Below, one piece after another: positions 1 through 64,000 of a DNA stretch of 64,000 nt. The notes under the pieces are model-generated. The model was not told the origin of the DNA, made no database searches, and was given only the letters and a program-made list of their open reading frames with translations. This DNA comes from Lentisphaeria bacterium (GTDB lineage: Bacteria > Verrucomicrobiota > Lentisphaeria > Victivallales > Victivallaceae): contig JAFTRX010000071.1 in assembly GCA_017462015.1 (NCBI GenBank), positions 62,001-126,000 of the forward strand. The letters run 5' to 3'. Position numbers and translations under genes: made by a program. Position 1 is the first letter of the stretch, and the number at the start of each line of letters is the position of its first letter.

Positions 1-106
1 GATGATAGTAACGGAACATCGTTCCGGCAAACAGTGCGTAAAAAACGATACGCACAGCCACGGCGACAACTGCGGTTACGGGAAAAATGTGTTTTTTGCT
101 CAACAT
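1..106 (-). CDS. N-terminal fragment of a membrane or exported protein
   Basis: A reading frame on the minus strand starts with ATG at 106 and runs off the left edge of the window, leaving about 35 residues. It begins MLSKKHIFPVTAVVAVAV, a short basic head followed by a hydrophobic stretch that looks like a signal anchor or first membrane segment. A GGAG lies about 13 bases upstream of the ATG. The start is 8 bases beyond the stop codon of the VOC gene, so the two probably form one transcript. The family cannot be judged from so little sequence. Confidence 0.5.
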   Translation of the reverse strand, partial: MLSKKHIFPVTAVVAVAVRIVFYALFAGTMFRYYH

Positions 107-114
107 GATACGCT

Positions 115-468
115 TTATTCTCCGGGGTTGCTCCGGGCAAGGATCAGTACGTTTTCTTCCGGGTCCAGAACGTAACGGGCGCGGAGTCCGAAGTGGCGGA
201 ACTCCTCTCCTGACAAGTGACCGTGCGCTTCCAGTTCTGCACAGAGCTTGTCAAAATCTCCGGTAACAAGAGTCCAGCTGACGGCGCTTGAGGTGTGTTC
301 CAGATAGCGGGCGCAGCTCTTTTTCAACACCAGAGTGGTTTCCGGCGACACTTGAAACACCGCCGTTTCGCAACTGTCGATCACCGGTTCGCCGAGAGCG
401 AGCATTTCCCGGTAAAAGTAACGGCATTGTTCCAGATCGTTTACTTGTATTACGATTTCGCAGACCAT
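115..468 (-). CDS. VOC (glyoxalase/bleomycin-resistance fold) family protein
   Basis: A 117-residue cytoplasmic protein. Its length and the order of predicted strands and helices fit a two-module VOC domain: EIVIQVNDLEQCRYFYREML at the N-terminus, and an F-G-L-R-A-R-Y-V-L-D-P-E-E-N-V pattern near the C-terminus that resembles the 'DPdGN' end of glyoxalase-like domains. VOC proteins are usually metal-dependent isomerases, dioxygenases or drug-binding proteins. The usual metal-binding His/Glu set is not obvious here, so substrate and activity are unknown. It has a good promoter of its own at 498-526 and is probably cotranscribed with the clipped downstream gene. Confidence 0.75.
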   Translation of the reverse strand: MVCEIVIQVNDLEQCRYFYREMLALGEPVIDSCETAVFQVSPETTLVLKKSCARYLEHTSSAVSWTLVTGDFDKLCAELEAHGHLSGEEFRHFGLRARYVLDPEENVLILARSNPGE

Positions 469-497
469 TTTTCATTCCTCTTTGACAATTCCTGTTG

Positions 498-526
498 AAT
501 ATAAACTCAAAAATTGCCGCTGTCAA
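498..526 (-). promoter_or_regulatory. Sigma70-type promoter for the VOC gene
   Basis: On the minus strand a perfect TTGACA (521-526) is separated by 17 bp from TATATT (498-503), about 30 bp before the VOC start codon. Confidence 0.7.
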
Positions 527-568
527 GCTTATAATGACGGAAAAATCGGATTTTGTGAAGAAAATTAC

Positions 569-597
569 TTGCTAAAATCACTTTGACACCGTAAATT
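569..597 (+). promoter_or_regulatory. Weak sigma70-type promoter candidate for purB
   Basis: TTGCTA (569-574), 17-bp spacer, TAAATT (592-597). A strong TATAAT also sits at 530-535 but has no good -35 partner at 17 bp. The 167 bp between the VOC gene and purB thus hold divergent promoters. Confidence 0.4.
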
Positions 598-674
598 ATA
601 AGAGTGTCATTGTAAATTTAAGATTTTGCCGGCAAATGTCGGCAGAAGATAACCAAAATTTAAGGAAAGAGATC

Positions 675-2120
675 GTGGAAAAGAATCCGGCAAACGCCAC
701 ATACCGTAATCCGCTGACCGACCGGTACGCGGGAAAAGAAATGAGTTTCATCTGGTCACCCCAGCACAAACACTCCACCTGGCGGCGGTTGTGGCTGACT
801 CTGGCGACTTGCGAAAAAGAGTTGGGCATCCCTATCAGCGATGAACAGCTTTCAGAACTTGCCGCTCATCTGGATGATATTGACTTCGACCGCGTTGCGC
901 AGTTTGAAAAAGATTTGCGCCACGACGTGATGAGCCATATCCGCGCTTACGCCGAACAGTGCCCGAAAGCTGCCCCCATTATCCACCTGGGTGCGACCAG
1001 TTGCTTTGTCACTGACAATACTGAGCTTATCCAGACCCGGGAAGCGCTCAAAGTCGTCCGGGGAAAAATGCTTAAACTTATCTCCAATCTGGAAAAGTTC
1101 TGCGACAAGTACAAAGATATGTCCATGCTGGGCTTCACCCACTTCCAGCCGGCACAGCTGACCACACTGGGCAAACGTTTTGCCCTTTACCTTCAGGATT
1201 TCGTGTTGGACTTTGAACGTCTGGAACGGGAGATGAATGAACTTCCCTTCCGCAGTGTCAAAGGTACGACCGGAACTCAGGCGAGCTTCCTCGAACTTTT
1301 TAACGGCGACCACGACAAGTGCCGCAAGTTGGAAAAGAACGTGGCGAGCGCCATGGGATTTGATAACGTTATCGCGCTTTCCGGACAGACTTACACCCGT
1401 AAGGTCGACTACTTCGTCCTTGCCGTGTTGTCCGGTATCGCCCAGAGCGCGGCGAAGATCGCCACCGACATCCGTCTGCTTGCCAGCATGAAAGAGGTCG
1501 AAGAACCCTTCAACGCCAAACAGGTCGGTTCCAGCGCCATGGCGTACAAACGCAACCCCATGCGCAGTGAACGCATCACCTCGCTTGCCCGCTATGTGAT
1601 GAACCTTCCCGGTAACGCCGCCATGACCGCTGCCACCCAGTGGTTTGAACGTACCCTCGATGACTCCGCCAACCGCCGCATCGTACTTCCGGAAGCGTTC
1701 CTCGCCACGGACGTTATTCTGTCCATTCTTATCAACGTCACTGACGGACTTCAGGTGTGGCCCAAAGTCATTGCCAAACATATCAACGCGGAACTTCCCT
1801 TTATGGCAACCGAAAATCTGCTCATGGAAACAGTGAAACGCGGCGGCGACCGTCAGGAACTGCACGAAGTTATCCGCGAACACTCCATGGCGGCAGGACG
1901 CCGGGTCAAAGAGGAAGGTCTGGACAACGATCTGCTCGACCGGTTGCGCAACGATCCGGCGTTTGCCGCGATCAAGGATGACTTTGACAGCTTTATCGAT
2001 CCTGCGGCGTTTATCGGTCGTGCTCCGCAGCAGGTCGAAGCGTTTCTCAACGAAACCGTCCGTCCGCTGCTCGCCGCGCGTGCCGATGAACTCGGTGCCG
2101 GTGATGCGGTCAATGTCTGA
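675..2120 (+). CDS. purB: Adenylosuccinate lyase, eukaryote-like type
   Basis: PurB splits SAICAR to AICAR and adenylosuccinate to AMP in purine synthesis. The fumarase/aspartase-superfamily signature SSAMAYKRNPMRSER lies near residue 290. HDVMSHIRAYAEQCPKAAPI, LGATSCFVTDNTEL, GFTHFQPAQLTT and FERTLDDSANRR are all present, and these blocks match the animal ADSL type more closely than the usual shorter bacterial PurB. I placed the start at GTG 675 because AAGGAAAGAG precedes it at good spacing. An in-frame ATG at 636 would add 13 residues but has no visible Shine-Dalgarno. The sequence contains the whole expected fold (about 480 residues). uxaC follows 50 bp later and may share a transcript. 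C-ending codons are frequent, as in other apparently highly expressed genes here. Confidence 0.95.
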   Translation: MEKNPANATYRNPLTDRYAGKEMSFIWSPQHKHSTWRRLWLTLATCEKELGIPISDEQLSELAAHLDDIDFDRVAQFEKDLRHDVMSHIRAYAEQCPKAAPIIHLGATSCFVTDNTELIQTREALKVVRGKMLKLISNLEKFCDKYKDMSMLGFTHFQPAQLTTLGKRFALYLQDFVLDFERLEREMNELPFRSVKGTTGTQASFLELFNGDHDKCRKLEKNVASAMGFDNVIALSGQTYTRKVDYFVLAVLSGIAQSAAKIATDIRLLASMKEVEEPFNAKQVGSSAMAYKRNPMRSERITSLARYVMNLPGNAAMTAATQWFERTLDDSANRRIVLPEAFLATDVILSILINVTDGLQVWPKVIAKHINAELPFMATENLLMETVKRGGDRQELHEVIREHSMAAGRRVKEEGLDNDLLDRLRNDPAFAAIKDDFDSFIDPAAFIGRAPQQVEAFLNETVRPLLAARADELGAGDAVNV

Positions 2121-2169
2121 TCAAAAACGAAACATTAAAACACTTACACAATAAACAGGAGTATTTATC

Positions 2170-3543
2170 ATGGCTTTCATGGGTGAAAATTATCTGATAA
2201 GCAACGCCGCCGGTATGCGGCTCTTCGATGCGGTCAAGAACCTTCCGGTTATTGACCCGCATAACCACGCCAACGTCAAGGAAATCGCGGACAACAACTG
2301 TTACAGTGATGCATGGCAGCTTTTTGCGGCGACCGACCACTACGTCTGGGAAATGATGCGCAAACGCGGCGTTCCGGAAACTTTGATTACCGGCAAAAAC
2401 GCCACTCCGAAAGAAAAGTTCCTCGCTCTGGCCAAGGTTTTTCCGGAAATCGCCGGAAACCCGGTTTATGAGTGGATCCATCTCGACTTGAAGCGCTATT
2501 TCGGTATCGAAGAGCTGCTTTCCGGTAAGACCGGCGAAATGATTTACGACACCGTTACCGCCAAACTTGCCACCGATGCATACCGTCCGCAGGCTCTGCT
2601 TGCCGGTCCGTTGAACGTTGAAGTTATGTGCTCCACCGACGATCTTATCGACACGCTGGAAGATCATGAACGCGCCAACAAGGCTTTCGGCAGAACCGTT
2701 ATCCGTCCCACCTGGCGTCCGGATAAGGCGATGAAGATTTTCGCTCCTTCCTGGAGAGCGTACATGGATCAGGTCGCTGCCCGTTTCAACATCAAGCTCA
2801 ACAGCATCACCGATCTCTTTGATGCGGTCAAGATGAGCCATGAATACTTTGAAGCCCGCGGCTGCCGTGCCAGTGACCACGGTATCGAAATTCCGCTGCG
2901 TGCAGATTACTCCATCGCTGATGCGGACAAGGTCTTCAAAAAAGCGATGGCCGGCGAAAAGCTCACCGTTGCTGAAGAAAACTGCTTCATGGGCTGCTTC
3001 CTTGCTGAAGCCGCTGAACTCAACAGCAAGAGCGACTGGGTCACCCAGCTCCACCTCGGTGCGGTTCGCGACGTCCGCAAGACTCTGTTCGACAACCTCG
3101 GCCCCGATGTCGGCGGCGATATCAGCGACCACTATCTGGATTATGCTCCGGCGCTGTGCAGCTTCCTCAACCGTTTTGACGGCAGACTCAAAGTCGTGCT
3201 GTATTGCCTGGAACAGTCCCATCAGGGAACCCTTGCCACCATCGCCCGTGCATTCGGCGAAAAGGTTGCTCTCGGTTCTGCCTGGTGGCTGCTCGATACC
3301 CCCGTCGGCATGCGCCGCCAGTTGGAATACATCGGTTCCGCTGATACCTTCAGCAACTTCGCCGGTATGGTTTCCGACAGCCGCAAGCTGTTGAGCTACG
3401 GTTCCCGTTTTGAAATGTTCCGCCGCGTGCTGGCGGATGTGATCGGCGCTCACGTTGAACGCGGTCAGATCCCCGAAGAGATCGCTCTTGATCTGGTCGA
3501 ACGCATGGCGTTCAGCGGAACCAGAAAGTTCTGGAATCTTTAA
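2170..3543 (+). CDS. uxaC: Uronate (glucuronate) isomerase
   Basis: 457 residues of the UxaC family, which interconverts glucuronate/fructuronate and galacturonate/tagaturonate, the first step of hexuronate breakdown in the cytoplasm. The amidohydrolase-like metal motif is at residues 29-33 (DPHNH), followed by the AWQLFAATDHYVWEMMR block, the LAGPLNVEVMCSTDD block (the family usually has a '(N)V..l.TTDdp' element here) and GSAWWLLDTPVGM near residue 375. The start is fixed by ACAGGAG 9 bases upstream. It sits between purB and purM, which are unrelated in function. The link to sugar acids fits the heparinase-type lyase at 40.5 kb, although the two are not adjacent. Strong C-ending codon preference suggests high expression. 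Confidence 0.93.
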   Translation: MAFMGENYLISNAAGMRLFDAVKNLPVIDPHNHANVKEIADNNCYSDAWQLFAATDHYVWEMMRKRGVPETLITGKNATPKEKFLALAKVFPEIAGNPVYEWIHLDLKRYFGIEELLSGKTGEMIYDTVTAKLATDAYRPQALLAGPLNVEVMCSTDDLIDTLEDHERANKAFGRTVIRPTWRPDKAMKIFAPSWRAYMDQVAARFNIKLNSITDLFDAVKMSHEYFEARGCRASDHGIEIPLRADYSIADADKVFKKAMAGEKLTVAEENCFMGCFLAEAAELNSKSDWVTQLHLGAVRDVRKTLFDNLGPDVGGDISDHYLDYAPALCSFLNRFDGRLKVVLYCLEQSHQGTLATIARAFGEKVALGSAWWLLDTPVGMRRQLEYIGSADTFSNFAGMVSDSRKLLSYGSRFEMFRRVLADVIGAHVERGQIPEEIALDLVERMAFSGTRKFWNL

Positions 3544-3567
3544 TCTGTAACAGGAGTTATTTTTATC

Positions 3568-4602
3568 ATGGCAAAAAGTGACCTTTACAAAGCCGCCGGG
3601 GTCGATATCGACCTCGCCACCTCTCTTCTGAGCAAAGTTAAAGCTGATCTGGCTTCGACCCGCCGTCCGGAGATGCTCTCTCCCATCGGCGGATTCGGCG
3701 GACTTTTTCAGATCGATCTTTCCAAATACGATGAACCGGTCATGGTTTCCAGTATCGACGGTGTCGGTACCAAATTGATGATCGCCGCCGCGATGGAAAA
3801 ATATGATACGGTCGGTTATGACATCGTCAACCACTGTATCAATGATATTTCCGTGCAGGGTGCGGAACCGGTCTACTTCCTCGACTACATCGGTATTGGC
3901 AAACTCCGCAGTCCGCTGTATGAACAGGTGTTATCCGGTATTGCCGGAGCGTGTAAAGCTGCCGGTTGCGCGGTGCTGGGCGGCGAGACCGCTGAAATGC
4001 CGGGTATGTACGGCAATGATTTCGACCTGGTCGGTGTCATTACCGGTATCGTCGAAAAGAAAAAACTCATCACCGGCGAAAAGATCCGCCCCGGTCATGT
4101 CGCTCTGGGTATCGCGTCCAACGGTCTGCACACCAACGGTTACAGTCTGGCGCGTAAAATCCTCTTCGGCGAAAACAAATACACGGTCAATACCTACGTC
4201 GAATCTCTCGGAGAAACTGTCGGTGAAGCATTGCTCAAACCGCACATTTGCTACTACTCCGCTATCAAGGCGGCGATGAACCGCAATCTGCCGCTGGACG
4301 GTATTGCCCACATTACCGGCGGCGGTCTGTATGACAACGTTCCGCGTATTCTGCCGGACGATGTCTCTGTTATCTTCCGTCCCGGAACGCTCCCCGTTCC
4401 GCCGATCTTCAAACTGCTCACCAGCGAAGGCAATGTCGGCAAGGAAGAAGCCTACCGCGTGTTCAATATGGGTATCGGTATGGTGTGGTTTGTGCCGAAA
4501 GATGCTCAGGAGAGCGCTCTGGAAGTGATCCGCAACGCCGGATTCACCGCCGATGTCATCGGTGAGGTCGTTCCCGGAAAGAAAGATGTTCAGGTCATTT
4601 GA
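3568..4602 (+). CDS. purM: Phosphoribosylformylglycinamidine cyclo-ligase (AIR synthetase)
   Basis: PurM converts FGAM and ATP to AIR. The 344-residue protein matches the family length. It carries an N-terminal GIGKLR...-type phosphate-binding region, GGETAEMPGMY near residue 138, SNGLHTNGYSLAR near residue 188 and HITGGGLYDNVPR near residue 250. Start ATG 3568 has ACAGGAG upstream. It lies 24 bp behind uxaC, so purB-uxaC-purM may be one operon even though uxaC belongs to another pathway. Confidence 0.95.
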   Translation: MAKSDLYKAAGVDIDLATSLLSKVKADLASTRRPEMLSPIGGFGGLFQIDLSKYDEPVMVSSIDGVGTKLMIAAAMEKYDTVGYDIVNHCINDISVQGAEPVYFLDYIGIGKLRSPLYEQVLSGIAGACKAAGCAVLGGETAEMPGMYGNDFDLVGVITGIVEKKKLITGEKIRPGHVALGIASNGLHTNGYSLARKILFGENKYTVNTYVESLGETVGEALLKPHICYYSAIKAAMNRNLPLDGIAHITGGGLYDNVPRILPDDVSVIFRPGTLPVPPIFKLLTSEGNVGKEEAYRVFNMGIGMVWFVPKDAQESALEVIRNAGFTADVIGEVVPGKKDVQVI

Positions 4603-4641
4603 CCCCGGGACATCTTTATCCAAAAAATCAGGTGATTTTTG

Positions 4642-6444
4642 ATGAGTACAGAGAAGTTCAGGCAATTTTTCTTCCACCGGATCGACATCGGGCGGACGTT
4701 GCGGGAGAGTTTTGACTTTGTTTCCGGACTGGTCGGATTTGACAACTCCGGAGATGCGGAAAAGAGCCGTATCCGTTTTGCTGTGAACTCTCTGGTTCAT
4801 CATATATTGCTTCTGGATGGACGTATTTCCCGGGAGCGGTGCGATATCTGCCGTCGTATCTGGGAAGAGCGTCTCAGTCACGCTGATGCCGCTGACCGGT
4901 TGCAGGAGTTGATTTCTCTGCAGCCGGCGGAGCAAAATGAAGCTGTGGCAATATTGGAATCCATTGCGCCGAATCAGAAAGAGTCCATTATGGAGTTTTT
5001 GATGGCGCTGGAAGTGGCTCTGGGTGATGATGCTGATAAAAAAGAGATGATCTTTGATGTTGGCAGAAAACTCGGTGTTGAAAAAGAATTTATGGAAACC
5101 GGATATCACCGGCTGCAGGAAGAGGCGCGCAAACGCAAACTTTTGCTGAGTTCCGGTTGGGGCGTTGTGGTGGCGATCGGAGTGATACTGCTCTTTATCA
5201 TCACGGCAAAATTGCTGCAATCGGTTATTTTCGGTTTGATATTGGGTTGTGTGCTGCTGCCGTTGGAAAAATTTATTGAACGTCAGTTGCGCCGCCGTTC
5301 CGGACTGTTTTTCTGGTTGGTTTCCGGAGTGGAGATGTTGTTCAAGCCGTTGCAGAAATTGCAGGGTGTTTTAACCAGAAAAGATAAAGAACTTCAAATC
5401 GATGAAAGCAAGGTCGCTGACAACCGGATCATCCGCAAATCTGTTTCCATGACGGCAGTAGCGGCGCTGATACTGGTTTCCGGAGTGATTCTCGGCATAT
5501 CCAGCCTGACCGGACACTATATGCGTGATTGGCGCAAGCGGGTCCATCAGGAAAGCAGTGAATACAGCCGTCAGGGGTATGTCAAAAAAATCAACGACCA
5601 GCTGGAAATCTGGCGGGAAAAGTTTGAGAAGCTTCCGCCGGTACGCAAAGGGTTGGATCTTGCGGAACGGATGGTCAATGATCCGGAAACGCGGGCAAAA
5701 CTTGCTGAAGAGCTTATCCGGCGCAGTGGCGGTGTGATGAAGGTCGTTGCCGATATTTTCGGTGCAGTGACGGCATTTTTTACCAATTTACTGTTGACGG
5801 TATTTTTCGGATTGCTGTTTTTGTTCAAACTGGCGCAGTTCTGCCGGGATGATGACAGCGACAAATCCAAGAGTGAATATGTTATCAGAATGATATTCAA
5901 CGGTATCTGGCTGCCCGGTGCCGAAGAAAGTGTTATCGCTGAAGCGCGGCGGATAATCGAAGGAGTGTTTTTCCGTTTGCGGGTTTGGATGAAGGGATAT
6001 TTGACACTGGTGCTGGTGGACAGCTCGGTGTATACTGCGATATTTTTCTTTATGGGACTGCCATTTTTCTGGGCATTGGGTATCATTGCCGGATGCGGAA
6101 TCCTTCTGCCGTATCTGGGACCGGTGATTTCCTGTGTTATCACCGTTGGTGTGACGTGGGCATTAGGCGGCGCCAGCGGTTCACTGCTGCTGGGAATCGT
6201 TATTGCGTACCTTATATATAATGGCATTGTGGAACAATTTATTCTTTATCCGGCGGTCATCGGTGAAGCGCTGGGGTTGAGTACGCTTGAAACCATCATC
6301 GTGGTATTGCTCGGCGCGATTTTCGCCGGTATCCCCGGTATGATTTTTGCACTTCCGGCGGCATCGGTTGCCAAATACATCATCCCGCAGCTTTACCGGA
6401 ACTTCATCCGTCCGGTGCCGGCGGTGGAGAAAGAGGTCTCATGA
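4642..6444 (+). CDS. AI-2E family (PF01594-type) membrane protein with an added N-terminal helical domain
   Basis: About 600 residues. The C-terminal part, roughly residues 170-590, has the multiple hydrophobic segments and the P-Y-L-G-P-V / NGIVEQFILYP.....L.L pattern of AI-2E/TerC-like permeases (YdgG/PerM group). These are proposed exporters of small molecules or ions in the inner membrane. Residues 1-165 form a soluble region that resembles a TerB-like helical domain (VNSLVHHILLLDGRISRERC; LEVALGDDADKKEMI). That resemblance is weak. AGGTG lies 7 bases before ATG 4642; a TTG immediately before it is less likely. It overlaps the next gene by 4 bp (ATGA), so the two are translationally coupled. 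Confidence 0.82.
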   Translation: MSTEKFRQFFFHRIDIGRTLRESFDFVSGLVGFDNSGDAEKSRIRFAVNSLVHHILLLDGRISRERCDICRRIWEERLSHADAADRLQELISLQPAEQNEAVAILESIAPNQKESIMEFLMALEVALGDDADKKEMIFDVGRKLGVEKEFMETGYHRLQEEARKRKLLLSSGWGVVVAIGVILLFIITAKLLQSVIFGLILGCVLLPLEKFIERQLRRRSGLFFWLVSGVEMLFKPLQKLQGVLTRKDKELQIDESKVADNRIIRKSVSMTAVAALILVSGVILGISSLTGHYMRDWRKRVHQESSEYSRQGYVKKINDQLEIWREKFEKLPPVRKGLDLAERMVNDPETRAKLAEELIRRSGGVMKVVADIFGAVTAFFTNLLLTVFFGLLFLFKLAQFCRDDDSDKSKSEYVIRMIFNGIWLPGAEESVIAEARRIIEGVFFRLRVWMKGYLTLVLVDSSVYTAIFFFMGLPFFWALGIIAGCGILLPYLGPVISCVITVGVTWALGGASGSLLLGIVIAYLIYNGIVEQFILYPAVIGEALGLSTLETIIVVLLGAIFAGIPGMIFALPAASVAKYIIPQLYRNFIRPVPAVEKEVS

Positions 6445-8378
6445 AGCTTTGCGGTTTCCGGAAACACTCTTTATTATTGCTGATATTTGCCGCAGTTTCG
6501 GTGGGGATGCTGGGCGGTTGTTCCAGTGCGGTCGGAATAAGAAGAAGTGATAATACCGATGAGCTGAACAGTTATTACTCATTTATCAATCGCGGGCAGA
6601 ATTTTTCGGTGGAAACGGCAAACCTGCTCGGAGATTATCTCTTGGCAGATAAATTGGATGATCTTGCTCCGGAAACATTTGTTTCTGAAATCGAGGCACT
6701 TTACCGGCGGGATAAACGGCATGGCTTGCTGGTGGCAACGGCGGAAACTGCATTTTTTCTGGCGCAGAAGCACCGCCGCAACGCCGATTTATCGGCATCG
6801 CTGCTGCTGACCTCCCTCATGTACAGTCACGCTGCGTTGACCGGGCAGGGGCGGCGTGCCGCATTTGCTCCGGAGGTCGTGCTGGTGCAGAATATCGGAA
6901 ATATTGCGTTGATGCAGTTGTTTGAATACCTTGAGAAGAAAAAAATTGCATTGAACGGCTGTTTCAGTTTGCGTTCCGCCGGAGGCAGACAGATTTTTTT
7001 CCAGATGCCGCATGTGGAATTGGCATTGCCGGAAAAGTTGATAAAGCGTTTTATTCCGTGTGCAAAGTTCCGGGCGAAAAATTTGACCCATTCGGCGCGG
7101 CAGTTCGGTATCGGAGTGCCGATGATTGCGCAAATCTCCCCGGAAATATCCCGCAATGACAGGACGCTGTACGCGCTTCACAACATTCCGGCAACGTTGC
7201 TGTTTGTGCCGGAAAAAGATTTTGATGTCACTGCGGCAAAACCGTTGAAAGTGCGGTTTTATTTTGTTGATCCGGTAAAATATGATTCCGTCAAATACGA
7301 ACAAATGGTGTTGCCGCTGGAGCAGGATTTCTCCACGGTGCTTGCCTGTGCTGCGGCAAAGAAAACGCCGTTGCGCCACTTTTTACTGCGGACGTTTTTC
7401 CCTGAAAGCAGTCAGTTTGAAGGCTTGTATCTCCTTTCTCCGCGGGATGAAAACAAAATTCCGGTACTCCTGGTGCACGGTTTGATGTCTGATATCCGCA
7501 CCTGGCTGCAGATGATAAATACCTTGCAGAACGATCCGGAGCTGAGACGGAATTACCGCTTTATGGGATTTTCTTATTCCAGCGGCAATCCGGTGTTGTT
7601 TTCCGGAAATTTACTGCGTACCGCGTTGGCTGAAGAGCGTCAGAAAATGGCTGATGCCGGACAGTCACTGGAAAAATTTGACAAAATGGTCGTTGTCGGT
7701 CACTCAATGGGAGGTCTGCTCAGCAGGTTGTGTGTGAGCTCCTGCGGAGAAGATAACCTTGCCGGAGTTGTCGGCAAAAAGCAGTTGAGCGCATTGCAAA
7801 AAAAGCTTCCGCAAAAAGAGCTGGATATGGTGAAGCGTTCAGTTATCTTTTCTCCGGTACCGTCGATCAAGCGGGTGATTTTTGTTGCTTCCCCCCATCG
7901 CGGTTCAAAAATGGCGCAGAGCTGGTACGGCCGCCTCGGTGGAATGTTGATCCGGCTTCCGGTATATATGCGCGATTACAATGAAAAACTGATTACCGTT
8001 TTGCTGGGTATCGGAGAAAAAGATTATGCCGAAGAGTTGCGGACATTCAACGGGATAAACAATCTCGCACCGGAAGGAATGGCTTTGAAGTTGATGAATT
8101 CTCTTGCCATGCCGGAGATACCGTACCACTCCATTATCGGCAATATAAAAGCACCTGTTCCCGGCGGTTCTGACGGAGTTGTCGCTTACAGCAGCAGCCA
8201 TCTGGATGGCGCGGCAAGTGAACTGGTGGTCAAAAGCGGACACAGCGTACAGCAGAATGCATTGGCGATCCAGGAGATCCGCCGCATATTGCTGGAACAT
8301 CTCAGCGCGATCGGCACGGAAAAATCCCGTCCCCGTATCCTGAAGGTGCCGGATGGCGGCATGGGAGGTGGCAGATGA
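6441..8378 (+). CDS. Lipoprotein with alpha/beta-hydrolase (lipase-like) domain
   Basis: 645 residues. The N-terminus is a type II signal peptide with lipobox Leu-Gly-Gly-Cys at residues 24-27, so the mature protein should be lipid-anchored outside the cytoplasmic membrane. After an uncharacterised region of about 340 residues comes an alpha/beta-hydrolase core: VPVLLVHGL-like strand near residue 342, nucleophile elbow Gly-His-Ser-Met-Gly-Gly near residue 418, and a late His in GHSVQQN near residue 600 as candidate catalytic base. The layout recalls PGAP1-like and GPI-deacylase-like hydrolases. The substrate is unknown; lipid or ester hydrolysis is the likely chemistry. It sits in a coupled run between the AI-2E-type permease and the DUF4105 protein. 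Confidence 0.85.
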   Translation: MKLCGFRKHSLLLLIFAAVSVGMLGGCSSAVGIRRSDNTDELNSYYSFINRGQNFSVETANLLGDYLLADKLDDLAPETFVSEIEALYRRDKRHGLLVATAETAFFLAQKHRRNADLSASLLLTSLMYSHAALTGQGRRAAFAPEVVLVQNIGNIALMQLFEYLEKKKIALNGCFSLRSAGGRQIFFQMPHVELALPEKLIKRFIPCAKFRAKNLTHSARQFGIGVPMIAQISPEISRNDRTLYALHNIPATLLFVPEKDFDVTAAKPLKVRFYFVDPVKYDSVKYEQMVLPLEQDFSTVLACAAAKKTPLRHFLLRTFFPESSQFEGLYLLSPRDENKIPVLLVHGLMSDIRTWLQMINTLQNDPELRRNYRFMGFSYSSGNPVLFSGNLLRTALAEERQKMADAGQSLEKFDKMVVVGHSMGGLLSRLCVSSCGEDNLAGVVGKKQLSALQKKLPQKELDMVKRSVIFSPVPSIKRVIFVASPHRGSKMAQSWYGRLGGMLIRLPVYMRDYNEKLITVLLGIGEKDYAEELRTFNGINNLAPEGMALKLMNSLAMPEIPYHSIIGNIKAPVPGGSDGVVAYSSSHLDGAASELVVKSGHSVQQNALAIQEIRRILLEHLSAIGTEKSRPRILKVPDGGMGGGR

Positions 8379-9331
8379 AGAAATTTCTGTTTCCTTTGTG
8401 GCGCGGTTTGGAAAGTGCGGTTCTGCTTGCAGGAGGAGTATGGTGTACCGGTGTCGCAATTTGGGTGTGGGAGTTTGCCGGATGCAGACTTGCGGCATGG
8501 AGTATATGTATAGCTTTTTTGTGGCTTGCCGGGGTGTTCTGTTTGCGGGCGCGTACAGTTTTGTGGATATTGGAAATATCGGTTGCGTGTTCCTTTTGGA
8601 TGCTGACTCCGGAGCGGCAGTTTTCGGCAAACAAGTGGAATGTGGAATGTCAGAAAATCGCGCAGATTTCTTATCTTGATGATGGAAAAATCCGTATCGG
8701 CAATGTTCGTGACTTCCAATACCGCAGCGTTGATGATTATGATGTGCGCTATGTGACCTTGACGACCGATGTGAATTTGTTGGAGTCGATGGATATTGCA
8801 TTTTCGCACTGGGATGAATTGGAGTGCGTAGCCCACATGTTGCTGTGTTTCAATTTCAGGGACGGGAAACGGGTCGCCGTATCCTTTGAACCCCGGGTCC
8901 CGGCAGGAAAGCGGGGAGGGGATTTCTTTTTGGGAATATACCGACGTTACGGTCAGATGATGCTCATCGGTACGCCGGAAGATCTGTTTGATTTGCGGAG
9001 CGTTTACCGGAAAGAAACTTTTTACTGTTACCGCACGGAAGCGCGCCAAGAGGTGTTGCGGCGGATTTTTCTGCGGGTGATCGAGCGGGCGGCGCATCTG
9101 GAGAAGAAAGCGGAATTTTATCATTCACTTACAGAAAATTGTACGACCGGACTGCTGGCGGCTATCAACGATGAAGTTTCTTTGCGTAACTGGGACAGCC
9201 GGATGCTCTTCAATGGATTTTACGATAAATATCTCTTTGAAAAAGGTTTTCTCTCGCACCAAAAAGGAGAGAGTTTCGGGGCGCTGAAAGCGCGCAGTTA
9301 TGTTCCCGGTTTCAACCGGAAAGGAAAGTGA
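8375..9331 (+). CDS. DUF4105-type membrane-anchored protein
   Basis: 318 residues. Three hydrophobic segments occur in the first ~90 residues. A periplasmic-type domain follows with SMDIAFSHWDEL, SFEPRVPAGKRGG, FLGIYRRYGQMMLIGTPEDL and NCTTGLL. The last block carries the Asn-Cys-Thr-Thr motif typical of DUF4105 (related to Lnb/papain-fold proteins), where the Cys is a plausible catalytic residue. Substrate unknown. It overlaps the lipase lipoprotein by 4 bp (ATGA), so permease, lipase and DUF4105 protein form one translation-coupled set, probably acting on lipids or envelope. Confidence 0.78.
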   Translation: MKKFLFPLWRGLESAVLLAGGVWCTGVAIWVWEFAGCRLAAWSICIAFLWLAGVFCLRARTVLWILEISVACSFWMLTPERQFSANKWNVECQKIAQISYLDDGKIRIGNVRDFQYRSVDDYDVRYVTLTTDVNLLESMDIAFSHWDELECVAHMLLCFNFRDGKRVAVSFEPRVPAGKRGGDFFLGIYRRYGQMMLIGTPEDLFDLRSVYRKETFYCYRTEARQEVLRRIFLRVIERAAHLEKKAEFYHSLTENCTTGLLAAINDEVSLRNWDSRMLFNGFYDKYLFEKGFLSHQKGESFGALKARSYVPGFNRKGK

Positions 9332-9370
9332 TTCAGTTTTTTTATAAAACAATATATAGAAAGGTAAAAA

Positions 9371-10204
9371 ATGAAAAAGACGTCCTCTATTTTGCGTTCA
9401 CAGGCACATTTTCTCAAGTATATACCCAATATGCTGACATTGTGCAATTCGTTGTGCGGTTTTGCCGCCATACTCTATATGATGCATTCGTACAAAGCTT
9501 CTCCTGCGGATGCTCTGGACATTTTTTGTGTTGCCTCCTGGGTGATATTTTTTGCGATGATCTTTGACGTGTTTGACGGACTTGCCGCGCGGCTGCTCAA
9601 TGCGGCAAGTTTGCACGGTATCCAGATGGATTCCCTGTCGGATATGGTAACTTTCGGTGTCACTCCAGCCATTATGTCGGCGCTCTTTTTTGAATGTTGT
9701 TACGAGTGGGCGCCGGTTCGCTGGATGCGGGTGTTGAGTTATCTGCTGTGCAGTGTATACCTTGGCGGAGCGGCGTTGCGTCTGGCAACGTACAATGTGC
9801 ATGCCACGCTGAAGATCAAAAAGAGTTCTGACCGTTTTTCCGGACTTCCTTCTCCCGGAGCCGCCGCGGCACTTTGCGTGTCGGTGCTGTTTTTGGAAAA
9901 CCGTTTCGGCGACAACAATATGATGCTGCAAAAGTGCGGTATTTATCTGGTGATATTTGCTGCCATTCTGGGGTTGTTGATGACCAGCACCATCCCGTAT
10001 ATCCATGCCGGCAAGTGGCTGATGTCCATCCGGCGCAACCGGAAAAAGCTTCCTGTCGTGTTGATTGCAGTGGCGGTATTGGTCTGCTTCCGGATGGATG
10101 GATTGGCGTTTTTGACGGCGTTGTACATTGCATCGGGTCCGATATTGATGCTTTTTGAAATCGGTCAGAAGAAAAAAATTGAAAGTACCGAGGTGGAAAA
10201 ATGA
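9371..10204 (+). CDS. pssA: CDP-diacylglycerol--serine O-phosphatidyltransferase
   Basis: A 277-residue inner-membrane CDP-alcohol phosphatidyltransferase. The defining motif Asp-Gly-x2-Ala-Arg-x8-Gly-x3-Asp-x3-Asp is present near residues 68-92 (DGLAARLLN...GIQMDSLSD). It is followed by VTFGVTPA and several hydrophobic helices, with RFSGLPSPGAAA around residue 155, a pattern seen in PssA rather than PgsA. It makes phosphatidylserine, the precursor of phosphatidylethanolamine. No decarboxylase gene lies next to it. The ATG overlaps nothing upstream, but its stop overlaps the next start by 4 bp. Confidence 0.9.
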   Translation: MKKTSSILRSQAHFLKYIPNMLTLCNSLCGFAAILYMMHSYKASPADALDIFCVASWVIFFAMIFDVFDGLAARLLNAASLHGIQMDSLSDMVTFGVTPAIMSALFFECCYEWAPVRWMRVLSYLLCSVYLGGAALRLATYNVHATLKIKKSSDRFSGLPSPGAAAALCVSVLFLENRFGDNNMMLQKCGIYLVIFAAILGLLMTSTIPYIHAGKWLMSIRRNRKKLPVVLIAVAVLVCFRMDGLAFLTALYIASGPILMLFEIGQKKKIESTEVEK

Positions 10205-11187
10205 AGTTTCTCATCACCGGCGGAGCCGGTTTTATCGGCAGTCATCTGGCGGCGGCATTGCTGGCGCGTAATGACGAAGTTGTAGTTGCAGATAATTTTT
10301 CAACCGGTTCAAAAGAGAACCTGTTTCCGGTCAATGGCCGTTGCGCCGAGGTGCAGGAGATCGATGTGGCTGTCGAAAAAGAACGGTTGCGGGAACTGAT
10401 AAAAGATGTCGATGTCATCTTTCATCTGGCGGCGGCGGTCGGGGTCGAACTGGTGGTCAATGACCCGGTACGGACGATTGAGACCAATATCGACGGCAGC
10501 GCCAATGTGATTACGCTTGCCGCAGAGTACGGTAAAAGATTGTTCATCGCATCGACCAGCGAAGTTTACGGAAAATCCGGCAAGGATGTTTTCTCTGAAG
10601 ACGATGATCTGCTGATCGGCTCCCCGTTGAATTCCCGGTGGAGCTATGCGTGCAGTAAACTTATGGATGAATTTTATTTGATGGCGTATGTGCGCGCGGC
10701 AAAACTGCCGGGAACCGTGGTGCGTTTTTTCAACACGGTCGGCCCCCGGCAGACCGGGCGTTACGGCATGGTGATCCCGCGTTTTGTCCGCAATGCGCTT
10801 GCCGGAAAAAATCTGCAGGTTTACGGCGACGGCGGACAGTCCCGCTGTTTCTGCCACGTTGAAGATGTGGTGCGGGCGTTGCTGTTGCTGCTGGAGAAGC
10901 CGGAATCCATCGGAAATGTGTACAATATCGGAAGTCAGCATCTGGTGACGATAAAGGAGCTTGCCGAAGAGGTTATCCGATTGACCAAGAGCAGCAGCGG
11001 AATCGACATCGTTCCTTATAATGTTGCATACGCCGAAGGTTTTGAAGATATGCGGCGGCGCAAACCATCCACGGATAAGCTGCAGGCGTTGACCGGATGG
11101 CGCGCAGAAAAGACACTGGAGGAGATCATTCTGGATGTCGCAGAGTTTGAAAAAAAAACGATAATGGAGGGTTTTATATTATGTTGA
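10201..11187 (+). CDS. NAD-dependent nucleotide-sugar epimerase/dehydratase
   Basis: 328-residue extended SDR. Rossmann motif GGAGFIGSHLA is at residues 7-17, an FHLAAAVGVE block near 74, the catalytic Ser-Thr-Ser-Glu-Val-Tyr region near 118, and the Tyr-x3-Lys pair in YACSK near 148-152. RFFNTVGPRQ and YGDGGQSRCFCHVEDV place it with UDP-glucose 4-epimerase, UDP-glucuronate decarboxylase and dTDP-glucose dehydratase-type enzymes. The exact sugar cannot be told. It overlaps pssA by 4 bp and the following gene by 7 bp. Confidence 0.88.
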   Translation: MKFLITGGAGFIGSHLAAALLARNDEVVVADNFSTGSKENLFPVNGRCAEVQEIDVAVEKERLRELIKDVDVIFHLAAAVGVELVVNDPVRTIETNIDGSANVITLAAEYGKRLFIASTSEVYGKSGKDVFSEDDDLLIGSPLNSRWSYACSKLMDEFYLMAYVRAAKLPGTVVRFFNTVGPRQTGRYGMVIPRFVRNALAGKNLQVYGDGGQSRCFCHVEDVVRALLLLLEKPESIGNVYNIGSQHLVTIKELAEEVIRLTKSSSGIDIVPYNVAYAEGFEDMRRRKPSTDKLQALTGWRAEKTLEEIILDVAEFEKKTIMEGFILC

Positions 11188-12200
11188 AAAAATTGCATAA
11201 CATTGATCCGGAAATCTTGACCATGCGTTCCGGAGATGGGAATATTCTGGTGTCCAACAAATTGCAGGGACGGATTTTTGCCGAAATAGATGATGTTCTC
11301 ATGCACCGTTTTCTGGCGGATCTTGCGGCAAACCCTGATCCGGAAGAGTTCAACAACCTGGGGGGGAATTCGCTCTGGCCGGGACCCGAAGGCGGTGATT
11401 TTGCGTTCAATTATCCTCCCAACGGCAGCTGGTATGTGCAAAAAGGCATCAATCAACTTCCGACGGTAACGGAAGTTGCCAACGGACAGCAGATAACTGT
11501 TTACAAGGATATTGAACTTTTGAACCGCAAAGGCAATACCGTAAAACTTCGCTTCCGGCGGAGCGTGATGCCGTTGCAGAATGGCGATTTCCCGGAAGGG
11601 GATAAATTGGGATTGAAGTACACCGGATACCGCAGTGTCGATGAGCTTATCCCGCTGGAAAAGTATCATTGCAGTGAAGCCATCTGGTGCGCGTGGAGCT
11701 TGGAGCAGTTCCCCGGCGCAGAAGGCATCAGCGGATTCGGACGTTGCCGGAACGGTGCGGAAAATTGTGCCAACAGTGATTTTTACGGCGATCCCGGAGA
11801 ACGGTTGATCTATGATGGAAACATCTTCAAATTTGAACTTGGCGGCCCGAAGCGGCTGCAGATCGGCATCAAGGCTTCCGCCCGTCCGGATATGATCGGA
11901 GCATTGGATCGGTCACGGAAGATGCTGGCATTGCGTTTCACTCCGGAGCGTTGCGATGGCCGCTATATAAATATTGCTGACAACGATCAGCCCTCCGGCC
12001 CGTATGGCGCGGAAGATATGTTCAGCATCTTCAATGGTTCGCAGGAGCTGGATTTCTTTGAGCTGGAAACCATCGCCCCGATGAGTGTCGATGCTGACGG
12101 CTTCCTGCTTCCGGGAAAATTGGAGTCGAAGAGCATCATCGCAACGGCGGAATTATCGGAGTTGACCGCATGTATGGAAGAGTACGGCGTGAAAATGTGA
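11181..12200 (+). CDS. Conserved-looking protein of unknown function, probably beta-rich
   Basis: 339 residues, no signal peptide or membrane segment. I do not recognise the family with confidence. The sequence is rich in Gly, aromatic residues and short strands (NNLGGNSLWPGPEGGDFAFNY; FKFELGGPKRLQIGIK; LALRFTPERCDGRYINIADN). This recalls the galactose-mutarotase-like beta-sandwich of DUF4380/DUF6786-type proteins, so a sugar-binding or sugar-isomerising role is possible but is inference only. It overlaps the epimerase by 7 bp and ends the pssA run; a run of hairpins follows its stop. Confidence 0.7.
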   Translation: MLKKLHNIDPEILTMRSGDGNILVSNKLQGRIFAEIDDVLMHRFLADLAANPDPEEFNNLGGNSLWPGPEGGDFAFNYPPNGSWYVQKGINQLPTVTEVANGQQITVYKDIELLNRKGNTVKLRFRRSVMPLQNGDFPEGDKLGLKYTGYRSVDELIPLEKYHCSEAIWCAWSLEQFPGAEGISGFGRCRNGAENCANSDFYGDPGERLIYDGNIFKFELGGPKRLQIGIKASARPDMIGALDRSRKMLALRFTPERCDGRYINIADNDQPSGPYGAEDMFSIFNGSQELDFFELETIAPMSVDADGFLLPGKLESKSIIATAELSELTACMEEYGVKM

Positions 12201-12301
12201 GGTTGTTAACAAGTTGTTAATAACTTTTTTCCGGCGGATAAAAAAAGTTGTAAAATCTTTATTTCCGCGAATGGTAGACAAGTTAGCTGTGTTTGCCGAT
12301 C

Positions 12302-12336
12302 AAAAATCCCCCTCGCGGCTGCGGGCGGGGATTTTT
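12302..12336 (+). terminator. Hairpin, possible terminator after the pssA run
   Basis: AAAAATCCCC (12302-12311) pairs with GGGGATTTTT (12327-12336). The T-rich arm would form the U-tract on either strand. It is about 100 bp after the last stop codon. Confidence 0.5.
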
Positions 12337-12390
12337 CAGGCTAAATACGGAAAATCGGGCAAAATAGTTAGTGCTTTTTTTATCGGAGTT

Positions 12391-12415
12391 CGCTGCCCGG
12401 CAATCAGCGTTTTTT
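12391..12415 (+). terminator. Short hairpin with T-tract
   Basis: CGCTG (12391-12395) and CAGCG (12405-12409) flank a 9-base loop and are followed by TTTTTT, a plausible weak intrinsic terminator on the plus strand. Confidence 0.4.
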
Positions 12416-12581
12416 GCATAAGTGCTTGAATCTGTGCGAAGCTTATGAAAAAGTGTTAATAAGTATCCCCGGTATGCGAATTTTTGCCGATAAAAAAAAT
12501 AAAAAAATTTTTTGTATTGTAAGTTGCTGATATTGACGTGACCTTGCGATTTCCGGAGAGAGGGGAATGAAAAAAACGGGG

Positions 12582-12609
12582 TTGCAAAAGTTGAGTTGAA
12601 TGATATATT
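12582..12609 (+). promoter_or_regulatory. Promoter candidate for dnaA
   Basis: TTGCAA (12582-12587), 16-bp spacer, TATATT (12604-12609). The leader to the dnaA ATG would be about 145 bases. Confidence 0.6.
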
Positions 12610-12657
12610 ATGTGGCATGCACCGGGAAGAATTCCAAACAACAGGAAACGGTGTTGA

Positions 12658-12682
12658 CAATCGTCTGCAAGAGTGACGATTG
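12658..12682. promoter_or_regulatory. Inverted repeat in the dnaA leader
   Basis: CAATCGTC (12658-12665) and its perfect complement GACGATTG (12675-12682) are separated by 9 bp, downstream of the promoter. It could be an operator or an RNA hairpin; no regulator is identified. Confidence 0.45.
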
Positions 12683-12760
12683 ACAAATTGGAGAGTAATG
12701 TGATCGATGAATGCGGAATGATTTTCGTGTTCGTAATTTTTTTAGGGAAAGAAAACGTAA

Positions 12761-14149
12761 ATGATTCAGGATTTCGTAACCGCACAAAACGTATGGGAAG
12801 TTGCCATACCGCGATTGCAGGCACGGAGCGAATCTGTCTACGACCAGTATTTTGCCTGTATGCAGGCACTTGAGCTGGCAGGAGAGGTTTTGCATCTGGG
12901 CGTTCCTGATGACTTTTTCCGGGATGTGGTGCTGGATAATTACGGTGACTTGCTCAGCGAAGCGTTGCGTAATATCAACGGAATTGATTACAGTTTTGAG
13001 CTTCACGATGGATATACTGCCGCACCTGCCGCGCCTGAAGTAAAGGTCGAAGCGGTAAAAGAGGTGCAAAAATCGGTTGCACCGGCATCGACTCTTGCAT
13101 CCAAAGTTGCCGCCTCCGGACGTGGTATTCACACCTATTCTTTCGGCAACTTTGTGGTCGGCCCCAGCAACCGGGAAGCGTTTGCGGTGGCGAAGGCTGT
13201 CGCCGGTGAGCCGGGAAATATTTACAATCCGTTTTTCGTTTACGGAACCAACGGAGTCGGTAAAACCCACCTTCTCCAGGCGATCTCGGCCGAAATCAAT
13301 GTACTGCATCCGGAACTGGTTGTGCGCAGCGTTACCTGTGACGGAATTTTGAACGATTTTTATGACCTGCTGCTGAATAAGCGCAGTTTTACCGATTTCC
13401 GGGCATTTTTGCGCGATGTGGATGTGTTGCTGATCGACGATATCCACTTGCTCTCTAAAAAAACGCAGATGCAGGAAGAGTTTTTCAACATCTTCAACCT
13501 GCTTTACCGGCAAAACAAGCAGATTGTGTTGACCAGTGACCGTCAACCGTGCCAGATTGCCGACCTTGACCAGCGGCTTGCCAGCCGTTTTGAGCAGGGA
13601 ATGACCTGTGAAGTCGGTATGCTGGAGTTTGAAGAACGTCTGGTGACGTTGCGGATGTGGCGGGAATCAAGTTTGAACAGATGCGCGTTGTCGGATGAGT
13701 TTCTGGAATTTCTTGCCGGAAATATTGCCAGCAACGTCCGCCGGTTGAAAGGATGTTTCCTGCGGTTGTCGGCTGCAGTGGAAATGAGTGGCGGCCGGGA
13801 GTTCACCATTGAAGATGCTGAAGAGCTGTTGCATGTCCAGTTGGCAGAAGAGAGCGCTTCAAGAGAGATCAAGCCGGAATCCATTCAGCATTTGGTGGCA
13901 AAACATTTCGGCGTATCTGTTCCGGATATTATCGGAACCCGGCGTACCCGGCAGGTTGCTGAACCGCGGATGGTCGCCATGTATCTGTGCCGGGAACTGA
14001 CCCGCCTTTCCAGTAATGAAATCGGAGATGCCTTCGGTCGTACTCACGCCAATGTGCTGCACGCGGCGCGGACGATCGCAGACCGCTGCCAGACCGATGA
14101 CGATATGCGGCGGGCAGTCAGCCAGCTGAAAAAACAGCTTCAGCACTGA
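12761..14149 (+). CDS. dnaA: Chromosomal replication initiator protein DnaA
   Basis: 462 residues with the DnaA plan. There is a small N-terminal helical domain, a low-complexity linker (about 85-115) and the AAA+ domain, with Walker A GTNGVGKTHL at 161-170 and Walker B LLIDDIHLL near 223. ASRFEQGMTCEV near 280 is the sensor/arginine region. Domain IV carries FGVSVPDIIGTRRTRQV, followed by DAFGRTHANVLHAARTI, the equivalent of the DnaA-box-binding signature. The Walker A differs from the common GGVGLGKTH by an Asn insertion-like variant, and 'GRTHANV' replaces the common 'GRDHSTV'. A second DnaA paralogue elsewhere cannot be excluded. The protein opens the origin and also acts as a transcription factor. 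It stands alone: dnaN and recF do not follow; a thioredoxin operon does. Confidence 0.92.
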   Translation: MIQDFVTAQNVWEVAIPRLQARSESVYDQYFACMQALELAGEVLHLGVPDDFFRDVVLDNYGDLLSEALRNINGIDYSFELHDGYTAAPAAPEVKVEAVKEVQKSVAPASTLASKVAASGRGIHTYSFGNFVVGPSNREAFAVAKAVAGEPGNIYNPFFVYGTNGVGKTHLLQAISAEINVLHPELVVRSVTCDGILNDFYDLLLNKRSFTDFRAFLRDVDVLLIDDIHLLSKKTQMQEEFFNIFNLLYRQNKQIVLTSDRQPCQIADLDQRLASRFEQGMTCEVGMLEFEERLVTLRMWRESSLNRCALSDEFLEFLAGNIASNVRRLKGCFLRLSAAVEMSGGREFTIEDAEELLHVQLAEESASREIKPESIQHLVAKHFGVSVPDIIGTRRTRQVAEPRMVAMYLCRELTRLSSNEIGDAFGRTHANVLHAARTIADRCQTDDDMRRAVSQLKKQLQH

Positions 14150-14166
14150 ACTCAAAAAAATAAAAC

Positions 14167-14195
14167 TTGACAACCGTTGTTGACGGGATTATATT
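14167..14195 (+). promoter_or_regulatory. Promoter for the FTR-like/thioredoxin operon
   Basis: Perfect TTGACA (14167-14172), 17-bp spacer, TATATT (14190-14195), about 30 bp before the start of the FTR-like gene. Confidence 0.75.
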
Positions 14196-14226
14196 ATCTT
14201 CCATGTAATAAATGGAGGATTTTTTT

Positions 14227-14439
14227 ATGGTCAAATTGCCTGAAAAAGTGCGGTATAACGACGATGCCGCGTATGTGGAAAAGCTGTTGAAAGCGCTGGA
14301 GATGCGCGGCGGATATTGTCCGTGCCGAGTGCAGCGCATTGAAGATAATATCTGCATCTGCCGGGAGTTCCGGGAACAGATCGCAGATCCGGAGTTTTCC
14401 GGATTGTGTCATTGTAAACTTTTTTATAAGGAGAAATGA
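14227..14439 (+). CDS. Ferredoxin-thioredoxin reductase catalytic-subunit-like protein
   Basis: 70 residues with three Cys-x-Cys pairs: CPC at 31-33, CIC at 43-45 and CHC at 61-63, giving CPC-x9-CIC-x15-CHC. This is the hallmark of the FTR catalytic (beta) chain, whose Cys residues hold a [4Fe-4S] cluster beside a redox-active disulfide and pass electrons from ferredoxin to thioredoxin. The spacing differs from the plant and cyanobacterial enzyme, as in the smaller archaeal/bacterial forms. I placed the start at ATG 14227 because GGAGG at 14214-14218 sits at ideal distance; an ATG at 14212 overlaps that site. The thioredoxin gene begins 3 bp after its stop, which strongly supports the partnership. 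No FTR variable subunit is present. Confidence 0.85.
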   Translation: MVKLPEKVRYNDDAAYVEKLLKALEMRGGYCPCRVQRIEDNICICREFREQIADPEFSGLCHCKLFYKEK

Positions 14440-14442
14440 GAT

Positions 14443-14751
14443 ATGGAAGTATTGCATATTGACCGGGCGGCGTTTGAAAAGCTTTCCCAACAGGAAAAAC
14501 CGGTGGTCGTTGATTTCTGGGCGACGTGGTGCGGACCGTGCATGAAACTGGGACCGGTGCTGGAAGAAATTGCAGCTGAACGCACAGACATTATCGTTGC
14601 GAAAGTTGATGTGGATCAGCATCCGGAATTTGCGGCGGAACTGGGGATCGATGCGATTCCGGCGGTGTTTTGCTTCCGTAACGGCAAAGAAAGCGCGCGG
14701 GGTGTCGGCTTTATGGACAAAGCTTCATTATTAAAAAAGCTCGGGCTTTAA
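14443..14751 (+). CDS. trxA: Thioredoxin
   Basis: 102-residue thioredoxin with the active-site Trp-Cys-Gly-Pro-Cys at 29-33, VVDFWATW before it, the VDVDQHPE segment near 63, and the cis-Pro loop IDAIPAVF near 75. It is a cytoplasmic disulfide reductase. Its gene follows the FTR-like subunit at 3 bp and shares its promoter, so the likely reductant is reduced ferredoxin through that subunit rather than (or besides) NADPH-thioredoxin reductase. GGAG precedes the start. Confidence 0.95.
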   Translation: MEVLHIDRAAFEKLSQQEKPVVVDFWATWCGPCMKLGPVLEEIAAERTDIIVAKVDVDQHPEFAAELGIDAIPAVFCFRNGKESARGVGFMDKASLLKKLGL

Positions 14752-14752
14752 T

Positions 14753-14936
14753 CCCAGCTGCCGGTTGCGTTCATATCAATTTTTGAACGCAACTCCACTG
14801 GCAGCGCGGCGCGGAGCGCACGCGCGTTTTGCTTGCGCAAAACAATATCAGACAAAATCGCTTTTTCGACATACAATTTTATTCCACTGAAAAAATTGAA
14901 AAACAAACGTTTTGCTGATTTTATGTAATAGCTGTG
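14753..14936 (+). repeat. Short (half-length) copy C of the intergenic repeat family
   Basis: This fills most of the 310-bp gap between trxA and alaS. It shares the block from TTTTGAACGCAACTCCACTGG through the ACGCGCGTTTTGC/GCAAAAC hairpin to GATTTTATG with copies A (26632-26789) and B (27880-28034), but lacks the central hairpin module. Its right end, read inward, is CACAGCTATTACATAA, close to the terminal repeat of copy B. The left end CCCAGCTG is a weaker match. No target duplication is seen. A second TTTTGAACGCAAC-related inverted copy (GGTTGCGTTCATAT) lies at its left edge. Confidence 0.8.
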
Positions 14937-14987
14937 TTGAGAATAAAAAAAACACGCCTTTTTTTTATTGTTTTCGGGGAAATGCAC

Positions 14988-15016
14988 TTGAAAAATTCTG
15001 TTGTTAGAGGTACATT
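14988..15016 (+). promoter_or_regulatory. Promoter candidate for alaS
   Basis: TTGAAA (14988-14993), 17-bp spacer, TACATT (15011-15016), 45 bp before the start codon and just outside repeat copy C. Confidence 0.55.
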
Positions 15017-15061
15017 TTACAGGATTGGATTTATACTTAACAAAAACACAAGAGGTTTTTT

Positions 15062-16849
15062 ATGACAGCCAATGAACTCAGAGTTAAATTTATTGAATTT
15101 TTCAAGAGCAACGGTCACGCTCAGATCAAGAGTGCATCGTTGATTCCTGATAACGATCCGACCTGTTTGTTTACCACTGCCGGAATGCATCCGTTGGTGC
15201 CGTACCTTCAGGGCGCCAAGCATCCTGCCGGACGGCGGTTGACCGACTGCCAGAAGTGTATCCGTACCGGAGACATCGATGAAGTCGGCGATCCCGTGCA
15301 TCTGACCTTCTTTGAAATGCTCGGCAATTGGTCGCTCGGCGATTATTTCAAGGAAGAAGCGATCAACTTCAGTTTTCGCTTTCTGACTCAGGAACTTGGT
15401 ATTCCGCTCACACAGCTGGCGGTTACGGTCTTTGCCGGAGATGAAGATTGTCCTTTTGACGATGAAGCGTGGAACATCTGGCACAATTTGGGCATCCCGG
15501 CTGAACGTATTGCCAAGCTGGGCAAGAAGGATAACTGGTGGGGCCCTGCCGGTACGACCGGCCCCTGCGGTCCGGATACGGAGATGTTCTATTGGACCGG
15601 TCCGCAGCCGGCTCCGGAGGTCTTTGATCCGGAAAATAAACTCTGGGTCGAAATCTGGAACGACGTGTTCATGCAGTACAATAAGACTGCTGACGGAACC
15701 TTTGAACCTCTCTCTCAGCGCAACGTCGATACCGGAATGGGGCTTGAACGTGTGACTGCGGTGTTGCAGGGCAAACCCAGCTGTTATGAAACTGAAATTT
15801 TTGCTCCGCTTTTTGCCGAGCTTGATGCGGTGCGCGGAGTTGAAGCAGTCCCCGCCAATCAACGCTCTGCTTCTGAACGCATCATTGTCGATCATTTGCG
15901 CGCTGCGACCTTCATTATCGGCGATGGTATCACTCCGGGACGCGTGGATCAGCCCTATGTGCTGCGCCGCCTGATCCGCCGTGCCATCCGTGAAGGACGG
16001 AAATTGGGTGTCACGGATGTTTTTGCCGGACGGATCGCCAAGGTTATTGTCGGACAATTCGGTGAATTTTATCCGGAACTTTCCGCCAATGCGGAGATGA
16101 TCTACAGCGAGTTGGAACGCGAGGAAAAGCAGTTTGCTTCCACACTGGAAAACGGTACTAAAGAGTTCCAGAAGCTCATCGACCGGGTTCCGCCGCATAT
16201 CGCCCGCAAGGTCATCAGCGGCAAGAACGCGTTCAATCTTTACGAAACCTACGGATTCCCGCTTGAACTGACCGTGGAAATGGCAAAAGAGCAGGGCTTT
16301 GATGTCGATATCGAAGGTTTCAACGCCGCGTATGTGAAACATCAGGAACAGTCCCGCGCCGGTGCGGAGCAGAAGTTCAAAGGCGGACTCGCGGACAACT
16401 CCGTTGAGACGGCGAAACTTCACTCTGCTACGCACTTGCTTCAGGCGGCGCTGCGTAAGATCCTCGGAGACCATGTCGAACAGCGCGGTTCCAACATTAC
16501 CGCAGAACGTCTCCGTTTCGACTTCTCCCATCCGGACAAAGTCACTCCGGAACAGTTGAAGGCGGCAGAAGATATGGTCAATGAAGCCATCGAACGGAAA
16601 CTTCCCATCGTGTGCGAAGAAATGAGCGTTGAAGAAGCTCGCGAAGCCGGAGCCATGGGACTTTTCGGTAATAAATACGGCGAAATTGTGAAAGTTTACA
16701 CCATGGGCGATGTCAGCAAGGAAATTTGCGGCGGCCCCCATGCCGAAAACACCGGCGATCTGGTTCACTTCAAGATTTTGAAAGAGGAAAGTTCCAGCCG
16801 CGGCGTCCGCCGTATCAAGGCGGTCATTGGTGAAGCTGCGCTTAAATAA
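15062..16849 (+). CDS. alaS: Alanine--tRNA ligase, minimal form
   Basis: The class II catalytic part is intact: FIEFFKSNGH, SLIPDNDPTCLFTTAGMHPLVPYL, DVGDPVHLTFFEMLGNWSLGDYFK-like motif near 80 (starting DEVGDPVHL), WWGPAGTTGPCGPDTEMFYW near 160, and LRRLIRRAIREGRKLG near 300. The editing core has its metal motif HSATH near 454 and Cys-Gly-Gly-Pro-His near 556. At 595 residues it is far shorter than the usual ~875. It lacks the roughly 110-residue beta-barrel (the GGQxGDxG region) before HSATH, and it ends right after SRGVRRIKAVIG, so the C-terminal DHHA1/C-Ala domain is absent. Spirochaetes such as Borrelia have AlaRS of similar length. The stop is followed within 22 bp by the STAS gene. Confidence 0.93.
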   Translation: MTANELRVKFIEFFKSNGHAQIKSASLIPDNDPTCLFTTAGMHPLVPYLQGAKHPAGRRLTDCQKCIRTGDIDEVGDPVHLTFFEMLGNWSLGDYFKEEAINFSFRFLTQELGIPLTQLAVTVFAGDEDCPFDDEAWNIWHNLGIPAERIAKLGKKDNWWGPAGTTGPCGPDTEMFYWTGPQPAPEVFDPENKLWVEIWNDVFMQYNKTADGTFEPLSQRNVDTGMGLERVTAVLQGKPSCYETEIFAPLFAELDAVRGVEAVPANQRSASERIIVDHLRAATFIIGDGITPGRVDQPYVLRRLIRRAIREGRKLGVTDVFAGRIAKVIVGQFGEFYPELSANAEMIYSELEREEKQFASTLENGTKEFQKLIDRVPPHIARKVISGKNAFNLYETYGFPLELTVEMAKEQGFDVDIEGFNAAYVKHQEQSRAGAEQKFKGGLADNSVETAKLHSATHLLQAALRKILGDHVEQRGSNITAERLRFDFSHPDKVTPEQLKAAEDMVNEAIERKLPIVCEEMSVEEAREAGAMGLFGNKYGEIVKVYTMGDVSKEICGGPHAENTGDLVHFKILKEESSSRGVRRIKAVIGEAALK

Positions 16850-16870
16850 TTTTCCCGGGAGGAAAGTATT

Positions 16871-17380
16871 ATGAAGGCTGAAGATCTCAAAATTACCGTC
16901 ATGGACAAAGGATACCTCATTGAGGTTTCCGGAAGAGCGAATTTTGACTATGCCGTGCCGTTGCGGGAGCTTGCTGAAAAACTGGTTCCCGGCAACTGGA
17001 TACAGTTTGATATGGAGTATTGCGAATCGATGGACAGCACCTTTATGGGGGTGCTGACCATGCTGGCGTTGAAGCTGAGAAAAAGCGGTTCTCCGCAAAT
17101 CATGCTGATAAATGCTTCTGCACAACTTAACAAGCTTCTGCGTGATCTCGGAGTGGCAAAGTTGTTCAAGTTTGTCTCCGGAGAAGAGTCCGGAGTTGCC
17201 GGAAAAACTTCCGGTTCCGTGGTGGAACTTTCATCCGGCAAAACCTTGCTCGATACCGCGCAGACGGTGGTCGATGCCCACAAAACGCTGGTCGAAGCGG
17301 ACAGCAGCAATGCGGATAAATTCAATCAGGTTATTGAATTTGCGGAACAGGATGTTCAGCGTTTGAAGGATAACAAGTGA
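16871..17380 (+). CDS. STAS-domain protein (anti-sigma-factor-antagonist type)
   Basis: 169 residues. Residues 1-105 match a STAS domain: a LIEVSGRANFDYAVPL strand-helix, then MDSTFMGVLTMLALKLR, where the Ser/Thr after Asp is the usual phosphorylated residue in SpoIIAA/RsbV proteins, then LINASAQLNKLLRDLGVAKLF. Such proteins switch sigma factors or other partners by binding a kinase. No kinase gene is adjacent, though a PP2C phosphatase lies 6.5 kb away. The C-terminal ~65 residues are helical and unassigned. GGGAGG precedes the start. Confidence 0.8.
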   Translation: MKAEDLKITVMDKGYLIEVSGRANFDYAVPLRELAEKLVPGNWIQFDMEYCESMDSTFMGVLTMLALKLRKSGSPQIMLINASAQLNKLLRDLGVAKLFKFVSGEESGVAGKTSGSVVELSSGKTLLDTAQTVVDAHKTLVEADSSNADKFNQVIEFAEQDVQRLKDNK

Positions 17381-17381
17381 T

Positions 17382-18092
17382 ATGACCGCTAAAAAGTTGG
17401 TTGCCTTTGACCTTGACGGCACACTTACCCAGCATAAATCACAGCTTGATGATGTAAACCGCGCGGTACTGGAGCGTTTGGCTGAAAAGTATCATCTGTT
17501 GATGCTCGGTGCCGGAAGTTGCGAACGTATTTACCGGCAAATGGGAGAGTTCCCCATTGAGATCATCGGCAACTACGGAATGCAGCACTCGGTTGTGCGC
17601 GATGGAAAGTTTGAAATCGTTGAAAGCAAAAGCTGTGCCGTGGATCGGGAGTGGGTCGATGCAGCTGTAACGCAGTTGCGCCGGGAGTTCGGGTATGAGA
17701 AGTTTTACGGAGACAACGTGGAGTTTCACGCCTCCGGAGTGGTTACGTTTCCGCTGTTGGGGACGGCCGCACCGTTGAATGAAAAGCTCGCCTTTGATCC
17801 TGACCGGAGCAAGCGGCGGAAGATTTATCAGCGTGTGTGTCAGGTCTTTGGTTCCTGGAACGTGTTCATTGGCGGATCATCCAGCTTTGATCTGACTCAA
17901 GGAGAGTGCAATAAATATTTTGCGCTGAAAAGCTTTTGCGAAAATGCCGGTTACTCTCTTGATGAAGCTGTTTACTTCGGAGACGACTTCGGAGAAGGCG
18001 GCAACGATTCCCATGTGAAAAACGGCGGGATCGATTGTATTGAAGTTGTTGATTATCGGGATTTTTCAAAATTGGCAAGTTTTTTGTTTTAA
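17382..18092 (+). CDS. HAD-superfamily phosphatase/mutase resembling eukaryotic-type phosphomannomutase
   Basis: 236 residues. HAD motif I is VAFDLDGTLTQHK at residues 6-18. The cap region has IIGNYGMQHSVVRDGKF, then FIGGSSSFDLTQGECNKYFAL near 165. Motif IV is YFGDDFGEGGNDSHV near 200. The last two blocks resemble the eukaryotic PMM pattern (GG..S.D..P.GwdK.y.L and FGDKT.pGGNDyEI), not the SpsC/ManB type. The expected activity is mannose-6-P to mannose-1-P, or a related sugar-phosphate phosphatase. The start ATG is 1 bp after the STAS stop, so the two are coupled. Confidence 0.75.
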   Translation: MTAKKLVAFDLDGTLTQHKSQLDDVNRAVLERLAEKYHLLMLGAGSCERIYRQMGEFPIEIIGNYGMQHSVVRDGKFEIVESKSCAVDREWVDAAVTQLRREFGYEKFYGDNVEFHASGVVTFPLLGTAAPLNEKLAFDPDRSKRRKIYQRVCQVFGSWNVFIGGSSSFDLTQGECNKYFALKSFCENAGYSLDEAVYFGDDFGEGGNDSHVKNGGIDCIEVVDYRDFSKLASFLF

Positions 18093-18140
18093 TTCCGTTT
18101 CGACGGAGTTTTGTTTATGTTAAAATGACTGGACTTTTTT

Positions 18141-20342
18141 ATGTATAGAACAGAACAAAGCAGAGAAGAATTCAAGCGGGAAGTGCATGTCGATCTTGTC
18201 GTTGCCGGAGGCGGTGTTGCCGGTGTGATCGCGGCAGTTGCCGCCGCCCGGGAAGGGGTAAAAACGGTACTCATCCAGGACAGACCGGTCTTGGGCGGAC
18301 CTTCCAGCAGTGAATGCAGTGACGGCACCGGAAAGATGATGTGCGGCGCGTACAACTACTGCAACCGCAACGCGCGTGAAGCCGGACTGGTCGAAGAGCT
18401 GCGCAACTTCCATTCCCGGCGCTACGTCAACGGCTGGCGTAACCACTGGAGCTTGTCGTTGCGCGATTTTGTGGAAAAAGAGAGCAATATCACCTTGCTG
18501 ATGAATACCGCTCTTTACGATTGCAAATGTGAAAACGGCAAGATTATTTGTGTTTACGCGCGGCAAAGCGGCAGTGAGTTGGAGTACACGGTGTTTGCCG
18601 ATAACTTCATCGATGCCACCGGTGACGGAGCGTTGGGATATCGTGCCGGAGCCGATTTCCGTATGGGACGCGAGGGCAGGGCGGAGTTCAATGAGCCGCT
18701 GGCGCCGGAACAGCCGGACACCAAAACGATGGGAACCAGTATCAGTTTCCGGGCGGAAGATGTGGGACACCCCATCAAGTTTGAAGCGCCGGAATGGGCA
18801 TACAAAATCAACAGTGATGACGACCTGCCGTTCCGGATGCACAACAATCCGACCAGCGGTTACTGGTGGTTGGAATACGGCGGCGAAATCAATACGATCA
18901 CTGATAATGAAGAAATTTACAAGGTGCTGCGCAGTGTGCTGTTCGGCATGTGGGATCATGTGAAAAACGGAGGCGACCACGGCGCAGAAAACTATGCTAT
19001 TTCCTGGGTTGCTCCCGTTGGCGGTAAACGGGAGTCCCGCCGCTTTATGGGGGATTACATCATGCACCAGAGCGATCTTCTTGAACATCCCGACTTCCCG
19101 GATGCCATCGCCTACGGCGGCTGGCCCATTGACATTCATCCGCCGGAAGGAGTGTTCAGTAAAGGTCATCCGGGCAGTACGCCGCCATTCATCTTCCCGG
19201 GAACGTTCCCGATTCCCTTCCGTTCACTTTATTCACGCAACATCAGCAATCTGATGATGGCGGGTCGCGATATCAGTGTCACTCATGTGGCGTTAGGTTC
19301 CACACGGCTTATTGCCACCTGCGGACTTACCGGTCAGGCAGCAGGTACGGCGGCGGCACTGTTGAAGAAGTATGGTTGCACGCCGAGAGAACTTTATCAG
19401 CAGCACATTGGTGAACTGCGGCAGTTGTTGCAAAAACGCGATGGCGTCATCCCCGGTTTTCCGGTGAGTTTGAGTGATGATCTGGCAAAGAAAGCAAAAG
19501 TTTCCGCAACCGGAGCTTTTGCGTTGACCATGGAGACTCCGGAGCGTTTCATTCCGCTGGTGGCGATCGATACGCCGACAAAGAAGTTTGACCCCTGCGA
19601 TGTAGCGCCGAATGACCGGCGGCTTGGAATGAATTTCGTCTGGGACGGGCGGACGTTGGAAAAAATCCGGATTGCAGTAAAAAATGATTCGCAAGAGGAA
19701 AAGGAGCTTACCCTCCGGATCAAAAGTGGATTTTTTGCGGCGGAAGATATCGCCGTTGCCGCTTGTAAAGTTGCGCCCGGAGCGGAAGTTGCTGAATTTG
19801 ATTTCAATTTCGCACTTGCGTTGGGAAGTTACGCTCTTATCTTTGATGATGAACCGCAGATATCTGTAGGTGTTTCTTCGACACATCTGCCCGGATTTGA
19901 GCGGAAGCTGGACGGATGTTATCTTAATTATGAGCATTTTGCCTTGGAGTTTTTGCCCATCCAGCATCCGTATACCCCGGAACGGGTGGTGAACGACTGC
20001 GGCCGCAGTGCGGCAGGAGTGCCGTCACTCTGGATGTCGGATGTTATGGGAGAACGTGAAGCGCTGAAACTTAACTGGGATGCTCCGGTACAGCTCAAAG
20101 AGGTCGATATCGCCTTTGACACCAACCTTGACCGGATAAATCTTGACCGCATTGCACCGGAGTGCGTAAAATCATTCTGTTTGAAAGCGGATGGAAAAGA
20201 GATATTCAGCAGTGACAACAACTCGCAGCGTTTTGTTCATATCGTGCTGCCGGAAGCGGTTGCGTGTTCTGAACTGGCACTGGAAATCACTGGTACTTGG
20301 GGCGATGAGCGCGCGCGGGTGGTTTATCTGCGCTGCTTTTAA
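18141..20342 (+). CDS. FAD-dependent oxidoreductase with C-terminal beta-sandwich domain
   Basis: 733 residues. The N-terminal dinucleotide fold is VDLVVAGGGVAGVIAAVAAA at 17-36, followed by a LGGPSSSECSDG block typical of PF12831-type FAD oxidoreductases. NFIDATGDGALGYRAGADF near 155 and the NLMMAGRDISVTHVALGSTR / GLTGQAAGTAAAL blocks near 370-400 complete the FAD domain. Residues about 480-733 look like a beta-sandwich. This family is common in PVC bacteria near sugar-degradation genes; the substrate is unknown. No signal peptide is seen. The upstream gap is only 48 bp and the Shine-Dalgarno is weak. The gene precedes the Gfo/Idh gene, but that gene has its own promoter. Confidence 0.85.
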   Translation: MYRTEQSREEFKREVHVDLVVAGGGVAGVIAAVAAAREGVKTVLIQDRPVLGGPSSSECSDGTGKMMCGAYNYCNRNAREAGLVEELRNFHSRRYVNGWRNHWSLSLRDFVEKESNITLLMNTALYDCKCENGKIICVYARQSGSELEYTVFADNFIDATGDGALGYRAGADFRMGREGRAEFNEPLAPEQPDTKTMGTSISFRAEDVGHPIKFEAPEWAYKINSDDDLPFRMHNNPTSGYWWLEYGGEINTITDNEEIYKVLRSVLFGMWDHVKNGGDHGAENYAISWVAPVGGKRESRRFMGDYIMHQSDLLEHPDFPDAIAYGGWPIDIHPPEGVFSKGHPGSTPPFIFPGTFPIPFRSLYSRNISNLMMAGRDISVTHVALGSTRLIATCGLTGQAAGTAAALLKKYGCTPRELYQQHIGELRQLLQKRDGVIPGFPVSLSDDLAKKAKVSATGAFALTMETPERFIPLVAIDTPTKKFDPCDVAPNDRRLGMNFVWDGRTLEKIRIAVKNDSQEEKELTLRIKSGFFAAEDIAVAACKVAPGAEVAEFDFNFALALGSYALIFDDEPQISVGVSSTHLPGFERKLDGCYLNYEHFALEFLPIQHPYTPERVVNDCGRSAAGVPSLWMSDVMGEREALKLNWDAPVQLKEVDIAFDTNLDRINLDRIAPECVKSFCLKADGKEIFSSDNNSQRFVHIVLPEAVACSELALEITGTWGDERARVVYLRCF

Positions 20343-20395
20343 ACCGATTTTATGATTCCGCACCGTAATTTTACTGAAATAAAGTTGTAACATGC

Positions 20396-20423
20396 TTGCA
20401 ATTTGATATTTTTAATGTATATT
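20396..20423 (+). promoter_or_regulatory. Promoter for the Gfo/Idh gene
   Basis: TTGCAA (20396-20401), 16-bp spacer, TATATT (20418-20423), followed by an unusually long leader of about 135 bases. Confidence 0.65.
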
Positions 20424-20438
20424 ATTCAACAATAATCG

Positions 20439-20466
20439 TCCGGAAAAATTCCGGATGGTATTTTTT
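20439..20466 (+). promoter_or_regulatory. Leader hairpin with T-tract (possible attenuator)
   Basis: TCCGGAA (20439-20445) and TTCCGGA (20449-20455) form a 7-bp stem with a 3-base loop, followed by TGGTATTTTTTAA. It lies just after the -10 box at 20418-20423 and more than 100 bases before the start codon. It could terminate early transcripts, but this is untested. Confidence 0.4.
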
Positions 20467-20564
20467 AATTTATTGATGCTGTCACGTTTTGGCAGTGTAA
20501 TTATCGCCGGAATAAAATCAGGTTGCCGGTGAGGATCAAACAACTTTGTCAAGGAGTAATTAGA

Positions 20565-21881
20565 ATGACAAAAAAACGGTATGCTGTTTGCGGTGTTTCT
20601 GCACGCGCAATTGGTATGTACATCCGTCCCATGATGCAGAGCTTCAGCCATTGCGCCGAGCTGGTCGCGATGCTGGATATCGACCCGCTGCGTTTCCAGG
20701 TTTGCAAAGATCTGGTTCCGGAAGTGCAGGGCAAGAACATTGCTGAATATACGGTGACCCTCGACAACTGGAAAGAGGTCTTTGACCGCATGATCGAAGA
20801 ACAGAAGGTCGATGCCGTTCTTGTTGTTTGCAAAGACTGCCACCACGTCGACTACATCGTCCGCGGTCTGGAACTCGGTCTCGATGTCATCAGCGAAAAG
20901 CCGATGACCACCAACATCGCCGATGCCCGTCGCGTTATCGAAGCCGAAGACAACTCCAAAGGCAAACTTATCTGTACCTTCAACTACCGTTACAACCCCA
21001 TCCACCGCAAGCTGCGTGAATTGATCGTTGACGGCAAGATCGGTCGCGTCACCCACGTCGACCTGACCTGGTATATCGACATCAAACACGGCTCCAGCTA
21101 CTTCAACCGCTGGAACCGTATGCGCGAAAACTCCGGAAGTCTTTCCATCCACAAATCCAGCCACCACTTTGACCTCGTCGGCTGGTGGATCGACGGTGTG
21201 CCCGAATACGTCCATGCTTTCGGCGCGCTGAACCACTATGGTCCCAACGGCGAATTCAACCCCTCCAAGAAAGATGGCCGTCATTGCAACGATTGCCCGG
21301 AAAAACTCAAGTGCGCTTACAAGAAACGCTGGGCGACCCGCAACTCCACCATCTTCGTCAAAGACGACCACATCAACGCTTACGAAACCAAAGTCAAACA
21401 GTTCAGCGAATATCGTCCTGATATGTGTATCTTTGATTCCGAAATCAACATCTACGATACCTTCGTGGTCAACGTCAAATACAAAAATGGTGCGTTGCTG
21501 AACTACTCCGCCAACTTCTCCACCCCGTATGAAGGTTATCGCCTCGCGATCAACGGTACCCGCGGTCGTTTGGAAACCCAGGAATTCGGCGGTGCCGGCG
21601 GCAAAGGTCTGCCCTCCATCAACGAAGGCGGAATGCGCTACATCGATTACTATCCCATCTTTGAAGGACGTGAACGCATCCACGTTCCCGCCGGTGAAGG
21701 CGGTCACGGCGGCGGCGACCCGCTCATCCTCGAAGACATCTTCCTCGGAGAAGATCCCGATCGCAAGTTCGACATCCTCGCCAAGTCTGTTGACGGTCTG
21801 CGTGCCATCAGCGTTGGTGATGCGGTCTTCACCTCCATCGAAGATGGTCAGGTGCAGGATTTGACCAGCTTTATGCGGTAA
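20565..21881 (+). CDS. Gfo/Idh/MocA family oxidoreductase
   Basis: 438 residues. The N-terminal Rossmann region KKRYAVCGVSARAIGMYI replaces the usual GxGxxG with a looser Gly pattern. VVCKDCHHVDYI and ISEKPMTTNIADARRVIEA (the family's E-K-P motif, near residue 105) follow, then the C-terminal dimerisation domain with SIHKSSHHFDLVGWWI (the catalytic His region). These enzymes oxidise or reduce sugars with NAD(P). I chose ATG 20565 because AAGGAG lies at proper spacing; an upstream in-frame start lacks a site. Codons end strongly in C, suggesting high expression. A strong hairpin terminator follows the stop. Confidence 0.9.
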   Translation: MTKKRYAVCGVSARAIGMYIRPMMQSFSHCAELVAMLDIDPLRFQVCKDLVPEVQGKNIAEYTVTLDNWKEVFDRMIEEQKVDAVLVVCKDCHHVDYIVRGLELGLDVISEKPMTTNIADARRVIEAEDNSKGKLICTFNYRYNPIHRKLRELIVDGKIGRVTHVDLTWYIDIKHGSSYFNRWNRMRENSGSLSIHKSSHHFDLVGWWIDGVPEYVHAFGALNHYGPNGEFNPSKKDGRHCNDCPEKLKCAYKKRWATRNSTIFVKDDHINAYETKVKQFSEYRPDMCIFDSEINIYDTFVVNVKYKNGALLNYSANFSTPYEGYRLAINGTRGRLETQEFGGAGGKGLPSINEGGMRYIDYYPIFEGRERIHVPAGEGGHGGGDPLILEDIFLGEDPDRKFDILAKSVDGLRAISVGDAVFTSIEDGQVQDLTSFMR

Positions 21882-21906
21882 TATCCCGGCGCGATTACAA
21901 AAAGGA

Positions 21907-21948
21907 ACCGTTGCAAAACCTTGAGTTTTGCAACGGTCTTTTTTTTTA
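21907..21948. terminator. Strong bidirectional terminator between Gfo/Idh and the Mur ligase gene
   Basis: ACCGTTGCAAAAC (21907-21919) and GTTTTGCAACGGT (21925-21937) form a 13-bp stem with loop CTTGA. A T-tract follows on the plus strand (21939-21948) and a shorter one on the minus strand. The hairpin plus the next ~25 bases (ATAAGAACAACCTGCGGC) recur behind rpsD at 26870-26924. Confidence 0.88.
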
Positions 21949-21984
21949 TAAGAACAACCTGCGGCGCAGCCGGTGGTTTTTGCC

Positions 21985-23373
21985 TTACTTGCACAACTGA
22001 ACAGCAAAGTCGCTTAAAGAATTATCCCGAGCGCCCATAATGGTGACGATATCCCCTTTTACAGCATTGGTGTCGATAAACGCTTTGACCGCATCGCGAT
22101 CGGGCAGGGTGAGAAAACGTTCCGGCAGAGCAGAGCGGCTCTGCCACTTGGAGTGAATATCTTTTGCCGACGGCGAAAAGCTGGATGTGCCGCCGGCATA
22201 AAACGGCTCAAGCAAAATAAAACGGTCTTCGGGACGAAGAAACTTATCCATATATTCAAAAAGCTGCTCTTCCATAAAACCAAACGGCTTATAACCGTGA
22301 GGCTGAAAGATGGCAATCAATTTCCCGGCGCAACGTTCTCTCATCCCGGAGAGGCAGGAGAGGATTTTTTCCGGATTGTGGGCGTAGTCGTCAAAAACTT
22401 TTGCTCCGGATGATGTGACTCCGGCAAAGTCATCCCGCCGCCAGACTCCGGAAAAGCGTTCCAGTGCGCCGTTGACAGCATCCGGATTTACCCCCAGCAT
22501 CTCCAACATGAGTTTTATGCAGAGCGCGTTGATCGCCATGTGCCGTCCCGGCTTGGGCAACCGGATGGAAGTGTTGTCAGAAAAGCGGACGACAGCACCA
22601 TCGGGGGATGAGGTGTATTCGGTGATGGCGCAACTCGCGTTGGGAGATGATGCATTTGCCGCGGCAATTTTGATATCCAGCCCCTGAGGAATTGCCGTTT
22701 TCACTGCTTCGTAAACCTCTTCTGTCAGCACCGCACCACGACGGATTTGCTTGAGGAACGCTCCAAACATCTCAGCAAGTTCGCGTTTATCATAATGATC
22801 GGTTCCGATATTGAGGATAATTGCATAATCCGCACCGTAATTGAGCAGACTTTTGTCACTTTCATCAGCTTCAAAGACCAGGTGTTGACCTTTGCCGGGA
22901 CGGTAATTCCCGGCGAAAATATCGTTTTTGAATCTCTTTGCCAGACCGCCGGCAAGCATCGCCGGATCAAGGGAGAGGTTTTCCAACGCTTCCGCGAGAT
23001 AACAGCAGACTGTACTTTTGCCGCAGCTGCCGGTGATGGCAATGGAATATTTGCCGGAGATTTCAAGCAGATGCCGCAATAATCCGGAGCGGTGCAACCG
23101 GGGAATGTCTCCGGATTTCATGAAGTCCGGGTTATCTTCTTCGATCGCGGTACTGTAAACAAGCGTATCCGGAAGCGGCGGTGCATCGAAACGGGAACCA
23201 TCCTGCGGGTAAATTTCAATCCCCTGATTTCTCAATGCTCCGATAATGGTACGGTTTTCCGGGCGCTCGGCGCCCCGGTCACTTCCGGTAACGCTTATGC
23301 CAAAATCTTTGGCGGCGGCGGCAAGTCCGCTCATGCCGATACCGCCGATACCGATAAAATGCAGGTTTTTCAT
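21985..23373 (-). CDS. Mur ligase family protein (MurC/Mpl-like)
   Basis: 462 residues with the three-domain Mur ligase layout. The N-terminus is HFIGIGGIGMSGLA, as in UDP-MurNAc:L-alanine ligase (MurC) and Mpl. The ATP loop is ITGSCGKSTVCC at 113-124, where the families usually have GTHGKTTT. EADESDKSLL near 168, NIGTDHYD near 190 and VFDDYAHNPEKI near 325 are canonical. It probably ligates UDP-MurNAc to an amino acid or peptide; MurC against Mpl cannot be settled. It is isolated from other cell-wall genes and transcribed away from the PP2C gene. Confidence 0.85.
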   Translation of the reverse strand: MKNLHFIGIGGIGMSGLAAAAKDFGISVTGSDRGAERPENRTIIGALRNQGIEIYPQDGSRFDAPPLPDTLVYSTAIEEDNPDFMKSGDIPRLHRSGLLRHLLEISGKYSIAITGSCGKSTVCCYLAEALENLSLDPAMLAGGLAKRFKNDIFAGNYRPGKGQHLVFEADESDKSLLNYGADYAIILNIGTDHYDKRELAEMFGAFLKQIRRGAVLTEEVYEAVKTAIPQGLDIKIAAANASSPNASCAITEYTSSPDGAVVRFSDNTSIRLPKPGRHMAINALCIKLMLEMLGVNPDAVNGALERFSGVWRRDDFAGVTSSGAKVFDDYAHNPEKILSCLSGMRERCAGKLIAIFQPHGYKPFGFMEEQLFEYMDKFLRPEDRFILLEPFYAGGTSSFSPSAKDIHSKWQSRSALPERFLTLPDRDAVKAFIDTNAVKGDIVTIMGARDNSLSDFAVQLCK

Positions 23374-23404
23374 AGATTATTTAGCTCCAGATCGGTGAAA
23401 AAAC

Positions 23405-23433
23405 TTGAAATTATACACTTTCTATACTATACT
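23405..23433 (+). promoter_or_regulatory. Promoter for the PP2C-oppF pair
   Basis: TTGAAA (23405-23410), 17-bp spacer, TATACT (23428-23433). Its -10 box overlaps that of the opposite promoter at 23426-23454. Confidence 0.65.
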
Positions 23434-23454
23434 AAGTAAAAGTTAAATTTTCAA
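23426..23454 (-). promoter_or_regulatory. Promoter for the Mur ligase gene
   Basis: On the minus strand TTGAAA (23449-23454), 17-bp spacer, TATAGT (23426-23431). Overlaps the plus-strand PP2C promoter face to face. Confidence 0.65.
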
Positions 23455-23474
23455 TAGTTGTTTGTGCTGAATTC

Positions 23475-24230
23475 ATGAAAAATAATGCCCGTCTTGTCGA
23501 ATTTGCCGGAGAGAGCAACACCGGTTTACTGCGCCATTCCAACGAGGATCATTTTCTCGTGTGTCAACTGCATGGCACCGAGATGGCGCTTGCCGTGGTT
23601 TCCGATGGTATCGGCGGACACTCAAAGGGCGAAATTGCCAGTATGATTTGTTGCCGGGAGTTGTTTCATGCGGCACTTGAGTTGAAGTCGGACGTTGATG
23701 CCGGAGAGTTTTTCCGGCGGCAGCTGTTGGCAGTAAACCGGAAACTTTTTGAACGCAACTACCGTGAAGCAAGAAGACGCCCCATGGGATGCACTGCGGT
23801 TGCGGCTCTTTTTGACCGGGATAAAATCACCGTTGCCAGTGTCGGCGACAGTCGCTTTTACAAATACTCGGTTCCGGATGGAACTTTGACTCAGATAACC
23901 CGGGATCACCGCCCGGATGAAGCTATGCTGGAGAATATCGCCGCACTTTATCATCAGGATAAAGAAGAGTTGCGGTCGCGTTTGCTGTTGAATGCGCTGG
24001 GGACAAAGTATGCTCCGGAAGTCGATATTTTCCACTTGGATGCAGATAAGGATGCACTTTATCTGCTCTGCTCGGACGGTTTGACCGGACAGACTCCGGA
24101 CAGTGTGATATCCCGGGTACTGGCACAACCGGCAGACCGGGTACGCAGTGTCACATCCGGATTGATAAGAGAAGCTCTGCTGCACGGCGCAAGAGATAAT
24201 GTGACGGTCGTGTGTGCCAGATATAAATGA
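23475..24230 (+). CDS. PP2C-family serine/threonine protein phosphatase
   Basis: 251 residues of PP2C (PPM) fold: GLLRHSNEDHFLV (residues 20-30, metal-binding Glu-Asp), VVSDGIGGHSKGEIAS (Asp-Gly metal ligands near 50), GCTAVAALFDRDKITVASVGDSRFY near 105, LLCSDGLTG near 200 and GARDNVTVVCARY at the end. It is a cytoplasmic metal-dependent phosphatase. It overlaps the ATPase gene at its stop, or is separated from it by 11 bp if that gene starts at 24242. No partner kinase is adjacent. Confidence 0.92.
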   Translation: MKNNARLVEFAGESNTGLLRHSNEDHFLVCQLHGTEMALAVVSDGIGGHSKGEIASMICCRELFHAALELKSDVDAGEFFRRQLLAVNRKLFERNYREARRRPMGCTAVAALFDRDKITVASVGDSRFYKYSVPDGTLTQITRDHRPDEAMLENIAALYHQDKEELRSRLLLNALGTKYAPEVDIFHLDADKDALYLLCSDGLTGQTPDSVISRVLAQPADRVRSVTSGLIREALLHGARDNVTVVCARYK

Positions 24231-24241
24231 TGGAGATAAAA

Positions 24242-25222
24242 ATGCCACTTCTTGAAGTAGATGACCTTGCGGTATATTACCCGGTAAAAAGCGGGATTTG
24301 GGGCAAAAAAAAGATGCTGAAAGCGGTCGATGGAGTCTCTTTTACCATTGAACGCGGAGAGACTGTCGGGTTGGTCGGTGAGTCCGGTTGCGGCAAAAGC
24401 ACACTCGGACGGGCTGTGGTCAAACTTGAAGAGCCGTGCCGCGGAACGATTCGTCTTGACGGCGTGGATATGGCGGAAGTCAAAGGGGCGCAGTTGCGGA
24501 AAATGCGGCAGAAGTTCCAGATGATATTTCAGGATCCATACGGTTCACTGAATCCGAGAATGACGGTTTTTGCCGCATTGGATGAAGTTATTTCATTGCA
24601 CCGGAAGCTTGCTCCTGCGGAACGGCGGAAGCAGGCGGTCGAATTGCTGGAATTGGTGGGATTGCCGCCGGAAGCACTTGACCGTTACCCGCACCAGTTT
24701 TCCGGAGGTCAGCGGCAGAGAATCGGTATTGCCCGCGCGCTGGCGCTGGAACCGGATCTGGTGGTGGCTGATGAACCGGTGTCCGCGCTGGACGTCAGCG
24801 TACAGGCATCTATCGTCAATTTGCTGGAAGATATTCAAAGAAAACGCGGAACCGCATTTTTGTTTATCGCCCATGACCTCGCTGTGGTCGAACACATCTC
24901 CAACCGGATATTGGTCATGTACCTCGGCAATATCGTGGAAGAAGCTCCGGCGCACGAGCTGGTTGCTGATCCGAAACATCCTTACACCCGGATGCTTATT
25001 GATGCCATACCGCTGTTGACACCGATGGCTGAGCGGGGAAAAGTGAGCGCTCCGGCAGCAGAAGCGGTTTCTCAAATCGATTTACCTTCCGGCTGTCCGT
25101 TTCATCCCCGCTGTCCGCATGCAACCAACAAGTGCAAAAAAGAAAAACCGCAGTTGCTCCCGGTGAGTGGAAGCAAGCGGCGGTGTGCATGCTTTTGGCA
25201 GGAACGCAGTTCAGAAAAGTAA
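24242..25222 (+). CDS. Oligopeptide/dipeptide ABC transporter ATP-binding protein (OppF/DppF type)
   Basis: About 326 residues. Walker [15 protein letters not shown] near 50, Q-loop [15 protein letters not shown] near 97, signature [15 protein letters not shown] near 155, Walker [15 protein letters not shown] near 175, and the H-loop in FIAHDLAVV near 205. The C-terminal oligo_HPY extension has [14 protein letters not shown], the Cys-rich tail typical of OppD/OppF. I chose ATG 24242 because GGAG sits 6 bases before it. It is an orphan: permease and binding-protein genes are not adjacent, although an OppB-type permease lies at 30.3 kb. The last 12 bp overlap the convergent kinase gene. Confidence 0.92.
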
Positions 25223-25855
25223 ACTCAAACTCAATACAGCTCCTGCGGTGAGCGGGATGGTGAAGTTGTCATCTATTTTTAATTGTGCAGTGAACAACTC
25301 CACGACAGCTGCAAGAATCGTTCCGGCAAGTCCAAAGAGATAGAACCATTTTCCCGCATGGCAAATGGTGCCGACGATGGAAAGAAATGCAAAGCCAACG
25401 ATAATAAAACTCAACGTGCCTTCCAGAGATTTGCCGTTGACGATTTTGTGTTTGCCGAATCTTCTGCCGAAGAGTGCGGCAGCGGCATCGCCGGTGAGCA
25501 TAACAACCAGAGAAGCTGCCGCGATGGGAGAGGTAAACAGCACATTTACCAGAATAGCCGCAAACAGAACCGGCGCGCCGCCGGAGACGATCCATTGCCC
25601 CGGCTTAACTTCGGAGCGCAGCATTTTTCCAAAAAGTTTCCCATAAAGTTTGCCCAGATATTTACCGCCATTGGCATAGTCGTGTTCCGATACGAGTGTT
25701 ACCTGCAGGCATACTGCAAAAACTGCAACCGCATACCAGCGTCCATGCGGCACGAACAAACGGGGCAGGGCAATCGTTGCGGCGACCATCCATAAAGACG
25801 AGAGATGTACCGCTTTGCGCTTGATTTCTTCAAAGTAACTTATTGGCTGAGACAT
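25211..25855 (-). CDS. Membrane CTP-dependent diacylglycerol/polyprenol kinase-like protein (DGK1/SEC59/VTE5 type)
   Basis: About 214 residues, mostly hydrophobic with roughly six membrane segments. FEEIKRKAVHLSS at the N-terminus, VVMLTGDAAAALFGRRFGKHK near 120 and VNGKSLEGTLSFI near 145 are the conserved blocks of the dolichol-kinase/phytol-kinase/DGK1 family, related to CdsA. It probably phosphorylates a lipid alcohol or diacylglycerol in the inner membrane. ATG 25855 has GGAAA upstream; a TTG two codons earlier is less likely. The 3' end overlaps the OppF-like gene by 12 bp, tail to tail. Confidence 0.8.
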   Translation of the reverse strand: MSQPISYFEEIKRKAVHLSSLWMVAATIALPRLFVPHGRWYAVAVFAVCLQVTLVSEHDYANGGKYLGKLYGKLFGKMLRSEVKPGQWIVSGGAPVLFAAILVNVLFTSPIAAASLVVMLTGDAAAALFGRRFGKHKIVNGKSLEGTLSFIIVGFAFLSIVGTICHAGKWFYLFGLAGTILAAVVELFTAQLKIDDNFTIPLTAGAVLSLSLLF

Positions 25856-25889
25856 AATCAAGTTTCCGTGGCTGGAACTGTTACAAAAA

Positions 25890-25922
25890 AACGCGCATCA
25901 CCCGGAACGGGAAATGCGCGTT
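25890..25922 (-). terminator. Intrinsic terminator after the acidic zinc-ribbon gene
   Basis: AACGCGCAT (25890-25898) pairs with ATGCGCGTT (25914-25922). On the minus strand the stem is followed by a run of seven T residues. Confidence 0.85.
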
Positions 25923-25939
25923 GCAAAATCAAGATGAAA

Positions 25940-26350
25940 TCAGCGGCGCTTTCCGCCTTTTCCGGACTTGCCTTTTTTATCATCGGCATCGGCATCATCC
26001 TCTTCATCTTCAAACTCTACAAACTCCAGCGCGCCGTCGTCTAAATCATCATCAAGATCCAGATCGAACTCTTCGTCCGCAAATTCGCTGTCCAAATCGT
26101 CATCAAAGAAGATGTTGTCATCGTCCAGGTCTGCACGGGCAAAGTCGTTGTCATCATCATCGAGTTCGCTGAAAACATCCTCATTGACATCGACTTCGTA
26201 ATCGTCAGCAAATTCGTCAGAATCCTCCGGGTCATCCAAAAAAGAGCTGACTGCTCCGATAGATGCGCCGCACTCCGGACAGCAACCGTCCTCGGCTTCG
26301 ATATCGCTTTCACGCACTTCAACATTGCAATAAGGGCAGGTGGTAGCCAT
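25940..26350 (-). CDS. Small acidic zinc-ribbon protein
   Basis: 136 residues. Residues 1-28 form a zinc ribbon with CPYC and CPEC (Cys 5, 8, 24, 27 approx.). From about residue 38 to 122 the chain is overwhelmingly Asp/Glu with scattered Phe/Leu, and the last ~12 residues are basic and glycine-rich (KKGKSGKGGKRR). This plan, zinc ribbon plus long acidic tail, recalls the bacterial 'FYDLN acid' type proteins, but I do not claim that family. Function unknown; a nucleic-acid or ribosome-associated role is a guess. AAAGGA precedes the start, and promoter and terminator are both clear. Confidence 0.85.
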   Translation of the reverse strand: MATTCPYCNVEVRESDIEAEDGCCPECGASIGAVSSFLDDPEDSDEFADDYEVDVNEDVFSELDDDDNDFARADLDDDNIFFDDDLDSEFADEEFDLDLDDDLDDGALEFVEFEDEEDDADADDKKGKSGKGGKRR

Positions 26351-26408
26351 TTATAATCCTTTAATTGTTGTTTTTACCACAAAGATACGATCTAACTTCA
26401 AAAAAAGT

Positions 26409-26436
26409 AATATATTGTAAAAAAGTGATTTGTCAA
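26409..26436 (-). promoter_or_regulatory. Promoter for the acidic zinc-ribbon gene
   Basis: On the minus strand TTGACA (26431-26436), 16-bp spacer, TATATT (26409-26414). Confidence 0.7.
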
Positions 26437-26466
26437 GTGTTTTTTGAAAAAAACACTGAAAAAGTT

Positions 26467-26789
26467 CTCAGCTGTCCCGTAAGAAACAACCAACGGCGGC
26501 GCCTCGCGGGCAATCTTGGGGGCAAATCGGCGGACTCAGCTTCAGTCGAGGACGGAAGTCCACTCCTTCAGCTTCGCCTTGATTTACCCCCAACCTTGCA
26601 CCACGATCCATCCGCCGGTCGCGGCAGACCAGTTTTGAACGCAACTCCACTGGTGGCGCGGCGCATGGCGCACGCGCGTTTTGCTTTTCGCAAAACAAAA
26701 TCTGACAAAATCACTTTTTCAAAATCCTATTTTCTTCCGCTGAAAAAATTGAAAAACAAGCATTTCGCTGATTTTATGGGATAACTGCT
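26467..26789 (-). repeat. Copy A of the ~322-bp intergenic repeat (MITE-like), 3' of rpsD
   Basis: This occupies most of the 605-bp gap between the zinc-ribbon gene and rpsD. It aligns end to end with copy B (27713-28034). Ends are CTCAGCTGTCCCGTAA and, read inward from the right, AGCAGTTATCCCATAA. It contains the central hairpin (arms 26516-26528 and 26581-26593) and the GTTTTGC-type hairpin near 26680. No target duplication is visible (flanks GAAAAAGTT and ATTTTTTTT). Beyond its right end, 26845-26890 holds an inverted fragment of the same family (ATAAGAACAACCTACGGC on the minus strand). Confidence 0.85.
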
Positions 26790-26888
26790 ATTTTTTTTAA
26801 CAACTGCTTTATAAAAGACTCTTTTGCGACGGTGGAAATGCGTTCAAAACCAATATGAACGCGACCGGTGGCCGTAGGTTGTTCTTAT

Positions 26889-26924
26889 AAAAAAAGACCG
26901 TTGCAAAACCTTTGGTTTTGCAAC
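26889..26924 (-). terminator. Intrinsic terminator of rpsD, shared sequence with the Gfo/Idh terminator
   Basis: GTTGCAAAACC (26900-26910) pairs with GGTTTTGCAAC (26914-26924). On the minus strand it is followed by GGTC and seven T residues, then ATAAGAACAACCTACGGC. Confidence 0.88.
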
Positions 26925-26955
26925 AGCCTCTTTTTTGAGCTTACGCTTCGGTAAA

Positions 26956-27558
26956 TTACCGGGCGTAGTATTCGACGACGCTCATGATCTTGACCGGAAC
27001 CGGAATCTCCTCGAGCTGGGGAGCGCGGACCAGGGTCGCTTTGAGGTTGTCGAGATCGACTTCCATGTACGGAGGAACGATGTTGTTGCTCTTCTTGGCA
27101 GCTTCAGCAGCGGCGGGAGACTTGGCGGCATCAATGGAGATGACCTGACCTTCTTTGATCACGCAGCTGGAACGGTCAACGCGTTTGCCATCGACGAGGA
27201 TGTGACCATGGTTGACGATCTGCTTGGCAGCGAAGATGGTCGGAGCGAAACCGGCGCGATAGACCAGCGCATCGAGACGCATTTCGAGGCTGCGGAACAA
27301 CTTTTCGTGAGTAAGACCGAGACCGCTTTTGGCCTTGGCGAAAGCGATGCGAAGCTGCTTTTCGCTGATGGCATAGTAGTTGCGGAGTTTCTGTTTTTCC
27401 AGAAGCAATTCGCCGTAGGTGGAAAGTTTGACGCGACGGCCCTTACCATGGGGACCTGCAGCATACGGACGCTTGACGCTCGGACATTTCGGGTCGCCCC
27501 AGAGGCACTGACCGATACGACGACAGAATTTGTGTTTTGCTCGACTTGCGGTTGGCAT
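26956..27558 (-). CDS. rpsD: 30S ribosomal protein S4
   Basis: About 200 residues. The N-terminal zinc-type region has CRRIGQCLWGDPKCP (C+ form), then KLSTYGELLLEKQKLRNYYAISEKQ. The S4 RNA-binding domain has LEMRLDALVYRAGFAPT near 93 and QIVNHGHILVDGKRVD near 118. S4 binds 16S rRNA early in 30S assembly. The start ATG 27558 has AAGGG upstream; a TTG two codons earlier is less likely. The gene stands alone, outside an S13-S11-S4-rpoA cluster, and lies between two copies of the repeat family. Confidence 0.95.
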   Translation of the reverse strand: MPTASRAKHKFCRRIGQCLWGDPKCPSVKRPYAAGPHGKGRRVKLSTYGELLLEKQKLRNYYAISEKQLRIAFAKAKSGLGLTHEKLFRSLEMRLDALVYRAGFAPTIFAAKQIVNHGHILVDGKRVDRSSCVIKEGQVISIDAAKSPAAAEAAKKSNNIVPPYMEVDLDNLKATLVRAPQLEEIPVPVKIMSVVEYYAR

Positions 27559-27655
27559 AACCAATCCCTTTCTTTTTAAATTTGTTTATCTCCGGCACTC
27601 CGGGTGTCAAGCCTTATATTATATAATGGGGCCCGAAATACCAACGTATTTGTAT

Positions 27656-27683
27656 AATATACACCGAAATCGGCTGTTTTCAA
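27656..27683 (-). promoter_or_regulatory. Promoter for rpsD
   Basis: On the minus strand TTGAAA (27678-27683), 16-bp spacer, TATATT (27656-27661). It lies between rpsD and repeat copy B, so the repeat has not split it. The leader is about 90 bases. Confidence 0.6.
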
Positions 27684-27703
27684 GCAATATTTTCTTTTTT
27701 TGC

Positions 27704-28043
27704 GTAAAATATCACAGCTTTCCCATAAGAAACGACCTGCGGCGGCGCCTCGTGGGCAATCTTGGGGGCAAATCTGCGGACTCAGCTTCAGTCGAGGACG
27801 GAAGTCCACTCCTTCAGCTTCGCCTTGATTTACCCCCAACCTTGCACCACGATCCATCCGCCGATCGCGACAAAGCATTTTGAACGCAGTGTCACTGGTG
27901 GCGCGGCGCATGGCGCACGCGCGTTTTGCTTGCGCAAAACAAAATCTGACAAAATCACTTTTTCAAAATCTTATTTTCTTCCGCTGCAAAAATTGAAAAA
28001 ACAAACTTTTTTCTTATTTTATGGGATATCTGTGGTAAAATAT
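27704..28043 (-). mobile_element. Copy B of the repeat family: MITE-like element with terminal inverted repeats and 9-bp target duplication
   Basis: The element proper is 27713-28034 (322 bp). Its ends are CACAGCTTTCCCATAA and, read inward from the right, CACAGATATCCCATAA: 14 of 16 positions match. It is bounded by the direct repeat GTAAAATAT at 27704-27712 and 28035-28043, as expected for a 9-bp target duplication. There is no transposase gene inside. It carries the central hairpin (arms 27762-27774 and 27827-27839) and a 7-bp GTTTTGC/GCAAAAC stem with loop TTGC near 27925. It sits 3 bp past the stop codon of the U32 peptidase gene and fills the gap before rpsD. Confidence 0.85.
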
Positions 28044-28045
28044 CA

Positions 28046-30277
28046 TCAGTTCCACTCCTTATCAAAATTAAATGTCGCGGTGTCGGCATTTTTCCAGTGC
28101 GCATTGCGCAAATCGTAGAAGTCGTACAACTGCGCCATGCGCGGAATGGACATCACCTGTACCGGAAATATCCGGGACAGACCGCTTTTGTGGTCGTAAC
28201 GCAACTCAAACTTGTTGCCGCGCGCATCGTTGAATGCTCCATCAAAGGGGATTTTTGCCCGGGTGACAAGCAGTGCCGGACGTCCCAAACGGTAGCACTC
28301 AAGTTCAATCTCTGCTTTCTGGCGCAAATCTTTGATCTCTTTTTCCGTCATCTCCACATGCGCGGTCGCGCGTGTCACGTTAAACCGGTTCAGCTCTTTC
28401 AAACACATGCTGTTGCACACCGGAAGCGGCGCGGAGACTATGAGTTTTACATCGTTATATTTTTCCATAAGAGTCAAACCGAAAAGCGACGTTATCCGGA
28501 AACGCCGGATGCCTTGTTTGTATGCAAATGCAATCGCTTTTTCCACCGAAGCCAACCGCGCTTCCGGGCAAAATTCCGGCAAGATGGCTTCTTGTGTCAT
28601 CTTGTTGATGTCAAAAAGATTGTCCGCTCTGATCGCCCGCCGGTCAGCCGGTTCGGCGCCGTTGGGTTTCATCGCAACGGTTTCAATCAGATGGGCATCT
28701 TCAGGAAGTTCCAGCGGTCGGATCATCCGGTAATCACAGAGAAATTTGTCCAGTGCCATGGCGCTGTTGCTGCCGGAGATGATTTGTTCCGGCGTGACGG
28801 CGGCATGGAACGCTTCCCAGAAATCCCGGCGGATTTGCTTCAACAATGACCCGGGGAAAAAGTACGCGCCATCAATGGATACTTTGCTGTTTCTTCCCGA
28901 AACAAAATCGGCGGAATTGCTTTCTGCGAATGCATTTTTGACCGTATTTTCATCCAACGGATGCTTGGCGGCATCCTGAAGTTCCAGCGGGAACTCCATG
29001 GTGGCGAACCCGGCATTTTCCACAGCCACTTTTAGCAAATCACGGGTAATGCTGATGTTGAGATCGACCTCTTTGCGGCGTTGCGGCAGTGCGGCGATCC
29101 GTTTTGTGTAATCGGTGAAACTTTCTCCGATTTTGAAAACGATGCCATCATAGGGGACAGCCTTGTCGCAGCAGACAAAGACCTTATCTCCCGCCATCGC
29201 CCGCTTGACCGACTGATTGTTGACAAACATTTTGGTCAGCGTTACCGCCGTGCCGTCATCTCCGGAGTGCGGCTGGATCCGCAAGCGGTCGCCCATAAAC
29301 AATCTCTTGCCGGTGGTGAAGAGGAATCCGCGTTCTTCAACACTTTCAATATTGCCGACCCGCATACCGGCAGCTCCGAGAGAATCCGGTTTGATAAGCT
29401 CTTTGGCACTGGCATCCTGATAAAATCCGGTAGACCATTTGCGGCCGCAGGTGCGGCTCAACATGTTGCGCGCCTCCGGCAGAGCTGAGGCAAAATCTTC
29501 ATCCGGAGTGTCCAGCAGCATCCGGTAAGCCTTTACCGTGTTTGAAACATAATCCACCTGGCGCAACCGTCCTTCGATTTTGAGTGAATCGACTCCGATT
29601 TTTCTGAGTTGCGGAATCAGCTCAGCCGCACACAAGTCTTGCGGAGAAAAGAAGAAGCCGTTGCCGTTTTTGGAGTAATACCGGCGGCGGCAGGGCTGCT
29701 TGCATTTACCGCGGTTTCCGCTCCAACCTCCCAGATAGGAGGAAAAGAGACAACTTCCGGAAAGCGAACAGCACAGCGCACCGTGGATGAATACTTCTAT
29801 TTCAAGCTTGGTACGTTTACGGATGGCGGACAACTCTTCCAGAGTCAACTGCCGCTCCAAAACCACCCGGGACAACCCCAGTTTCTCAGCCAGCTTCATC
29901 CCCGCAGAGTTGTGAATGCCCATCTGGGTAGAGCCGTGCAGCTCAAGGTTCGGGAAATATTCCCGTGCCGTGCGCAACACGCCCAGATCCTGAACCAGAA
30001 CTCCGTCCGGCGCGATGTCATTCACCTCCGCCAGCATCTCCAGCAGCTCCGGCAATTCGCACTCTTTGATCAATGTATTCAATGTAAGATAGACTTTCCG
30101 TCCGTTTTTATGCGCGTAATCGACCACCGCCCGCAGTTGTTCCGGGGTGAAGTTGTCTCCTCGTTCCCGGGCGTTGAATTTTGCCAGACCGGCATAGACG
30201 GCATCGGCACCGGCATCAAAGGCGGCAAGGGCACACGCGGCGTTGCCCGCCGGTGAAAGCAGTTCCGGAATTTTCAT
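28046..30277 (-). CDS. U32 family peptidase / RlhA-like rRNA hydroxylation protein
   Basis: 743 residues. The N-terminal TIM-barrel part starts PELLSPAGNAACALAAFDAGADAVYAG and carries the U32 signature EVFIHGALCCSLSGSCLFSS near 165-185. The Cys residues of this block and of the following GKCKQPCR match the iron-sulfur-binding set of this family. A long C-terminal region (DUF3656-like) continues to the end. Members of this size (E. coli RlhA/YdcP) are needed for 23S rRNA C2501 hydroxylation, so an RNA-modification role is more likely than proteolysis. GGAG precedes ATG 30277. Repeat copy B lies directly behind its stop. Confidence 0.9.
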   Translation of the reverse strand: MKIPELLSPAGNAACALAAFDAGADAVYAGLAKFNARERGDNFTPEQLRAVVDYAHKNGRKVYLTLNTLIKECELPELLEMLAEVNDIAPDGVLVQDLGVLRTAREYFPNLELHGSTQMGIHNSAGMKLAEKLGLSRVVLERQLTLEELSAIRKRTKLEIEVFIHGALCCSLSGSCLFSSYLGGWSGNRGKCKQPCRRRYYSKNGNGFFFSPQDLCAAELIPQLRKIGVDSLKIEGRLRQVDYVSNTVKAYRMLLDTPDEDFASALPEARNMLSRTCGRKWSTGFYQDASAKELIKPDSLGAAGMRVGNIESVEERGFLFTTGKRLFMGDRLRIQPHSGDDGTAVTLTKMFVNNQSVKRAMAGDKVFVCCDKAVPYDGIVFKIGESFTDYTKRIAALPQRRKEVDLNISITRDLLKVAVENAGFATMEFPLELQDAAKHPLDENTVKNAFAESNSADFVSGRNSKVSIDGAYFFPGSLLKQIRRDFWEAFHAAVTPEQIISGSNSAMALDKFLCDYRMIRPLELPEDAHLIETVAMKPNGAEPADRRAIRADNLFDINKMTQEAILPEFCPEARLASVEKAIAFAYKQGIRRFRITSLFGLTLMEKYNDVKLIVSAPLPVCNSMCLKELNRFNVTRATAHVEMTEKEIKDLRQKAEIELECYRLGRPALLVTRAKIPFDGAFNDARGNKFELRYDHKSGLSRIFPVQVMSIPRMAQLYDFYDLRNAHWKNADTATFNFDKEWN

Positions 30278-30283
30278 GATTTT

Positions 30284-31471
30284 TTACTCCAATTTTATTC
30301 GCGGGTCAGCCCAGGCGTATGCCAGATCCGCCAGCAGATTCATTATGACAAAGAGCAGTGCGCTCAAAAACACCAATGCTTTAAGCAGCTGCAAATCACT
30401 GGTGTTCAGTGCTTCGATTCCGGCAAATCCCAAGCCGGGGATGCCGAAGAATGATTCCAGAAGCAAGCTCCCGGTAAAGAGGAACGGCAATCCGGCGCTG
30501 ATGCGGGTGATTATCTGTATCAGCGAGTTGCGCAACAGATGCCGACCGTAAAGCCGGAGCGGTGAACATCCTTTTGCCGCTGCGGTGCGCAAATACTCTT
30601 TGCGCAGTTCATCAAGAAATACGGTGCGGAAGAAACGGATATTACTGCCGCAACCGCAAATTATCCCGATCAATACCGGCAATCCGTAATTCGCGATCCC
30701 GTCATATCCCCATACCGGAAAAAGTTCCAATTGGTAGCCCAGTATCCATTGACCGAAGATGATCGCGGCAAGATAACTTATGCTCATGGAGACGATGGAG
30801 AGCAGTGTTATCATCCGGTCTGCCAGGTGTCCGGCGCAGGCGGCGGCGGTAAGGGCAAAGATTATACCGAAGATGATTTCTCCGGCAAAAATCGGCAGCA
30901 TCAGCGACAGCGAGGGTTTCATCCCGCGCGCCAGAACGGTTGAAATTTTCTCCTGTGTAAGCAGCGTGTTGCCGAAGTTGAAACATGTGACAAAGGGAAA
31001 TGTGCGTTTGAACCAGATCACTTCCCGGAATGATTTGGTAAGTTGGCTGTTCCAGGGGGAATCCTGTTTGCGGAACACATCGACCCGGACGATTTTCTCT
31101 TTCTCAGGAGCCTTCAACGTTACGCTTTTAGACTCATCGGAAACATCTGAGTATTGCGTGTTTCCATTGGTGTATTGAATTCGCAATGTTATATTTTTGC
31201 GGGGGAAGTTGCGCTTGAGCGTTACTGTTGATAAAGGCGCACCGTTATAGGCGTTAAATGCTTCACTGCGGCAATATTTGCCATAAAACAGCGGCAGATC
31301 GCCGCCCAGCGCTTCCCGGAAGTGTTCGATTTCTTCCGGCAAGGCATTTTTTCCCAACACCGCTGCCGCCGGGTCACCGGCTGACATGTTAAAGAGGACA
31401 AAGGTCAATATCAACACTCCGGCAATAACCCAAAGTGAGTAGAAACTCCGCCGTATAACGTAGCTCAACAT
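30284..31471 (-). CDS. OppB/YejB-type ABC transporter permease
   Basis: 395 residues. The N-terminal membrane segment has FLLFNMSAGDPA-like sequence (VLFNMSAGDPAAAVLG) typical of DppB/OppB/YejB. A soluble region of about 130 residues (60-190) sits between the first and second membrane segments. The C-terminal permease domain carries the EAA-type loop DELRKEYLRTAAAKGCS near 290. It ends in the usual GIPGLG / LADLAYAWADPRI block. The long insert resembles the YejB subgroup. The matching OppC permease and binding protein are not adjacent; the orphan OppF-like ATPase at 24.2 kb is the nearest candidate partner. Its stop is 6 bp upstream of the U32 start, so the two form an operon. Confidence 0.88.
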   Translation of the reverse strand: MLSYVIRRSFYSLWVIAGVLILTFVLFNMSAGDPAAAVLGKNALPEEIEHFREALGGDLPLFYGKYCRSEAFNAYNGAPLSTVTLKRNFPRKNITLRIQYTNGNTQYSDVSDESKSVTLKAPEKEKIVRVDVFRKQDSPWNSQLTKSFREVIWFKRTFPFVTCFNFGNTLLTQEKISTVLARGMKPSLSLMLPIFAGEIIFGIIFALTAAACAGHLADRMITLLSIVSMSISYLAAIIFGQWILGYQLELFPVWGYDGIANYGLPVLIGIICGCGSNIRFFRTVFLDELRKEYLRTAAAKGCSPLRLYGRHLLRNSLIQIITRISAGLPFLFTGSLLLESFFGIPGLGFAGIEALNTSDLQLLKALVFLSALLFVIMNLLADLAYAWADPRIKLE

Positions 31472-31558
31472 GATTTCTTTATCCTCTTTGCTTCAAACAA
31501 ACCACGGACGGATATTGCCGTGTTTTGTGCAATATCCGTCCGGAATACAAACAAACGA

Positions 31559-33178
31559 TTATTTCTGCGCCGCCTGCGGGGCAGGGGTGGCAGGTGCCGG
31601 AGTTTTAAACTCAGCGCCGTAGGGGGTGAGCATCAAACTGGTGATAAGCCAGATAAAAAGGAAGGTCATCACGATGACAGAGTAAAGCCGGTAGGTGAGT
31701 TTTTTCCGGATCGCCATCATTCCCATGCGCAACAGCGCAAAGAGCAGCACGGCAGCACGGATGATCGTGATCTGTTCCCAGTTGCTGAATTTTGCCGGAA
31801 GCAGGTCAGCCCACGGGTAAACCAGAAGCGTTCCGGCAACGGCGAAGAACGCAAAAAGCATGAACAATTTTGCTTTGCCTTTGATGATCGTCCCGGGACG
31901 GCGCAACGCCTTCATACCGATATCTTTCCGGTAGAACATGTCTTTGAAGCTGATCGGCTTGACGCCGTAATATGCGTTATAAATGGCGTTGCGGATGGAG
32001 CTGCCGGTGGCAGAAACACCCAGCACGCGACCGCCGGCAGTGACGATCTTGCCATCTTTTTCAGCAGTACCGCAGTGGAAAACCACAGCGCCGGTTTCGG
32101 CAGCTTTGTCTAAACCTGTGATTTCAAAACCGTTCTCATACTTTCCGGGATAACCGCCGGAAGCGAGGACGACCGAAATCGCGGCATCTTTGCTCCATTT
32201 GAGTTCAGCTTTGTCCAGTTCTCCGGTGGCAGTCTTGTACAGCACATCGTACCAGTCACCTTCAAAGCGGCGCATCACCGGCTGGATTTCCGGGTCACCG
32301 AAACGGACGTTGAATTCCAGAACTTTGGGAACGCCGTCTTCAATCATCAATCCGCAGAAAATAACACCACGGAAGTTGAGCTTTTCTTCGTTGATACCTT
32401 TGAGGAACGGTTGAAGGATCTCTTTGTCGATACGTTCACTCACTTCTTTGGTCACGACCGGGGCAGGGGAGTAAGCTCCCATTCCGCCGGTATTGGGGCC
32501 GCGGTCGCGGTCAAAAATACGCTTGTGATCCTGGCTGGAAACCAGCGGAATGATGGTTTTGCCGTCGGTCAGAGCCAGAATGGATGCCTCTTCTCCGGTG
32601 AGCATCTCTTCAATGACGACCCGGGTACCGGCACTGCCGAAGGCGCCATTGAAACATTCGTTGACAAAATCTTTGGCGCCGGTGCAATTTTCCGCGACCA
32701 GCACGCCTTTTCCGGCGGCGAGACCATCGGCTTTGACGACGATACCTTTGACTTTGCTGACGGAAAACTGTTCATCAATATATTTGCACGCCGCTTCGGC
32801 GTTGTCAAACGTGGCGTATGCCGCAGTCGGAATGTTGTACTTCACCATGAACTGCTTGGCAAAATCTTTGCTGCCTTCGAGCTGCGCGGCAACTTTGTCC
32901 GGTCCGAAGATGGCGAGGTTTTGCGCTTTGAAAACGTCGACCACACCTGCGCACAACGGGGCTTCCGGACCGACCACGGTGAAATCAATGGCGTTGCTTT
33001 TGGCAAATTCGGCAAGTTTATCCAACTCATCAACTTTGATATTCACACATTCGGCATCTTTGGCGATACCGGCGTTACCCGGCGCGCAAAAGACTTTCTC
33101 CACTTGCGGGCTGTTTTTCAGCTGCCACACCAGAGCGTGTTCACGCCCGCCGGAACCGATAACAAGGACTTTTTTCAT
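31559..33178 (-). CDS. purD: Phosphoribosylamine--glycine ligase with a C-terminal three-helix membrane extension
   Basis: Residues 1-425 are a complete PurD: VLVIGSGGREHALVWQL at the start, GPEAPLCAGVVD, the ATP-grasp core with VKADGLAAGKGVLVA near 145, HKRIFDRDRGPNTGGMGAYSPAPV near 210, VLEFNVRFGDPE near 285, and the usual end FKDMFYRKDIGMKAL. In the same frame follow about 114 extra residues with three hydrophobic segments (near 438-455, 470-490, 498-516) and a Pro/Ala tail (TPAPATPAP). PurD makes glycinamide ribonucleotide in the cytoplasm; the extension would tether it to the inner membrane. There is no break between the parts in this sequence. The downstream gene is OppB-like, so the membrane part is not a piece of a neighbour. 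Confidence 0.92.
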   Translation of the reverse strand: MKKVLVIGSGGREHALVWQLKNSPQVEKVFCAPGNAGIAKDAECVNIKVDELDKLAEFAKSNAIDFTVVGPEAPLCAGVVDVFKAQNLAIFGPDKVAAQLEGSKDFAKQFMVKYNIPTAAYATFDNAEAACKYIDEQFSVSKVKGIVVKADGLAAGKGVLVAENCTGAKDFVNECFNGAFGSAGTRVVIEEMLTGEEASILALTDGKTIIPLVSSQDHKRIFDRDRGPNTGGMGAYSPAPVVTKEVSERIDKEILQPFLKGINEEKLNFRGVIFCGLMIEDGVPKVLEFNVRFGDPEIQPVMRRFEGDWYDVLYKTATGELDKAELKWSKDAAISVVLASGGYPGKYENGFEITGLDKAAETGAVVFHCGTAEKDGKIVTAGGRVLGVSATGSSIRNAIYNAYYGVKPISFKDMFYRKDIGMKALRRPGTIIKGKAKLFMLFAFFAVAGTLLVYPWADLLPAKFSNWEQITIIRAAVLLFALLRMGMMAIRKKLTYRLYSVIVMTFLFIWLITSLMLTPYGAEFKTPAPATPAPQAAQK

Positions 33179-33219
33179 TTTTTCAATCTTTCAGTTTATA
33201 TGTTTTAAAGGATGATTCT

Positions 33220-34038
33220 TTATCTGCCGGTCACACTGCCGCGATACCGCAAGTCGAAAATTTTCCAATCACTTCCGCTGCGGAGGATAGTTGTCTGCAG
33301 CACCGACAGTAAATAAAGGTAGTCGGTTTCGCTGTCAGCCGGAAAATAGACAATGCAATTTTTGAATCTGCGGTAACACAGGTAAACACACAATTCTCCG
33401 CGTCTTTTTAGAGATATTTGCTGGATGGCGATGTCCGGATAGTTGTTAAGAGCGTCCATTATCAGCTGCATCGCCGGTTTCAGCTGAGAACCATTTTGCA
33501 TATTGACCACCCGCGGCAACCGGATGTTGGAGATGCTCGCTTCCTGAGGTTTCATCAGGTTTCCGTTTTTATCGAGAATCGCTGACGGCAAACGCGAGTT
33601 GCCCAAATATAATCCCGCCCGGGGGATGCGCTCGGTGATTTTGAACTTCAATGTATCCGGAAGCACGATACGGACTTCCGCATTTTCGATACTGGAAATA
33701 TTCTGCAGTGTATCGCGCAACTTTTTTATGTCGATGGAAAAGAGGTTGGTTCCTTTGGTCAAATTCAAACGCTTGAGCAAAAGCTCCTCTTTTTTGTTCC
33801 AATATCCGGTGCTGTCGATTTCCAGATTATTGAAACGGAAACGGTCATTTTCAGTGTACAGAACTTTTGGCAGTTTGATTATTGCAACTGCCAGAAGCGC
33901 AACAAGAAGAACCACCGCTGCGGCGATGACCGACCACAACAGCTTTTTTCTGCCGGAATCAGATTTTGTCTTATCTCCGGCGCCGGTTCGTCCGGCATTT
34001 CCGCGGCGTATCTTTGTGCTGCTTTTTCCAGTTGCCAT
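33220..34038 (-). CDS. ftsQ: FtsQ/DivIB-type cell-division protein
   Basis: About 272 residues. A short basic cytoplasmic tail (KIRRGNAGRTGAGDKTKS) precedes one membrane segment (about 33-55). A POTRA-like domain follows with FNNLEIDSTGYWNKKEELLL and LRDTLQNISSIENAEVRIVLPDTLKFKITERIPRAGLYLGN, the pattern of FtsQ (V.LP.tl.i.v.Er.P.A). It is expected to link early and late divisome proteins in the periplasm. I chose ATG 34038; a TTG 11 codons earlier would overlap the hisF terminator. It stands apart from ftsA/ftsZ and murein genes; purD follows after 41 bp. Confidence 0.8.
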   Translation of the reverse strand: MATGKSSTKIRRGNAGRTGAGDKTKSDSGRKKLLWSVIAAAVVLLVALLAVAIIKLPKVLYTENDRFRFNNLEIDSTGYWNKKEELLLKRLNLTKGTNLFSIDIKKLRDTLQNISSIENAEVRIVLPDTLKFKITERIPRAGLYLGNSRLPSAILDKNGNLMKPQEASISNIRLPRVVNMQNGSQLKPAMQLIMDALNNYPDIAIQQISLKRRGELCVYLCYRRFKNCIVYFPADSETDYLYLLSVLQTTILRSGSDWKIFDLRYRGSVTGR

Positions 34039-34071
34039 TGTACACTGTTTCCCAAACAAAAATAAAGACAA

Positions 34072-34105
34072 AACGACGTTCCAGATTTATTTCCGGAACG
34101 TCGTT
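34072..34105 (-). terminator. Intrinsic terminator after hisF
   Basis: AACGACGTTCC (34072-34082) and GGAACGTCGTT (34095-34105) form an 11-bp stem. On the minus strand it is followed by TTGTCTTTATTTTT. The ftsQ gene begins 34 bp further on. Confidence 0.8.
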
Positions 34106-34131
34106 AAAACGGGCAACAACATTCCGTTGTC

Positions 34132-34893
34132 TTAATATATATCAAATCCGCGACGCTTCAACTCCGCTTTCAATTCCGGAATCTCAATCATCTTGAAGTG
34201 GAACACCGATGCCGCCAGCAATATTTCAGCTCCGGCTTCTGCCGCTTCCACGAAGTGTTCCATTTTTCCGGCGCCGCCGGATGCCACGATTTTCGCAGAA
34301 CATGCCTGCGCCATCGCTCGGATGACCGGCAGATCATAACCGGTTTTCGCGCCGTCACCGGCTTTGCTGGTGGGCAGAATAACCTTCACGCCGAAATCGT
34401 CGACCTTCTTGGCAAAATCGACCGCATCAGCGCCGGTCGCAGTTCTGCCACCGTCAATGTAAACCTCGTATCCGGAGGGCATAGCCGGGTTGATGTCGAG
34501 GTCAATAGCAACCGTAACGGCATCGACACCAAATTCACTGATAAGCTCTTTGATAAGCTCCGGACGGCGGAACGCCGCACTGCTGGTGGAAACTTTATTG
34601 GCACCGGCGGCAAGCACCTGCCGGGCTGATTCCAAATCACGGATGCCGCCACCGACCGTAAACGGAATGGTGCAGACATCAGCGACCTTGCGGACAACTT
34701 CAGTAAGCGTATCGCGTTTTTCCACGGTTGCTGTAATATCCAGCAACGCCAGTTCGTCGGCGCTGGCGGCGCAGTACGCTTTCGCGCACTCCACCGGGTC
34801 TCCGGCATCGGCGATGTCAACAAAGTGAACCCCTTTGACCACCCGTCCCGCCTGCATATCAAGGCAGGGCATAATCGAAATTTTACCGGGCAT
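34132..34893 (-). CDS. hisF: HisF-type (imidazole glycerol phosphate synthase cyclase subunit) protein
   Basis: 253-residue (beta/alpha)8 barrel. IMPCLDMQAGRVVKGVHF holds the catalytic Asp near residue 12. VGGGIRDLESARQVLAAGANKVS lies near 82, and VAIDLDIN near 130 holds the second catalytic Asp. VASGGAGKMEHFVEAAEAGAEILLAASVFHF near 220 is canonical. The loop normally reading TSxDRDGTKxGYD is PTSKAGDGAKTGYD here, with changes in the phosphate-binding region. It is not beside hisH or other his genes. Histidine synthesis is the default role; HisF-like proteins also serve amidotransferase reactions in surface-sugar synthesis, so some doubt remains. GGAGAG precedes the start. Confidence 0.85.
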   Translation of the reverse strand: MPGKISIMPCLDMQAGRVVKGVHFVDIADAGDPVECAKAYCAASADELALLDITATVEKRDTLTEVVRKVADVCTIPFTVGGGIRDLESARQVLAAGANKVSTSSAAFRRPELIKELISEFGVDAVTVAIDLDINPAMPSGYEVYIDGGRTATGADAVDFAKKVDDFGVKVILPTSKAGDGAKTGYDLPVIRAMAQACSAKIVASGGAGKMEHFVEAAEAGAEILLAASVFHFKMIEIPELKAELKRRGFDIY

Positions 34894-34927
34894 GATAGTT
34901 ATCTCTCCTTAAATAAATAATGTTATT

Positions 34928-36088
34928 TCAACGGGGCATGCGATCCGGCTCTTCATTGGCGAGCTTCTGGAGCCACTCCACGTTGGGGAAGTAATCTTTG
35001 TAGAAAGAACGGATGAGGATTTCCAGTCCCTTGGCGCCATATTCCCAATCAAGCACCTTGTCGCCCAAAACTTTGCGGACATTGCTCTGATCGAAGACGA
35101 TGTCGCTGCTGAAGTAGGGGAACAAGTCGCCGACAAAGCGTGACATGAGTTCGGCGTTCTGATTTTCAGAACCTTTTTCCAAACCGACGGTAACGTCATC
35201 CAGGCGCAGAACTTTGCAGATGGTGTGTTCGATCTGCTTGGTCGTGACCGGACTGTCACCGGTGATGTGGTAAGCGGTGTTGGTCACCGGCTTCTGGAAC
35301 AGAGCGGTGATCGCTTCCTGAACATAGTCGATGGGGACAAAGTAGACGTGTTCAGAGGGAACGGTGGCAAAGTTGATGCCCATGGGAACCCATTCCGCAG
35401 GATCAATGCCGCGTTTGGCGCACTGATGGCTCTTGATTTTTCCGAGAAATTCCAGAATACGGTAGAAGGCAAGCGGCTTGCGGATACGACCGTCGGAACG
35501 GCGTCCGGTGACGATAGCGGGACGATAGACCGAGAACGGAATTCCGGAATTACGAACCAGAAATTCAGCTTTGAACTTACTCTCTTCATAGGGATTGTTG
35601 AATCCGCTGTCGATGGGATTGTCTTCGATGGCGGTTCCCTGAAGCTTACCGGCGATATAGGCGGTTCCGACATAGTGGAACTCTTTAACGTTGAGCAATT
35701 TTGCCAAAGCAACCATATTTTCGGTTCCGTGGTAGTTGATCCGGAACACTTTGCCGGTGGGGTCTTTGCCCAAATTCACGTCGGCGGCACAATGGAAGAC
35801 GATGTTGACACCGGCCATTGCGGCATCTTTTGCCAGTTCCTCAGGAACAATGGAGGTAACGTCGCCTTCGACAACACTGACTTTGCTCAAAATGCGGTCT
35901 GCATCCTGAGGAAATCCGTCAAATGCACATTCGTCACGGATAATCGAGTCCACGCGTTCTGCGGCACTTTTTCCGCCGCCGGAACGAACCAGACACACCA
36001 CTTCGTAATCATCACGCTCACGGAGCAAAGCCGCAACAAATGCACTGCCGACCAAACCGGTCACACCGGTTACCAGAATTTTGTTCAT
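34928..36088 (-). CDS. Extended SDR of the thioester-reductase/male-sterility-like type (NAD_binding_4)
   Basis: 386 residues. The N-terminal VTGVTGLVGSAFVAALL (TGxxGxxG) binds NAD(P). VVEGDVTSIVPEEL, VFHCAADVNLG, FHYVGTAYIAGK and NPYEESKFKAEFLV (catalytic Tyr-x3-Lys near 168-172) follow, then FSVYRPAIVTGRRSDG. This pattern fits carboxylate or thioester reductase-like and acyl-CoA reductase-like SDRs rather than simple sugar epimerases. The substrate is unknown. There is no membrane segment. It is preceded by a strong promoter and an unusually long (about 155-base) structured leader. Codon use is C-rich, suggesting high expression. Confidence 0.82.
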   Translation of the reverse strand: MNKILVTGVTGLVGSAFVAALLRERDDYEVVCLVRSGGGKSAAERVDSIIRDECAFDGFPQDADRILSKVSVVEGDVTSIVPEELAKDAAMAGVNIVFHCAADVNLGKDPTGKVFRINYHGTENMVALAKLLNVKEFHYVGTAYIAGKLQGTAIEDNPIDSGFNNPYEESKFKAEFLVRNSGIPFSVYRPAIVTGRRSDGRIRKPLAFYRILEFLGKIKSHQCAKRGIDPAEWVPMGINFATVPSEHVYFVPIDYVQEAITALFQKPVTNTAYHITGDSPVTTKQIEHTICKVLRLDDVTVGLEKGSENQNAELMSRFVGDLFPYFSSDIVFDQSNVRKVLGDKVLDWEYGAKGLEILIRSFYKDYFPNVEWLQKLANEEPDRMPR

Positions 36089-36467
36089 ATTGTATACCTG
36101 TTAATAATTTCTTTTTACATGGCGGTTGAATGTTCCCCGTTACGGAATGTCTGCCGCCAACTTCGCAACCCCGGAGGCAATGCTCTGCATGTGTCAGCGC
36201 ACTGCTGCATCTTTTTTCCCGGTTGCCGTAAAAATAAAACAAACTGCTATACTATACACTAAACATTCACTTTTATCAAGCGTTTTTTTGAAAAAAAAGT
36301 TAAAATATCTCCTTTTTGTCCGGCTGGGTGCAGTGGAGATTGCGGTGATACAGTGTTAAAAAATAACATGAAAATTTTCCCGGAGAACTTGTATTTGTCC
36401 GGGTTCAATATTATCTTTTAACAATGTCATTGTCAATAACCGAATATTTTATTTAGAGAGGTGTTTT
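36089..36467. other. 379-bp divergent intergenic region with a structured minus-strand leader
   Basis: No gene is visible. On the minus strand the SDR promoter (36251-36279) is followed by a GC-richer leader. It holds a nested hairpin: TGGCGG near 36150-36155 pairs with CCGCCA ending at 36122, inside which TTCC/GGAA pair. The plus-strand half (36290-36460) is AT-rich; I see only a small CCCGG/CCGGG hairpin near 36380-36404 and no clear promoter for the glycosidase-like gene. Confidence 0.5.
36251..36279 (-). promoter_or_regulatory. Promoter for the SDR gene
   Basis: On the minus strand TTGATA (36274-36279), 17-bp spacer, TATAGT (36251-36256). Confidence 0.68.
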
Positions 36468-38423
36468 ATGAGTGAGTACAAATTCTTCAACGTCGTCCCG
36501 TATTATCCCGGTCACGAGGAGGAGACTGCGCAGGATTTGATCGAACTTTACCAGCGTACCGGAATTGACCGCATCCTGTACAGCTTGTCTTTCCACCCGG
36601 AAGGCAGAAATGCTATGGAAAAAGCGGAACGTCTGGTGGCAAGCTACCGCAAACTCCGCGACGCTCTTGCCAAAGAACCGGCGATCCGGTGCGGCGTACT
36701 TATCCAGAGTATCCTCGGTCATGTCATCGGTTCCAAACTCGACAGCGAACAGTGGACACGAGTCATCACCCACGAAGGTGTGATCGAAGGAAAAAATACC
36801 CGTTTCTGCTCGCTGGATGCGGGTTTTACCAACTATATCCGCTCCGTCGGAGCTATGGTTGCCAAAGAGAAACCGTTCTTCATTCTCGGTGACGACGATA
36901 TCCGTTCCTGGTCGTCAGGTGTGGAGTGTTTCTGCGAACTCCACACTGCGGAATACAACCGCCGTCACGGAACAACTTTCACTCCGGAAGAGTATCGCAA
37001 AGCGGTTTGCGAGTCTCCGGCAGACAGTGAACTCTATAAAAACTTTGATCAGCTCCGTCAGGACACCGTCAACCGGGTCGCGGCTCTTCTCCGTGAAGGC
37101 ATTGACTCTGTCGATCCATCCATCCCCGGCGGAAGCTGTATGCCTGGTGGAGAATATTTCTTCAATCAGGACACTTCCCGCGCGCTCGGCGCCAAAGATC
37201 AAACCGACTCTGTGATGCGTATTTGCAATGCGTTGTATGTCGAACAGTCTCCGCGCGATTTCGCCGCCAACGTGTTCAAGAGTCAGGCTTACCGGAAATA
37301 TCATTCCGGTGTCACCACCGTGCTGGATGAAAGTGATACCTTTCCCCATTCGCTCTTCAGTAAATCCGCCATCAGTTTCCACGCCAAAGAGTGTTCGGCG
37401 ATCTTCAATGGTCTCAACGGTGCCAAACTCTGGTTCGTGAACTGCCGCCGCCCCGGCATTGTGGTCAGCCGGAAGTACACTGAAATTCTGGAAAAGTACC
37501 GCAACTTCTACCCCGCTTTGTCTGCCGCTGTTGCCGACAGCGAGACCTGCGGTGTCCGTATTCCCATCCATACCGACAAGGGTAACTGGCACGCGATCAC
37601 CAACCGGACTCCGAATATCACTCCCGGCTCATCCTGGGCTGAATTTCTGGGGATTTTCGGCATTCCGTTCTCTGCGGAAAAAGATTACACCCTTGATGGG
37701 ATTTACGCCATCAGAGGCAGTGAATTCGTCTCCCGCAAGAGCGATGAGGAGCTGCTCACTTTGCTCAAAGGAAAACTGCTGGTCGATGGCGATGCCGCCA
37801 AGGCTCTGACGGAACGCGGTTTTGCCAAATACCTCGGTGTGGAAGCTGTTGCGGCAACGCATCCGTTCAGCGGCGAGCGTTATATCGACGGTGATCCCAT
37901 CTACTGCCGCACCTGGGTGGATGCGCCGCAGCTGGTTCCGTGCAGTGACGACCTTGAAGTGCTGACCCAGATGTACTACACCCCTTACATGTACGCTCCC
38001 AATTCCAAAATCGTCTGCCCCGGCGCTGTCATCTTCAGCAATGAACTCGGCGGCAGGATCTGTACCACCGTCTTCCGGACTACCGATGAATTCACCCCGC
38101 GCGGCGGAGAACCCCGCAAGAACTGGCTGATCTATCTGCTGGAAGCTATGGAAAACGGCGGCGCATCCGGAACCATCATCACCGATCAGCCGGCACTTTC
38201 CATCACCCGGAAGATGAGTGACAACTCCACGCTGGTCATGATTTGCAATCTGGGCTTTGATGCTCTGGATGATATTGTGATCAAGTACAAAAATGCCTCC
38301 ATGGTCACTGTTCTTTCTGCGGATGGAGTCTGGGAAAAGGTTCCGTTCGCCGCAAGCGGCAGCACGGTTTCCATCCCCCGGGCTGTTGCCTGCTACGAGA
38401 CTGTTGTAATCAAAATCAAATAA
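36468..38423 (+). CDS. Putative glycosidase-like protein (cytoplasmic paralogue of a tandem pair)
   Basis: 651 residues without a signal peptide. I cannot name the family. It aligns along its whole length with the next gene. Shared blocks are FNVVPYYPG/FNIIPCRIG at the start, FFILGDDDIRS at 137-147, SVDPSIPGG at 214-222, ESPRDF-like near 260, VLDESDTFP at 285-293, SKSAISFHAKECSAIFNGL near 298 and LPGAV...N.LGG near 520. Alternating strands and helices with acidic residues at strand ends suggest a TIM-barrel hydrolase of clan GH-A type, with a C-terminal beta domain. The Asp of GDDD and the Glu of DES are candidate catalytic residues. This is inference. AGAGAGGTG precedes the start. C-rich codons suggest high expression. 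Confidence 0.75.
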   Translation: MSEYKFFNVVPYYPGHEEETAQDLIELYQRTGIDRILYSLSFHPEGRNAMEKAERLVASYRKLRDALAKEPAIRCGVLIQSILGHVIGSKLDSEQWTRVITHEGVIEGKNTRFCSLDAGFTNYIRSVGAMVAKEKPFFILGDDDIRSWSSGVECFCELHTAEYNRRHGTTFTPEEYRKAVCESPADSELYKNFDQLRQDTVNRVAALLREGIDSVDPSIPGGSCMPGGEYFFNQDTSRALGAKDQTDSVMRICNALYVEQSPRDFAANVFKSQAYRKYHSGVTTVLDESDTFPHSLFSKSAISFHAKECSAIFNGLNGAKLWFVNCRRPGIVVSRKYTEILEKYRNFYPALSAAVADSETCGVRIPIHTDKGNWHAITNRTPNITPGSSWAEFLGIFGIPFSAEKDYTLDGIYAIRGSEFVSRKSDEELLTLLKGKLLVDGDAAKALTERGFAKYLGVEAVAATHPFSGERYIDGDPIYCRTWVDAPQLVPCSDDLEVLTQMYYTPYMYAPNSKIVCPGAVIFSNELGGRICTTVFRTTDEFTPRGGEPRKNWLIYLLEAMENGGASGTIITDQPALSITRKMSDNSTLVMICNLGFDALDDIVIKYKNASMVTVLSADGVWEKVPFAASGSTVSIPRAVACYETVVIKIK

Positions 38424-38452
38424 CCAGATATATATAAGGAGTTGTATTATAA

Positions 38453-40495
38453 ATGAAAAAAATGTTGTTTATGTTGTGTGCATTTGCGGCAGTTGCCGCG
38501 TTGGCTGCACCTCAGAAATATGATGCACGCTACGATTACCTCACCAAAAAATTCAATATGTTCAATATCATTCCCTGCCGGATCGGTGCGGAAGAAGAAA
38601 CCGTTAAAGACATTATTGAATTTTATCAGCGAACCGGTATCGACACGGTTTTGTACAGTATGCCTCTGCATCCGCAAAACAGCACGCCTTACAAACGGTT
38701 GGACGACGTGCTTGCCAGTTATCGCAAAGTCAAAGCCGGTCTTGCCGGATATCCGATCAAGTTCGGCGCCCTGATCCAGGCTATCCTCGGTCACGTCACC
38801 AATCCGACGGTGGTTATTGATGGTTGGACCAGAACTTATACTTCCCGCCAGAAGGCCGCCCGTTTCTGCGCGTTGAACCCCAACTTTGCCAAGTATATTC
38901 GGACAGTCGGTGCGCGGGTCGCGGCGGAAAAGCCGTTCTTCATCCTCGGTGATGACGATATCCGTTCCAACAATGGCGGCAGAGAGTGTTTCTGCGCGCT
39001 GCATGTTGCAGAGTACAACCGCCGGTTCAAGGGGAACTTCAAAACTCCGGAAGAGTACCGCAGTGCGGTCGTCAATGCCAAAAATACCGATCAGGTCTAT
39101 CTCAATTACGAGATCCTGCGTAAAGAAGGTGTTGCCAATGTCGGTAAGTTTTTGCGTGAAGGTATCAACTCTGTCGATCCTTCCATCCCCGGCGGAACCT
39201 GCTGTCCCGGCGGTGAATATTATCACTATTTCGACCTCACCCGCGAGATGGCGGCAAAAAATCAGCCGCACATGATGCGTATGTGCAATGCTCATTACGT
39301 TGAAGAGTCCCCCCGCGACTTCCCCTATAATGTACTCAAAACTCAGATTTACCGCAAGCACTTCAGCTCCATCCCCTCTCTCTTCGACGAAAGCGATACC
39401 TTCCCGCAGGCTCTGCACAGCAAATCTGCTATGAGTCTGCACGCCAAAGTTTCCTCTGCCATTTTCAACGGCTTGAGGGGAACCAAGCTCTGGTATGTGA
39501 ATTGTCACAAGCCCGGCGACTTTGTGGTAAGCCGCAAATATACTGATATTCTTGCCAAACATGCAAAATTTTATCCGGCGCTCTTTGAAGCAGTGCAGGG
39601 CAGTCGTGACGGCGGGGTTTTTATTCCCGGGTTCAAGAGCGAGCATCTGTTCCACTCCACCAATTTTTCGACCCCTATCATTCCTCCGGAAGTGCAGAAC
39701 TGGGCGTGGTTCATGGGTATCTACGGTATTCCGTTCTACGGAGAAGTCCACTTCAACAAGCTGGGAGTCTATGCGTTGCGCGGTGCGTATGCCGTTGGAC
39801 GGTTGACTGATGCACAGTTGAAAGATATGTTCAAAAACAAAGTTCTCGTAGACGGCGCCGCTGCTGTCGAGTTGTGCAAGCGCGGTTTCAGTAAATATCT
39901 GGGAATCGAAACGCGCACGCCGGATTGCTTCTACCGCAGTGAAGTTTATCCTGACACCAAACAGAACATTTACTGCCGCAGCTGGAAAGGTGCTCCGGAG
40001 CTGGTCATAAAGTCCCCAAATGCCAAAGTTCTGACCCTTATCAATGCGATCAGCTATGCGGTAAAAGGCGACCGCAACCGGGTCCTTCCCGGAGCGGTGC
40101 TTTGTGAAAATTCCCTCGGCGGCAAAGTGTTGACCGTTGCTTTCTGCAGTGAAGAACACTTTTCTCTCCGTGCCGGTACTCCCCGACAGAATTGGTTGAA
40201 CTATCTGCTGGACAACCTTGATTCGGAAGTTACCCAGGGGGCAGTTATGAACGATCAGCCGGTAATGGCGGTCAAACGTTTTGCCAAAGATGGTTCCAAA
40301 CTGCTGATGATCGTCAATCTGGGATATGATCCGCTTGATTCTGTCACCCTCAAGCTGAACAAGGTGGCAAAAATAGAATCTTTGAACGAACAGGGGGAAT
40401 GGGTCCCGGTCAAATTCAAACGTGCATGTGCAAAAAACGTGGTTGCCGATATTGCCATGCCATGCTACAAAGTCGTCATTTTGCGGGTAAAGTAA
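38453..40495 (+). CDS. Putative glycosidase-like protein (exported paralogue of a tandem pair)
   Basis: 680 residues with a clear N-terminal signal peptide (MKKMLFMLCAFAAVAALAA, cleavage probably after the last Ala). The mature protein is a full-length paralogue of the preceding gene: same blocks LGDDDIRSNNGG, SVDPSIPGG, ESPRDFPYNV, LFDESDTFPQALHSKSAMSLHAK, LPGAVLCENSLGGKVL and the C-terminal MIVNLGYDPLDSVTLK. It should act in the periplasm or outside on the same kind of glycan bond. A family assignment is not possible from sequence reading. AAGGAG precedes the start; it is 29 bp behind the first paralogue and 1 bp ahead of the lyase gene, so all three form one operon. Confidence 0.78.
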   Translation: MKKMLFMLCAFAAVAALAAPQKYDARYDYLTKKFNMFNIIPCRIGAEEETVKDIIEFYQRTGIDTVLYSMPLHPQNSTPYKRLDDVLASYRKVKAGLAGYPIKFGALIQAILGHVTNPTVVIDGWTRTYTSRQKAARFCALNPNFAKYIRTVGARVAAEKPFFILGDDDIRSNNGGRECFCALHVAEYNRRFKGNFKTPEEYRSAVVNAKNTDQVYLNYEILRKEGVANVGKFLREGINSVDPSIPGGTCCPGGEYYHYFDLTREMAAKNQPHMMRMCNAHYVEESPRDFPYNVLKTQIYRKHFSSIPSLFDESDTFPQALHSKSAMSLHAKVSSAIFNGLRGTKLWYVNCHKPGDFVVSRKYTDILAKHAKFYPALFEAVQGSRDGGVFIPGFKSEHLFHSTNFSTPIIPPEVQNWAWFMGIYGIPFYGEVHFNKLGVYALRGAYAVGRLTDAQLKDMFKNKVLVDGAAAVELCKRGFSKYLGIETRTPDCFYRSEVYPDTKQNIYCRSWKGAPELVIKSPNAKVLTLINAISYAVKGDRNRVLPGAVLCENSLGGKVLTVAFCSEEHFSLRAGTPRQNWLNYLLDNLDSEVTQGAVMNDQPVMAVKRFAKDGSKLLMIVNLGYDPLDSVTLKLNKVAKIESLNEQGEWVPVKFKRACAKNVVADIAMPCYKVVILRVK

Positions 40496-40496
40496 G

Positions 40497-42554
40497 ATGA
40501 ATAAAGTTATCAAAGCAGGGTTGAGTATTATGTGTGCTGTTACAATGACTAATGCCGGTATGGCTGATGAAAAAAGTTCCGCCAAGCGGAATGAATTGAT
40601 ACAGTTGCTGTTCAAGCAGATCGACGGAGAAAAAATCGGTGCGGATTATCAGGATGCCTGCCGCAAAAAGGATGAAAGCGGCATGATCCGGGCGCTCGCA
40701 GCGTATTATCGCAACCGTCCGGAGTCGATTTATCTGATAACGAAATTCAAAAACAAGAGTTATTCAGTTGAAACCGCTGAACGGGCACTCAATAATGATT
40801 TTACTGTCATCAATATTCCCTGGAAATTTGAAAGCGGCGTAAACTGGATATTCAATCCGACATGGAAAAAAAAGCCGGTAAACAACGAATGGCTCTGGCA
40901 GCTCGGAAGAATGTATTTCTGGCACGACATGATGCACTGTTACCGGAACAGCGGTTCGGAGCGTTACGCAAAAGTGTTTGAAGAGCAGCTTTTGTCGTGG
41001 ATTTATCAGGCGGACAAAAAAACGGCGCTTTCAGGCCCAAACAGTCACAATACCTGGCGCACTATCGAAGCCGGTATCCGGCTGCTCTATGCGTGGCCGG
41101 CGGCGTTTGAAGTGTTCCGCAAGTCGCCCGGCGTCAGTGACGAAGCACTTTGCCTGATGCTTGGTTCCATGTATGAGCAGGCGGAGTTTCTGCGGCACAA
41201 CCACAAGAAACGAAGCAACTGGCTGTTGATGGAGATGGCGGGAGTGTACACCTTTGCCTCCCAATTTCCGGAGTTCAATGATGCACAGAAATTCCGGCTC
41301 TATTCCGCAAAAGTTTTCAGCAAGGCGTTTTGCGGACAGATGATGCCCGATGGCATGCATGATGAGTTGTCGCCGGATTATCACTGGGTGAGCTTGACAT
41401 GTGCCAAAAATTTTATCGATCAGGCGCAACAGCTCAACCGGATGAGTGAACTTCCCAAGGAGCTTCCGGCGGCGTTTGAAGCTGGTTTCGATGCCTTTAT
41501 CGCATTGGCAACACCGGGACTTACCGCGCCGCGAACCAATGATTGTTATACATTTGATTTGTCAAGAGTCATGACCACGGCGCTGGAGAACTACCCGGAT
41601 AAAGAACTGTTCAAATGGGTTGCCTCCCACCGCAAGGAGGGGAAAGCTCCGGACGACAAACCTACCGCCTCCCGTTTTCTGCCCTATGCCGGTTTTATCG
41701 CCATGCGCTCCGGCTGGGATAAGGATGCACTGTACTGCTGTTTCGATGTCGGCCCGCTGGGCATGGGACATTGGCATTGGGATAAACTCAACATCAATAT
41801 CTATAAAGGTAAAGAGGAGTTGATTTACGATGACGGCGGCGGACAATATGAGTTCAGCGTGTACCGTTGGTACGGGCGCTCTTCCGCCGACCACAACACA
41901 GTGCTGGTCGATGGACTTATCCAGATGCGCAACCTGCCCAAAAAGGTGAAGCGTCCGATCGATGCAAAGTTTGTCAGCAATGAAGTGTTCGATTATGCCA
42001 AAAGCAGTTACACCGACACCTTCGGGCTGATGAAGTTTGATGGCACTGACGGCGATGTTATACCGCTGTCCAAGCCGGCAACTCATACCCGGGAAATCCG
42101 TTTCTGCAAACCGGAATTTTTCTGTGTCGTCGATAATCTGCGCACGGCAGACGGAAAAGCTCATGATTACGAACTGCGTTTTCACTTGAACACGCTGAAG
42201 ACCCGCAAGGTGCGCCAATACCCCGGCGCGGTACTCTCTGATTATCCCGGCAACGAGTACGATATCCTCATTGTGCCGCTGTTCCCTGAAAAAATTGAAA
42301 CGACCACCGCCTCCGGACGGAACAAACCGTTGATGGCAGGCTGGTTCATCGGGCGCAATGATATGGCACGGCACAAGGCGACCACGGTGATGATGCTGGC
42401 AAAACAGCAGAAAAATTTCCGTTTTGCCACGCTGCTTATCCCGGTGCGCAAGGGAGATAAATTGCCGGAGATCAAGTCTGCCGGACGGAATAAATTTAAG
42501 GTAGCGGTCAACGGAAAGCTCTTTGAACTTGATTTGACAAAACTCAATCAGTGA
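40497..42554 (+). CDS. Heparinase II/III-type polysaccharide lyase
   Basis: 685 residues. The first ~24 form a signal peptide (KAGLSIMCAVTMTNAGMA). Residues about 60-380 are an alpha/alpha-toroid with SHNTWRTIEAGIRLLYAW, NWLLMEMAGVYTFASQFPE and MMPDGMHDELSPDYHWVSL, typical of the heparinase/alginate-lyase fold. Residues about 400-685 are the Hepar_II_III beta-sandwich with YAGFIAMRSGWDKDALYCCF, GMGHWHWDKLNINIY, YEFSVYRWYGRSSADHNTVLVDG and the late blocks. The conserved Asn, His and Tyr in these blocks are the usual lyase residues. It should cleave a uronate-containing polysaccharide by beta-elimination. The 1-bp gap to the preceding gene indicates translational coupling. Confidence 0.88.
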   Translation: MNKVIKAGLSIMCAVTMTNAGMADEKSSAKRNELIQLLFKQIDGEKIGADYQDACRKKDESGMIRALAAYYRNRPESIYLITKFKNKSYSVETAERALNNDFTVINIPWKFESGVNWIFNPTWKKKPVNNEWLWQLGRMYFWHDMMHCYRNSGSERYAKVFEEQLLSWIYQADKKTALSGPNSHNTWRTIEAGIRLLYAWPAAFEVFRKSPGVSDEALCLMLGSMYEQAEFLRHNHKKRSNWLLMEMAGVYTFASQFPEFNDAQKFRLYSAKVFSKAFCGQMMPDGMHDELSPDYHWVSLTCAKNFIDQAQQLNRMSELPKELPAAFEAGFDAFIALATPGLTAPRTNDCYTFDLSRVMTTALENYPDKELFKWVASHRKEGKAPDDKPTASRFLPYAGFIAMRSGWDKDALYCCFDVGPLGMGHWHWDKLNINIYKGKEELIYDDGGGQYEFSVYRWYGRSSADHNTVLVDGLIQMRNLPKKVKRPIDAKFVSNEVFDYAKSSYTDTFGLMKFDGTDGDVIPLSKPATHTREIRFCKPEFFCVVDNLRTADGKAHDYELRFHLNTLKTRKVRQYPGAVLSDYPGNEYDILIVPLFPEKIETTTASGRNKPLMAGWFIGRNDMARHKATTVMMLAKQQKNFRFATLLIPVRKGDKLPEIKSAGRNKFKVAVNGKLFELDLTKLNQ

Positions 42555-42571
42555 CTTTTTTGAAAATCCTC

Positions 42572-42600
42572 TTGACTTGATGGGAAAAACGTGTTATATT
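42572..42600 (+). promoter_or_regulatory. Promoter for the zinc-uptake operon
   Basis: TTGACT (42572-42577), 17-bp spacer, TATATT (42595-42600), about 50 bp before znuA. No clear Zur palindrome could be recognised. Confidence 0.7.
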
Positions 42601-42649
42601 CTCAGATTGTATTTGAATTATCTTTAATTGGCACAAAAGGTGAATATAA

Positions 42650-43558
42650 ATGATTTTGAGAAAAATTTTGACAGCGTTGTTTGCGGCAGCTGCCGTGATT
42701 TCCTGGATGAGCGGATGTTCCGGTGAACGCGCCGGAAATAATGACAAAGTAAAAGTCGTATGCGGATTGCCGCCGGTGGCGTTTATTGCCCATGAGATCG
42801 GCGGGAAATACGTTACAGTTCAATCAATGCTTCCGGTGGGCAGAAGTCCGCACGACTACGCCCCGCGTCCGGCGGATATCCGCGATGCCGGACGCTCGGC
42901 GGTGTTTCTTACCACCGGAATGAATTTTGAAAAGAGTGCAGTGCGCGCCATGCCGGAGCAGGTGAAGGTGATCGATGTCACCACCGGCATCCGGCGCCGT
43001 CACTTTGATGACGGGCAGGGGTGTTGTGACGGTCACGGTGAAGCACACGATCATAACAGTGAAGCGCTCGATCCGCACGTCTGGCTCTCTCCGGTCATGG
43101 CTGGATATATCGCCGATACGGTACGGGATGCGCTGGTCGCTGCTGACCCGAAGCATGCCGCAGTGTACCGGGAGAATTGCCGCGCGCTGAAGCAGAAATT
43201 CAGCGATATTCATGCGGACAATCTCCGCCGTCTTGCGCCTTTTGCCGGACGGGAATTTCTGGTCTATCATCCGGCATTCGGATATTTTGCCGATGCGTAC
43301 AAGCTCCGTCAGCATCCGTTGGAGATAAACGGCAGAGAGATGACAGCAGTGCAGTTGGCAAATGTGATCAGTAAGGCGCAGAAAGAGAATATCAAAGTGG
43401 TCTTTGTTCAGCCGCAATTCAATCCGCGTACCGCCAATGAGCTGGCGCGGCGCATCAATGGTGCCGCCGTACCGCTTGATCCGCTTGCCTACGATCTGGT
43501 GGAAAATTTCAGACTTATGGCCGATGCGATCTGCCGGGGATTCGGAGGAAACAAATGA
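42650..43558 (+). CDS. znuA: Zinc/metal ABC transporter substrate-binding lipoprotein
   Basis: 302 residues. The signal peptide ends with a lipobox-like Met-Ser-Gly-Cys at about residues 20-23. It is a cluster A-I metal-binding protein: metal-ligand His in SPHDY near 66, then a short His/Asp-rich loop (HFDDGQGCC...HGEAHDH near 117-138) typical of zinc-binding ZnuA, a second His in LDPHVWLSP near 146, and a third in VYHPAFGYFADAY near 205. The ligand is probably Zn(II), or Mn(II). AAGGTG precedes the start. Its stop overlaps znuC by 4 bp. Confidence 0.92.
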   Translation: MILRKILTALFAAAAVISWMSGCSGERAGNNDKVKVVCGLPPVAFIAHEIGGKYVTVQSMLPVGRSPHDYAPRPADIRDAGRSAVFLTTGMNFEKSAVRAMPEQVKVIDVTTGIRRRHFDDGQGCCDGHGEAHDHNSEALDPHVWLSPVMAGYIADTVRDALVAADPKHAAVYRENCRALKQKFSDIHADNLRRLAPFAGREFLVYHPAFGYFADAYKLRQHPLEINGREMTAVQLANVISKAQKENIKVVFVQPQFNPRTANELARRINGAAVPLDPLAYDLVENFRLMADAICRGFGGNK

Positions 43559-44352
43559 GTTGCTCCTGTCACAGCTGCTGTCCGGAACATGCATCGGTTC
43601 CGGTCGTTGAGTTGAAAGATGTGAATTTCGCGTATCAGAACGGCACACCGGTGATCGAAAATGCCAATTTGCAGATCATGCCGGGAGAATCCGGGTGTAT
43701 CGTCGGCCCCAACGGCGGCGGAAAAAGTACGCTGCTGAAAATTTTGCTGGGATTGCTGCCCATCGACAGCGGCAGTGTCCGGATTTTTGGAAAAACTCCG
43801 GAGGAGGCCCGCCGCCGGGTCGGATATATGCCGCAGTATCACCAGTTGGATGCGGCGTTCCCCGTGAGTGTGATGGAAGTTGTGCTGATGGGGCGGGTCT
43901 CCAAACGGACACTGTTCGGGTTTCGCAGGCAGGATAAAGAGTTTGCCCGCAGTGTACTGGATGAATTGGGTATCGCTGATTTGGAAAAACGTTCCTTTGC
44001 CGGATTGTCCGGCGGACAGCGGCAGCGCGTGCTGATCGCCCGGGCGCTTGCCGGAGAACCGGATCTGCTGCTGCTGGATGAACCCACTGCCAATATCGAC
44101 CCCGGGGCAGGGGAGCAATTTTATTTGATTCTGGAGAAGTTGCGAAAACGCATGACGGTGGTCACCGTCTCCCACGATTTGGGGTTTGTACACCGGGAAA
44201 CTGATCTTATTATTTGTGTGAATAAGCAGGTGGTCATCCATAAACCGGCAGATTTCACGGCGGAGACCGCCAATGAGATCTACCACCACAACATGAGTTT
44301 GATAAAGCATGACCACTCATGCTTCTGTCATTGCGAAGGGGGGAGTCTTTAA
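43555..44352 (+). CDS. znuC: Zinc/metal ABC transporter ATP-binding protein
   Basis: 265 residues. Walker A GPNGGGKSTLLKIL near 45, Q-loop YMPQYHQ near 93, signature LSGGQRQRVLIARAL near 150, Walker B LLLLDEPTANID near 172 and H-loop TVSHDLGFV near 206. The N-terminus is Cys/His-rich (SCSCHSCCPEH) and the C-terminus also has HDHSCFCHCE. These are extra possible metal-binding tails, unusual for this subunit. It overlaps znuA by 4 bp and znuB by 1 bp. Confidence 0.93.
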   Translation: MSCSCHSCCPEHASVPVVELKDVNFAYQNGTPVIENANLQIMPGESGCIVGPNGGGKSTLLKILLGLLPIDSGSVRIFGKTPEEARRRVGYMPQYHQLDAAFPVSVMEVVLMGRVSKRTLFGFRRQDKEFARSVLDELGIADLEKRSFAGLSGGQRQRVLIARALAGEPDLLLLDEPTANIDPGAGEQFYLILEKLRKRMTVVTVSHDLGFVHRETDLIICVNKQVVIHKPADFTAETANEIYHHNMSLIKHDHSCFCHCEGGSL

Positions 44353-45191
44353 TGGATATCAACACAGTATTATTTGCCCCGGAATGGGGATTCCTCCGCT
44401 TTGCAATTTTGATTGGAATATTGATCTCTCCGGCGCTGGGCGTTATCGGAACGCTGGTCGTCACCCGGCGTATCACTTCACTTGCCGGAGCAAGTGCGCA
44501 CGCAGCGCTGGGGGGCTTCGGTCTGGCGCTCTTTCTTCAGCGCAGCTGCGGATTGGCTTTTGTCACGGCAACCGTCGGAGCGCTGACCGGCTCCATGCTG
44601 GCGGCGCTGACGGTCGGCATTGTAAGTATCACGGCAAAAGAGAGAGAAGATACCGTGATCGGCGCGGTATGGGCGCTGGGAATGTCGGTCGGTTTACTGT
44701 TTCTGGATCACACCCCGGGGTATGTCGATTGGCAGAGTTATCTTTTTGGAAATATTCTGCTTCTTTCCCGGCAGGATTTGTATCTGGTACTGACACTTGA
44801 TGCATTGGTGTTGATTCCCACGGTGATTTTTTACCCGCAGATACTGGCGATGCTGTTTGACAGCACTTTTGCTGAACTGCGCGGCGTAAAAGGAAATATC
44901 ATTTATCTTGTGATGCTGGGATTGACCGCACTGACTATTGTACTGTTGATAAATCTGGTCGGAATAATGCTGGTCATCGCGTTGTTGACTCTTCCCGCTG
45001 CAGCGGCGGGATGTCACACCGGGCACTTGCGTTCCATGATGATACTTGGAGCCGTGTTCAATGGCGTTTTTGTGGTATCAGGGCTGATTGCAAGCTCGCT
45101 TTTGAGTTTGCCTTCGGGACCTACTATCGTGGTTATATCCGGTGTGGTGTATATTGTCAGCATCGGGATAAAGAGATTGCGGACTAAATGA
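44352..45191 (+). CDS. znuB: Zinc/metal ABC transporter permease (ABC-3 family)
   Basis: 279 residues with about eight membrane segments. It has LGVIGTLVVTRRITSLAGASAHAALGG near 30 and a GAVWALGMSVGLLFL segment near 108. The family blocks LLINLVGIMLVIALLTLPAAAA near 205 and SLPSGPTIVVISGVVYIVSI near the C-terminus are present. GGGGGAG precedes ATG 44352, which overlaps the znuC stop by one base. It completes the znuA-znuC-znuB operon. Confidence 0.92.
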   Translation: MDINTVLFAPEWGFLRFAILIGILISPALGVIGTLVVTRRITSLAGASAHAALGGFGLALFLQRSCGLAFVTATVGALTGSMLAALTVGIVSITAKEREDTVIGAVWALGMSVGLLFLDHTPGYVDWQSYLFGNILLLSRQDLYLVLTLDALVLIPTVIFYPQILAMLFDSTFAELRGVKGNIIYLVMLGLTALTIVLLINLVGIMLVIALLTLPAAAAGCHTGHLRSMMILGAVFNGVFVVSGLIASSLLSLPSGPTIVVISGVVYIVSIGIKRLRTK

Positions 45192-45221
45192 TTTTTGAAT
45201 AAAAGAGGAAGTGAGGCGGTT

Positions 45222-45974
45222 ATGCGGCGTGTATTTTGTGCGGTGCTGCTGACGATGTCAGTTGGCGTATTGTGCGGTTGCGGAAAGCGGGTTTCGGATA
45301 ATGAACGGCTGAATGTTGCAGTCGAAGAATTGAAAAACGGGAATGCTTCCCATTGTTCAAAGCAGTTGGAAGCGGTGTTGAAAAAGAATCCGGACAACAG
45401 TTCGGCACGGCTTCTTCAGGCGTTGCTTCATGAGAAAAACGGCGAAGATGACAAAGCACTGGATATTGCGACGCAGGTGGTCAAGGATTATCCGGACAGC
45501 TTTGCGGCATTGTACACGCAGGGACGGCTGCTGGCAAAGTCGATGCCGCGCCGGTCACTTGCTTACGAGGCGCTGAAAAAGGCGCACGAACTTCAGCCGC
45601 AGGATGTTTCCACGCTCATTCTGCTGTGCAATATCGGAACTGCGCTCAATTATCGCAATGTCTCAGTTTATTTGAACGCATTGCAGAGATATCCGGAATT
45701 TGCGAAGAACAATATCCTTCACTATCAGCTGGGCAAATGTCATCTTAACAACGGCAGACGTCCGCAGGCGTTGGCATCGTTCAAAGCGGCGCTGCGCGGA
45801 TGCCGTGATGCCGCACTGGTGTTCAACGTTGCGCGCGCCATTGATGATGCCAACCTTGACCGGAGATTCGCCGCCAGTCTCTACAGCCTTTATCTCCGCT
45901 ATCCCGGTCAGCGGGGCAAGAGCCGCGCCGCAACCGCGTATGCAAGTCAGAGAATAAGAGTGCTTGGACGTTGA
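45222..45974 (+). CDS. TPR-repeat lipoprotein
   Basis: About 250 residues. The start ATG 45222 has GAGG at good spacing; an upstream TTG is weaker. The signal peptide ends with a lipobox, Val-Leu-Cys-Gly-Cys near residues 16-20. The mature protein is a chain of TPR-like helix pairs (ALLHEKNGEDDKALDIATQVVKDYPDS; LGKCHLNNGRRPQALASFKAALRG). It is probably an envelope scaffold protein. It starts 30 bp after znuB and is followed at 6 bp by dnaG, so the three may share a transcript. Confidence 0.82.
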   Translation: MRRVFCAVLLTMSVGVLCGCGKRVSDNERLNVAVEELKNGNASHCSKQLEAVLKKNPDNSSARLLQALLHEKNGEDDKALDIATQVVKDYPDSFAALYTQGRLLAKSMPRRSLAYEALKKAHELQPQDVSTLILLCNIGTALNYRNVSVYLNALQRYPEFAKNNILHYQLGKCHLNNGRRPQALASFKAALRGCRDAALVFNVARAIDDANLDRRFAASLYSLYLRYPGQRGKSRAATAYASQRIRVLGR

Positions 45975-45980
45975 TATATC

Positions 45981-47789
45981 ATGAGTCTGGATCTGAACAA
46001 AGACATTATTGAAGAGATCCGTTCCCGCAGTGATATCGTTGATGTGATCTCCAGCTTCGGGGTGCAGCTCAAGCGTTCCGGAGGGGCGAGCTTCAAAGGA
46101 TTGTGTCCGTTCCATCAGGAAAAGACGCCATCGTTTCATGTCGATTCTGCGCGCCAGAGCTACCATTGTTTCGGATGCGGCAAAGGCGGGGACGTGTTCC
46201 GTTTTTTTATGGAACGGGAAAATGTGGACTTTATCAATGCCGCGCAAATTCTTGCTGCAAGGTGCGGTGTTATCATTCCGGAAAAAGAGTATAATCCGCA
46301 ACAGCGGGCGCGCCAGAGTGAACAGGAACGGTTGTTGGCAGTCAATGCTGAATTCAGCAAGTTTTTCTGCCGGGTCCTTGCCGAGAATCCCCACAGTGAA
46401 GGTGCGCAGTATTTAAAAAATCGCGGCATTTCATCCGATGTGATACAGAAGTTTAAAATCGGCATGGCGCCGGACGGGTGGACAACTTCACTTGATTACG
46501 GCCGCCGCCTCGGATTTACTGAACACGAACTGCTTACCGCCGGTATTATCCGCAAAAAAGAGGATACTGGAAGATTGTATGACCAGTTCCGCAACCGTGT
46601 GACCTTCACCATTGAAAACGAGCAGGGGCGTCCCGTCGGCTTCAGCGCCCGCTCGCTGGAAGCCAAGCCGGCTGACGGCAGAAAATATGTCAACACTCCG
46701 GACACCCCGGTCTTTCACAAAGGCCGGTTGTTGTATGCCTTGCCGCAGGCGCGGCAGGGAATAGGAAAAATGAAAAAGGCGGTTTTGTGTGAAGGTCAGC
46801 TCGATGCCATTGCCTTTCACCGCGCCGGATTGGAGTGCGCAGTGGCACCATTGGGAACCGCTTTCACGCCGGATCAGGCGCGTATCATCCGGCGCTACTC
46901 CAACAACATCGTACTGGCATTCGATGCCGACAGTGCCGGACAGAAAGCGGTGTTGCGGGCTGCGGAAATTTTGCTGCCGCTGTCGATCGACCTCCGGGTA
47001 CTGCAAATCCCCGGAGGTAAAGACCCCGATGAACTTTATTCCAAACAGGGTGCCGAGGCGTTGAGTGAGGTTTTGAACAACGCCGTACCGTGGCTGGATA
47101 TAATGCTCGACGTCTGCCGGGAGAAGTTTACTCTGGATATGCCGACCGGACGGGCGGAGGCGGTAGCGTATGTTGCCAATTTCCTCAAACTGGTGGAGAA
47201 TCAGGTGGAACTGGAAGTTTATCTGGAAAAGGTTGCCGCGATGTTTGAGGTCAGCGTGAGCGCGGTAAAATCAGCTCTGGACAAAGCTCTTTTTGCAGTG
47301 AACCGCCCCCGGGTGACTGCGCAAACTGAAGTTCCCGTGCCGCAAGAGAGCAAACAGGAGATATCCAAACGTGATCCGGCGCGGGTGGCGATACTTGTTT
47401 TGCTTGAAATTGCAATGACTTCTGTCGACAATGCAAGAAAAATCGCCGCGTCAATCGAAGACATCGAACTAAAAGAGAGCGACCCGGTGGTAAAAGCCTT
47501 GAATGTGGTCATCAATTACGCATTGAACGATGAAATGGATATGGTTGACTCCGGATTGCAGGATCTGCTGATCGAATATCCGGTTCCGGAAATCAGCAAA
47601 TTGATGGTTGAAAAAACCAAAATCACCTCGGTTGACCGGGCGGTCAACGATGCGGTTGCCGAGTTGCGCCGGGTGCGGAATTGTTCCCGACGGGAGGAAC
47701 TGATTGGAAAACTGCGGGAAACCGCAGATGAACAGGAACGGTTGAATATACTTATGGAAATAAGTAAGTTGAGCATTACAGGAGAATAA
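45981..47789 (+). CDS. dnaG: DNA primase
   Basis: 602 residues. The CHC2-type zinc ribbon has Cys42, His45, Cys63 and Cys66 (CPFHQEKTPSFHVD...YHCFGCGKGGDVF). The primase core has RVTFTIENEQGRPVGFSAR near 205. The Toprim domain has AVLCEGQLDAIAFHRAG near 265 and VLAFDADSAGQKAVLRA near 312. A helical C-terminal helicase-interaction region follows from about 450. It makes RNA primers for replication. rpoD does not follow, unlike the common rpsU-dnaG-rpoD arrangement; a small lipoprotein gene follows after 4 bp. Confidence 0.95.
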   Translation: MSLDLNKDIIEEIRSRSDIVDVISSFGVQLKRSGGASFKGLCPFHQEKTPSFHVDSARQSYHCFGCGKGGDVFRFFMERENVDFINAAQILAARCGVIIPEKEYNPQQRARQSEQERLLAVNAEFSKFFCRVLAENPHSEGAQYLKNRGISSDVIQKFKIGMAPDGWTTSLDYGRRLGFTEHELLTAGIIRKKEDTGRLYDQFRNRVTFTIENEQGRPVGFSARSLEAKPADGRKYVNTPDTPVFHKGRLLYALPQARQGIGKMKKAVLCEGQLDAIAFHRAGLECAVAPLGTAFTPDQARIIRRYSNNIVLAFDADSAGQKAVLRAAEILLPLSIDLRVLQIPGGKDPDELYSKQGAEALSEVLNNAVPWLDIMLDVCREKFTLDMPTGRAEAVAYVANFLKLVENQVELEVYLEKVAAMFEVSVSAVKSALDKALFAVNRPRVTAQTEVPVPQESKQEISKRDPARVAILVLLEIAMTSVDNARKIAASIEDIELKESDPVVKALNVVINYALNDEMDMVDSGLQDLLIEYPVPEISKLMVEKTKITSVDRAVNDAVAELRRVRNCSRREELIGKLRETADEQERLNILMEISKLSITGE

Positions 47790-47793
47790 TTTT

Positions 47794-48375
47794 ATGAAAA
47801 TCGATTTGAAAATTTGTGCATTGCTGGCAGTCGGAACGCTTTTGACCGGTTGTGTAACTCAAGAAGCTCCGCGCCACAAAATGGCAATGGGGGTACCGCA
47901 TGGAAAAGTCAAATATAAGAAAATCAAAGCCGATGGTCTGGAACTGCGGAGTTTCGGTTCCACCACCGTCCGGGGCGGTCGTCCGGGGCGGTTGACCTTT
48001 GCTCTTAAAAACAACAGCAATCGAATGGTGCGTATTCCGGAGTGGTTCAGCCACGAGTCGGACAATCTGGTCATCTTTATTCAGCCGTGGATGTCCGGCA
48101 TGATTGAACCGGATGACAAAAAGTGGATCCGGCTTGATTTTGATTACAAAATGCCGATATTCCACTATCCGATAACCTTGATGCCGGGCAATCAGGTTCT
48201 GGTGAACAAAGAGCTGGGCGTGATCGAAAAGCTGATCGTCCGTCCCGGCGATGAACGCCGTTTTTTTATCAGGGCGGCGCTGACATTGGAGTCGCTGGAT
48301 CTGGTGAGCAACGTCTTTATGCTGACGGTCACCTCCAATTACCAGGAAGATGGAGCAAATAAGTCAGCGCGTTGA
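47794..48375 (+). CDS. Lipoprotein of unknown function
   Basis: 193 residues. The signal peptide ends Leu-Leu-Thr-Gly-Cys at residues 16-20. The mature part is beta-rich (LELRSFGSTTVRGGRPGRLTFALKNNSNRMVRIPEWFSHES; IEKLIVRPGDERRFFIRAALTL) and looks like one immunoglobulin-like or beta-sandwich domain. I do not recognise a family. AGGAG precedes the start and the gene is 4 bp behind dnaG. The convergent AGE gene ends 9 bp away. Confidence 0.78.
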   Translation: MKIDLKICALLAVGTLLTGCVTQEAPRHKMAMGVPHGKVKYKKIKADGLELRSFGSTTVRGGRPGRLTFALKNNSNRMVRIPEWFSHESDNLVIFIQPWMSGMIEPDDKKWIRLDFDYKMPIFHYPITLMPGNQVLVNKELGVIEKLIVRPGDERRFFIRAALTLESLDLVSNVFMLTVTSNYQEDGANKSAR

Positions 48376-48384
48376 CCGGCATCA

Positions 48385-49566
48385 TCAAGAGTTGATGCGC
48401 TTCATTTGTTCAACGCAGACTTTGAGACAGCGCGGCAGGTGGAAAAAGGTTTTCCATTTGCCGCCTTTTAATTTGTGGGTAACTTCGCCGCGCCGGTTGA
48501 GATAGGCGAACCATTCGCCATATTCCGGATCGGGAAAATGCGCCCAAGTCCACTGGTCGACCATGTTGAATTTATCCAGAAACTTCGCGTCATGGCTGTG
48601 ACGGTAGGCAAAGAGCAGGGCGATCAATGCTTCGTTGTGCGGCCACCACAACTTCATATCATGCTGAAGTTCCAGATGCGGTTTCCCCAGAGCATCCATG
48701 AAATAATAGATGCCGCCATATTCTTTATCCCATCCCAGTTCCAGCGTATCAGATATTATTCCGCATATCCGGGCAGAGCGTTCCCGGTTTTCCGGTGTGT
48801 CGGGACGCTGTTCAAGGGCATTGAGCAAAAACCACATCGCTTCAAGAACATGACCGGGGTTGAGCATTCTGCCCTGACAACTTGCCAGATCAAAGCTTCC
48901 GTCCGGCAGAATGTTTTCAAAAACGACGTTGAGCTCACGGTTGTAAAAGCGGTCAAGCACCATCTCCAAGGCGGTGTCGAGTTCAGCTGAATAATTGTTT
49001 CCCCCGAGGCAATCATCCATTATCAAACCCAGATTGGCGAGCATCATGTAGTGACCGAGAGAAAGATACTGCTGTTTTTTCGGCATGGCTTTGTTCCAGC
49101 GTCCGGCCGGATTGCCGCTGCGGATACGGGAGGTATAGTTGGCCATCGCTTCGCGGGCGGCGGAGGCGTAACGCGGTTCACCGGTAGCCTTGTACATCAT
49201 AGCACTTCCCATAGCGGCGAAACACTCCGAAAACACATTGTACGGCGCGATGACCGCATCCCCCTGACGGTTCAGGGCGAAGTAGTAGTTGCCCTCCTCA
49301 TCCCGTCCGTTCCGGTAAAGAAAATCAAAGCCGGATGAAGCTATGTCGATAAACTCATCTTTCCGGTACGGAGAAAGATAAAACTCCGCAAACATATAAA
49401 CTATCCGCCACTGCATCCACATATATTTTGTAGTGTCATAAACACTGCCGTCCTGATCCAGACTGGTAAAGAATCCGCCGTATTCACGGTCGATACAGTG
49501 TTGCTGCCAAAAGGGAATGATGTCTTGTGTCAGCGCATTTTCATAACGGGAAATATATGTTTTCAT
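48385..49566 (-). CDS. AGE-family (N-acylglucosamine 2-epimerase-like) sugar epimerase/isomerase
   Basis: 393-residue (alpha/alpha)6 barrel. RYENALTQDIIPFWQQHCIDREYGGFFTSLD-type start, WMQWRIVYMFAEFY near 52, GHYMMLANLGLIMDD near 172, LNPGHVLEAMWFLL near 242, LWWPHNEALIALLFAYRH near 310 and WKTFFHLPRCLKVC near the end are the family blocks holding the catalytic His and Arg residues. Members epimerise or isomerise free or phosphorylated sugars (GlcNAc/ManNAc, cellobiose, mannose). The exact substrate is unknown. GGAG precedes the start; it is 14 bp behind the toroid-type gene and is expressed with it. Confidence 0.9.
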   Translation of the reverse strand: MKTYISRYENALTQDIIPFWQQHCIDREYGGFFTSLDQDGSVYDTTKYMWMQWRIVYMFAEFYLSPYRKDEFIDIASSGFDFLYRNGRDEEGNYYFALNRQGDAVIAPYNVFSECFAAMGSAMMYKATGEPRYASAAREAMANYTSRIRSGNPAGRWNKAMPKKQQYLSLGHYMMLANLGLIMDDCLGGNNYSAELDTALEMVLDRFYNRELNVVFENILPDGSFDLASCQGRMLNPGHVLEAMWFLLNALEQRPDTPENRERSARICGIISDTLELGWDKEYGGIYYFMDALGKPHLELQHDMKLWWPHNEALIALLFAYRHSHDAKFLDKFNMVDQWTWAHFPDPEYGEWFAYLNRRGEVTHKLKGGKWKTFFHLPRCLKVCVEQMKRINS

Positions 49567-49580
49567 AACAACGGCTCCGT

Positions 49581-50735
49581 TTAAAACATCGAGGCATGAT
49601 CATATTCATGCAAAAAACAAAGGGAGATCGGAGCATTGGTCCAGCCGGTGTAAATGCTGTTGCCGCCGCCTTCAAAGAGGTCACCGCCGCCCCAGGAGCC
49701 GGTGTTGATGTCGAACATGCCGCGCCAGCAGCCGTAAAAGTGTTTGTTGTCAGCGGTGTCCTGGATCCGGCAGAGCAGGGCAATGAGTTTATCAGCATAA
49801 GCCGAATATTCCTTTCCGGCAATCAAACCGAATTCCCGCAAGCCGAGCAAAGACCAGTTTACGGTATAGATCGTATCAACCAGATTTTTTCCGGTCGGAG
49901 TTTCCCGGGCGTGTTCAGAGGGCGGGAAGCCGTTGTCGGGATCAAATTTGGAAATCAGGGTATCCGCATGCTTTTTGGCAATGGGGAAGAAAATCTCCTT
50001 ATCCAGCTTCAATGCACAGTTCACAGCGCCAATCAGAGCGTATGCATCTTCACTGACGTTGGGGCAGGTGAGGTTTGTAAAATAATCCAGACAGAATTTC
50101 TGATATTTTTTTCGGGTTTCATCCGTTGCCGCCTGAGCCAGTGCCATTGCCGCCAGAGCGCCCCAGTGCGGAAGCTGAAGATTTCCGCGCCAGTTGACTT
50201 TATTTTCTTTATCCATAACGCCTGCATAGAGGCTTTCGGCAAGACGGTATGCCCATTTGCGCATCTGATATTTCCGGTCGAGTTCCGGGAATTCGCCGGC
50301 GATATTGAGCTGGATCAGAATACACCAGGCCTCATCGTCAAAATAGACAGTGGACTCCTGTTTGATGTGGGACCAGTTCCAATTTGCCGGAATGGGGGCG
50401 TCCGGGTTGCGTTCCAGCAAGCCGCTGCGGAAGTAGAGGAAATCCAGAATGTTTTTTCCGATATCGCCGTAACCGTTGCCGGGAAAAAGTTTCTCTGCTT
50501 TGAGAAAGAGCCACGCGGTTTGAAAGTTGCAGTCGGCTCTGCGCTGTTCAATGACGTAGCAATCATCCTGATCGCTCCATGCCGGGAATGATTCCAGAAT
50601 AAGTTCCAGCGCCCGGTTGCCGCTTTTGACGGCGAGCCGCTCCGCCACGCCCCATAAGCCGTTTTCCGGAACCATGACCCCGGAGTTGATGAACCAGTCT
50701 AAATTTTTCTTTATGCAGTTTTTCAAATTTTCCAT
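49581..50735 (-). CDS. Probable alpha/alpha-toroid (six-hairpin) carbohydrate-active protein of unknown specificity
   Basis: 384 residues without a signal peptide. Trp/Tyr-rich helical repeats (ESTVYFDDEAWCILIQLNIAG; MRKWAYRLAESLYAG; LVDTIYTVNWSLLGLREFGLIAG) and the end block WGGGDLFEGGGNSIYTGWTNAPI suggest a six-hairpin glycosidase-like or lyase-like fold, but I cannot name a family. The operon with the AGE epimerase argues for a cytoplasmic role in sugar or disaccharide metabolism. GGGGAAAG precedes ATG 50735, and a promoter lies 35 bp upstream. Confidence 0.72.
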   Translation of the reverse strand: MENLKNCIKKNLDWFINSGVMVPENGLWGVAERLAVKSGNRALELILESFPAWSDQDDCYVIEQRRADCNFQTAWLFLKAEKLFPGNGYGDIGKNILDFLYFRSGLLERNPDAPIPANWNWSHIKQESTVYFDDEAWCILIQLNIAGEFPELDRKYQMRKWAYRLAESLYAGVMDKENKVNWRGNLQLPHWGALAAMALAQAATDETRKKYQKFCLDYFTNLTCPNVSEDAYALIGAVNCALKLDKEIFFPIAKKHADTLISKFDPDNGFPPSEHARETPTGKNLVDTIYTVNWSLLGLREFGLIAGKEYSAYADKLIALLCRIQDTADNKHFYGCWRGMFDINTGSWGGGDLFEGGGNSIYTGWTNAPISLCFLHEYDHASMF

Positions 50736-50770
50736 CTTTCTTTCCCCTGCTGTTATCAGACATTGAGACT

Positions 50771-50798
50771 AATATAGCGCAGTTTTGTTTTATTGCAA
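50771..50798 (-). promoter_or_regulatory. Promoter for the toroid/AGE operon
   Basis: On the minus strand TTGCAA (50793-50798), 16-bp spacer, TATATT (50771-50776). Confidence 0.65.
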
Positions 50799-50807
50799 CT
50801 GTGTTTA

Positions 50808-50836
50808 TTGCTTAATCGGAAAAAATGTGCTATATT
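50808..50836 (+). promoter_or_regulatory. Promoter for the antiporter-family gene
   Basis: TTGCTT (50808-50813), 17-bp spacer, TATATT (50831-50836). Back to back with the minus-strand promoter at 50771-50798. Confidence 0.65.
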
Positions 50837-50876
50837 ATATAAAAGTATCGAACAATAAAAAATATACAGGTGATCT

Positions 50877-52226
50877 ATGTTTTGGGAATTTATGAAAAAT
50901 CCGGTCGTGTTGGCAGTTTTGGTGTTGCTGGTGCTGTCCGCATTGCGGTTGAATGTGGTGTTTGCACTGGTGTTTTCCTCGCTGGCAGGCGGTATAATTG
51001 CCGGAATGAACGGGGTGCAGACCATGGATGCATTCAGCAAAGGGTTGTCTCACGGTGCGCTGCTGGCGTTCAACTATGCGATGCTGGGAGCATTTTCCAT
51101 AGCGATCTCACGCTCCGGAGTTACAGAACTTCTGGCGCGGGAACTGTTTAAAAGATTGAACAAAGAGTTGACTCCGAAACATCTTCTTATTTTCAAATAC
51201 ACTCTTATTTTGATTCTCACGCTGGCAGCGATTTCTTCCCAGAACCTTATTCCGGTGCATATCGCCTTTATCCCGGTACTTATTCCGCCGCTGCTGGGAG
51301 TGTTTGAAAAGCTCCGGCTCGACCGGCGCATGGTGGCATGTATTCTAACCTTCGGACTCATCACACCGTACATGGTGATGCCCTTCGGCTTCGGACGCAT
51401 TTACCTCAACGAGATCCTTATCGGCAACATCAACAAGTTCGGTCTGGCGGTCACGGCAGATATGGCACCGCGGGCGATGTTTATTCCGGCGCTGGGAATG
51501 CTCGCCGGATTGCTGATCGCGGTTTTCATCTCCTATCGCAAGCCCCGGGATTATAAAAGCAGCAATAGCGCGCCGTCTCTGGCGCAGGCGGCGGATGCGG
51601 TCGAAATCAAACCGTGGAAAGTTACCGCAGGATTTGTGGCTATTGCGGTTGGGCTTGCCGGGCAGATTTTTTGTGATTCACTGATTATTGCTGCGCTTGC
51701 CGGAGTTTCAGTTTTTGTTATTGCCAGAGTTATCACGCTGCGTGGAACGCAGGATGTTTTCACGCAGGGAGTCTACCTCATGGGAGGAATCGGTATCGTG
51801 ATGATCGCCGCCAGCGGTTTTGCGGAAGTGATGAAAGCTACCGGCGGAGTGGATACGCTGGTTCAGCTCACTGCCGACGGGATCGGCAACAATCGCGGAC
51901 TTGCCGCATTTATCATGCTGTTGATCGGGTTGATCATCACTATGGGGATCGGATCGTCATTTTCCACAGTGCCGCTTATTGCAGCAATATATGTGCCGTT
52001 GTGTATAAAAATGGGATTTTCGCCCTTGGCGACGATTGCCATTGTCGGTGTTGCCGGAGCCTTGGGGGATGCCGGTTCTCCGGTGTCGGAATCAGTGCTG
52101 GGTCCTACTGCCGGATTGAATGCAGATGGTCAGCACGACCACATTTACGATTCCACTATCCCGACCTTTATCCATTACAATATCCCGTTGCTGATCGCGG
52201 GGTGGATCGCCGGAATGGTGTTGTAA
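50877..52226 (+). CDS. Na+/H+ antiporter family membrane protein
   Basis: 449 residues with about eleven membrane segments. RLNVVFALVFSSLAGGIIAGMNG at the N-terminus, FKYTLILILTLAAISSQNLIPVHIAFIPVLIPPLLG near 105, FGLITPYMVMPFGFGRIYLNEIL near 160, and GIGSSFSTVPLIAAIYVPLCIKMGFSPLATIAIVGVAGALGDAGSPVSE near 360 match Na+/H+ antiporter (NhaC-like, PF13726/PF03553) and amino-acid-exchanger proteins. It is an inner-membrane secondary transporter; the substrate may be an amino acid or Na+/H+. AGGTGA precedes the start. Its 3' region runs into repeat copy D. Confidence 0.85.
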   Translation: MFWEFMKNPVVLAVLVLLVLSALRLNVVFALVFSSLAGGIIAGMNGVQTMDAFSKGLSHGALLAFNYAMLGAFSIAISRSGVTELLARELFKRLNKELTPKHLLIFKYTLILILTLAAISSQNLIPVHIAFIPVLIPPLLGVFEKLRLDRRMVACILTFGLITPYMVMPFGFGRIYLNEILIGNINKFGLAVTADMAPRAMFIPALGMLAGLLIAVFISYRKPRDYKSSNSAPSLAQAADAVEIKPWKVTAGFVAIAVGLAGQIFCDSLIIAALAGVSVFVIARVITLRGTQDVFTQGVYLMGGIGIVMIAASGFAEVMKATGGVDTLVQLTADGIGNNRGLAAFIMLLIGLIITMGIGSSFSTVPLIAAIYVPLCIKMGFSPLATIAIVGVAGALGDAGSPVSESVLGPTAGLNADGQHDHIYDSTIPTFIHYNIPLLIAGWIAGMVL

Positions 52227-52230
52227 ATCA

Positions 52231-52455
52231 ACTGCTGTTTCTCCAAGACGACCTGCGGCGGCTCGCTGGCGAAAATAAAAACCATAACATCCTTACGCCC
52301 TTAAGGTTCAGAAAAAAAAAGAATGGACTCTAACGGGGATGCATCGTGAGGTAAGGTTGTGGGTAAATCAAGGCGACAACGAAGGAGTGGACTTTGTGTC
52401 CATGACTGAGTGGGCGTCCGCCGATTTGCCCACAAGATTGCCCGCGAGGCATTCC
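52231..52455 (+). repeat. Copy D of the intergenic repeat family (rearranged, diverged)
   Basis: The central hairpin module is present in reverse orientation to copies A and B: TTGTGGGTAAATC (52357-52369) pairs with GATTTGCCCACAA (52423-52435), and GGCG/CGCC and GGAC/GTCC inner pairs are kept. Compared with A and B, one G-C pair of the long stem is replaced by T-A. A separate fragment of the family's left end (AGACGACCTGCGGCGGCTCGC) lies at 52246-52266 on the plus strand. The module lies 3' of the antiporter gene and tail to tail with the TadE-like gene. Confidence 0.8.
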
Positions 52456-52464
52456 CGTTTACCG

Positions 52465-53223
52465 TCATTTGAACTGTGGCAGATATACCTTGTTGGTCTC
52501 GTGTTTGCGCAGTTTCAAGTCGGAAACATCTATACCGAAAAGCCGGGAAAAGGTGCGGTACATAACCTCTGTCGCATCCGACACACTGTGAACACCTGCC
52601 TGATCGTTGCGGTTGATGGTAGCCGGAGTGTCGTTGCCATCGCCGGAACGCCCGACCAACCGGGCGGCATGGAAAGCATTCATGGAGTGCAAGTCGCCGG
52701 AAAAGTCATGGACAAAACTGTTGTCAAAAGCATCGATATCGCGCCAGCGGATATAACTTTCATAATTGGGGTTGCCGCTCACGCGGCTGTAATCAGCTGA
52801 GGTCATGGCATAATAAGCGTTGTCTATTGCCGGAGTATTACTGCCGTGGCGGATACTGCCCTGATAGGAAAAAGGTATTTGCAAAGCCCCGGTGTTGCGG
52901 CTGCGCATACGGTAATATTTTTGTCCATCTTTGAACAATGTAACTGAACTGCCGAAAGAACCGGCGTTGCCGACATAGGCTTTGTTCAACCGCAAGGAGG
53001 GGTAGTACCAGGTTGAATATTCATCGGAATACTCAACTCCTCCATCGGAGTTGCGTGCGGCTTTATGGGCATTGCTCCTTGCGGAAAGGAGCAGAGTGTT
53101 GCTGCGCATTTCAATGCCGCTCAACATAACGACCGCCAATATCATTCCGGTAAGGATGAGCAGCATGATGGTCAACTCCATAAACGCCTGACCGGATTCA
53201 CCGTTGTGGAAAAATCTTTTCAC
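52465..53223 (-). CDS. TadE-like pseudopilin-type protein
   Basis: 252 residues. The N-terminus (GESGQAFMELTIMLLILTGMILAVVM) is a short basic head ending in Gly, with Glu five residues into a hydrophobic helix, as in TadE/TadF and type IV-like prepilins. The extracytoplasmic remainder is Asn/Ser/Tyr-rich with no known domain. The start is GTG 53223, overlapping the tadG stop (ATGTGA). It is the last gene of a five-gene run starting at tmk. Confidence 0.78.
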   Translation of the reverse strand: MKRFFHNGESGQAFMELTIMLLILTGMILAVVMLSGIEMRSNTLLLSARSNAHKAARNSDGGVEYSDEYSTWYYPSLRLNKAYVGNAGSFGSSVTLFKDGQKYYRMRSRNTGALQIPFSYQGSIRHGSNTPAIDNAYYAMTSADYSRVSGNPNYESYIRWRDIDAFDNSFVHDFSGDLHSMNAFHAARLVGRSGDGNDTPATINRNDQAGVHSVSDATEVMYRTFSRLFGIDVSDLKLRKHETNKVYLPQFK

Positions 53224-55268
53224 ATCCGCACCGGACCTTTCTGAGTACTGAAACCACTGCCGAAATGGGGTAATCCGCCTCCTTCACCGTTGCAGTCACA
53301 GCAACTTCCACAACACTCAGGATCCAGAGTCGGGTCAGCTTCTCCGCGTTTTACAATGTGACCTTTGCTGTCAACGACCATGTAATTTCCTCCGCGGATA
53401 TAGTGCCGCTGAGCAGTGCCGCCATTTATCTGATCTTTATAGTTGACAATGCCGACTTCACCTCTTTTATTGACACAGGGAACAAAAATCGCAGGTTCCT
53501 GAAAATATCCGGGCAAAGTCCGGTCACTGCCTTTGAAACTGTACTGGTAAGCATCCGGCTTTTTGACCCGTTCCTCATCCCACTCTTTCAACTTGGAGCG
53601 CCAGGTGCGGTCAAACTCGTTTTCGTTGAAGAGCGGATTCCACAGATAATAACGGAACTGCGGCCCTTGAACCAGTATGCGCAACGCGTTGAGGTAACTT
53701 TCACAACCGGAGGGGAGGGAACCGTCACTGTTTTCAAGATTTTCCTGAATGGAAAGCCACATCAGGAAGCGGCGCAAAGTTCTGTCCTCCGGGCGCAAAA
53801 CATAGAAATTGTACGGTATCGGCATGTAAGTCGGCATCAAAATAACCTTATCGAATACCGGCAGAACCAGCGGCAAAGCAATCGGCGGCTGCTCATCTTT
53901 CAGCTCGCCCAGCGTTTTGGCGATGGTTCCGGGGCGGTAATCACTGAAGTCGGTAATGTTGCCGCCGGTGCGGTTACTGCCGATGCGGATGGTGTTTTTG
54001 TTGAAGTTGCGCTGTCCGGTAAAGCGGACGATGGAGGTGACTTTGCCCACATCGGCTGCCGTTTCAACGTATGCCGCAGGGCCTTCATAGTGGTATTGTT
54101 TTTTTACACTGCCGCGCAGAACACGCTTTTTGGGATCACGGTCTCCGCCGTTGAACCAGTAGTTGTAGTGGTTGGTGTCGTAATCGCTGTAACGCTGGCG
54201 GAAGTAATCGGGATACCAGGAGTTGTCGTAACTGAAAAAGTTGAGAGACAAACTGCCGGGGGCGAATGGTCCATTCTGATTGTCATAAACTAACTGCAAA
54301 TGTTCCGGAGCAAGGTGATTTTTTGCGGCATCGAGCAAGACGGGGCGCTTTTCAAGGTTAAAAATGGAAGTGTCTCCAGTAACAGATACGCCGAGAGAAA
54401 AAATCTCACTTTCTTTGGGAAACGCGTTGGTAGAATAATCGATATCCCACCACGGAGGATTGGCAAAACGTTCATTCCATGCGTTATTTTTCACCAGGCG
54501 GGCGAGGGCGCCGTAACTGTTCTGGTGGGGATAAATTGCACCGTACCCGGCAGCTTTGATTGCCGAATCAAGAATATATATTGTGTCATAAAAAGATTGA
54601 TATGCCAGCTCCGGCGGTTCCACGCGGGGAGTTGAGCCGTTGATAGCATTGGGATAAACGGCGATGCCGTTGCGGGAGATGGTTTCAATCAAGCCGGTGT
54701 AAGGAGTTTTCCACGCGTAATTGTAGATGAACTCAGGTGCGCCGCCCAGCTCCGGACGGTAACGGGCGCTGTGATGAAGTTGATCGATATAATCGCTCAA
54801 ATCCCCAATGGAGACGATGCCGTTGGCTTTTGCCGCCTGCTGCGCCGCGGCAAGCCCGATCAATGGACCAATGAAGCTGATACGGCTTTGCATTTCAGTT
54901 AAAACATCAATGCGCTTTTGAATGGCTTCGATGCGCAGGGAACGGAATGCCGGATCGGAAAGCTCCGGATATTGTTCCCGCACCGGCAGTGGAGTTATCC
55001 AGTTGTCATCATCGGTCAAAAGAACAGAGCACGCTTTGATGAGATTTATTTCGCCAATGAGATTAAGAGAATCCCGCTGCCAGGATGCTCCGGCGATAGC
55101 TGCAGCCTCCTGAGCGGTCTCAACTTTGAACTTTGCCCGGATGCTGTTGTAGATGTCAAAACCGGCAAAAACCAACAACAGCAATATAATAAGGATGAAT
55201 ATTCCCGCAACCAGAACCTGACCGGATTCCGGAGAGTGTTTCAAACGCAGACGGCGCGATTCGTTCAT
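53220..55268 (-). CDS. TadG-like pilus-assembly protein
   Basis: 682 residues. The N-terminal SPESGQVLVAGIFILIILLLLVFAGFDIYNSIRAKFKVETAQEAAAIAGA pattern is that of Tad-domain/TadG proteins: one membrane helix after a Gly-Gln, then a helix with Ala-rich 'AAaiAGA'. The long outer part (about 620 residues) has no recognised domain and contains a Cys-rich stretch near the end (ECCGSCCDCNGEGG). GGAGGAG precedes the start, 3 bp after the upstream tadE-like stop. The ATPase, secretin and prepilin peptidase of a Tad system are not in this window. Confidence 0.8.
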   Translation of the reverse strand: MNESRRLRLKHSPESGQVLVAGIFILIILLLLVFAGFDIYNSIRAKFKVETAQEAAAIAGASWQRDSLNLIGEINLIKACSVLLTDDDNWITPLPVREQYPELSDPAFRSLRIEAIQKRIDVLTEMQSRISFIGPLIGLAAAQQAAKANGIVSIGDLSDYIDQLHHSARYRPELGGAPEFIYNYAWKTPYTGLIETISRNGIAVYPNAINGSTPRVEPPELAYQSFYDTIYILDSAIKAAGYGAIYPHQNSYGALARLVKNNAWNERFANPPWWDIDYSTNAFPKESEIFSLGVSVTGDTSIFNLEKRPVLLDAAKNHLAPEHLQLVYDNQNGPFAPGSLSLNFFSYDNSWYPDYFRQRYSDYDTNHYNYWFNGGDRDPKKRVLRGSVKKQYHYEGPAAYVETAADVGKVTSIVRFTGQRNFNKNTIRIGSNRTGGNITDFSDYRPGTIAKTLGELKDEQPPIALPLVLPVFDKVILMPTYMPIPYNFYVLRPEDRTLRRFLMWLSIQENLENSDGSLPSGCESYLNALRILVQGPQFRYYLWNPLFNENEFDRTWRSKLKEWDEERVKKPDAYQYSFKGSDRTLPGYFQEPAIFVPCVNKRGEVGIVNYKDQINGGTAQRHYIRGGNYMVVDSKGHIVKRGEADPTLDPECCGSCCDCNGEGGGLPHFGSGFSTQKGPVRM

Positions 55269-55271
55269 GTC

Positions 55272-55811
55272 TTACTCCTCCAGCAAAGTTTTTGCGTAAT
55301 TGTTGGTATAGACCCGCGATGACGGAACCGGGTTGCTCTTTATGGAAAAGAGAGAGGAGAACGATTCGTTCAGCAACTGATCGTTTTCCATCCGCACCAA
55401 CGCTACGACATCATCATCGGAATATTTGCCGTAAACATGCAGTGACGGCGCTTGGAAGGTATTATTCTGGTGCCAATATTCATAACGGACACCGGAGTTG
55501 TCGCCGTAGACCATGTAGTTTTCGGCGGCATATTCATCGTTGTCACCGGAACCGACACTTCGCCCGGACATGGCGATCCCCGCAACCCGTGCCGCGCGCA
55601 GCGAAAGTTCCGGTTCAAAGCCGAGCGCAAGGGATTTGGAAGCGTAAAATGCCGAGTATTGGCAAATTTGTCCCGTAATGCACCACTTGTACACCTGAAG
55701 CATGGCAAATACGATCATAAACAAAATGACTATCGCCATGACTGCTTCCAATGCAGTCGCACCGCGTTGACGGCGGTGTTTGCGCAACAGATGAAACCGG
55801 GTGCGATCCAT
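55272..55811 (-). CDS. TadE-like pseudopilin-type protein
   Basis: 179 residues. The basic head HRRQRGATALEAVMAIVILFMIVFAMLQVYKW has Gly followed by Ala and, five residues into the hydrophobic helix, Glu, which is the TadE/prepilin-like pattern. A soluble tail follows with no recognised domain. GGTGATTTGA precedes ATG 55811. It is 5 bp behind holB and 3 bp ahead of tadG. Confidence 0.78.
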   Translation of the reverse strand: MDRTRFHLLRKHRRQRGATALEAVMAIVILFMIVFAMLQVYKWCITGQICQYSAFYASKSLALGFEPELSLRAARVAGIAMSGRSVGSGDNDEYAAENYMVYGDNSGVRYEYWHQNNTFQAPSLHVYGKYSDDDVVALVRMENDQLLNESFSSLFSIKSNPVPSSRVYTNNYAKTLLEE

Positions 55812-55816
55812 TCAAA

Positions 55817-56866
55817 TCACCTCATTGAAAGATTTACTGCAAATGTTCGCAACGCCAGTTCATCACTGACGTTGAAACGCAAAGTCCGCTCCAGCTCTTC
55901 CGCCTCTTTCAAAACGGCTTCTCCCCGTTCCGGCGGGATGTTGAGCGGGATGGTCAAGTTGTTAAAGATATCCGGATTGGGCAAATCCACAGGCGACACG
56001 CCGTGCGACAACATGAACAACTGGGAACAGAATGTGGTTATAAACGCGATAAAACGGCGGCGCTGACGGATATATTCACCGTTTGCCGCATCGGAAATGC
56101 GCGCTTCAAGCTGTTTGATAAACGCCGCATCTTCACTGTTGGCGGCGGCGGCGATCTGATCTTGAAACTCGACTTTTGCCCACTCTTCAGCAGAATCAGC
56201 CAACGCTGACATCACATTCAGCAAACGCTGCAAAGTCTCCTCTGTCCGGCAAAGGTCGTTCCGGCAGTTGAAACACAAATCAAATACTGCACTTGCGGCA
56301 TCCTGAACTCCGGCAAAATCGAAGCGGCACAAATTATCCGGCAGAGAAAGCGTCTGACAGCGGGAGCGGGTAGTCGGCAAAAGCGCCGAAGGATTGGCGG
56401 TACACAAAATAAGTGTCGTTTCCGGCGGCGGCTCTTCCAGAGTTTTGAGCAGAGCATTTTGAGCTTCCACGCCCATGCGGTCGGCATCGATGATGACTCC
56501 GAACTTCCGGTGTTTACCGGCAGTGTAGCCGAGATGGTCAAGCATGTCACGCAAAGTGTTCGGTTCCGGATTGGCACGGTCGCCGACCCGGATCTGATAC
56601 ATTTTTCCTACCGGGGAAATCTTGTGCAGATCGGAGTATGAACCGTTTTCAATCTGCCGGCAAAAGGAACAGGTCGTATCCGGACGTCCGTTGACCGGAT
56701 TAAGACATCCGGCAAGCTGTTCCAGAACAATGGCAAACTCCGCGCGGGTGCGGTCATCCGGGGCATGGATGAGAAAACTGTGAGTCAAACGTCCGGCATT
56801 ACGGGCGTTTTCCAGACATTCCAGAAGTTCCGGACAGCGTTTTAAATATTCAGAATATAAGCTCAT
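55817..56866 (-). CDS. holB: DNA polymerase III delta-prime subunit
   Basis: About 349 residues. RLTHSFLIHAPDD near 26 replaces the usual Walker A, as expected for delta-prime, which often does not bind ATP. A Cys cluster (CLNPVNGRPDTTCSFC) near 55-70 is the zinc module. VIIDADRMGVEAQNALLKTLEEPPPETTLILCT near 125-155 is the characteristic 'A..mt..AaNALLKtLEEPp' block, and TTRSRCQTL is the SRC motif. It is part of the sliding-clamp loader. ATG 56866 overlaps the tmk end by 17 bp, a common tmk-holB pairing. Confidence 0.92.
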   Translation of the reverse strand: MSLYSEYLKRCPELLECLENARNAGRLTHSFLIHAPDDRTRAEFAIVLEQLAGCLNPVNGRPDTTCSFCRQIENGSYSDLHKISPVGKMYQIRVGDRANPEPNTLRDMLDHLGYTAGKHRKFGVIIDADRMGVEAQNALLKTLEEPPPETTLILCTANPSALLPTTRSRCQTLSLPDNLCRFDFAGVQDAASAVFDLCFNCRNDLCRTEETLQRLLNVMSALADSAEEWAKVEFQDQIAAAANSEDAAFIKQLEARISDAANGEYIRQRRRFIAFITTFCSQLFMLSHGVSPVDLPNPDIFNNLTIPLNIPPERGEAVLKEAEELERTLRFNVSDELALRTFAVNLSMR

Positions 56867-57503
56867 TGGCAACTTTTTCCACTTGTTCGACCACGTTATC
56901 AAGAGTTTGTGAAGCATCGATCACCCGGAAGCGCTGAGGATATTTTTCTGCAAGAGCCAGAAACGCCGAGCGGACTTTGCGGTGAAAATCCAACGCTTCA
57001 GCCTCAAAACGGTCGTTGTCCGCATCGGCACTGCGGCGGCGGACAACCCGCTCAAAACCGGTTTCCGGCGGCAAATCCAACAGCAGAGTAAAATCCGGCA
57101 CACATCCGCCGGTGGCAAAATCGTTTAAAAACTCTATCGTTCCCATATCCATGTTTCTGCCTCCGCCCTGATAGGCACAAGTGGAGTCGGTAAAGCGGTC
57201 GCAGATGACCGAAATGCCGGAATCCAGGGCAGGGGATATTTTTTCTCTGACATGCTGAGCTCTGGCGGCTTCCATCAACAGCAATTCAGTTTCCGGATGG
57301 ATGACTTCGTCCTGATCCGGTTTGCTTTTTACCACTTCGCGCAACTTTTCAGCCAGCGGAGTGCCACCGGGTTCCCGGGTGCAGATGACGGGATAGCCGC
57401 GAGCTTCAAGATGCCGGGTCAAGATATCGGCACAAGAACTTTTTCCGGCACCTTCCGGGCCTTCAATGGTGATAAAGTATGCCTTTTTTTTCCCGTCTTT
57501 CAT
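56850..57503 (-). CDS. tmk: Thymidylate kinase
   Basis: 217 residues. P-loop GPEGAGKSS at 15-23, TREPGGTPLAEKLREVV (DRX-type region) near 43, VICDRFTDSTCAYQGGGR near 98, and a LID region FERVVRRRSADADNDRFE near 148. It phosphorylates dTMP to dTDP. It heads the operon tmk-holB-tadE-tadG-tadE. Its promoter at 57552-57580 overlaps the divergent purH promoter and an inverted repeat. Confidence 0.95.
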   Translation of the reverse strand: MKDGKKKAYFITIEGPEGAGKSSCADILTRHLEARGYPVICTREPGGTPLAEKLREVVKSKPDQDEVIHPETELLLMEAARAQHVREKISPALDSGISVICDRFTDSTCAYQGGGRNMDMGTIEFLNDFATGGCVPDFTLLLDLPPETGFERVVRRRSADADNDRFEAEALDFHRKVRSAFLALAEKYPQRFRVIDASQTLDNVVEQVEKVANELIF

Positions 57504-57551
57504 AATATACCGTCCTTAAATGCAAAATAATTCAAAAAAAACACCTTTTAA

Positions 57552-57580
57552 AACATAGTTCCATTTGCTCTAAAGTTCAA
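57552..57580 (-). promoter_or_regulatory. Promoter for the tmk operon
   Basis: On the minus strand TTGAAC (57575-57580), 17-bp spacer, TATGTT (57552-57557). Confidence 0.6.
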
Positions 57581-57584
57581 ATGG
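57561..57584. promoter_or_regulatory. Operator-like inverted repeat between tmk and the AICAR transformylase gene
   Basis: CCATTTG (57561-57567) and CAAATGG (57578-57584) are perfect inverted repeats with a 10-bp centre. They cover the -35 boxes of both divergent promoters, so a bound repressor would block both. Confidence 0.55.
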
Positions 57585-57593
57585 TGATATATT
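57565..57593 (+). promoter_or_regulatory. Promoter for the AICAR transformylase gene
   Basis: TTGCTC (57565-57570), 17-bp spacer, TATATT (57588-57593). Confidence 0.62.
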
Positions 57594-57669
57594 GTAAAAT
57601 GTGAAATTTTATTGTTTTTTTTAACAAAAGAGGGGCGGAACGCTCCAAAACGTGAAAGAGAGTATGATT

Positions 57670-58788
57670 ATGGCTAAAGAATTGTCCCGTTCGACCTATC
57701 TGGAGAAGAATGTCGGCGACTATCCCGCAACCGTGGAGATCGCCGGAAAACTCTACGAAAAAGTTGAAGACCTCCGTTATGGAACCAACCCCCACCAGCC
57801 GGCGGCGTTTTACCGTCAGGCGGGGGTCGAAAGCGCCATCGGTTCCATGCAGATATTGAAAAACGGCAAAAGCGGTCTCTCACAGACCAATCTGGAAGAT
57901 ATTTCCGGCGCACTCAATATCGTCAAATATTGCGACAGCGCCAGTTGCGCCGTGATGAAACACGTCAACCCCTCCGGCGCCGCCATGGGATGCGAAGGAG
58001 AATCTCTGCTGGATGTTTACAAGAAAGCCCGCGATGCTGACTCCCGCGCCGCCTTCGGCAGTGTGGTCGCATTCAACGTTCCGGTCGATTGCGAAACGGC
58101 AAAAGAGATCATGAGCACCTTTGTCGAATGTGTTGTCGCTCCGGATTTCGCTGACGGCGTGCTGGAAATCTTCAACGACGGCGAAACTTACAAGCTCAAT
58201 AAACACATCCGCATCATCAAATGCGGCGATCTGGCGACTCTGCCCCGTTTCCGCAGTGAAGCCGCCGCCGGAAGCGACACCATCAAAGTGCTTGCCGACG
58301 GTTCTCTGGTCATCGCGGCTCCGCTGCTGACCGCCATCCGTTCAATCGACGAACTGGTTCCGGCATCCGGCAGCAACTCCCGTTGCGGCGAACAGGTCTC
58401 CAATGTTCCGTGCAGTGAAGCCATGAAGCAGGATCTGGTCTTCTCCTGGCACGTCAACCTCAGCGTCCGTTCCAACGGCGTGGTCATCGTTGCCAACGGT
58501 CAGACCCTCTCCGTCGGTACCGGTGAACAGGATCGGGTCGGTGCGATCGAACAGGCTATCGTCAAATTCAAAGAAAAATACACCGGAACTGCCACGCTGG
58601 AAGGTGCGGTCATGTCCAGTGACGGTTTCTTCCCCTTTGAAGACGGTGTCGAAGTTGCCGCCAAAGCCGGTATCAAAGCGATCATTGCTCCCTCCGGCAG
58701 TCTGCGGGATGCTGATGTCATCAAGCGCGCCAACGAGCTGGGAGTTGCGCTCTTCCACGCTCCGGAACGCATCTTCTCCCACCATTGA
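57670..58788 (+). CDS. purH: AICAR formyltransferase, standalone (PurH C-terminal domain only)
   Basis: About 372 residues corresponding to the transformylase part of PurH: LRYGTNPHQPAAFYR near 38 (the usual start of this domain), AVMKHVNPSGAA near 95 with the catalytic Lys-His pair, RDADSRAAFGSVVAFN near 118, EQVSNVPCSEAMKQDLVFSWHVN near 245 and VMSSDGFFPFEDGVEVAAKAGIKAIIAPSGS near 325. The N-terminal IMP cyclohydrolase domain (about 190 residues) is missing, and no upstream open frame contains it. The last step to IMP must be encoded elsewhere. I chose ATG 57670 with AGAGAG upstream. Codons are strongly C-ending. Confidence 0.9.
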   Translation: MAKELSRSTYLEKNVGDYPATVEIAGKLYEKVEDLRYGTNPHQPAAFYRQAGVESAIGSMQILKNGKSGLSQTNLEDISGALNIVKYCDSASCAVMKHVNPSGAAMGCEGESLLDVYKKARDADSRAAFGSVVAFNVPVDCETAKEIMSTFVECVVAPDFADGVLEIFNDGETYKLNKHIRIIKCGDLATLPRFRSEAAAGSDTIKVLADGSLVIAAPLLTAIRSIDELVPASGSNSRCGEQVSNVPCSEAMKQDLVFSWHVNLSVRSNGVVIVANGQTLSVGTGEQDRVGAIEQAIVKFKEKYTGTATLEGAVMSSDGFFPFEDGVEVAAKAGIKAIIAPSGSLRDADVIKRANELGVALFHAPERIFSHH

Positions 58789-58822
58789 TAACCAATAATG
58801 AAAAAAATGGAGAGTACTTATC

Positions 58823-59551
58823 ATGGCTAAACGTGAAGTAAAATCTATTGACGGTTTTGAAAAGGAATTGCTTTCAGAATCTGAACGCGTTGAACTCTTT
58901 ATCAGCAAATACTGGCTCAAGATCGCGATTGCCTCGCTGATCGTCATCGTTATCGGTGTAGCAGTGTATGCGTTCATGCAGCGCGCTGAAAAAAAGACGC
59001 TCGCCGCCCAGCAGGAACTCTTCTCTGCATCCAAAGAGAAGCTTGCCGCCGCGATTGCCGCGCATCCCGATGCTCCGGGAATCGAACTTGCCCGGTTGCG
59101 GCAGGCGACTTATCTTCAGGAAGATAAAAAATATGACGAAGCCGCTGACATGCTGAAAGCTCTCGCCGCCAGCGATGCGGATATCCAGATCCGGCAGATT
59201 GCCGCGATCAATGCCGGTTCCGTGTTGGAAAAAGCAGGAAAACTTGCCGATGCCGCCGCCGCATACGCTGCTATCGTTGATATGAACGATTTTTCATCCG
59301 GTGTCAAGGCTGAGGCCGCTTTCCAGGCTGCGCGCATCTATGTCGCACAGAAAAAGGTCGCCGATGCAAAAAAATTGCTCAAGCGGATGATCGACCGCAA
59401 GGCCGGAGTCATGAATGACATGAGCTTCATGGTCTGGGTCTCTCAGTGCGAACAGTTGATGACTGCGATCGAAAACGGCGACCTGCCGGTCAAAGCGGCG
59501 GCAAAAAAGGCGGCTCCCGCTGCCAAAGCTGCCAAAGCTGCCAAAAAGTAA
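58823..59551 (+). CDS. Membrane-anchored TPR protein (YfgM/Tol-Pal-system type)
   Basis: 242 residues: a short cytoplasmic start, one membrane helix near 30-50 (LKIAIASLIVIVIGVAVYAFM), then helical repeats (LRQATYLQEDKKYDEAADMLKALAAS; AGSVLEKAGKLADAAAAYAAIV; AARIYVAQKKVADAKKLLKRMI) of the TPR_21/YfgM kind, and an Ala-Lys-rich tail (KAAAKKAAPAAKAAKAAKK). It is probably a periplasmic-facing chaperone-scaffold. GGAG precedes the start, 34 bp after the AICAR transformylase gene. Confidence 0.82.
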   Translation: MAKREVKSIDGFEKELLSESERVELFISKYWLKIAIASLIVIVIGVAVYAFMQRAEKKTLAAQQELFSASKEKLAAAIAAHPDAPGIELARLRQATYLQEDKKYDEAADMLKALAASDADIQIRQIAAINAGSVLEKAGKLADAAAAYAAIVDMNDFSSGVKAEAAFQAARIYVAQKKVADAKKLLKRMIDRKAGVMNDMSFMVWVSQCEQLMTAIENGDLPVKAAAKKAAPAAKAAKAAKK

Positions 59552-59562
59552 GGCAAAGAAAA

Positions 59563-60333
59563 ATGGAATTGACCCGGCGTGAAAAAAGCCTTGTCAAAGC
59601 CCTGGCAACCCGGAATGGCCGCCGCCGTTCCGGGTGTTGCCGTTGTGAAGGGGTAAGAGCAGTACGGGAGCTGCTGGATAATTATCCGGAGCTGGTCAAA
59701 TTCACCGTTGCAACTGAACGGGGACTTGAAGCATTGCCGGGGACGGCTCCTGCTGAATTGCGTATCGTAAGCGTTCGGGAGTTCGATGAACTTGCCGACA
59801 CAGTCAATTCTCAGGGAATACTCACTGTTGCCGCGATTCCCCCGGATGCCGACGACCGGGCGGAAGGGGATTTTATCCTCGCCCTGGATCAGTTGGGCGA
59901 CCCGGGAAATTTCGGAACCATCGCCCGGACGTTCCGGGCCGCAGGCGGCAGGGAGATGTGGTACACCAAAGGTTCTATCGACCCGTGGGGAGATAAAGCT
60001 ATCCGTGCCGGAATGGGCGCGCAGTTCGGTTTGAAAATGCGCCGTTTTGAAACGTTGGAGGATTTGGCAAAACGTGCCGCCGCTGACGGATTCACCAGGT
60101 TTTTTATAGCAGACCCCCATCAAGGGGAGAGCTGTTTCAAGTGTGAAGGGTTGTTCTCCCGTTCTGTCATCGTCATCGGCGGGGAACCCAATGGAGTATT
60201 GGGCGTTTGCCCGGATGCGGGCAGGGTGATCATCCCGATGCCCGGAGACTATGAATCGTTGAATGCCGCACAGGCGGCGACAATTATAATCTTTGAATCA
60301 GTACGGCGGAAACTTGAAGCCGCCGGTAAGTAA
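59563..60333 (+). CDS. TrmH/SpoU-family RNA 2'-O-methyltransferase
   Basis: 256 residues. The N-terminal substrate-binding part begins LTRREKSLVKAL. The SPOUT catalytic domain has ILALDQLGDPGNFGTIARTFRAAG (motif 1, Asn-x4-R region) near 108, IVIGGEPNGVLGV (motif 2) near 205 and VIIPMPGDYESLNAAQAATIIIFE (motif 3) near 225, which together form the knotted SAM site. It methylates tRNA or rRNA; which one cannot be told. I chose ATG 59563 with AAGGCAAAG upstream; a longer frame would overlap the preceding gene by over 100 bp. Confidence 0.9.
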   Translation: MELTRREKSLVKALATRNGRRRSGCCRCEGVRAVRELLDNYPELVKFTVATERGLEALPGTAPAELRIVSVREFDELADTVNSQGILTVAAIPPDADDRAEGDFILALDQLGDPGNFGTIARTFRAAGGREMWYTKGSIDPWGDKAIRAGMGAQFGLKMRRFETLEDLAKRAAADGFTRFFIADPHQGESCFKCEGLFSRSVIVIGGEPNGVLGVCPDAGRVIIPMPGDYESLNAAQAATIIIFESVRRKLEAAGK

Positions 60334-60347
60334 TATTGGCATAACTC

Positions 60348-61442
60348 ATGAGTAACTGGCTTGTTTTTTACGCGGCATCATTCTGTGCCGGATGTTCTCT
60401 TTGCATGATAATGACACCGGTATTCCGGATAATCGCGGCTAAAACCGGTTTTATGGATGTTCCGCAGAACAACCACAAAGGTCACGGGAAAGCCACGCCT
60501 CTCCTCGGCGGTGCGGCAATGTTTGTTTCCTGGCTGGCGGTGTTGGCAGCAGGAATACTCTTTTTGCTTTATGCGATCAGTAAAAATTGGTTTTTCAGCA
60601 ATTACATCACCCGCGGCGGAGTGCTGAGTGCATCATCGGAGTTGATGTGGCTGATCGTTGCCGCAACGGGAGCAGTGATACTGGGGCTTGTCGACGACAA
60701 GTACGCACTCTCTGCCGGAGTCAAGTTCGGCGGTCAGTTCATCATCGCGCTGGCAGCAGTACTGCTGGGCGGAGTCAAGGTGACACTTTTCATCAATAAC
60801 GCTACTCTGGCATCGGCAATCAGCGTGTTCTGGGTCATGTTGATGATGAACTCCATAAACTTCTTTGACAATATGGATGGACTCGCCGCCGGAACGATAG
60901 CGATCGCATCCGGGTTGTTTGCCGTTATTGCGGCGCTGAACAACCAATATTTCATGGCGCTCTTTTCGGCGTTGAATTGCGGCGTCTGCTGTGGATTCTG
61001 GTTTTACAACGCCGCTCCGGCAACGATTTTTATGGGAGATTCCGGAAGCCATTTTATCGGATTGCTGGCGGCAGTGATGGCAGCTAAAGTCACCTGTTTT
61101 GACTCCGGATATTCACTTTCCCGTTTTCCGGTGCTGATTCCGGCGCTGATACTGGCATTGCCGTTGTTTGATACGTTGATGGTGGTGATAATCCGCACCT
61201 GCAATAAAAAACCGTTCTGGATCGGTGACCACAACCATATTTCACACCGCTTTGTCAAAATGGGATTGAGCCGCCCGCAGGCGGTATTGCTGGTTCACCT
61301 GACCGCATTGGCGATTGGAGTTACGGCATTGCCGATATACTGGGGTGATTTCCGGACGGCAACGGTGCTGATCGTACAGTGCATGCTGATCTTGGGGATA
61401 ATCACCATATTGCAGATTGCCGCCGCCAAGACTAAGGATTGA
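60348..61442 (+). CDS. Undecaprenyl-phosphate sugar-1-phosphate transferase (WecA/TagO/MraY family)
   Basis: 364 residues with about ten membrane segments. Family motifs are all present: NNHKGHGKATPLLGG near 44, GLVDDKYALSAGVKFGGQ near 108 (the DD pair), MNSINFFDNMDGLAAG near 168 (the catalytic Asp block), FMGDSGSHFIGLLAA near 228 and the HNHISHR Mg/sugar-recognition loop near 295. The last matches WecA/TagO-type more than MraY. It loads the lipid carrier with a GlcNAc-1-P-type sugar to begin a surface polysaccharide. The start has no strong ribosome site. The 3' end overlaps the convergent GGQ-protein gene by 11 bp. Confidence 0.88.
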   Translation: MSNWLVFYAASFCAGCSLCMIMTPVFRIIAAKTGFMDVPQNNHKGHGKATPLLGGAAMFVSWLAVLAAGILFLLYAISKNWFFSNYITRGGVLSASSELMWLIVAATGAVILGLVDDKYALSAGVKFGGQFIIALAAVLLGGVKVTLFINNATLASAISVFWVMLMMNSINFFDNMDGLAAGTIAIASGLFAVIAALNNQYFMALFSALNCGVCCGFWFYNAAPATIFMGDSGSHFIGLLAAVMAAKVTCFDSGYSLSRFPVLIPALILALPLFDTLMVVIIRTCNKKPFWIGDHNHISHRFVKMGLSRPQAVLLVHLTALAIGVTALPIYWGDFRTATVLIVQCMLILGIITILQIAAAKTKD

Positions 61443-61911
61443 GTTTAGGTAATCCCAACGCGGCGCGCTGGCGGCAAAACTCCTGATAGAGCAGGGGATC
61501 ACGGAACAGCTTTTTCAACAGTTTACTGCCGGATATGCCGCAAATTTCCGCACTGCGCTTGTGGTCAAAGGCATTGGCATGGAGAACGTCAAAAAGTTGT
61601 GCCGCAAAAAGAGGATAATCAAACGCCTCCATTGAACACTCGATACGTTCCGGCGGCACGGGAGCGGAAGCACGCATATTGAGCGCGATCAAAAGTTTCA
61701 GTTTTCTTACCGCATTACTGCGGTTGCGGTGCTGACTGCGTTCTGAGCAATCTTCCGCGCGCAGTTCCGTTCCGTTGAGCAGAACCCGGACGGCGCTTGA
61801 AGTTTTGTTGCGGTGCTGACCACCGGCACCGGAGGCTTTGAAAAACTCCAGAGTGCAGTGGCGCAAAAATTCATCTTCCGGCAATGAGAGCAATATATTC
61901 CGTTCAATCAT
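61432..61911 (-). CDS. GGQ-motif release-factor-like protein without codon-recognition domain
   Basis: 159 residues. The RF-1-type catalytic domain is at the start: CTLEFFKASGAGGQHRNKTSSAVRV with Gly-Gly-Gln at 30-32, the peptidyl-tRNA hydrolysis motif, then SQHRNRSNAVRKLKLLIAL. The remaining ~80 residues are helical and end IC..SGSKLLKKLFRDPLLYQEFC. It resembles the small peptide-chain-release-factor-like (C12orf65/PrfH/ArfB-type) proteins that rescue stalled ribosomes. It lacks ArfB's long Lys/Arg-rich tail. It is convergent with the WecA-type gene. Confidence 0.85.
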   Translation of the reverse strand: MIERNILLSLPEDEFLRHCTLEFFKASGAGGQHRNKTSSAVRVLLNGTELRAEDCSERSQHRNRSNAVRKLKLLIALNMRASAPVPPERIECSMEAFDYPLFAAQLFDVLHANAFDHKRSAEICGISGSKLLKKLFRDPLLYQEFCRQRAALGLPKLNP

Positions 61912-62023
61912 CTTCAGTAAAAATATATGGTTTATACTTGAAAAATCGTACTGGTGAAAATATATTATGTTAAGAATGATATTTCAAGTAAAAAAAGCGA
62001 TATTTCTTCGGAGAATACAGCAA

Positions 62024-62779
62024 ATGAATAAATGCGCAGTTATCACCGGTGCCAGCCGCGGTATCGGTGCCGGTATAGCAGAAAAACTTGCACAGGAAAA
62101 GTTCAACCTTGCCCTCTGTGCCCGGCAGGAACAGAGTGTCGGAGACCTTCAGTGCGCGGAACTGGAAGCCAAATATGGAATAAAGGCGGCGTATTTCCGG
62201 TGTGATATATCTGATTCCGATGCGCGCAAAAAAACTTGCGCGGCGATAATAGAACGTTTCGGCAAGGTGGATCTGCTGGTCAACAACGCCGGTGTCGCGC
62301 CGAAAGTCCGGGCGGATATTCTGGAAATGACCGAAGCAAGTTACGACTTTGTCATGGATATAAATCTGAAGGGAAGTTTCTTCTTCACTCAGCTTTTTGC
62401 CAGACATTTTGCGGACCAGCGCAGTGGAACCATTGTCAATATCGGCAGTTGTTCCGCTACCGTCGCCAGCGTCAGCCGGGGTGAGTATTGCATGGCAAAA
62501 GCCGGTGTCGGCATGGCAACCAAACTCTGGGCGGTACGCATGGCTGAATTTGGAGTCAATGTTTACGAGATCCGTCCGGGTATCATCGAAACCGACATGA
62601 CCAGTACGGTAAAGGGAAAATATGATAAATTGATCTCCGAAGGATTGACTTTGCAGCCGCGCTGGGGGTATCCGGAGGACATTGCCAAAGTGGTTGCCTC
62701 TCTGGCACGCGGTGATTTTGCCTATTCCACCGGGCAGGTCATCAACATTGACGGTGGAATGAATATCCAAAAATTGTAA
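62024..62779 (+). CDS. SDR oxidoreductase, FabG-like
   Basis: 251-residue classical SDR. TGASRGIGAGIAEKLA at 8-23, VNNAGVAPKVRADI near 87, NIGSCSATVASVSRGEYCMAKAGVGM with catalytic Ser near 140 and Tyr-x3-Lys near 154, RPGIIETDM near 188, and the C-terminal YSTGQVINIDGGMNI typical of 3-oxoacyl-ACP reductases. No fatty-acid genes are adjacent, so a sugar or polyol dehydrogenase role is also possible. I chose ATG 62024, preceded by CGGAGAA; a longer frame from 61967 has no site. Confidence 0.88.
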   Translation: MNKCAVITGASRGIGAGIAEKLAQEKFNLALCARQEQSVGDLQCAELEAKYGIKAAYFRCDISDSDARKKTCAAIIERFGKVDLLVNNAGVAPKVRADILEMTEASYDFVMDINLKGSFFFTQLFARHFADQRSGTIVNIGSCSATVASVSRGEYCMAKAGVGMATKLWAVRMAEFGVNVYEIRPGIIETDMTSTVKGKYDKLISEGLTLQPRWGYPEDIAKVVASLARGDFAYSTGQVINIDGGMNIQKL

Positions 62780-62783
62780 TACA

Positions 62784-63416
62784 ATGAGTGGAAAAAAACG
62801 CAAACGGGTCATTGCCGTAATCTTTTCTGCTGTTGCAGCAGTTTATTTGACATACACCGCGCAAACGGTGCCGGTCAAAGAGGATTTCCGCGCCCGTGAG
62901 GTTTATATTCCGCCGCAGACAAACGGCTTTACGCCGATACAGTTGACCGGAACTCCGCGTTTGCTCGGAGGGGTGTTCGACTCCAACACTCCCGTGTATG
63001 GCATGTCGCTTGGCGGCATGGTGCATCAAAAGGAGATCAACGGCTTGAGTATAGCCGGCATCCATGCTTTTACCAAAAAGAAAAGCGGATTGAGTTTTTC
63101 GTTCATGGATGTGTGCAATGAGTCGCGCGGCGTATCTTTCTGTGCCGTCGGCGGCGCTGAACGCAATTATGGTCTTGCCGCCGGATTGTGGAATCTTGCC
63201 GAACATAATGCCGGAATGCAGTTGGGAATCATAAATGAGGTCAAGCCGGAAGCGCTGATCGAAAACAATCTCAATTACGACACCAAACCGGAAGGGTTCG
63301 GAGTACAGGCGGGCGTTATCAATTATTCCGAAGGGAAGGGGGTTCAGTTCGGTTTATGGAACACCAACCCCAACGCCTGGCTGAAACACTTTCCGCTGAT
63401 AAATTTTGCTTTTTAA
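62784..63416 (+). CDS. Exported protein with surface-repeat (LA_2272-like) motifs
   Basis: 210 residues. A basic head and one hydrophobic segment (VIAVIFSAVAAVYLTYT) form a signal peptide or anchor. The rest shows repeated Gly-Leu/Val-x-x-Gly units (YGMSLGGMVHQKEINGLSIAG; YGLAAGLWNLAEHNAGMQLGIIN; GFGVQAGVINYSEGKGVQFGLWN). This is the pattern of LA_2272-type surface repeats and other short beta-solenoid or barrel proteins. Function unknown. It starts 4 bp after the SDR stop. Confidence 0.75.
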   Translation: MSGKKRKRVIAVIFSAVAAVYLTYTAQTVPVKEDFRAREVYIPPQTNGFTPIQLTGTPRLLGGVFDSNTPVYGMSLGGMVHQKEINGLSIAGIHAFTKKKSGLSFSFMDVCNESRGVSFCAVGGAERNYGLAAGLWNLAEHNAGMQLGIINEVKPEALIENNLNYDTKPEGFGVQAGVINYSEGKGVQFGLWNTNPNAWLKHFPLINFAF

Positions 63417-63440
63417 TATTTTTGTATGCAAGGGTACACC

Positions 63441-64000
63441 ATGTTCAAAGTCAATACTTTAATAATCGGTTCCGGTGCCGCCGGATTGGCCGCAGCGCTG
63501 CGGTTGAGTCAGGAGGGTGAACGCGACATATTGCTTTTATCAGAAGGATTGTCCAGAGGGACATCCATCAACACCGGAAGCGATAAACAAACTTACTATA
63601 AACAGGGTGTTTACGGAACTGAACCGGATTCCCCCGCTCTGCTGGCGCAAACGCTGTTTGACGGCGGCTCCGTCCACGGAGATGTGGCGCTGGTGGAGGC
63701 GACCCTTTCGTTGCGGTGCTTTATGAACCTTGCCAACCTCGGAGTACCGTTCCCTGCTGATGAATACGGTCAGTATATCGGGTACAAAACCGACCATGAC
63801 CCCAAACGCCGTGCGACCAGTTGCGGGCCGTATACTTCCAAAGAGATGTGTCTGTCACTGATCAAAGCGGTAAAAGCTGCCGGAGTTGAAATATGGGAAA
63901 ACCGTACCGCAGGCGAACTCGTGTGCTGTGATGACCGTGTTGCCGGTGCCGTCGCGTTCAACAGCGACACCGGAAAACTGGAAACTGTACTTGCGGAAAA
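63441..64000 (+). CDS. FAD-binding flavoprotein of the SdhA/FrdA/aspartate-oxidase type (C-terminus beyond window)
   Basis: An open frame from ATG 63441 to the window edge gives 186 residues: LIIGSGAAGLAAALRLSQEG at 7-26 is the FAD Rossmann motif. It is followed by LLSEGLSRGTSINTGSDKQTYYK, the Ser/Thr-rich segment after the second strand seen in succinate dehydrogenase/fumarate reductase and L-aspartate oxidase flavoproteins. HDPKRRATSCGPYTSKEMC lies near 120. AAGGG sits 7 bases before the start. It may be a fumarate reductase-like or aspartate oxidase-like enzyme; the diagnostic C-terminal part is missing. Confidence 0.8.
   Translation, partial: MFKVNTLIIGSGAAGLAAALRLSQEGERDILLLSEGLSRGTSINTGSDKQTYYKQGVYGTEPDSPALLAQTLFDGGSVHGDVALVEATLSLRCFMNLANLGVPFPADEYGQYIGYKTDHDPKRRATSCGPYTSKEMCLSLIKAVKAAGVEIWENRTAGELVCCDDRVAGAVAFNSDTGKLETVLAE

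Follow-up and report, generated by a model that had tools for sequence, protein, structure and literature searches.

We identified a hairpin module of about 126 nt that is carried by MITEs in an uncultured gut Lentisphaeria (G000; draft genome of 2.8 Mb in 131 contigs), and selection maintains one strand of this hairpin in its folded, single-stranded form. It is very probable that the hairpin is a selected fold for which MITEs are the vehicle. On balance, we favour the broader reading that this MITE-borne module acts in cis as an RNA boundary or processing hairpin. The fold is under selection, whereas the positions of its copies are not.

In the window, the whole 64,000-nt stretch that was analysed, hairpin copies A (26494–26619, minus strand; C19:88494–88619), B (27740–27865, minus strand; C19:89740–89865) and D (52332–52459, plus strand) match R1, a covariance model derived from 34 diverse hairpin copies; the match to copy A is whole-length. 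A preliminary description had placed the hairpin at 26511–26597, which is correct as to location but too short, the paired element being larger. The stem letters reported there were verified, with TTGGGGG opposite CCCCCAA in copy A and TTGTGGG opposite CCCACAA in copy D, as was the lone T·G of the long stem, which lies on the minus strand in A and B but on the plus strand in D and reads as A·C on the other strand. This T·G is a real clue to the strand but not the sole one; more telling are the tandem G·A oppositions, which the other strand shows as T·C. Both sides of the copy D outer stem have been rewritten (AACGGGGATGC / GCATTCCCGTT) with pairing retained. A variant of the hairpin, found in L134–L138 and similar family members, has its middle stem swapped (GUUUUGCGUAUGAGCAGC...) and its outer stem and internal loop unchanged.

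The minus strand of copy A folded at −77.5 kcal/mol (z −6.7 relative to shuffles) and its opposite strand at −57.6 kcal/mol (z −3.5); for copy D the corresponding values were −74.0 kcal/mol (z −9.0) for the plus strand and −49.7 kcal/mol (z −5.2) for the opposite strand. Both strands of A and D therefore beat the shuffled sequences, and the strand named in the preliminary description did so by far more. Covariation, whose absence that description had named as grounds for rejecting its proposal, was tested and is strong on the wobble strand. At the stem position that distinguishes TTGGGGG from TTGTGGG, where covariation had been noticed between copies, the 91 own-genome copies examined contained C-G 38 times, G-C 27 times, T·G 9 times, T-A and C·A once each, and other combinations 15 times; 66 copies are thus Watson–Crick paired compared with 39 expected under independence of the two sides (chi-square p 3e-9). 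The alignment of 34 diverse copies, in which 93.7% of cells are paired, showed two-sided changes at 28 of the 41 base pairs, amounting to 166 cells, whereas shuffled controls gave 53 ± 6 cells and controls with the partners slid by 1–3 columns gave 7–17. Among 117 distinct copies from relatives, 649 cells had two-sided changes, spread over 36 of the 41 pairs, with the reservation that this alignment was fitted to the model. The alignment of 34 copies served both for drawing the model structure and for its covariation test, and a ranking by mutual information, which is independent of any structure, identified stem pairs as eight of the 10 strongest column pairs (of 7400), with all 10 localised within one column of a stem pair. 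The hairpin accordingly displays covariation for one fold on one strand, one of the features expected of a conserved structured RNA. The comparison with Rfam suggested in the preliminary description placed the hairpin in no family: no match reached the gathering score in the whole window, and nothing relevant appeared at E values up to 5 for an L076 array or for the region of copy A.

On the wobble strand, opposed positions were occupied by G·A 207 times and by T·C 6 times, and by G·U 61 times and A·C 24 times, with two columns supplying 39 of the 61 G·U. The excess of G·A over T·C identifies the strand that had been named from the T·G as the folded one. The G·A oppositions recur as three tandem GA/GA steps, of which the innermost (columns 55–56/76–77) is almost invariant; in some species GC/GC pairs take the place of the middle step (columns 51–52/80–81), and in others ordinary pairs take that of the outer step (columns 45–46/87–88). 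Imperfect palindromes are common in MITEs (PMC10969869), and the hairpin could in principle be a passive palindrome with sides that are alike by descent only and a fold that is not selected. The two-sided changes far above controls and the 207:6 ratio make this extremely improbable.

In flank alignments, the hairpin occupied a constant position close to the right-hand end of small transposons. Many copies form the right-end module of MITEs of ∼280–325 bp that have terminal inverted repeats and are flanked by target duplications of 8 or 9 bp. Copy A belongs to a 323-bp MITE (26467–26789, minus strand; left end AGCAGTTATCCCATAAAATC, right end TTACGGGACAGCTGAG) for which no target duplication is recognisable today, and copy B to a 322-bp MITE (27713–28034, minus strand; ends CACAGATATCCCATAAAA...GGGAAAGCTGTG) flanked by a perfect 9-bp target duplication, ATATTTTAC, at 27704–27712 and 28035–28043. 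The left part of the same MITE type, with the structured hairpin absent, is present at 14781–14913 (no strand assigned). The own-genome type-a unit (∼322 bp) has the inverted ends CACAGATATCCCATAAAA / TTATGGGACAGCTGTG, of the form CACAG...CTGTG, and its 9-bp duplications match at eight or more of nine positions in 11 of 18 cases (controls 0.7%). Other own-genome copies feature GTTAATGTCCC... ends, some with 8-bp duplications. The unit in genome G012 (∼281 bp) has imperfect inverted ends of ∼24 bp (GATAATGTCCCGAATTTTGTGAAA / TTCACAAAAAATGAGACAATAAC) and 8-bp target duplications that match at seven or more of eight positions in 37 of 42 cases, compared with 4.6% for mismatched controls. Besides having inverted repeats at their termini and target-site duplications of constant length, these units measure mostly 170–325 bp between the ends, which is too short for a transposase gene. 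MITEs of ∼190 bp in which the hairpin core is lost or another small module is present instead also have perfect duplications. Because these hairpin-less MITEs moved as well, the hairpin is cargo and dispensable for movement. The same hairpin is common to MITEs with different ends, and some copies are found outside recognisable MITE ends; the latter, together with tandem arrays, suggest that the hairpin may also spread by another route. A second repeat module of ∼30 nt (e.g., CTTGTCGCGGCGTAGTGCAACGGAGACGGA) is located at the hairpin base or replaces the hairpin in MITEs of several species (L325, L330, L334, L332, L234, and L253).

A nucleotide search of the own genome returned 49 hairpin matches, and the R1 model identified at least 135 copies at E up to 0.01 among the best 150 candidates scored. 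R1 also matched 27 genomes of the same family in a 137-genome sample of the order, as well as a single contig in another family; copy counts in relatives are lower bounds, taken from the best 25 candidates per relative. The hairpin pattern was found in MAGs named Lentisphaeria or Lentisphaerae bacterium, and its spread within the genus is patchy, with a large part of the genomes lacking it. Near-identical, recent bursts of copies were observed in G012 and G018, and some copies in G015, G021, and G030 are arranged in tandem or as mosaics that lack recognisable ends. Many own-genome copies are located at contig ends (C98, C65, C29, C91, C21, C60, C87, C131, and others), so the repeat is a likely cause of assembly breaks and, in practical terms, of MAG fragmentation in this group. 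Carriage by phages was considered and set aside, as an exact-pattern search of viral contigs gave no match.

According to gene calls from a codon-usage caller made for this analysis, the hairpin copies are near-exclusively intergenic, overlapping a called gene in 2 of the 132 own-genome R1 copies used in context counts and in 0 of 84 copies in relatives. The preliminary description correctly placed A 3′ of rpsD, B 3′ of the U32 gene and D 3′ of the antiporter gene, and proposed a structured RNA in 3′-untranslated regions, processed or protein-bound and sense to the upstream gene. What stands of this proposal is the conserved, covarying fold on one strand; a role as the 3′-UTR element of particular genes does not. 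The upstream gene is on the hairpin strand in 107 of 175 copies (p = 0.004), but this excess arises partly because convergent sites outnumber divergent ones (50:27), and only codirectional contexts are informative on hairpin orientation. In the own genome, we counted 31 copies codirectional with the hairpin, 28 convergent, 17 divergent, and 15 codirectional against it; the respective counts in nine relatives were 26, 22, 10, and 26. The sense to antisense ratio of 31:15 in the own genome (p = 0.03) thus stands against 26:26 in the relatives, and the pooled ratio is 57:41 (p = 0.13). Orientation relative to upstream genes is therefore largely random, an outcome that the preliminary description had itself named as speaking against its proposal. 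The sites are also not conserved, with A, B, and D absent at matching sites in relatives. Seven of nine relatives have no copy downstream of rpsD, the exceptions being a strong match in G008 and a marginal one in G018 (E 0.0024), both antisense to rpsD. In G003, the U32 gene is directly followed by the next gene, and rpsD, A, and B are absent, corresponding to an empty site; the 3′ side of the antiporter gene contained no hairpin in the three relatives examined. Furthermore, the canonical intrinsic terminator of rpsD (26889–26924, minus strand; GTTGCAAAACC-AAA-GGTTTTGCAAC-GGTCTTTTTTT) is positioned between rpsD and copy A. Given this terminator, the inconsistent orientation, the unconserved sites, and the MITE insertions with target duplications, we consider the 3′-UTR proposal unlikely.

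Within the window, rpsD is flanked by two MITE copies (26467–28043), and the sister genome G003 has rpsD elsewhere and lacks this segment. The neighbours of rpsD differ in several relatives, and this gene seems to relocate often within the genus. Composite transposition of a MITE-rpsD-MITE unit was rejected, as no duplication links the outer flank of B with that of A; with rpsD in varied neighbourhoods in relatives, its relocation cannot be attributed to the MITEs. Elsewhere in the window, two diverged direct-repeat pairs (D3 and D4) with a spacing of about 2060 bp span 36799–39264. The genes at this location are adjacent and alike in size (36468–38423, 38453–40495, and 40497–42554) and are probably paralogues.

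A promoter-like TTGACA-16-TATATT of the next gene lies outside MITE A, past its right end (26409–26436, minus strand). Many MITE types contain, on the strand opposite to the fold, a promoter-like TTGACA-17-TATATT/TATGTT site that is 20–29 nt left of the hairpin and points away from it. Sites with at least 10 of 12 matches numbered 51 on the opposite strand, 45 of them at 20–29 nt, and 4 on the folded strand. The MITEs of G012, G015, G018, and G021 and types b and c of G000 feature a near-consensus sigma-70 site reading out of the MITE left end; such an outward site could drive or disturb left-hand neighbours. As it points away, the hairpin is not transcribed from this site, and since our scan identified almost no promoter-like site that reads into the hairpin on the folded strand, transcription of the hairpin would depend on read-through. 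The GC-rich closing stem and, in several MITE types, a T-rich stretch a few bases downstream would suit a module that is itself an intrinsic transcription terminator. Such a terminator has a GC stem directly followed by a T run, but here the T run begins about 8–9 nt past the closing stem, and a terminator scan of L236 detected none at the hairpin tail. The genome has ordinary terminators with T7, and a terminator does not need the conserved internal loops, making this function very unlikely. The GTTGCAAAACC...GGTTTTGCAAC terminator with its T7 is repeated behind different genes in the window (21895–21946 and 26885–26936).

The main rival to our reading is that the fold is needed for the spread of the hairpin itself, as single-stranded DNA or as an RNA intermediate of a mobile unit in its own right, nested within MITEs, like REP/IS200-type or attC-type substrates. 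The fold is indeed strand-specific and tolerates G·A and G·T oppositions, which suits single-stranded DNA also, and the hairpin occurs within MITEs of differing ends, outside them and in tandem arrays, as such a unit might. Our search for partner transposases, which covered only a few families in incomplete drafts, found none, and MAG assemblies may drop such contigs. No Y1/HUH transposase (PF01797) was found in G000, although control genomes gave matches, and a REP/RAYT system, which requires this enzyme, was rejected on these grounds. Retron or other reverse transcriptase-driven spread was likewise rejected, the reverse transcriptase being weak and uncorrelated with hairpin presence. Strand specificity and a neighbouring tyrosine recombinase prompted us to consider integron attC sites. 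However, the only tyrosine recombinase seen next to a copy (298 aa), judged by its sequence, looks like an ordinary chromosomal XerD, and the copies are dispersed with MITE target duplications, which the G012 hairpin units carry; a second “copy” at the 3′ end of the recombinase gene is a half match only. Taken together, own spread of the hairpin appears doubtful. As for the MITEs, their G012 end, GATAATGTCCCGAATTTTGTGAAA, and its 8-bp duplication resemble those of IS256/Mutator-type insertion sequences, but the IS256-type transposase (PF00872) is missing in the ten genomes carrying G012-type ends, and IS256 was dismissed as the mover. DDE_Tnp_1 (PF01609) is essentially absent from the genomes searched.

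We therefore return to the reading of a MITE-borne module acting in cis as RNA. In this reading, the module is a long hairpin interrupted by tandem sheared-type G·A oppositions, with the folded form of one strand kept by selection, and small non-autonomous MITEs, which bear it in many copies, have filled the intergenic regions of one Lentisphaeria family. These MITEs would move as DNA via a transposase acting in trans. Read-through transcription on the folded strand would produce a rigid RNA hairpin, predicted to act in cis as a transcript boundary or as a site of processing or protection, and such action would make insertions tolerable, so that most copies would have kept the module. That the fold acts as RNA rather than as single-stranded DNA is, in our judgement, somewhat probable, whereas a boundary or processing role specifically is put forward tentatively. 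Alternatively, the hairpin may be an undescribed structured element that has a protein or RNA partner of its own, was adopted as cargo by several unrelated MITE families and spreads with or without them; recognition would then take place on its rod, along which tandem G·A pairs recur at regular intervals. We regard this as possible but not likely.

The usual explanation of a hairpin in a bacterial mobile repeat is that it arises as a by-product of the ends, whereas here something selects the folded single strand. With a conserved fold at unconserved positions and orientations, selection on the element can be told apart from selection on neighbouring genes, and RNA versus DNA action of the hairpin can now be tested with a covariance model.

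By its ends, the hairpin repeat is a bacterial MITE, with ERIC, BOX/RUP/SPRITE, Correia, and bcr as the nearest kinds. Bacterial MITEs such as Correia elements and Coxiella QMITE2 are short, non-autonomous, intergenic, and stem-loop forming, with terminal inverted repeats and target duplications (PMC10969869), and the Lentisphaeria repeat is alike in all these respects. Correia elements and QMITE1 are known to contain sigma-70-like promoters, and QMITE2 is found mainly in 3′ UTRs (PMC10969869). The repeat described here differs in that one internal module, dispensable for movement, is common to MITEs with different ends, and in that structural selection on a single strand is demonstrable across many species. 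ERIC/IRU of enterobacteria is a 127-bp mobile intergenic palindrome with tens to hundreds of copies and reported orientation-dependent transcript effects (PMC10969869, PMC3049150, PMC2759123). Compared by description, the two are alike in size, mobility, and intergenic palindrome with no sequence relation apparent, but the palindrome is the whole element in ERIC and cargo in Lentisphaeria. We know of no conserved tandem G·A loops in ERIC. The pneumococcal BOX/RUP/SPRITE repeats are modular, nested, tightly folding, clustered, and inter-inserted, and some are terminator-like (PMC3049150). The Lentisphaeria repeat is likewise modular, nested, and tightly folding, although the hosts are unrelated and covariation is absent from that account (PMC3049150). 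Finally, the bcr elements of Bacillus cereus are intergenic repeat families, about half of them transcribed in UTRs, among which bcr1–3 are MITE-like, whereas bcr10 and bcr18 have been predicted computationally to be RNA elements (PMC3446304). The MITE-like and RNA-like properties thus belong to separate repeats in B. cereus, whereas both are combined in one repeat here.

Follow-up and report, generated by a model that had tools for sequence, protein, structure and literature searches.

In the window, a stretch of 64,000 nucleotides from the draft genome of a Lentisphaeria bacterium (G000), rpsD is bracketed by two copies of a short repeat, of which the one next to a U32 peptidase gene is 322 bp long, lies on the + strand (27713-28034) and is abutted on both sides by an exact 9-bp duplication, GTAAAATAT (Table 1). 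The right end of this element, as read, is TTATGGGATATCTGTG and is a near inverse of the left end CACAGCTTTCCCATAA, with 14 of 16 positions complementary. No transposase ORF, and no coding content, was found within 27713-28034. A preliminary description of this DNA had reported the repeat, the inverted ends inside it and the absence of a transposase between them, all of which are present as stated. Elsewhere in the window, two imperfect direct repeats, 71-75% alike and about 2060 bp apart (36799-39264), possibly reflect a gene duplication.

Table 1. Features of the element and its relatives in the window (R1, model of the hairpin; scores in bits)
Feature	Position	Strand	Basis
Right part of a further copy without the hairpin, element positions 166-322	14781..14936	+	sequence comparison, 83%
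Copy A, 323 bp, ends CTCAGCTGTCCCGTAA / TTATGGGATAACTGCT, no target duplication	26467..26789	+	end-to-end alignment, 91.6%
Hairpin module of copy A	26489..26621	+	R1, 142 bits
Probable degenerate MITE remnant, opposite orientation, between copy A and rpsD: ATAAGAACAACCTACGG..CCACCGGTCGCG..TTTTGAACGCATTTCCACC	26830..26895	-	by eye, inference
Left copy of 9-bp target duplication GTAAAATAT	27704..27712	.	sequence, flank comparison
Left terminal inverted repeat CACAGCTTTCCCATAA	27713..27728	+	sequence, copy comparison
MITE, 322 bp, IS4-type ends, non-coding	27713..28034	+	BLASTN copies, ends, duplications
Conserved 132-nt DNA hairpin module, apex around GTCGAG-GAC/GTC-CACTCC	27735..27867	+	R1, 143 bits
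Right terminal inverted repeat; CACAGATATCCCATAA on minus strand	28019..28034	-	sequence, copy comparison
Right copy of 9-bp target duplication GTAAAATAT	28035..28043	.	sequence, flank comparison
Hairpin module without intact MITE ends	52330..52462	-	R1, 113 bits

The draft genome that holds the window comprises 131 contigs (2.8 Mb), has a completeness of 92.8% and is interrupted at repeats; in it, the element has 47 BLASTN matches (best E-value 1.4e-176), many of them cut at contig ends. With up to two mismatches, the 16-base end motif is found there about 177 times (86 + 91) versus 21 (12 + 9) for a reversed-motif control and, together with the BLASTN matches, this excess establishes the element as real and far beyond chance. 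Among 34 genomes of the genus, the motif with at most one mismatch is abundant solely in G000 (118 matches), G003 (82) and G018 (104), the reversed control giving 0-1; G011 has 20, G015 has 12 (of a variant), and there are few elsewhere. G003 and G018, both sister species, carry the same MITE. The named relatives are mostly from gut metagenomes (Lentisphaeria), Victivallis vadensis being more distant (59% in the U32 protein). Every genome with the MITE is a draft broken in repeats, and in these uncultured gut genomes dozens of repeats, many of them located at contig ends, are due to the MITE. In G011, 18 exact copies of CACAGATATCCCATAA occur, many about 110 bp from contig starts, as if a longer repeat with these ends, perhaps a larger element, had collapsed.

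Facing ends 200-450 bp apart were paired at loci of the three main species and G030, giving 38 non-redundant pairs. The abutting 9-mers are alike at 8 or more of 9 positions in 25 pairs and exact in 18 (for example AAAAAATAT, CATAAAAAA, ATTTTTTCA, GTTTACGAC and TGACAATGC), the exact duplication being always 9 long; no more than 1 of 38 pairs attains 8/9 in any of ten shifted registers, and of 1406 comparisons between unrelated copies 15 attain it. The other 13 pairs show no duplication, as could result from recombination, decay or wrong pairing. Left-flank 9-mers have an A+T content of 77%, and with the flanks joined, 22 of 26 copies (23 with a duplication, 3 without) lie outside ORFs of at least 120 aa, as do 28% of random positions of the same loci, 72% being inside such an ORF. 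Being short and devoid of a transposase gene, multicopy, and provided with terminal inverted repeats conserved among copies and with fixed-length duplications at different sites, the element at 27713-28034 is a MITE. The earlier reading, that the element is non-autonomous and depends for movement on a transposase generating 9-bp duplications, holds, given the conserved ends, the exact 9-bp repeats at many sites in three species and the lack of coding content.

The copy on the other side of rpsD, copy A, had been said to align end to end with the element, and this is borne out at 91.6% identity; it has no 9-bp duplication (flanks GAAAAAGTT / ATTTTTTTT). Copy A sits at a synteny break. In a sister locus (L192:6180-6420 compared with window 26467-28034), rpsD and both MITEs are absent, and the next gene after the U32 gene, about 118 bp away, is the small gene found past rpsD in the window. 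For the comparison of empty and filled sites called for in the preliminary description, this sister, the only close one with the U32 region, offers no clean empty site for the 27713 copy, since the whole rpsD block is absent from it. The neighbours of rpsD differ in each sister examined (L161-L163); gene order around rpsD is unstable in the genus, and rearrangement is general. Because the 27713 copy has its own duplication on both sides, the simplest account is that it inserted after rpsD had reached the U32 gene, and copy A, at the other junction and without a duplication, may be a recombination product.

Element positions 23-155 form one long imperfect hairpin, which the preliminary description did not mention, a segment that recurs throughout the genus without the 9-bp-type MITE ends. 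In an alignment of 51 distinct copies (A1), from which the pairs were themselves derived and which favours them somewhat, it has 34 pairs, 96% paired. Double changes occur in 21 of the 34 pairs (224 cells) and fall to 8-33 cells once one side is shifted by 1-3 columns, a margin far above what we would expect from pairs derived on their own alignment. The pair columns hold 1645 Watson-Crick cells, 17 G.T, 17 A.C and 53 other, with few intermediates between Watson-Crick types. Since an RNA of that strand would tolerate G.U over A.C, the equal G.T and A.C counts argue for DNA rather than RNA; on this symmetry, and with no Rfam match for the hairpin, we rejected an RNA gene. On inspection by eye the hairpin showed no attC box motifs, and an integron attC site was not considered further. 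At the DNA level, either selection for the hairpin or template switching could have kept the arms alike; the conserved unpaired positions speak for selection, without separating it from template switching, and if the hairpin is selected as DNA, this points to an unknown hairpin-binding protein. When run on 137 genomes of the order, R1 has matches in 26, of five genera; the hairpin occurs in four genera of a single family, with one occurrence in a second family, and the single match in G068 may be contamination.

The same hairpin is held by a second MITE framework with ends near GGTATTGTCTCATTTTTTGTGAAA (L270, L279, L280, L294, L140-L149 and L056; in G000, G018 and G012), in which the best-scoring hairpin copies of G000 and G018 and the G012 copies sit. 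This framework measures 264-272 bp between TGTC/GACA motifs in most copies (219 and 286 bp in two) and is flanked by 8-bp repeats, of which 16 of 20 agree at 7 or more of 8 positions and 14 are exact; its transposase might be of a family such as IS256. One hairpin is thus carried, in the same genome, by two MITEs with different ends and repeat lengths. It also forms tandem arrays at contig ends, with units of 150 and 213 bp (L044, L058 in G017 and L156 in G030); in L058 the last copy of the array stops at the apex. A further palindromic module, GCGCC..GTCGGGCTG.ACGCCCGAC.GGCG.GAGGTAGTG, occurs in G030 and G018 (L156, L161), and one MITE copy with the exact duplication ACTTTTTTT (L026:1111-1728) has its hairpin interrupted by a repeat of about 165 bp that is present twice.

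One locus of 1818 bp with the MITE ends and exact 9-bp repeats (L081:1145-2962, G018) was considered as an autonomous form and rejected, its gene being of the IS110 family: the extra 1532 bp are an IS110-family element (NCBIfam NF033542, 1e-63) at the hairpin apex, after GTCGAG. The same junctions, one end each, left or right, are seen in L020, L022, L070, L264 and L268, and other IS110 ends lie elsewhere, not at the apex (L065, L265, L266, L267). An IS110-family element thus inserts repeatedly after GTCGAG of the apex, in three species, and the hairpin is already the landing site of an element of this RNA-guided family. IS110-type insertion into palindromic repeats has been described before (PMC1525189, PMC11208160).

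The preliminary description had also suggested looking for a full transposon with the same 16-bp ends. None was found in the own draft, where the PF01609 profile had no match and a search with PF01609 and two IS4 proteins gave no IS4 transposase; an element combining exactly these ends with a transposase was found in no genome searched, and PF00872 (IS256-type) had no match in G000, G003 and G018. In this species the helper may have died out, or assembly may have dropped it along with the repeats. Starting from a PF01609 fragment in G018, we reached an IS with related ends, CACTGCTGTCCGGTAA, which is common in the order and has intact copies in G125 (1306 bp, a 418-aa gene, exact 9-bp repeats; the protein matches DDE_Tnp_1 at 1.4e-29, DUF4372 at 5.8e-27 and NCBIfam IS4 at 5e-85). 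Nearer still is a second set of IS4-family elements: L234 of the same order (1427 bp, ends CACAGCCATCCCATAG / CACTGCCGTCCCATAC, repeat TAAATAAAA 9/9) and L238, whose host is of the same bacterial family (it has 1435 bp, the ends CACTAGCATCCCATAG / CACTAACATCCCATAA and the repeat AAAGACAAT 9/9); right ends in L252 and L258 are CACAGCCATCCCGTAA. L251, L253 and L257 have the ends CACTACTGTCCGGTAA (TACTACTGTCCGGTAA in L257) / CACTGCTGTCCGGTAA with repeats 9/9. Transposases of these relatives match NCBIfam IS4 NF033592 at 9e-69, 4e-69 and 5e-85. The MITE variant CACAGCTATCCCATAA agrees at 14/16 with the first end of L234 and with the right end of L252, and MITE and IS4 element ends are alike at 12-14/16 overall, no shared subterminal sequence being seen. 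The preliminary description knew of no named family with these ends; the exact ends (CACAGCTGTCCCATAA) are on no transposase-coding transposon in the genomes searched, and the closest are those of IS4-family elements of the same order. The proteins of L133, L234 and L238 are DDE transposases with a YREK motif, spaced Y(2)R(3)E(6)K in the IS4-family relatives (YKARWAIEVFFKEIK in L234, for example), whereas the MITE itself is geneless. The IS4Sa subgroup has ends of the form CA------T, 8-10-bp repeats, a length of 1150-1750 bp and a YREK motif (PMC2266710 Table 1); the end CACAGCTTTCCCATAA fits this pattern (C1, A2, T9), as does the 9-bp duplication, and the relatives fit in all listed traits. 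Two exact patterns in viral contigs and BLASTN in plasmids gave no match for phage or plasmid carriage.

Together, these data make it very probable that the element is a non-autonomous IS4-family (IS4Sa-like) MITE moved in trans by an IS4-type transposase, with the hairpin as a passenger; the family assignment, drawn from ends, repeat length and relatives, is well supported, if not proven. An IS4-type DDE transposase supplied in trans would bind the 16-bp ends, CACAG(C/A)T(G/A)TC(C/T)CATAA, and the element would be excised, probably by cut and paste, and joined to target DNA, AT-rich and mostly intergenic, that has been cut with a 9-bp stagger, repair of the cuts then producing the 9-bp duplications. 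The middle of the element, the 132-nt imperfect hairpin presumably kept at the DNA level, would travel as a passenger that may have entered at least two MITE frameworks. Transposition of the MITE would thereby have a testable helper. Several transposase families other than IS4 make 8-9-bp repeats, and the MITE could belong to one of these (IS1, IS256, ISLre2 or a subgroup of IS5), its likeness to IS4 ends being due to chance, as the failure to find an autonomous copy with exactly these ends might suggest; we consider this unlikely, because up to 14 of 16 terminal bases, as well as the 9-bp repeat, are common to the MITE and to IS4 elements of the same order and, for IS256, the PF00872 profile has no match in the three main species.

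That the hairpin, as a REP-like or attC-like DNA element, drives the spread, the inverted ends being incidental, would agree with its wider distribution, its tandem arrays and its two different surroundings. However, in both MITE types the duplications (9 bp and 8 bp) abut the ends exactly, which marks these ends as the mobile boundary, and in L097 both 9-bp-type ends occur without the hairpin (no duplication being seen there); dispersal by the hairpin is already disfavoured and seems highly improbable. A composite transposon, in which two MITE copies moved rpsD as a unit (26467-28034) into the gap between the U32 peptidase gene and the gene beside it, would explain why both copies have the same orientation at the borders of the rpsD block and why in L192 the U32 gene directly precedes the next gene. 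We give this origin next to no weight, since the outer flanks GAAAAAGTT and GTAAAATAT are unlike and form no outer target duplication, the 27713 MITE has its own exact duplication as expected for a single insertion, and the differing rpsD neighbourhoods in the sisters indicate general rearrangement. Offered tentatively as a possibility that we hold to be doubtful, the hairpin might be an independent structured-DNA element, read in its hairpin form by a recombinase or other DNA-binding protein of these Lentisphaeria and repeatedly inserted into, or captured by, unrelated MITEs as vehicles, with covariation of its arms preserving a DNA fold whose internal loops are fixed.

MIC231 are mobile cassettes with the ends of IS231, of the IS4 family. 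The MITE is likewise non-autonomous with IS4-family ends, but IS231 ends start with CAT and its repeats are 10-12 bp (PMC2266710 Table 1). With IS4Sa (De Palmenaer et al. 2008, PMC2266710), it shares ends that start with CA and have T at position 9 and a repeat within 8-10 bp, and its presumed helpers, of 1.3-1.4 kb with one DDE gene and the YREK motif, also agree; unlike IS4Sa, the MITE has 322 bp and no transposase, and its exact ends are on no autonomous element found. MITEs of Porphyromonas gingivalis, BrickBuilt among them (PMC4596501), are similarly non-coding, with an internal repeat module and ends shared with a full IS, but they have IS5-family ends, irregular or no duplications and, in place of a covarying hairpin, simple 23-nt tandem repeats. 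The REP elements at which IS110-type insertion sequences land (PMC1525189, PMC11208160) are, like the hairpin, dispersed DNA palindromes serving as landing sites of the IS110 family; REPs are 20-40 bp (PMC3733652), whereas here the palindrome is about 132 nt, has conserved internal loops and rides inside MITEs. As a MITE the element is of a kind already known and, in our view, the novelty lies in the covarying DNA hairpin common to two MITE types.
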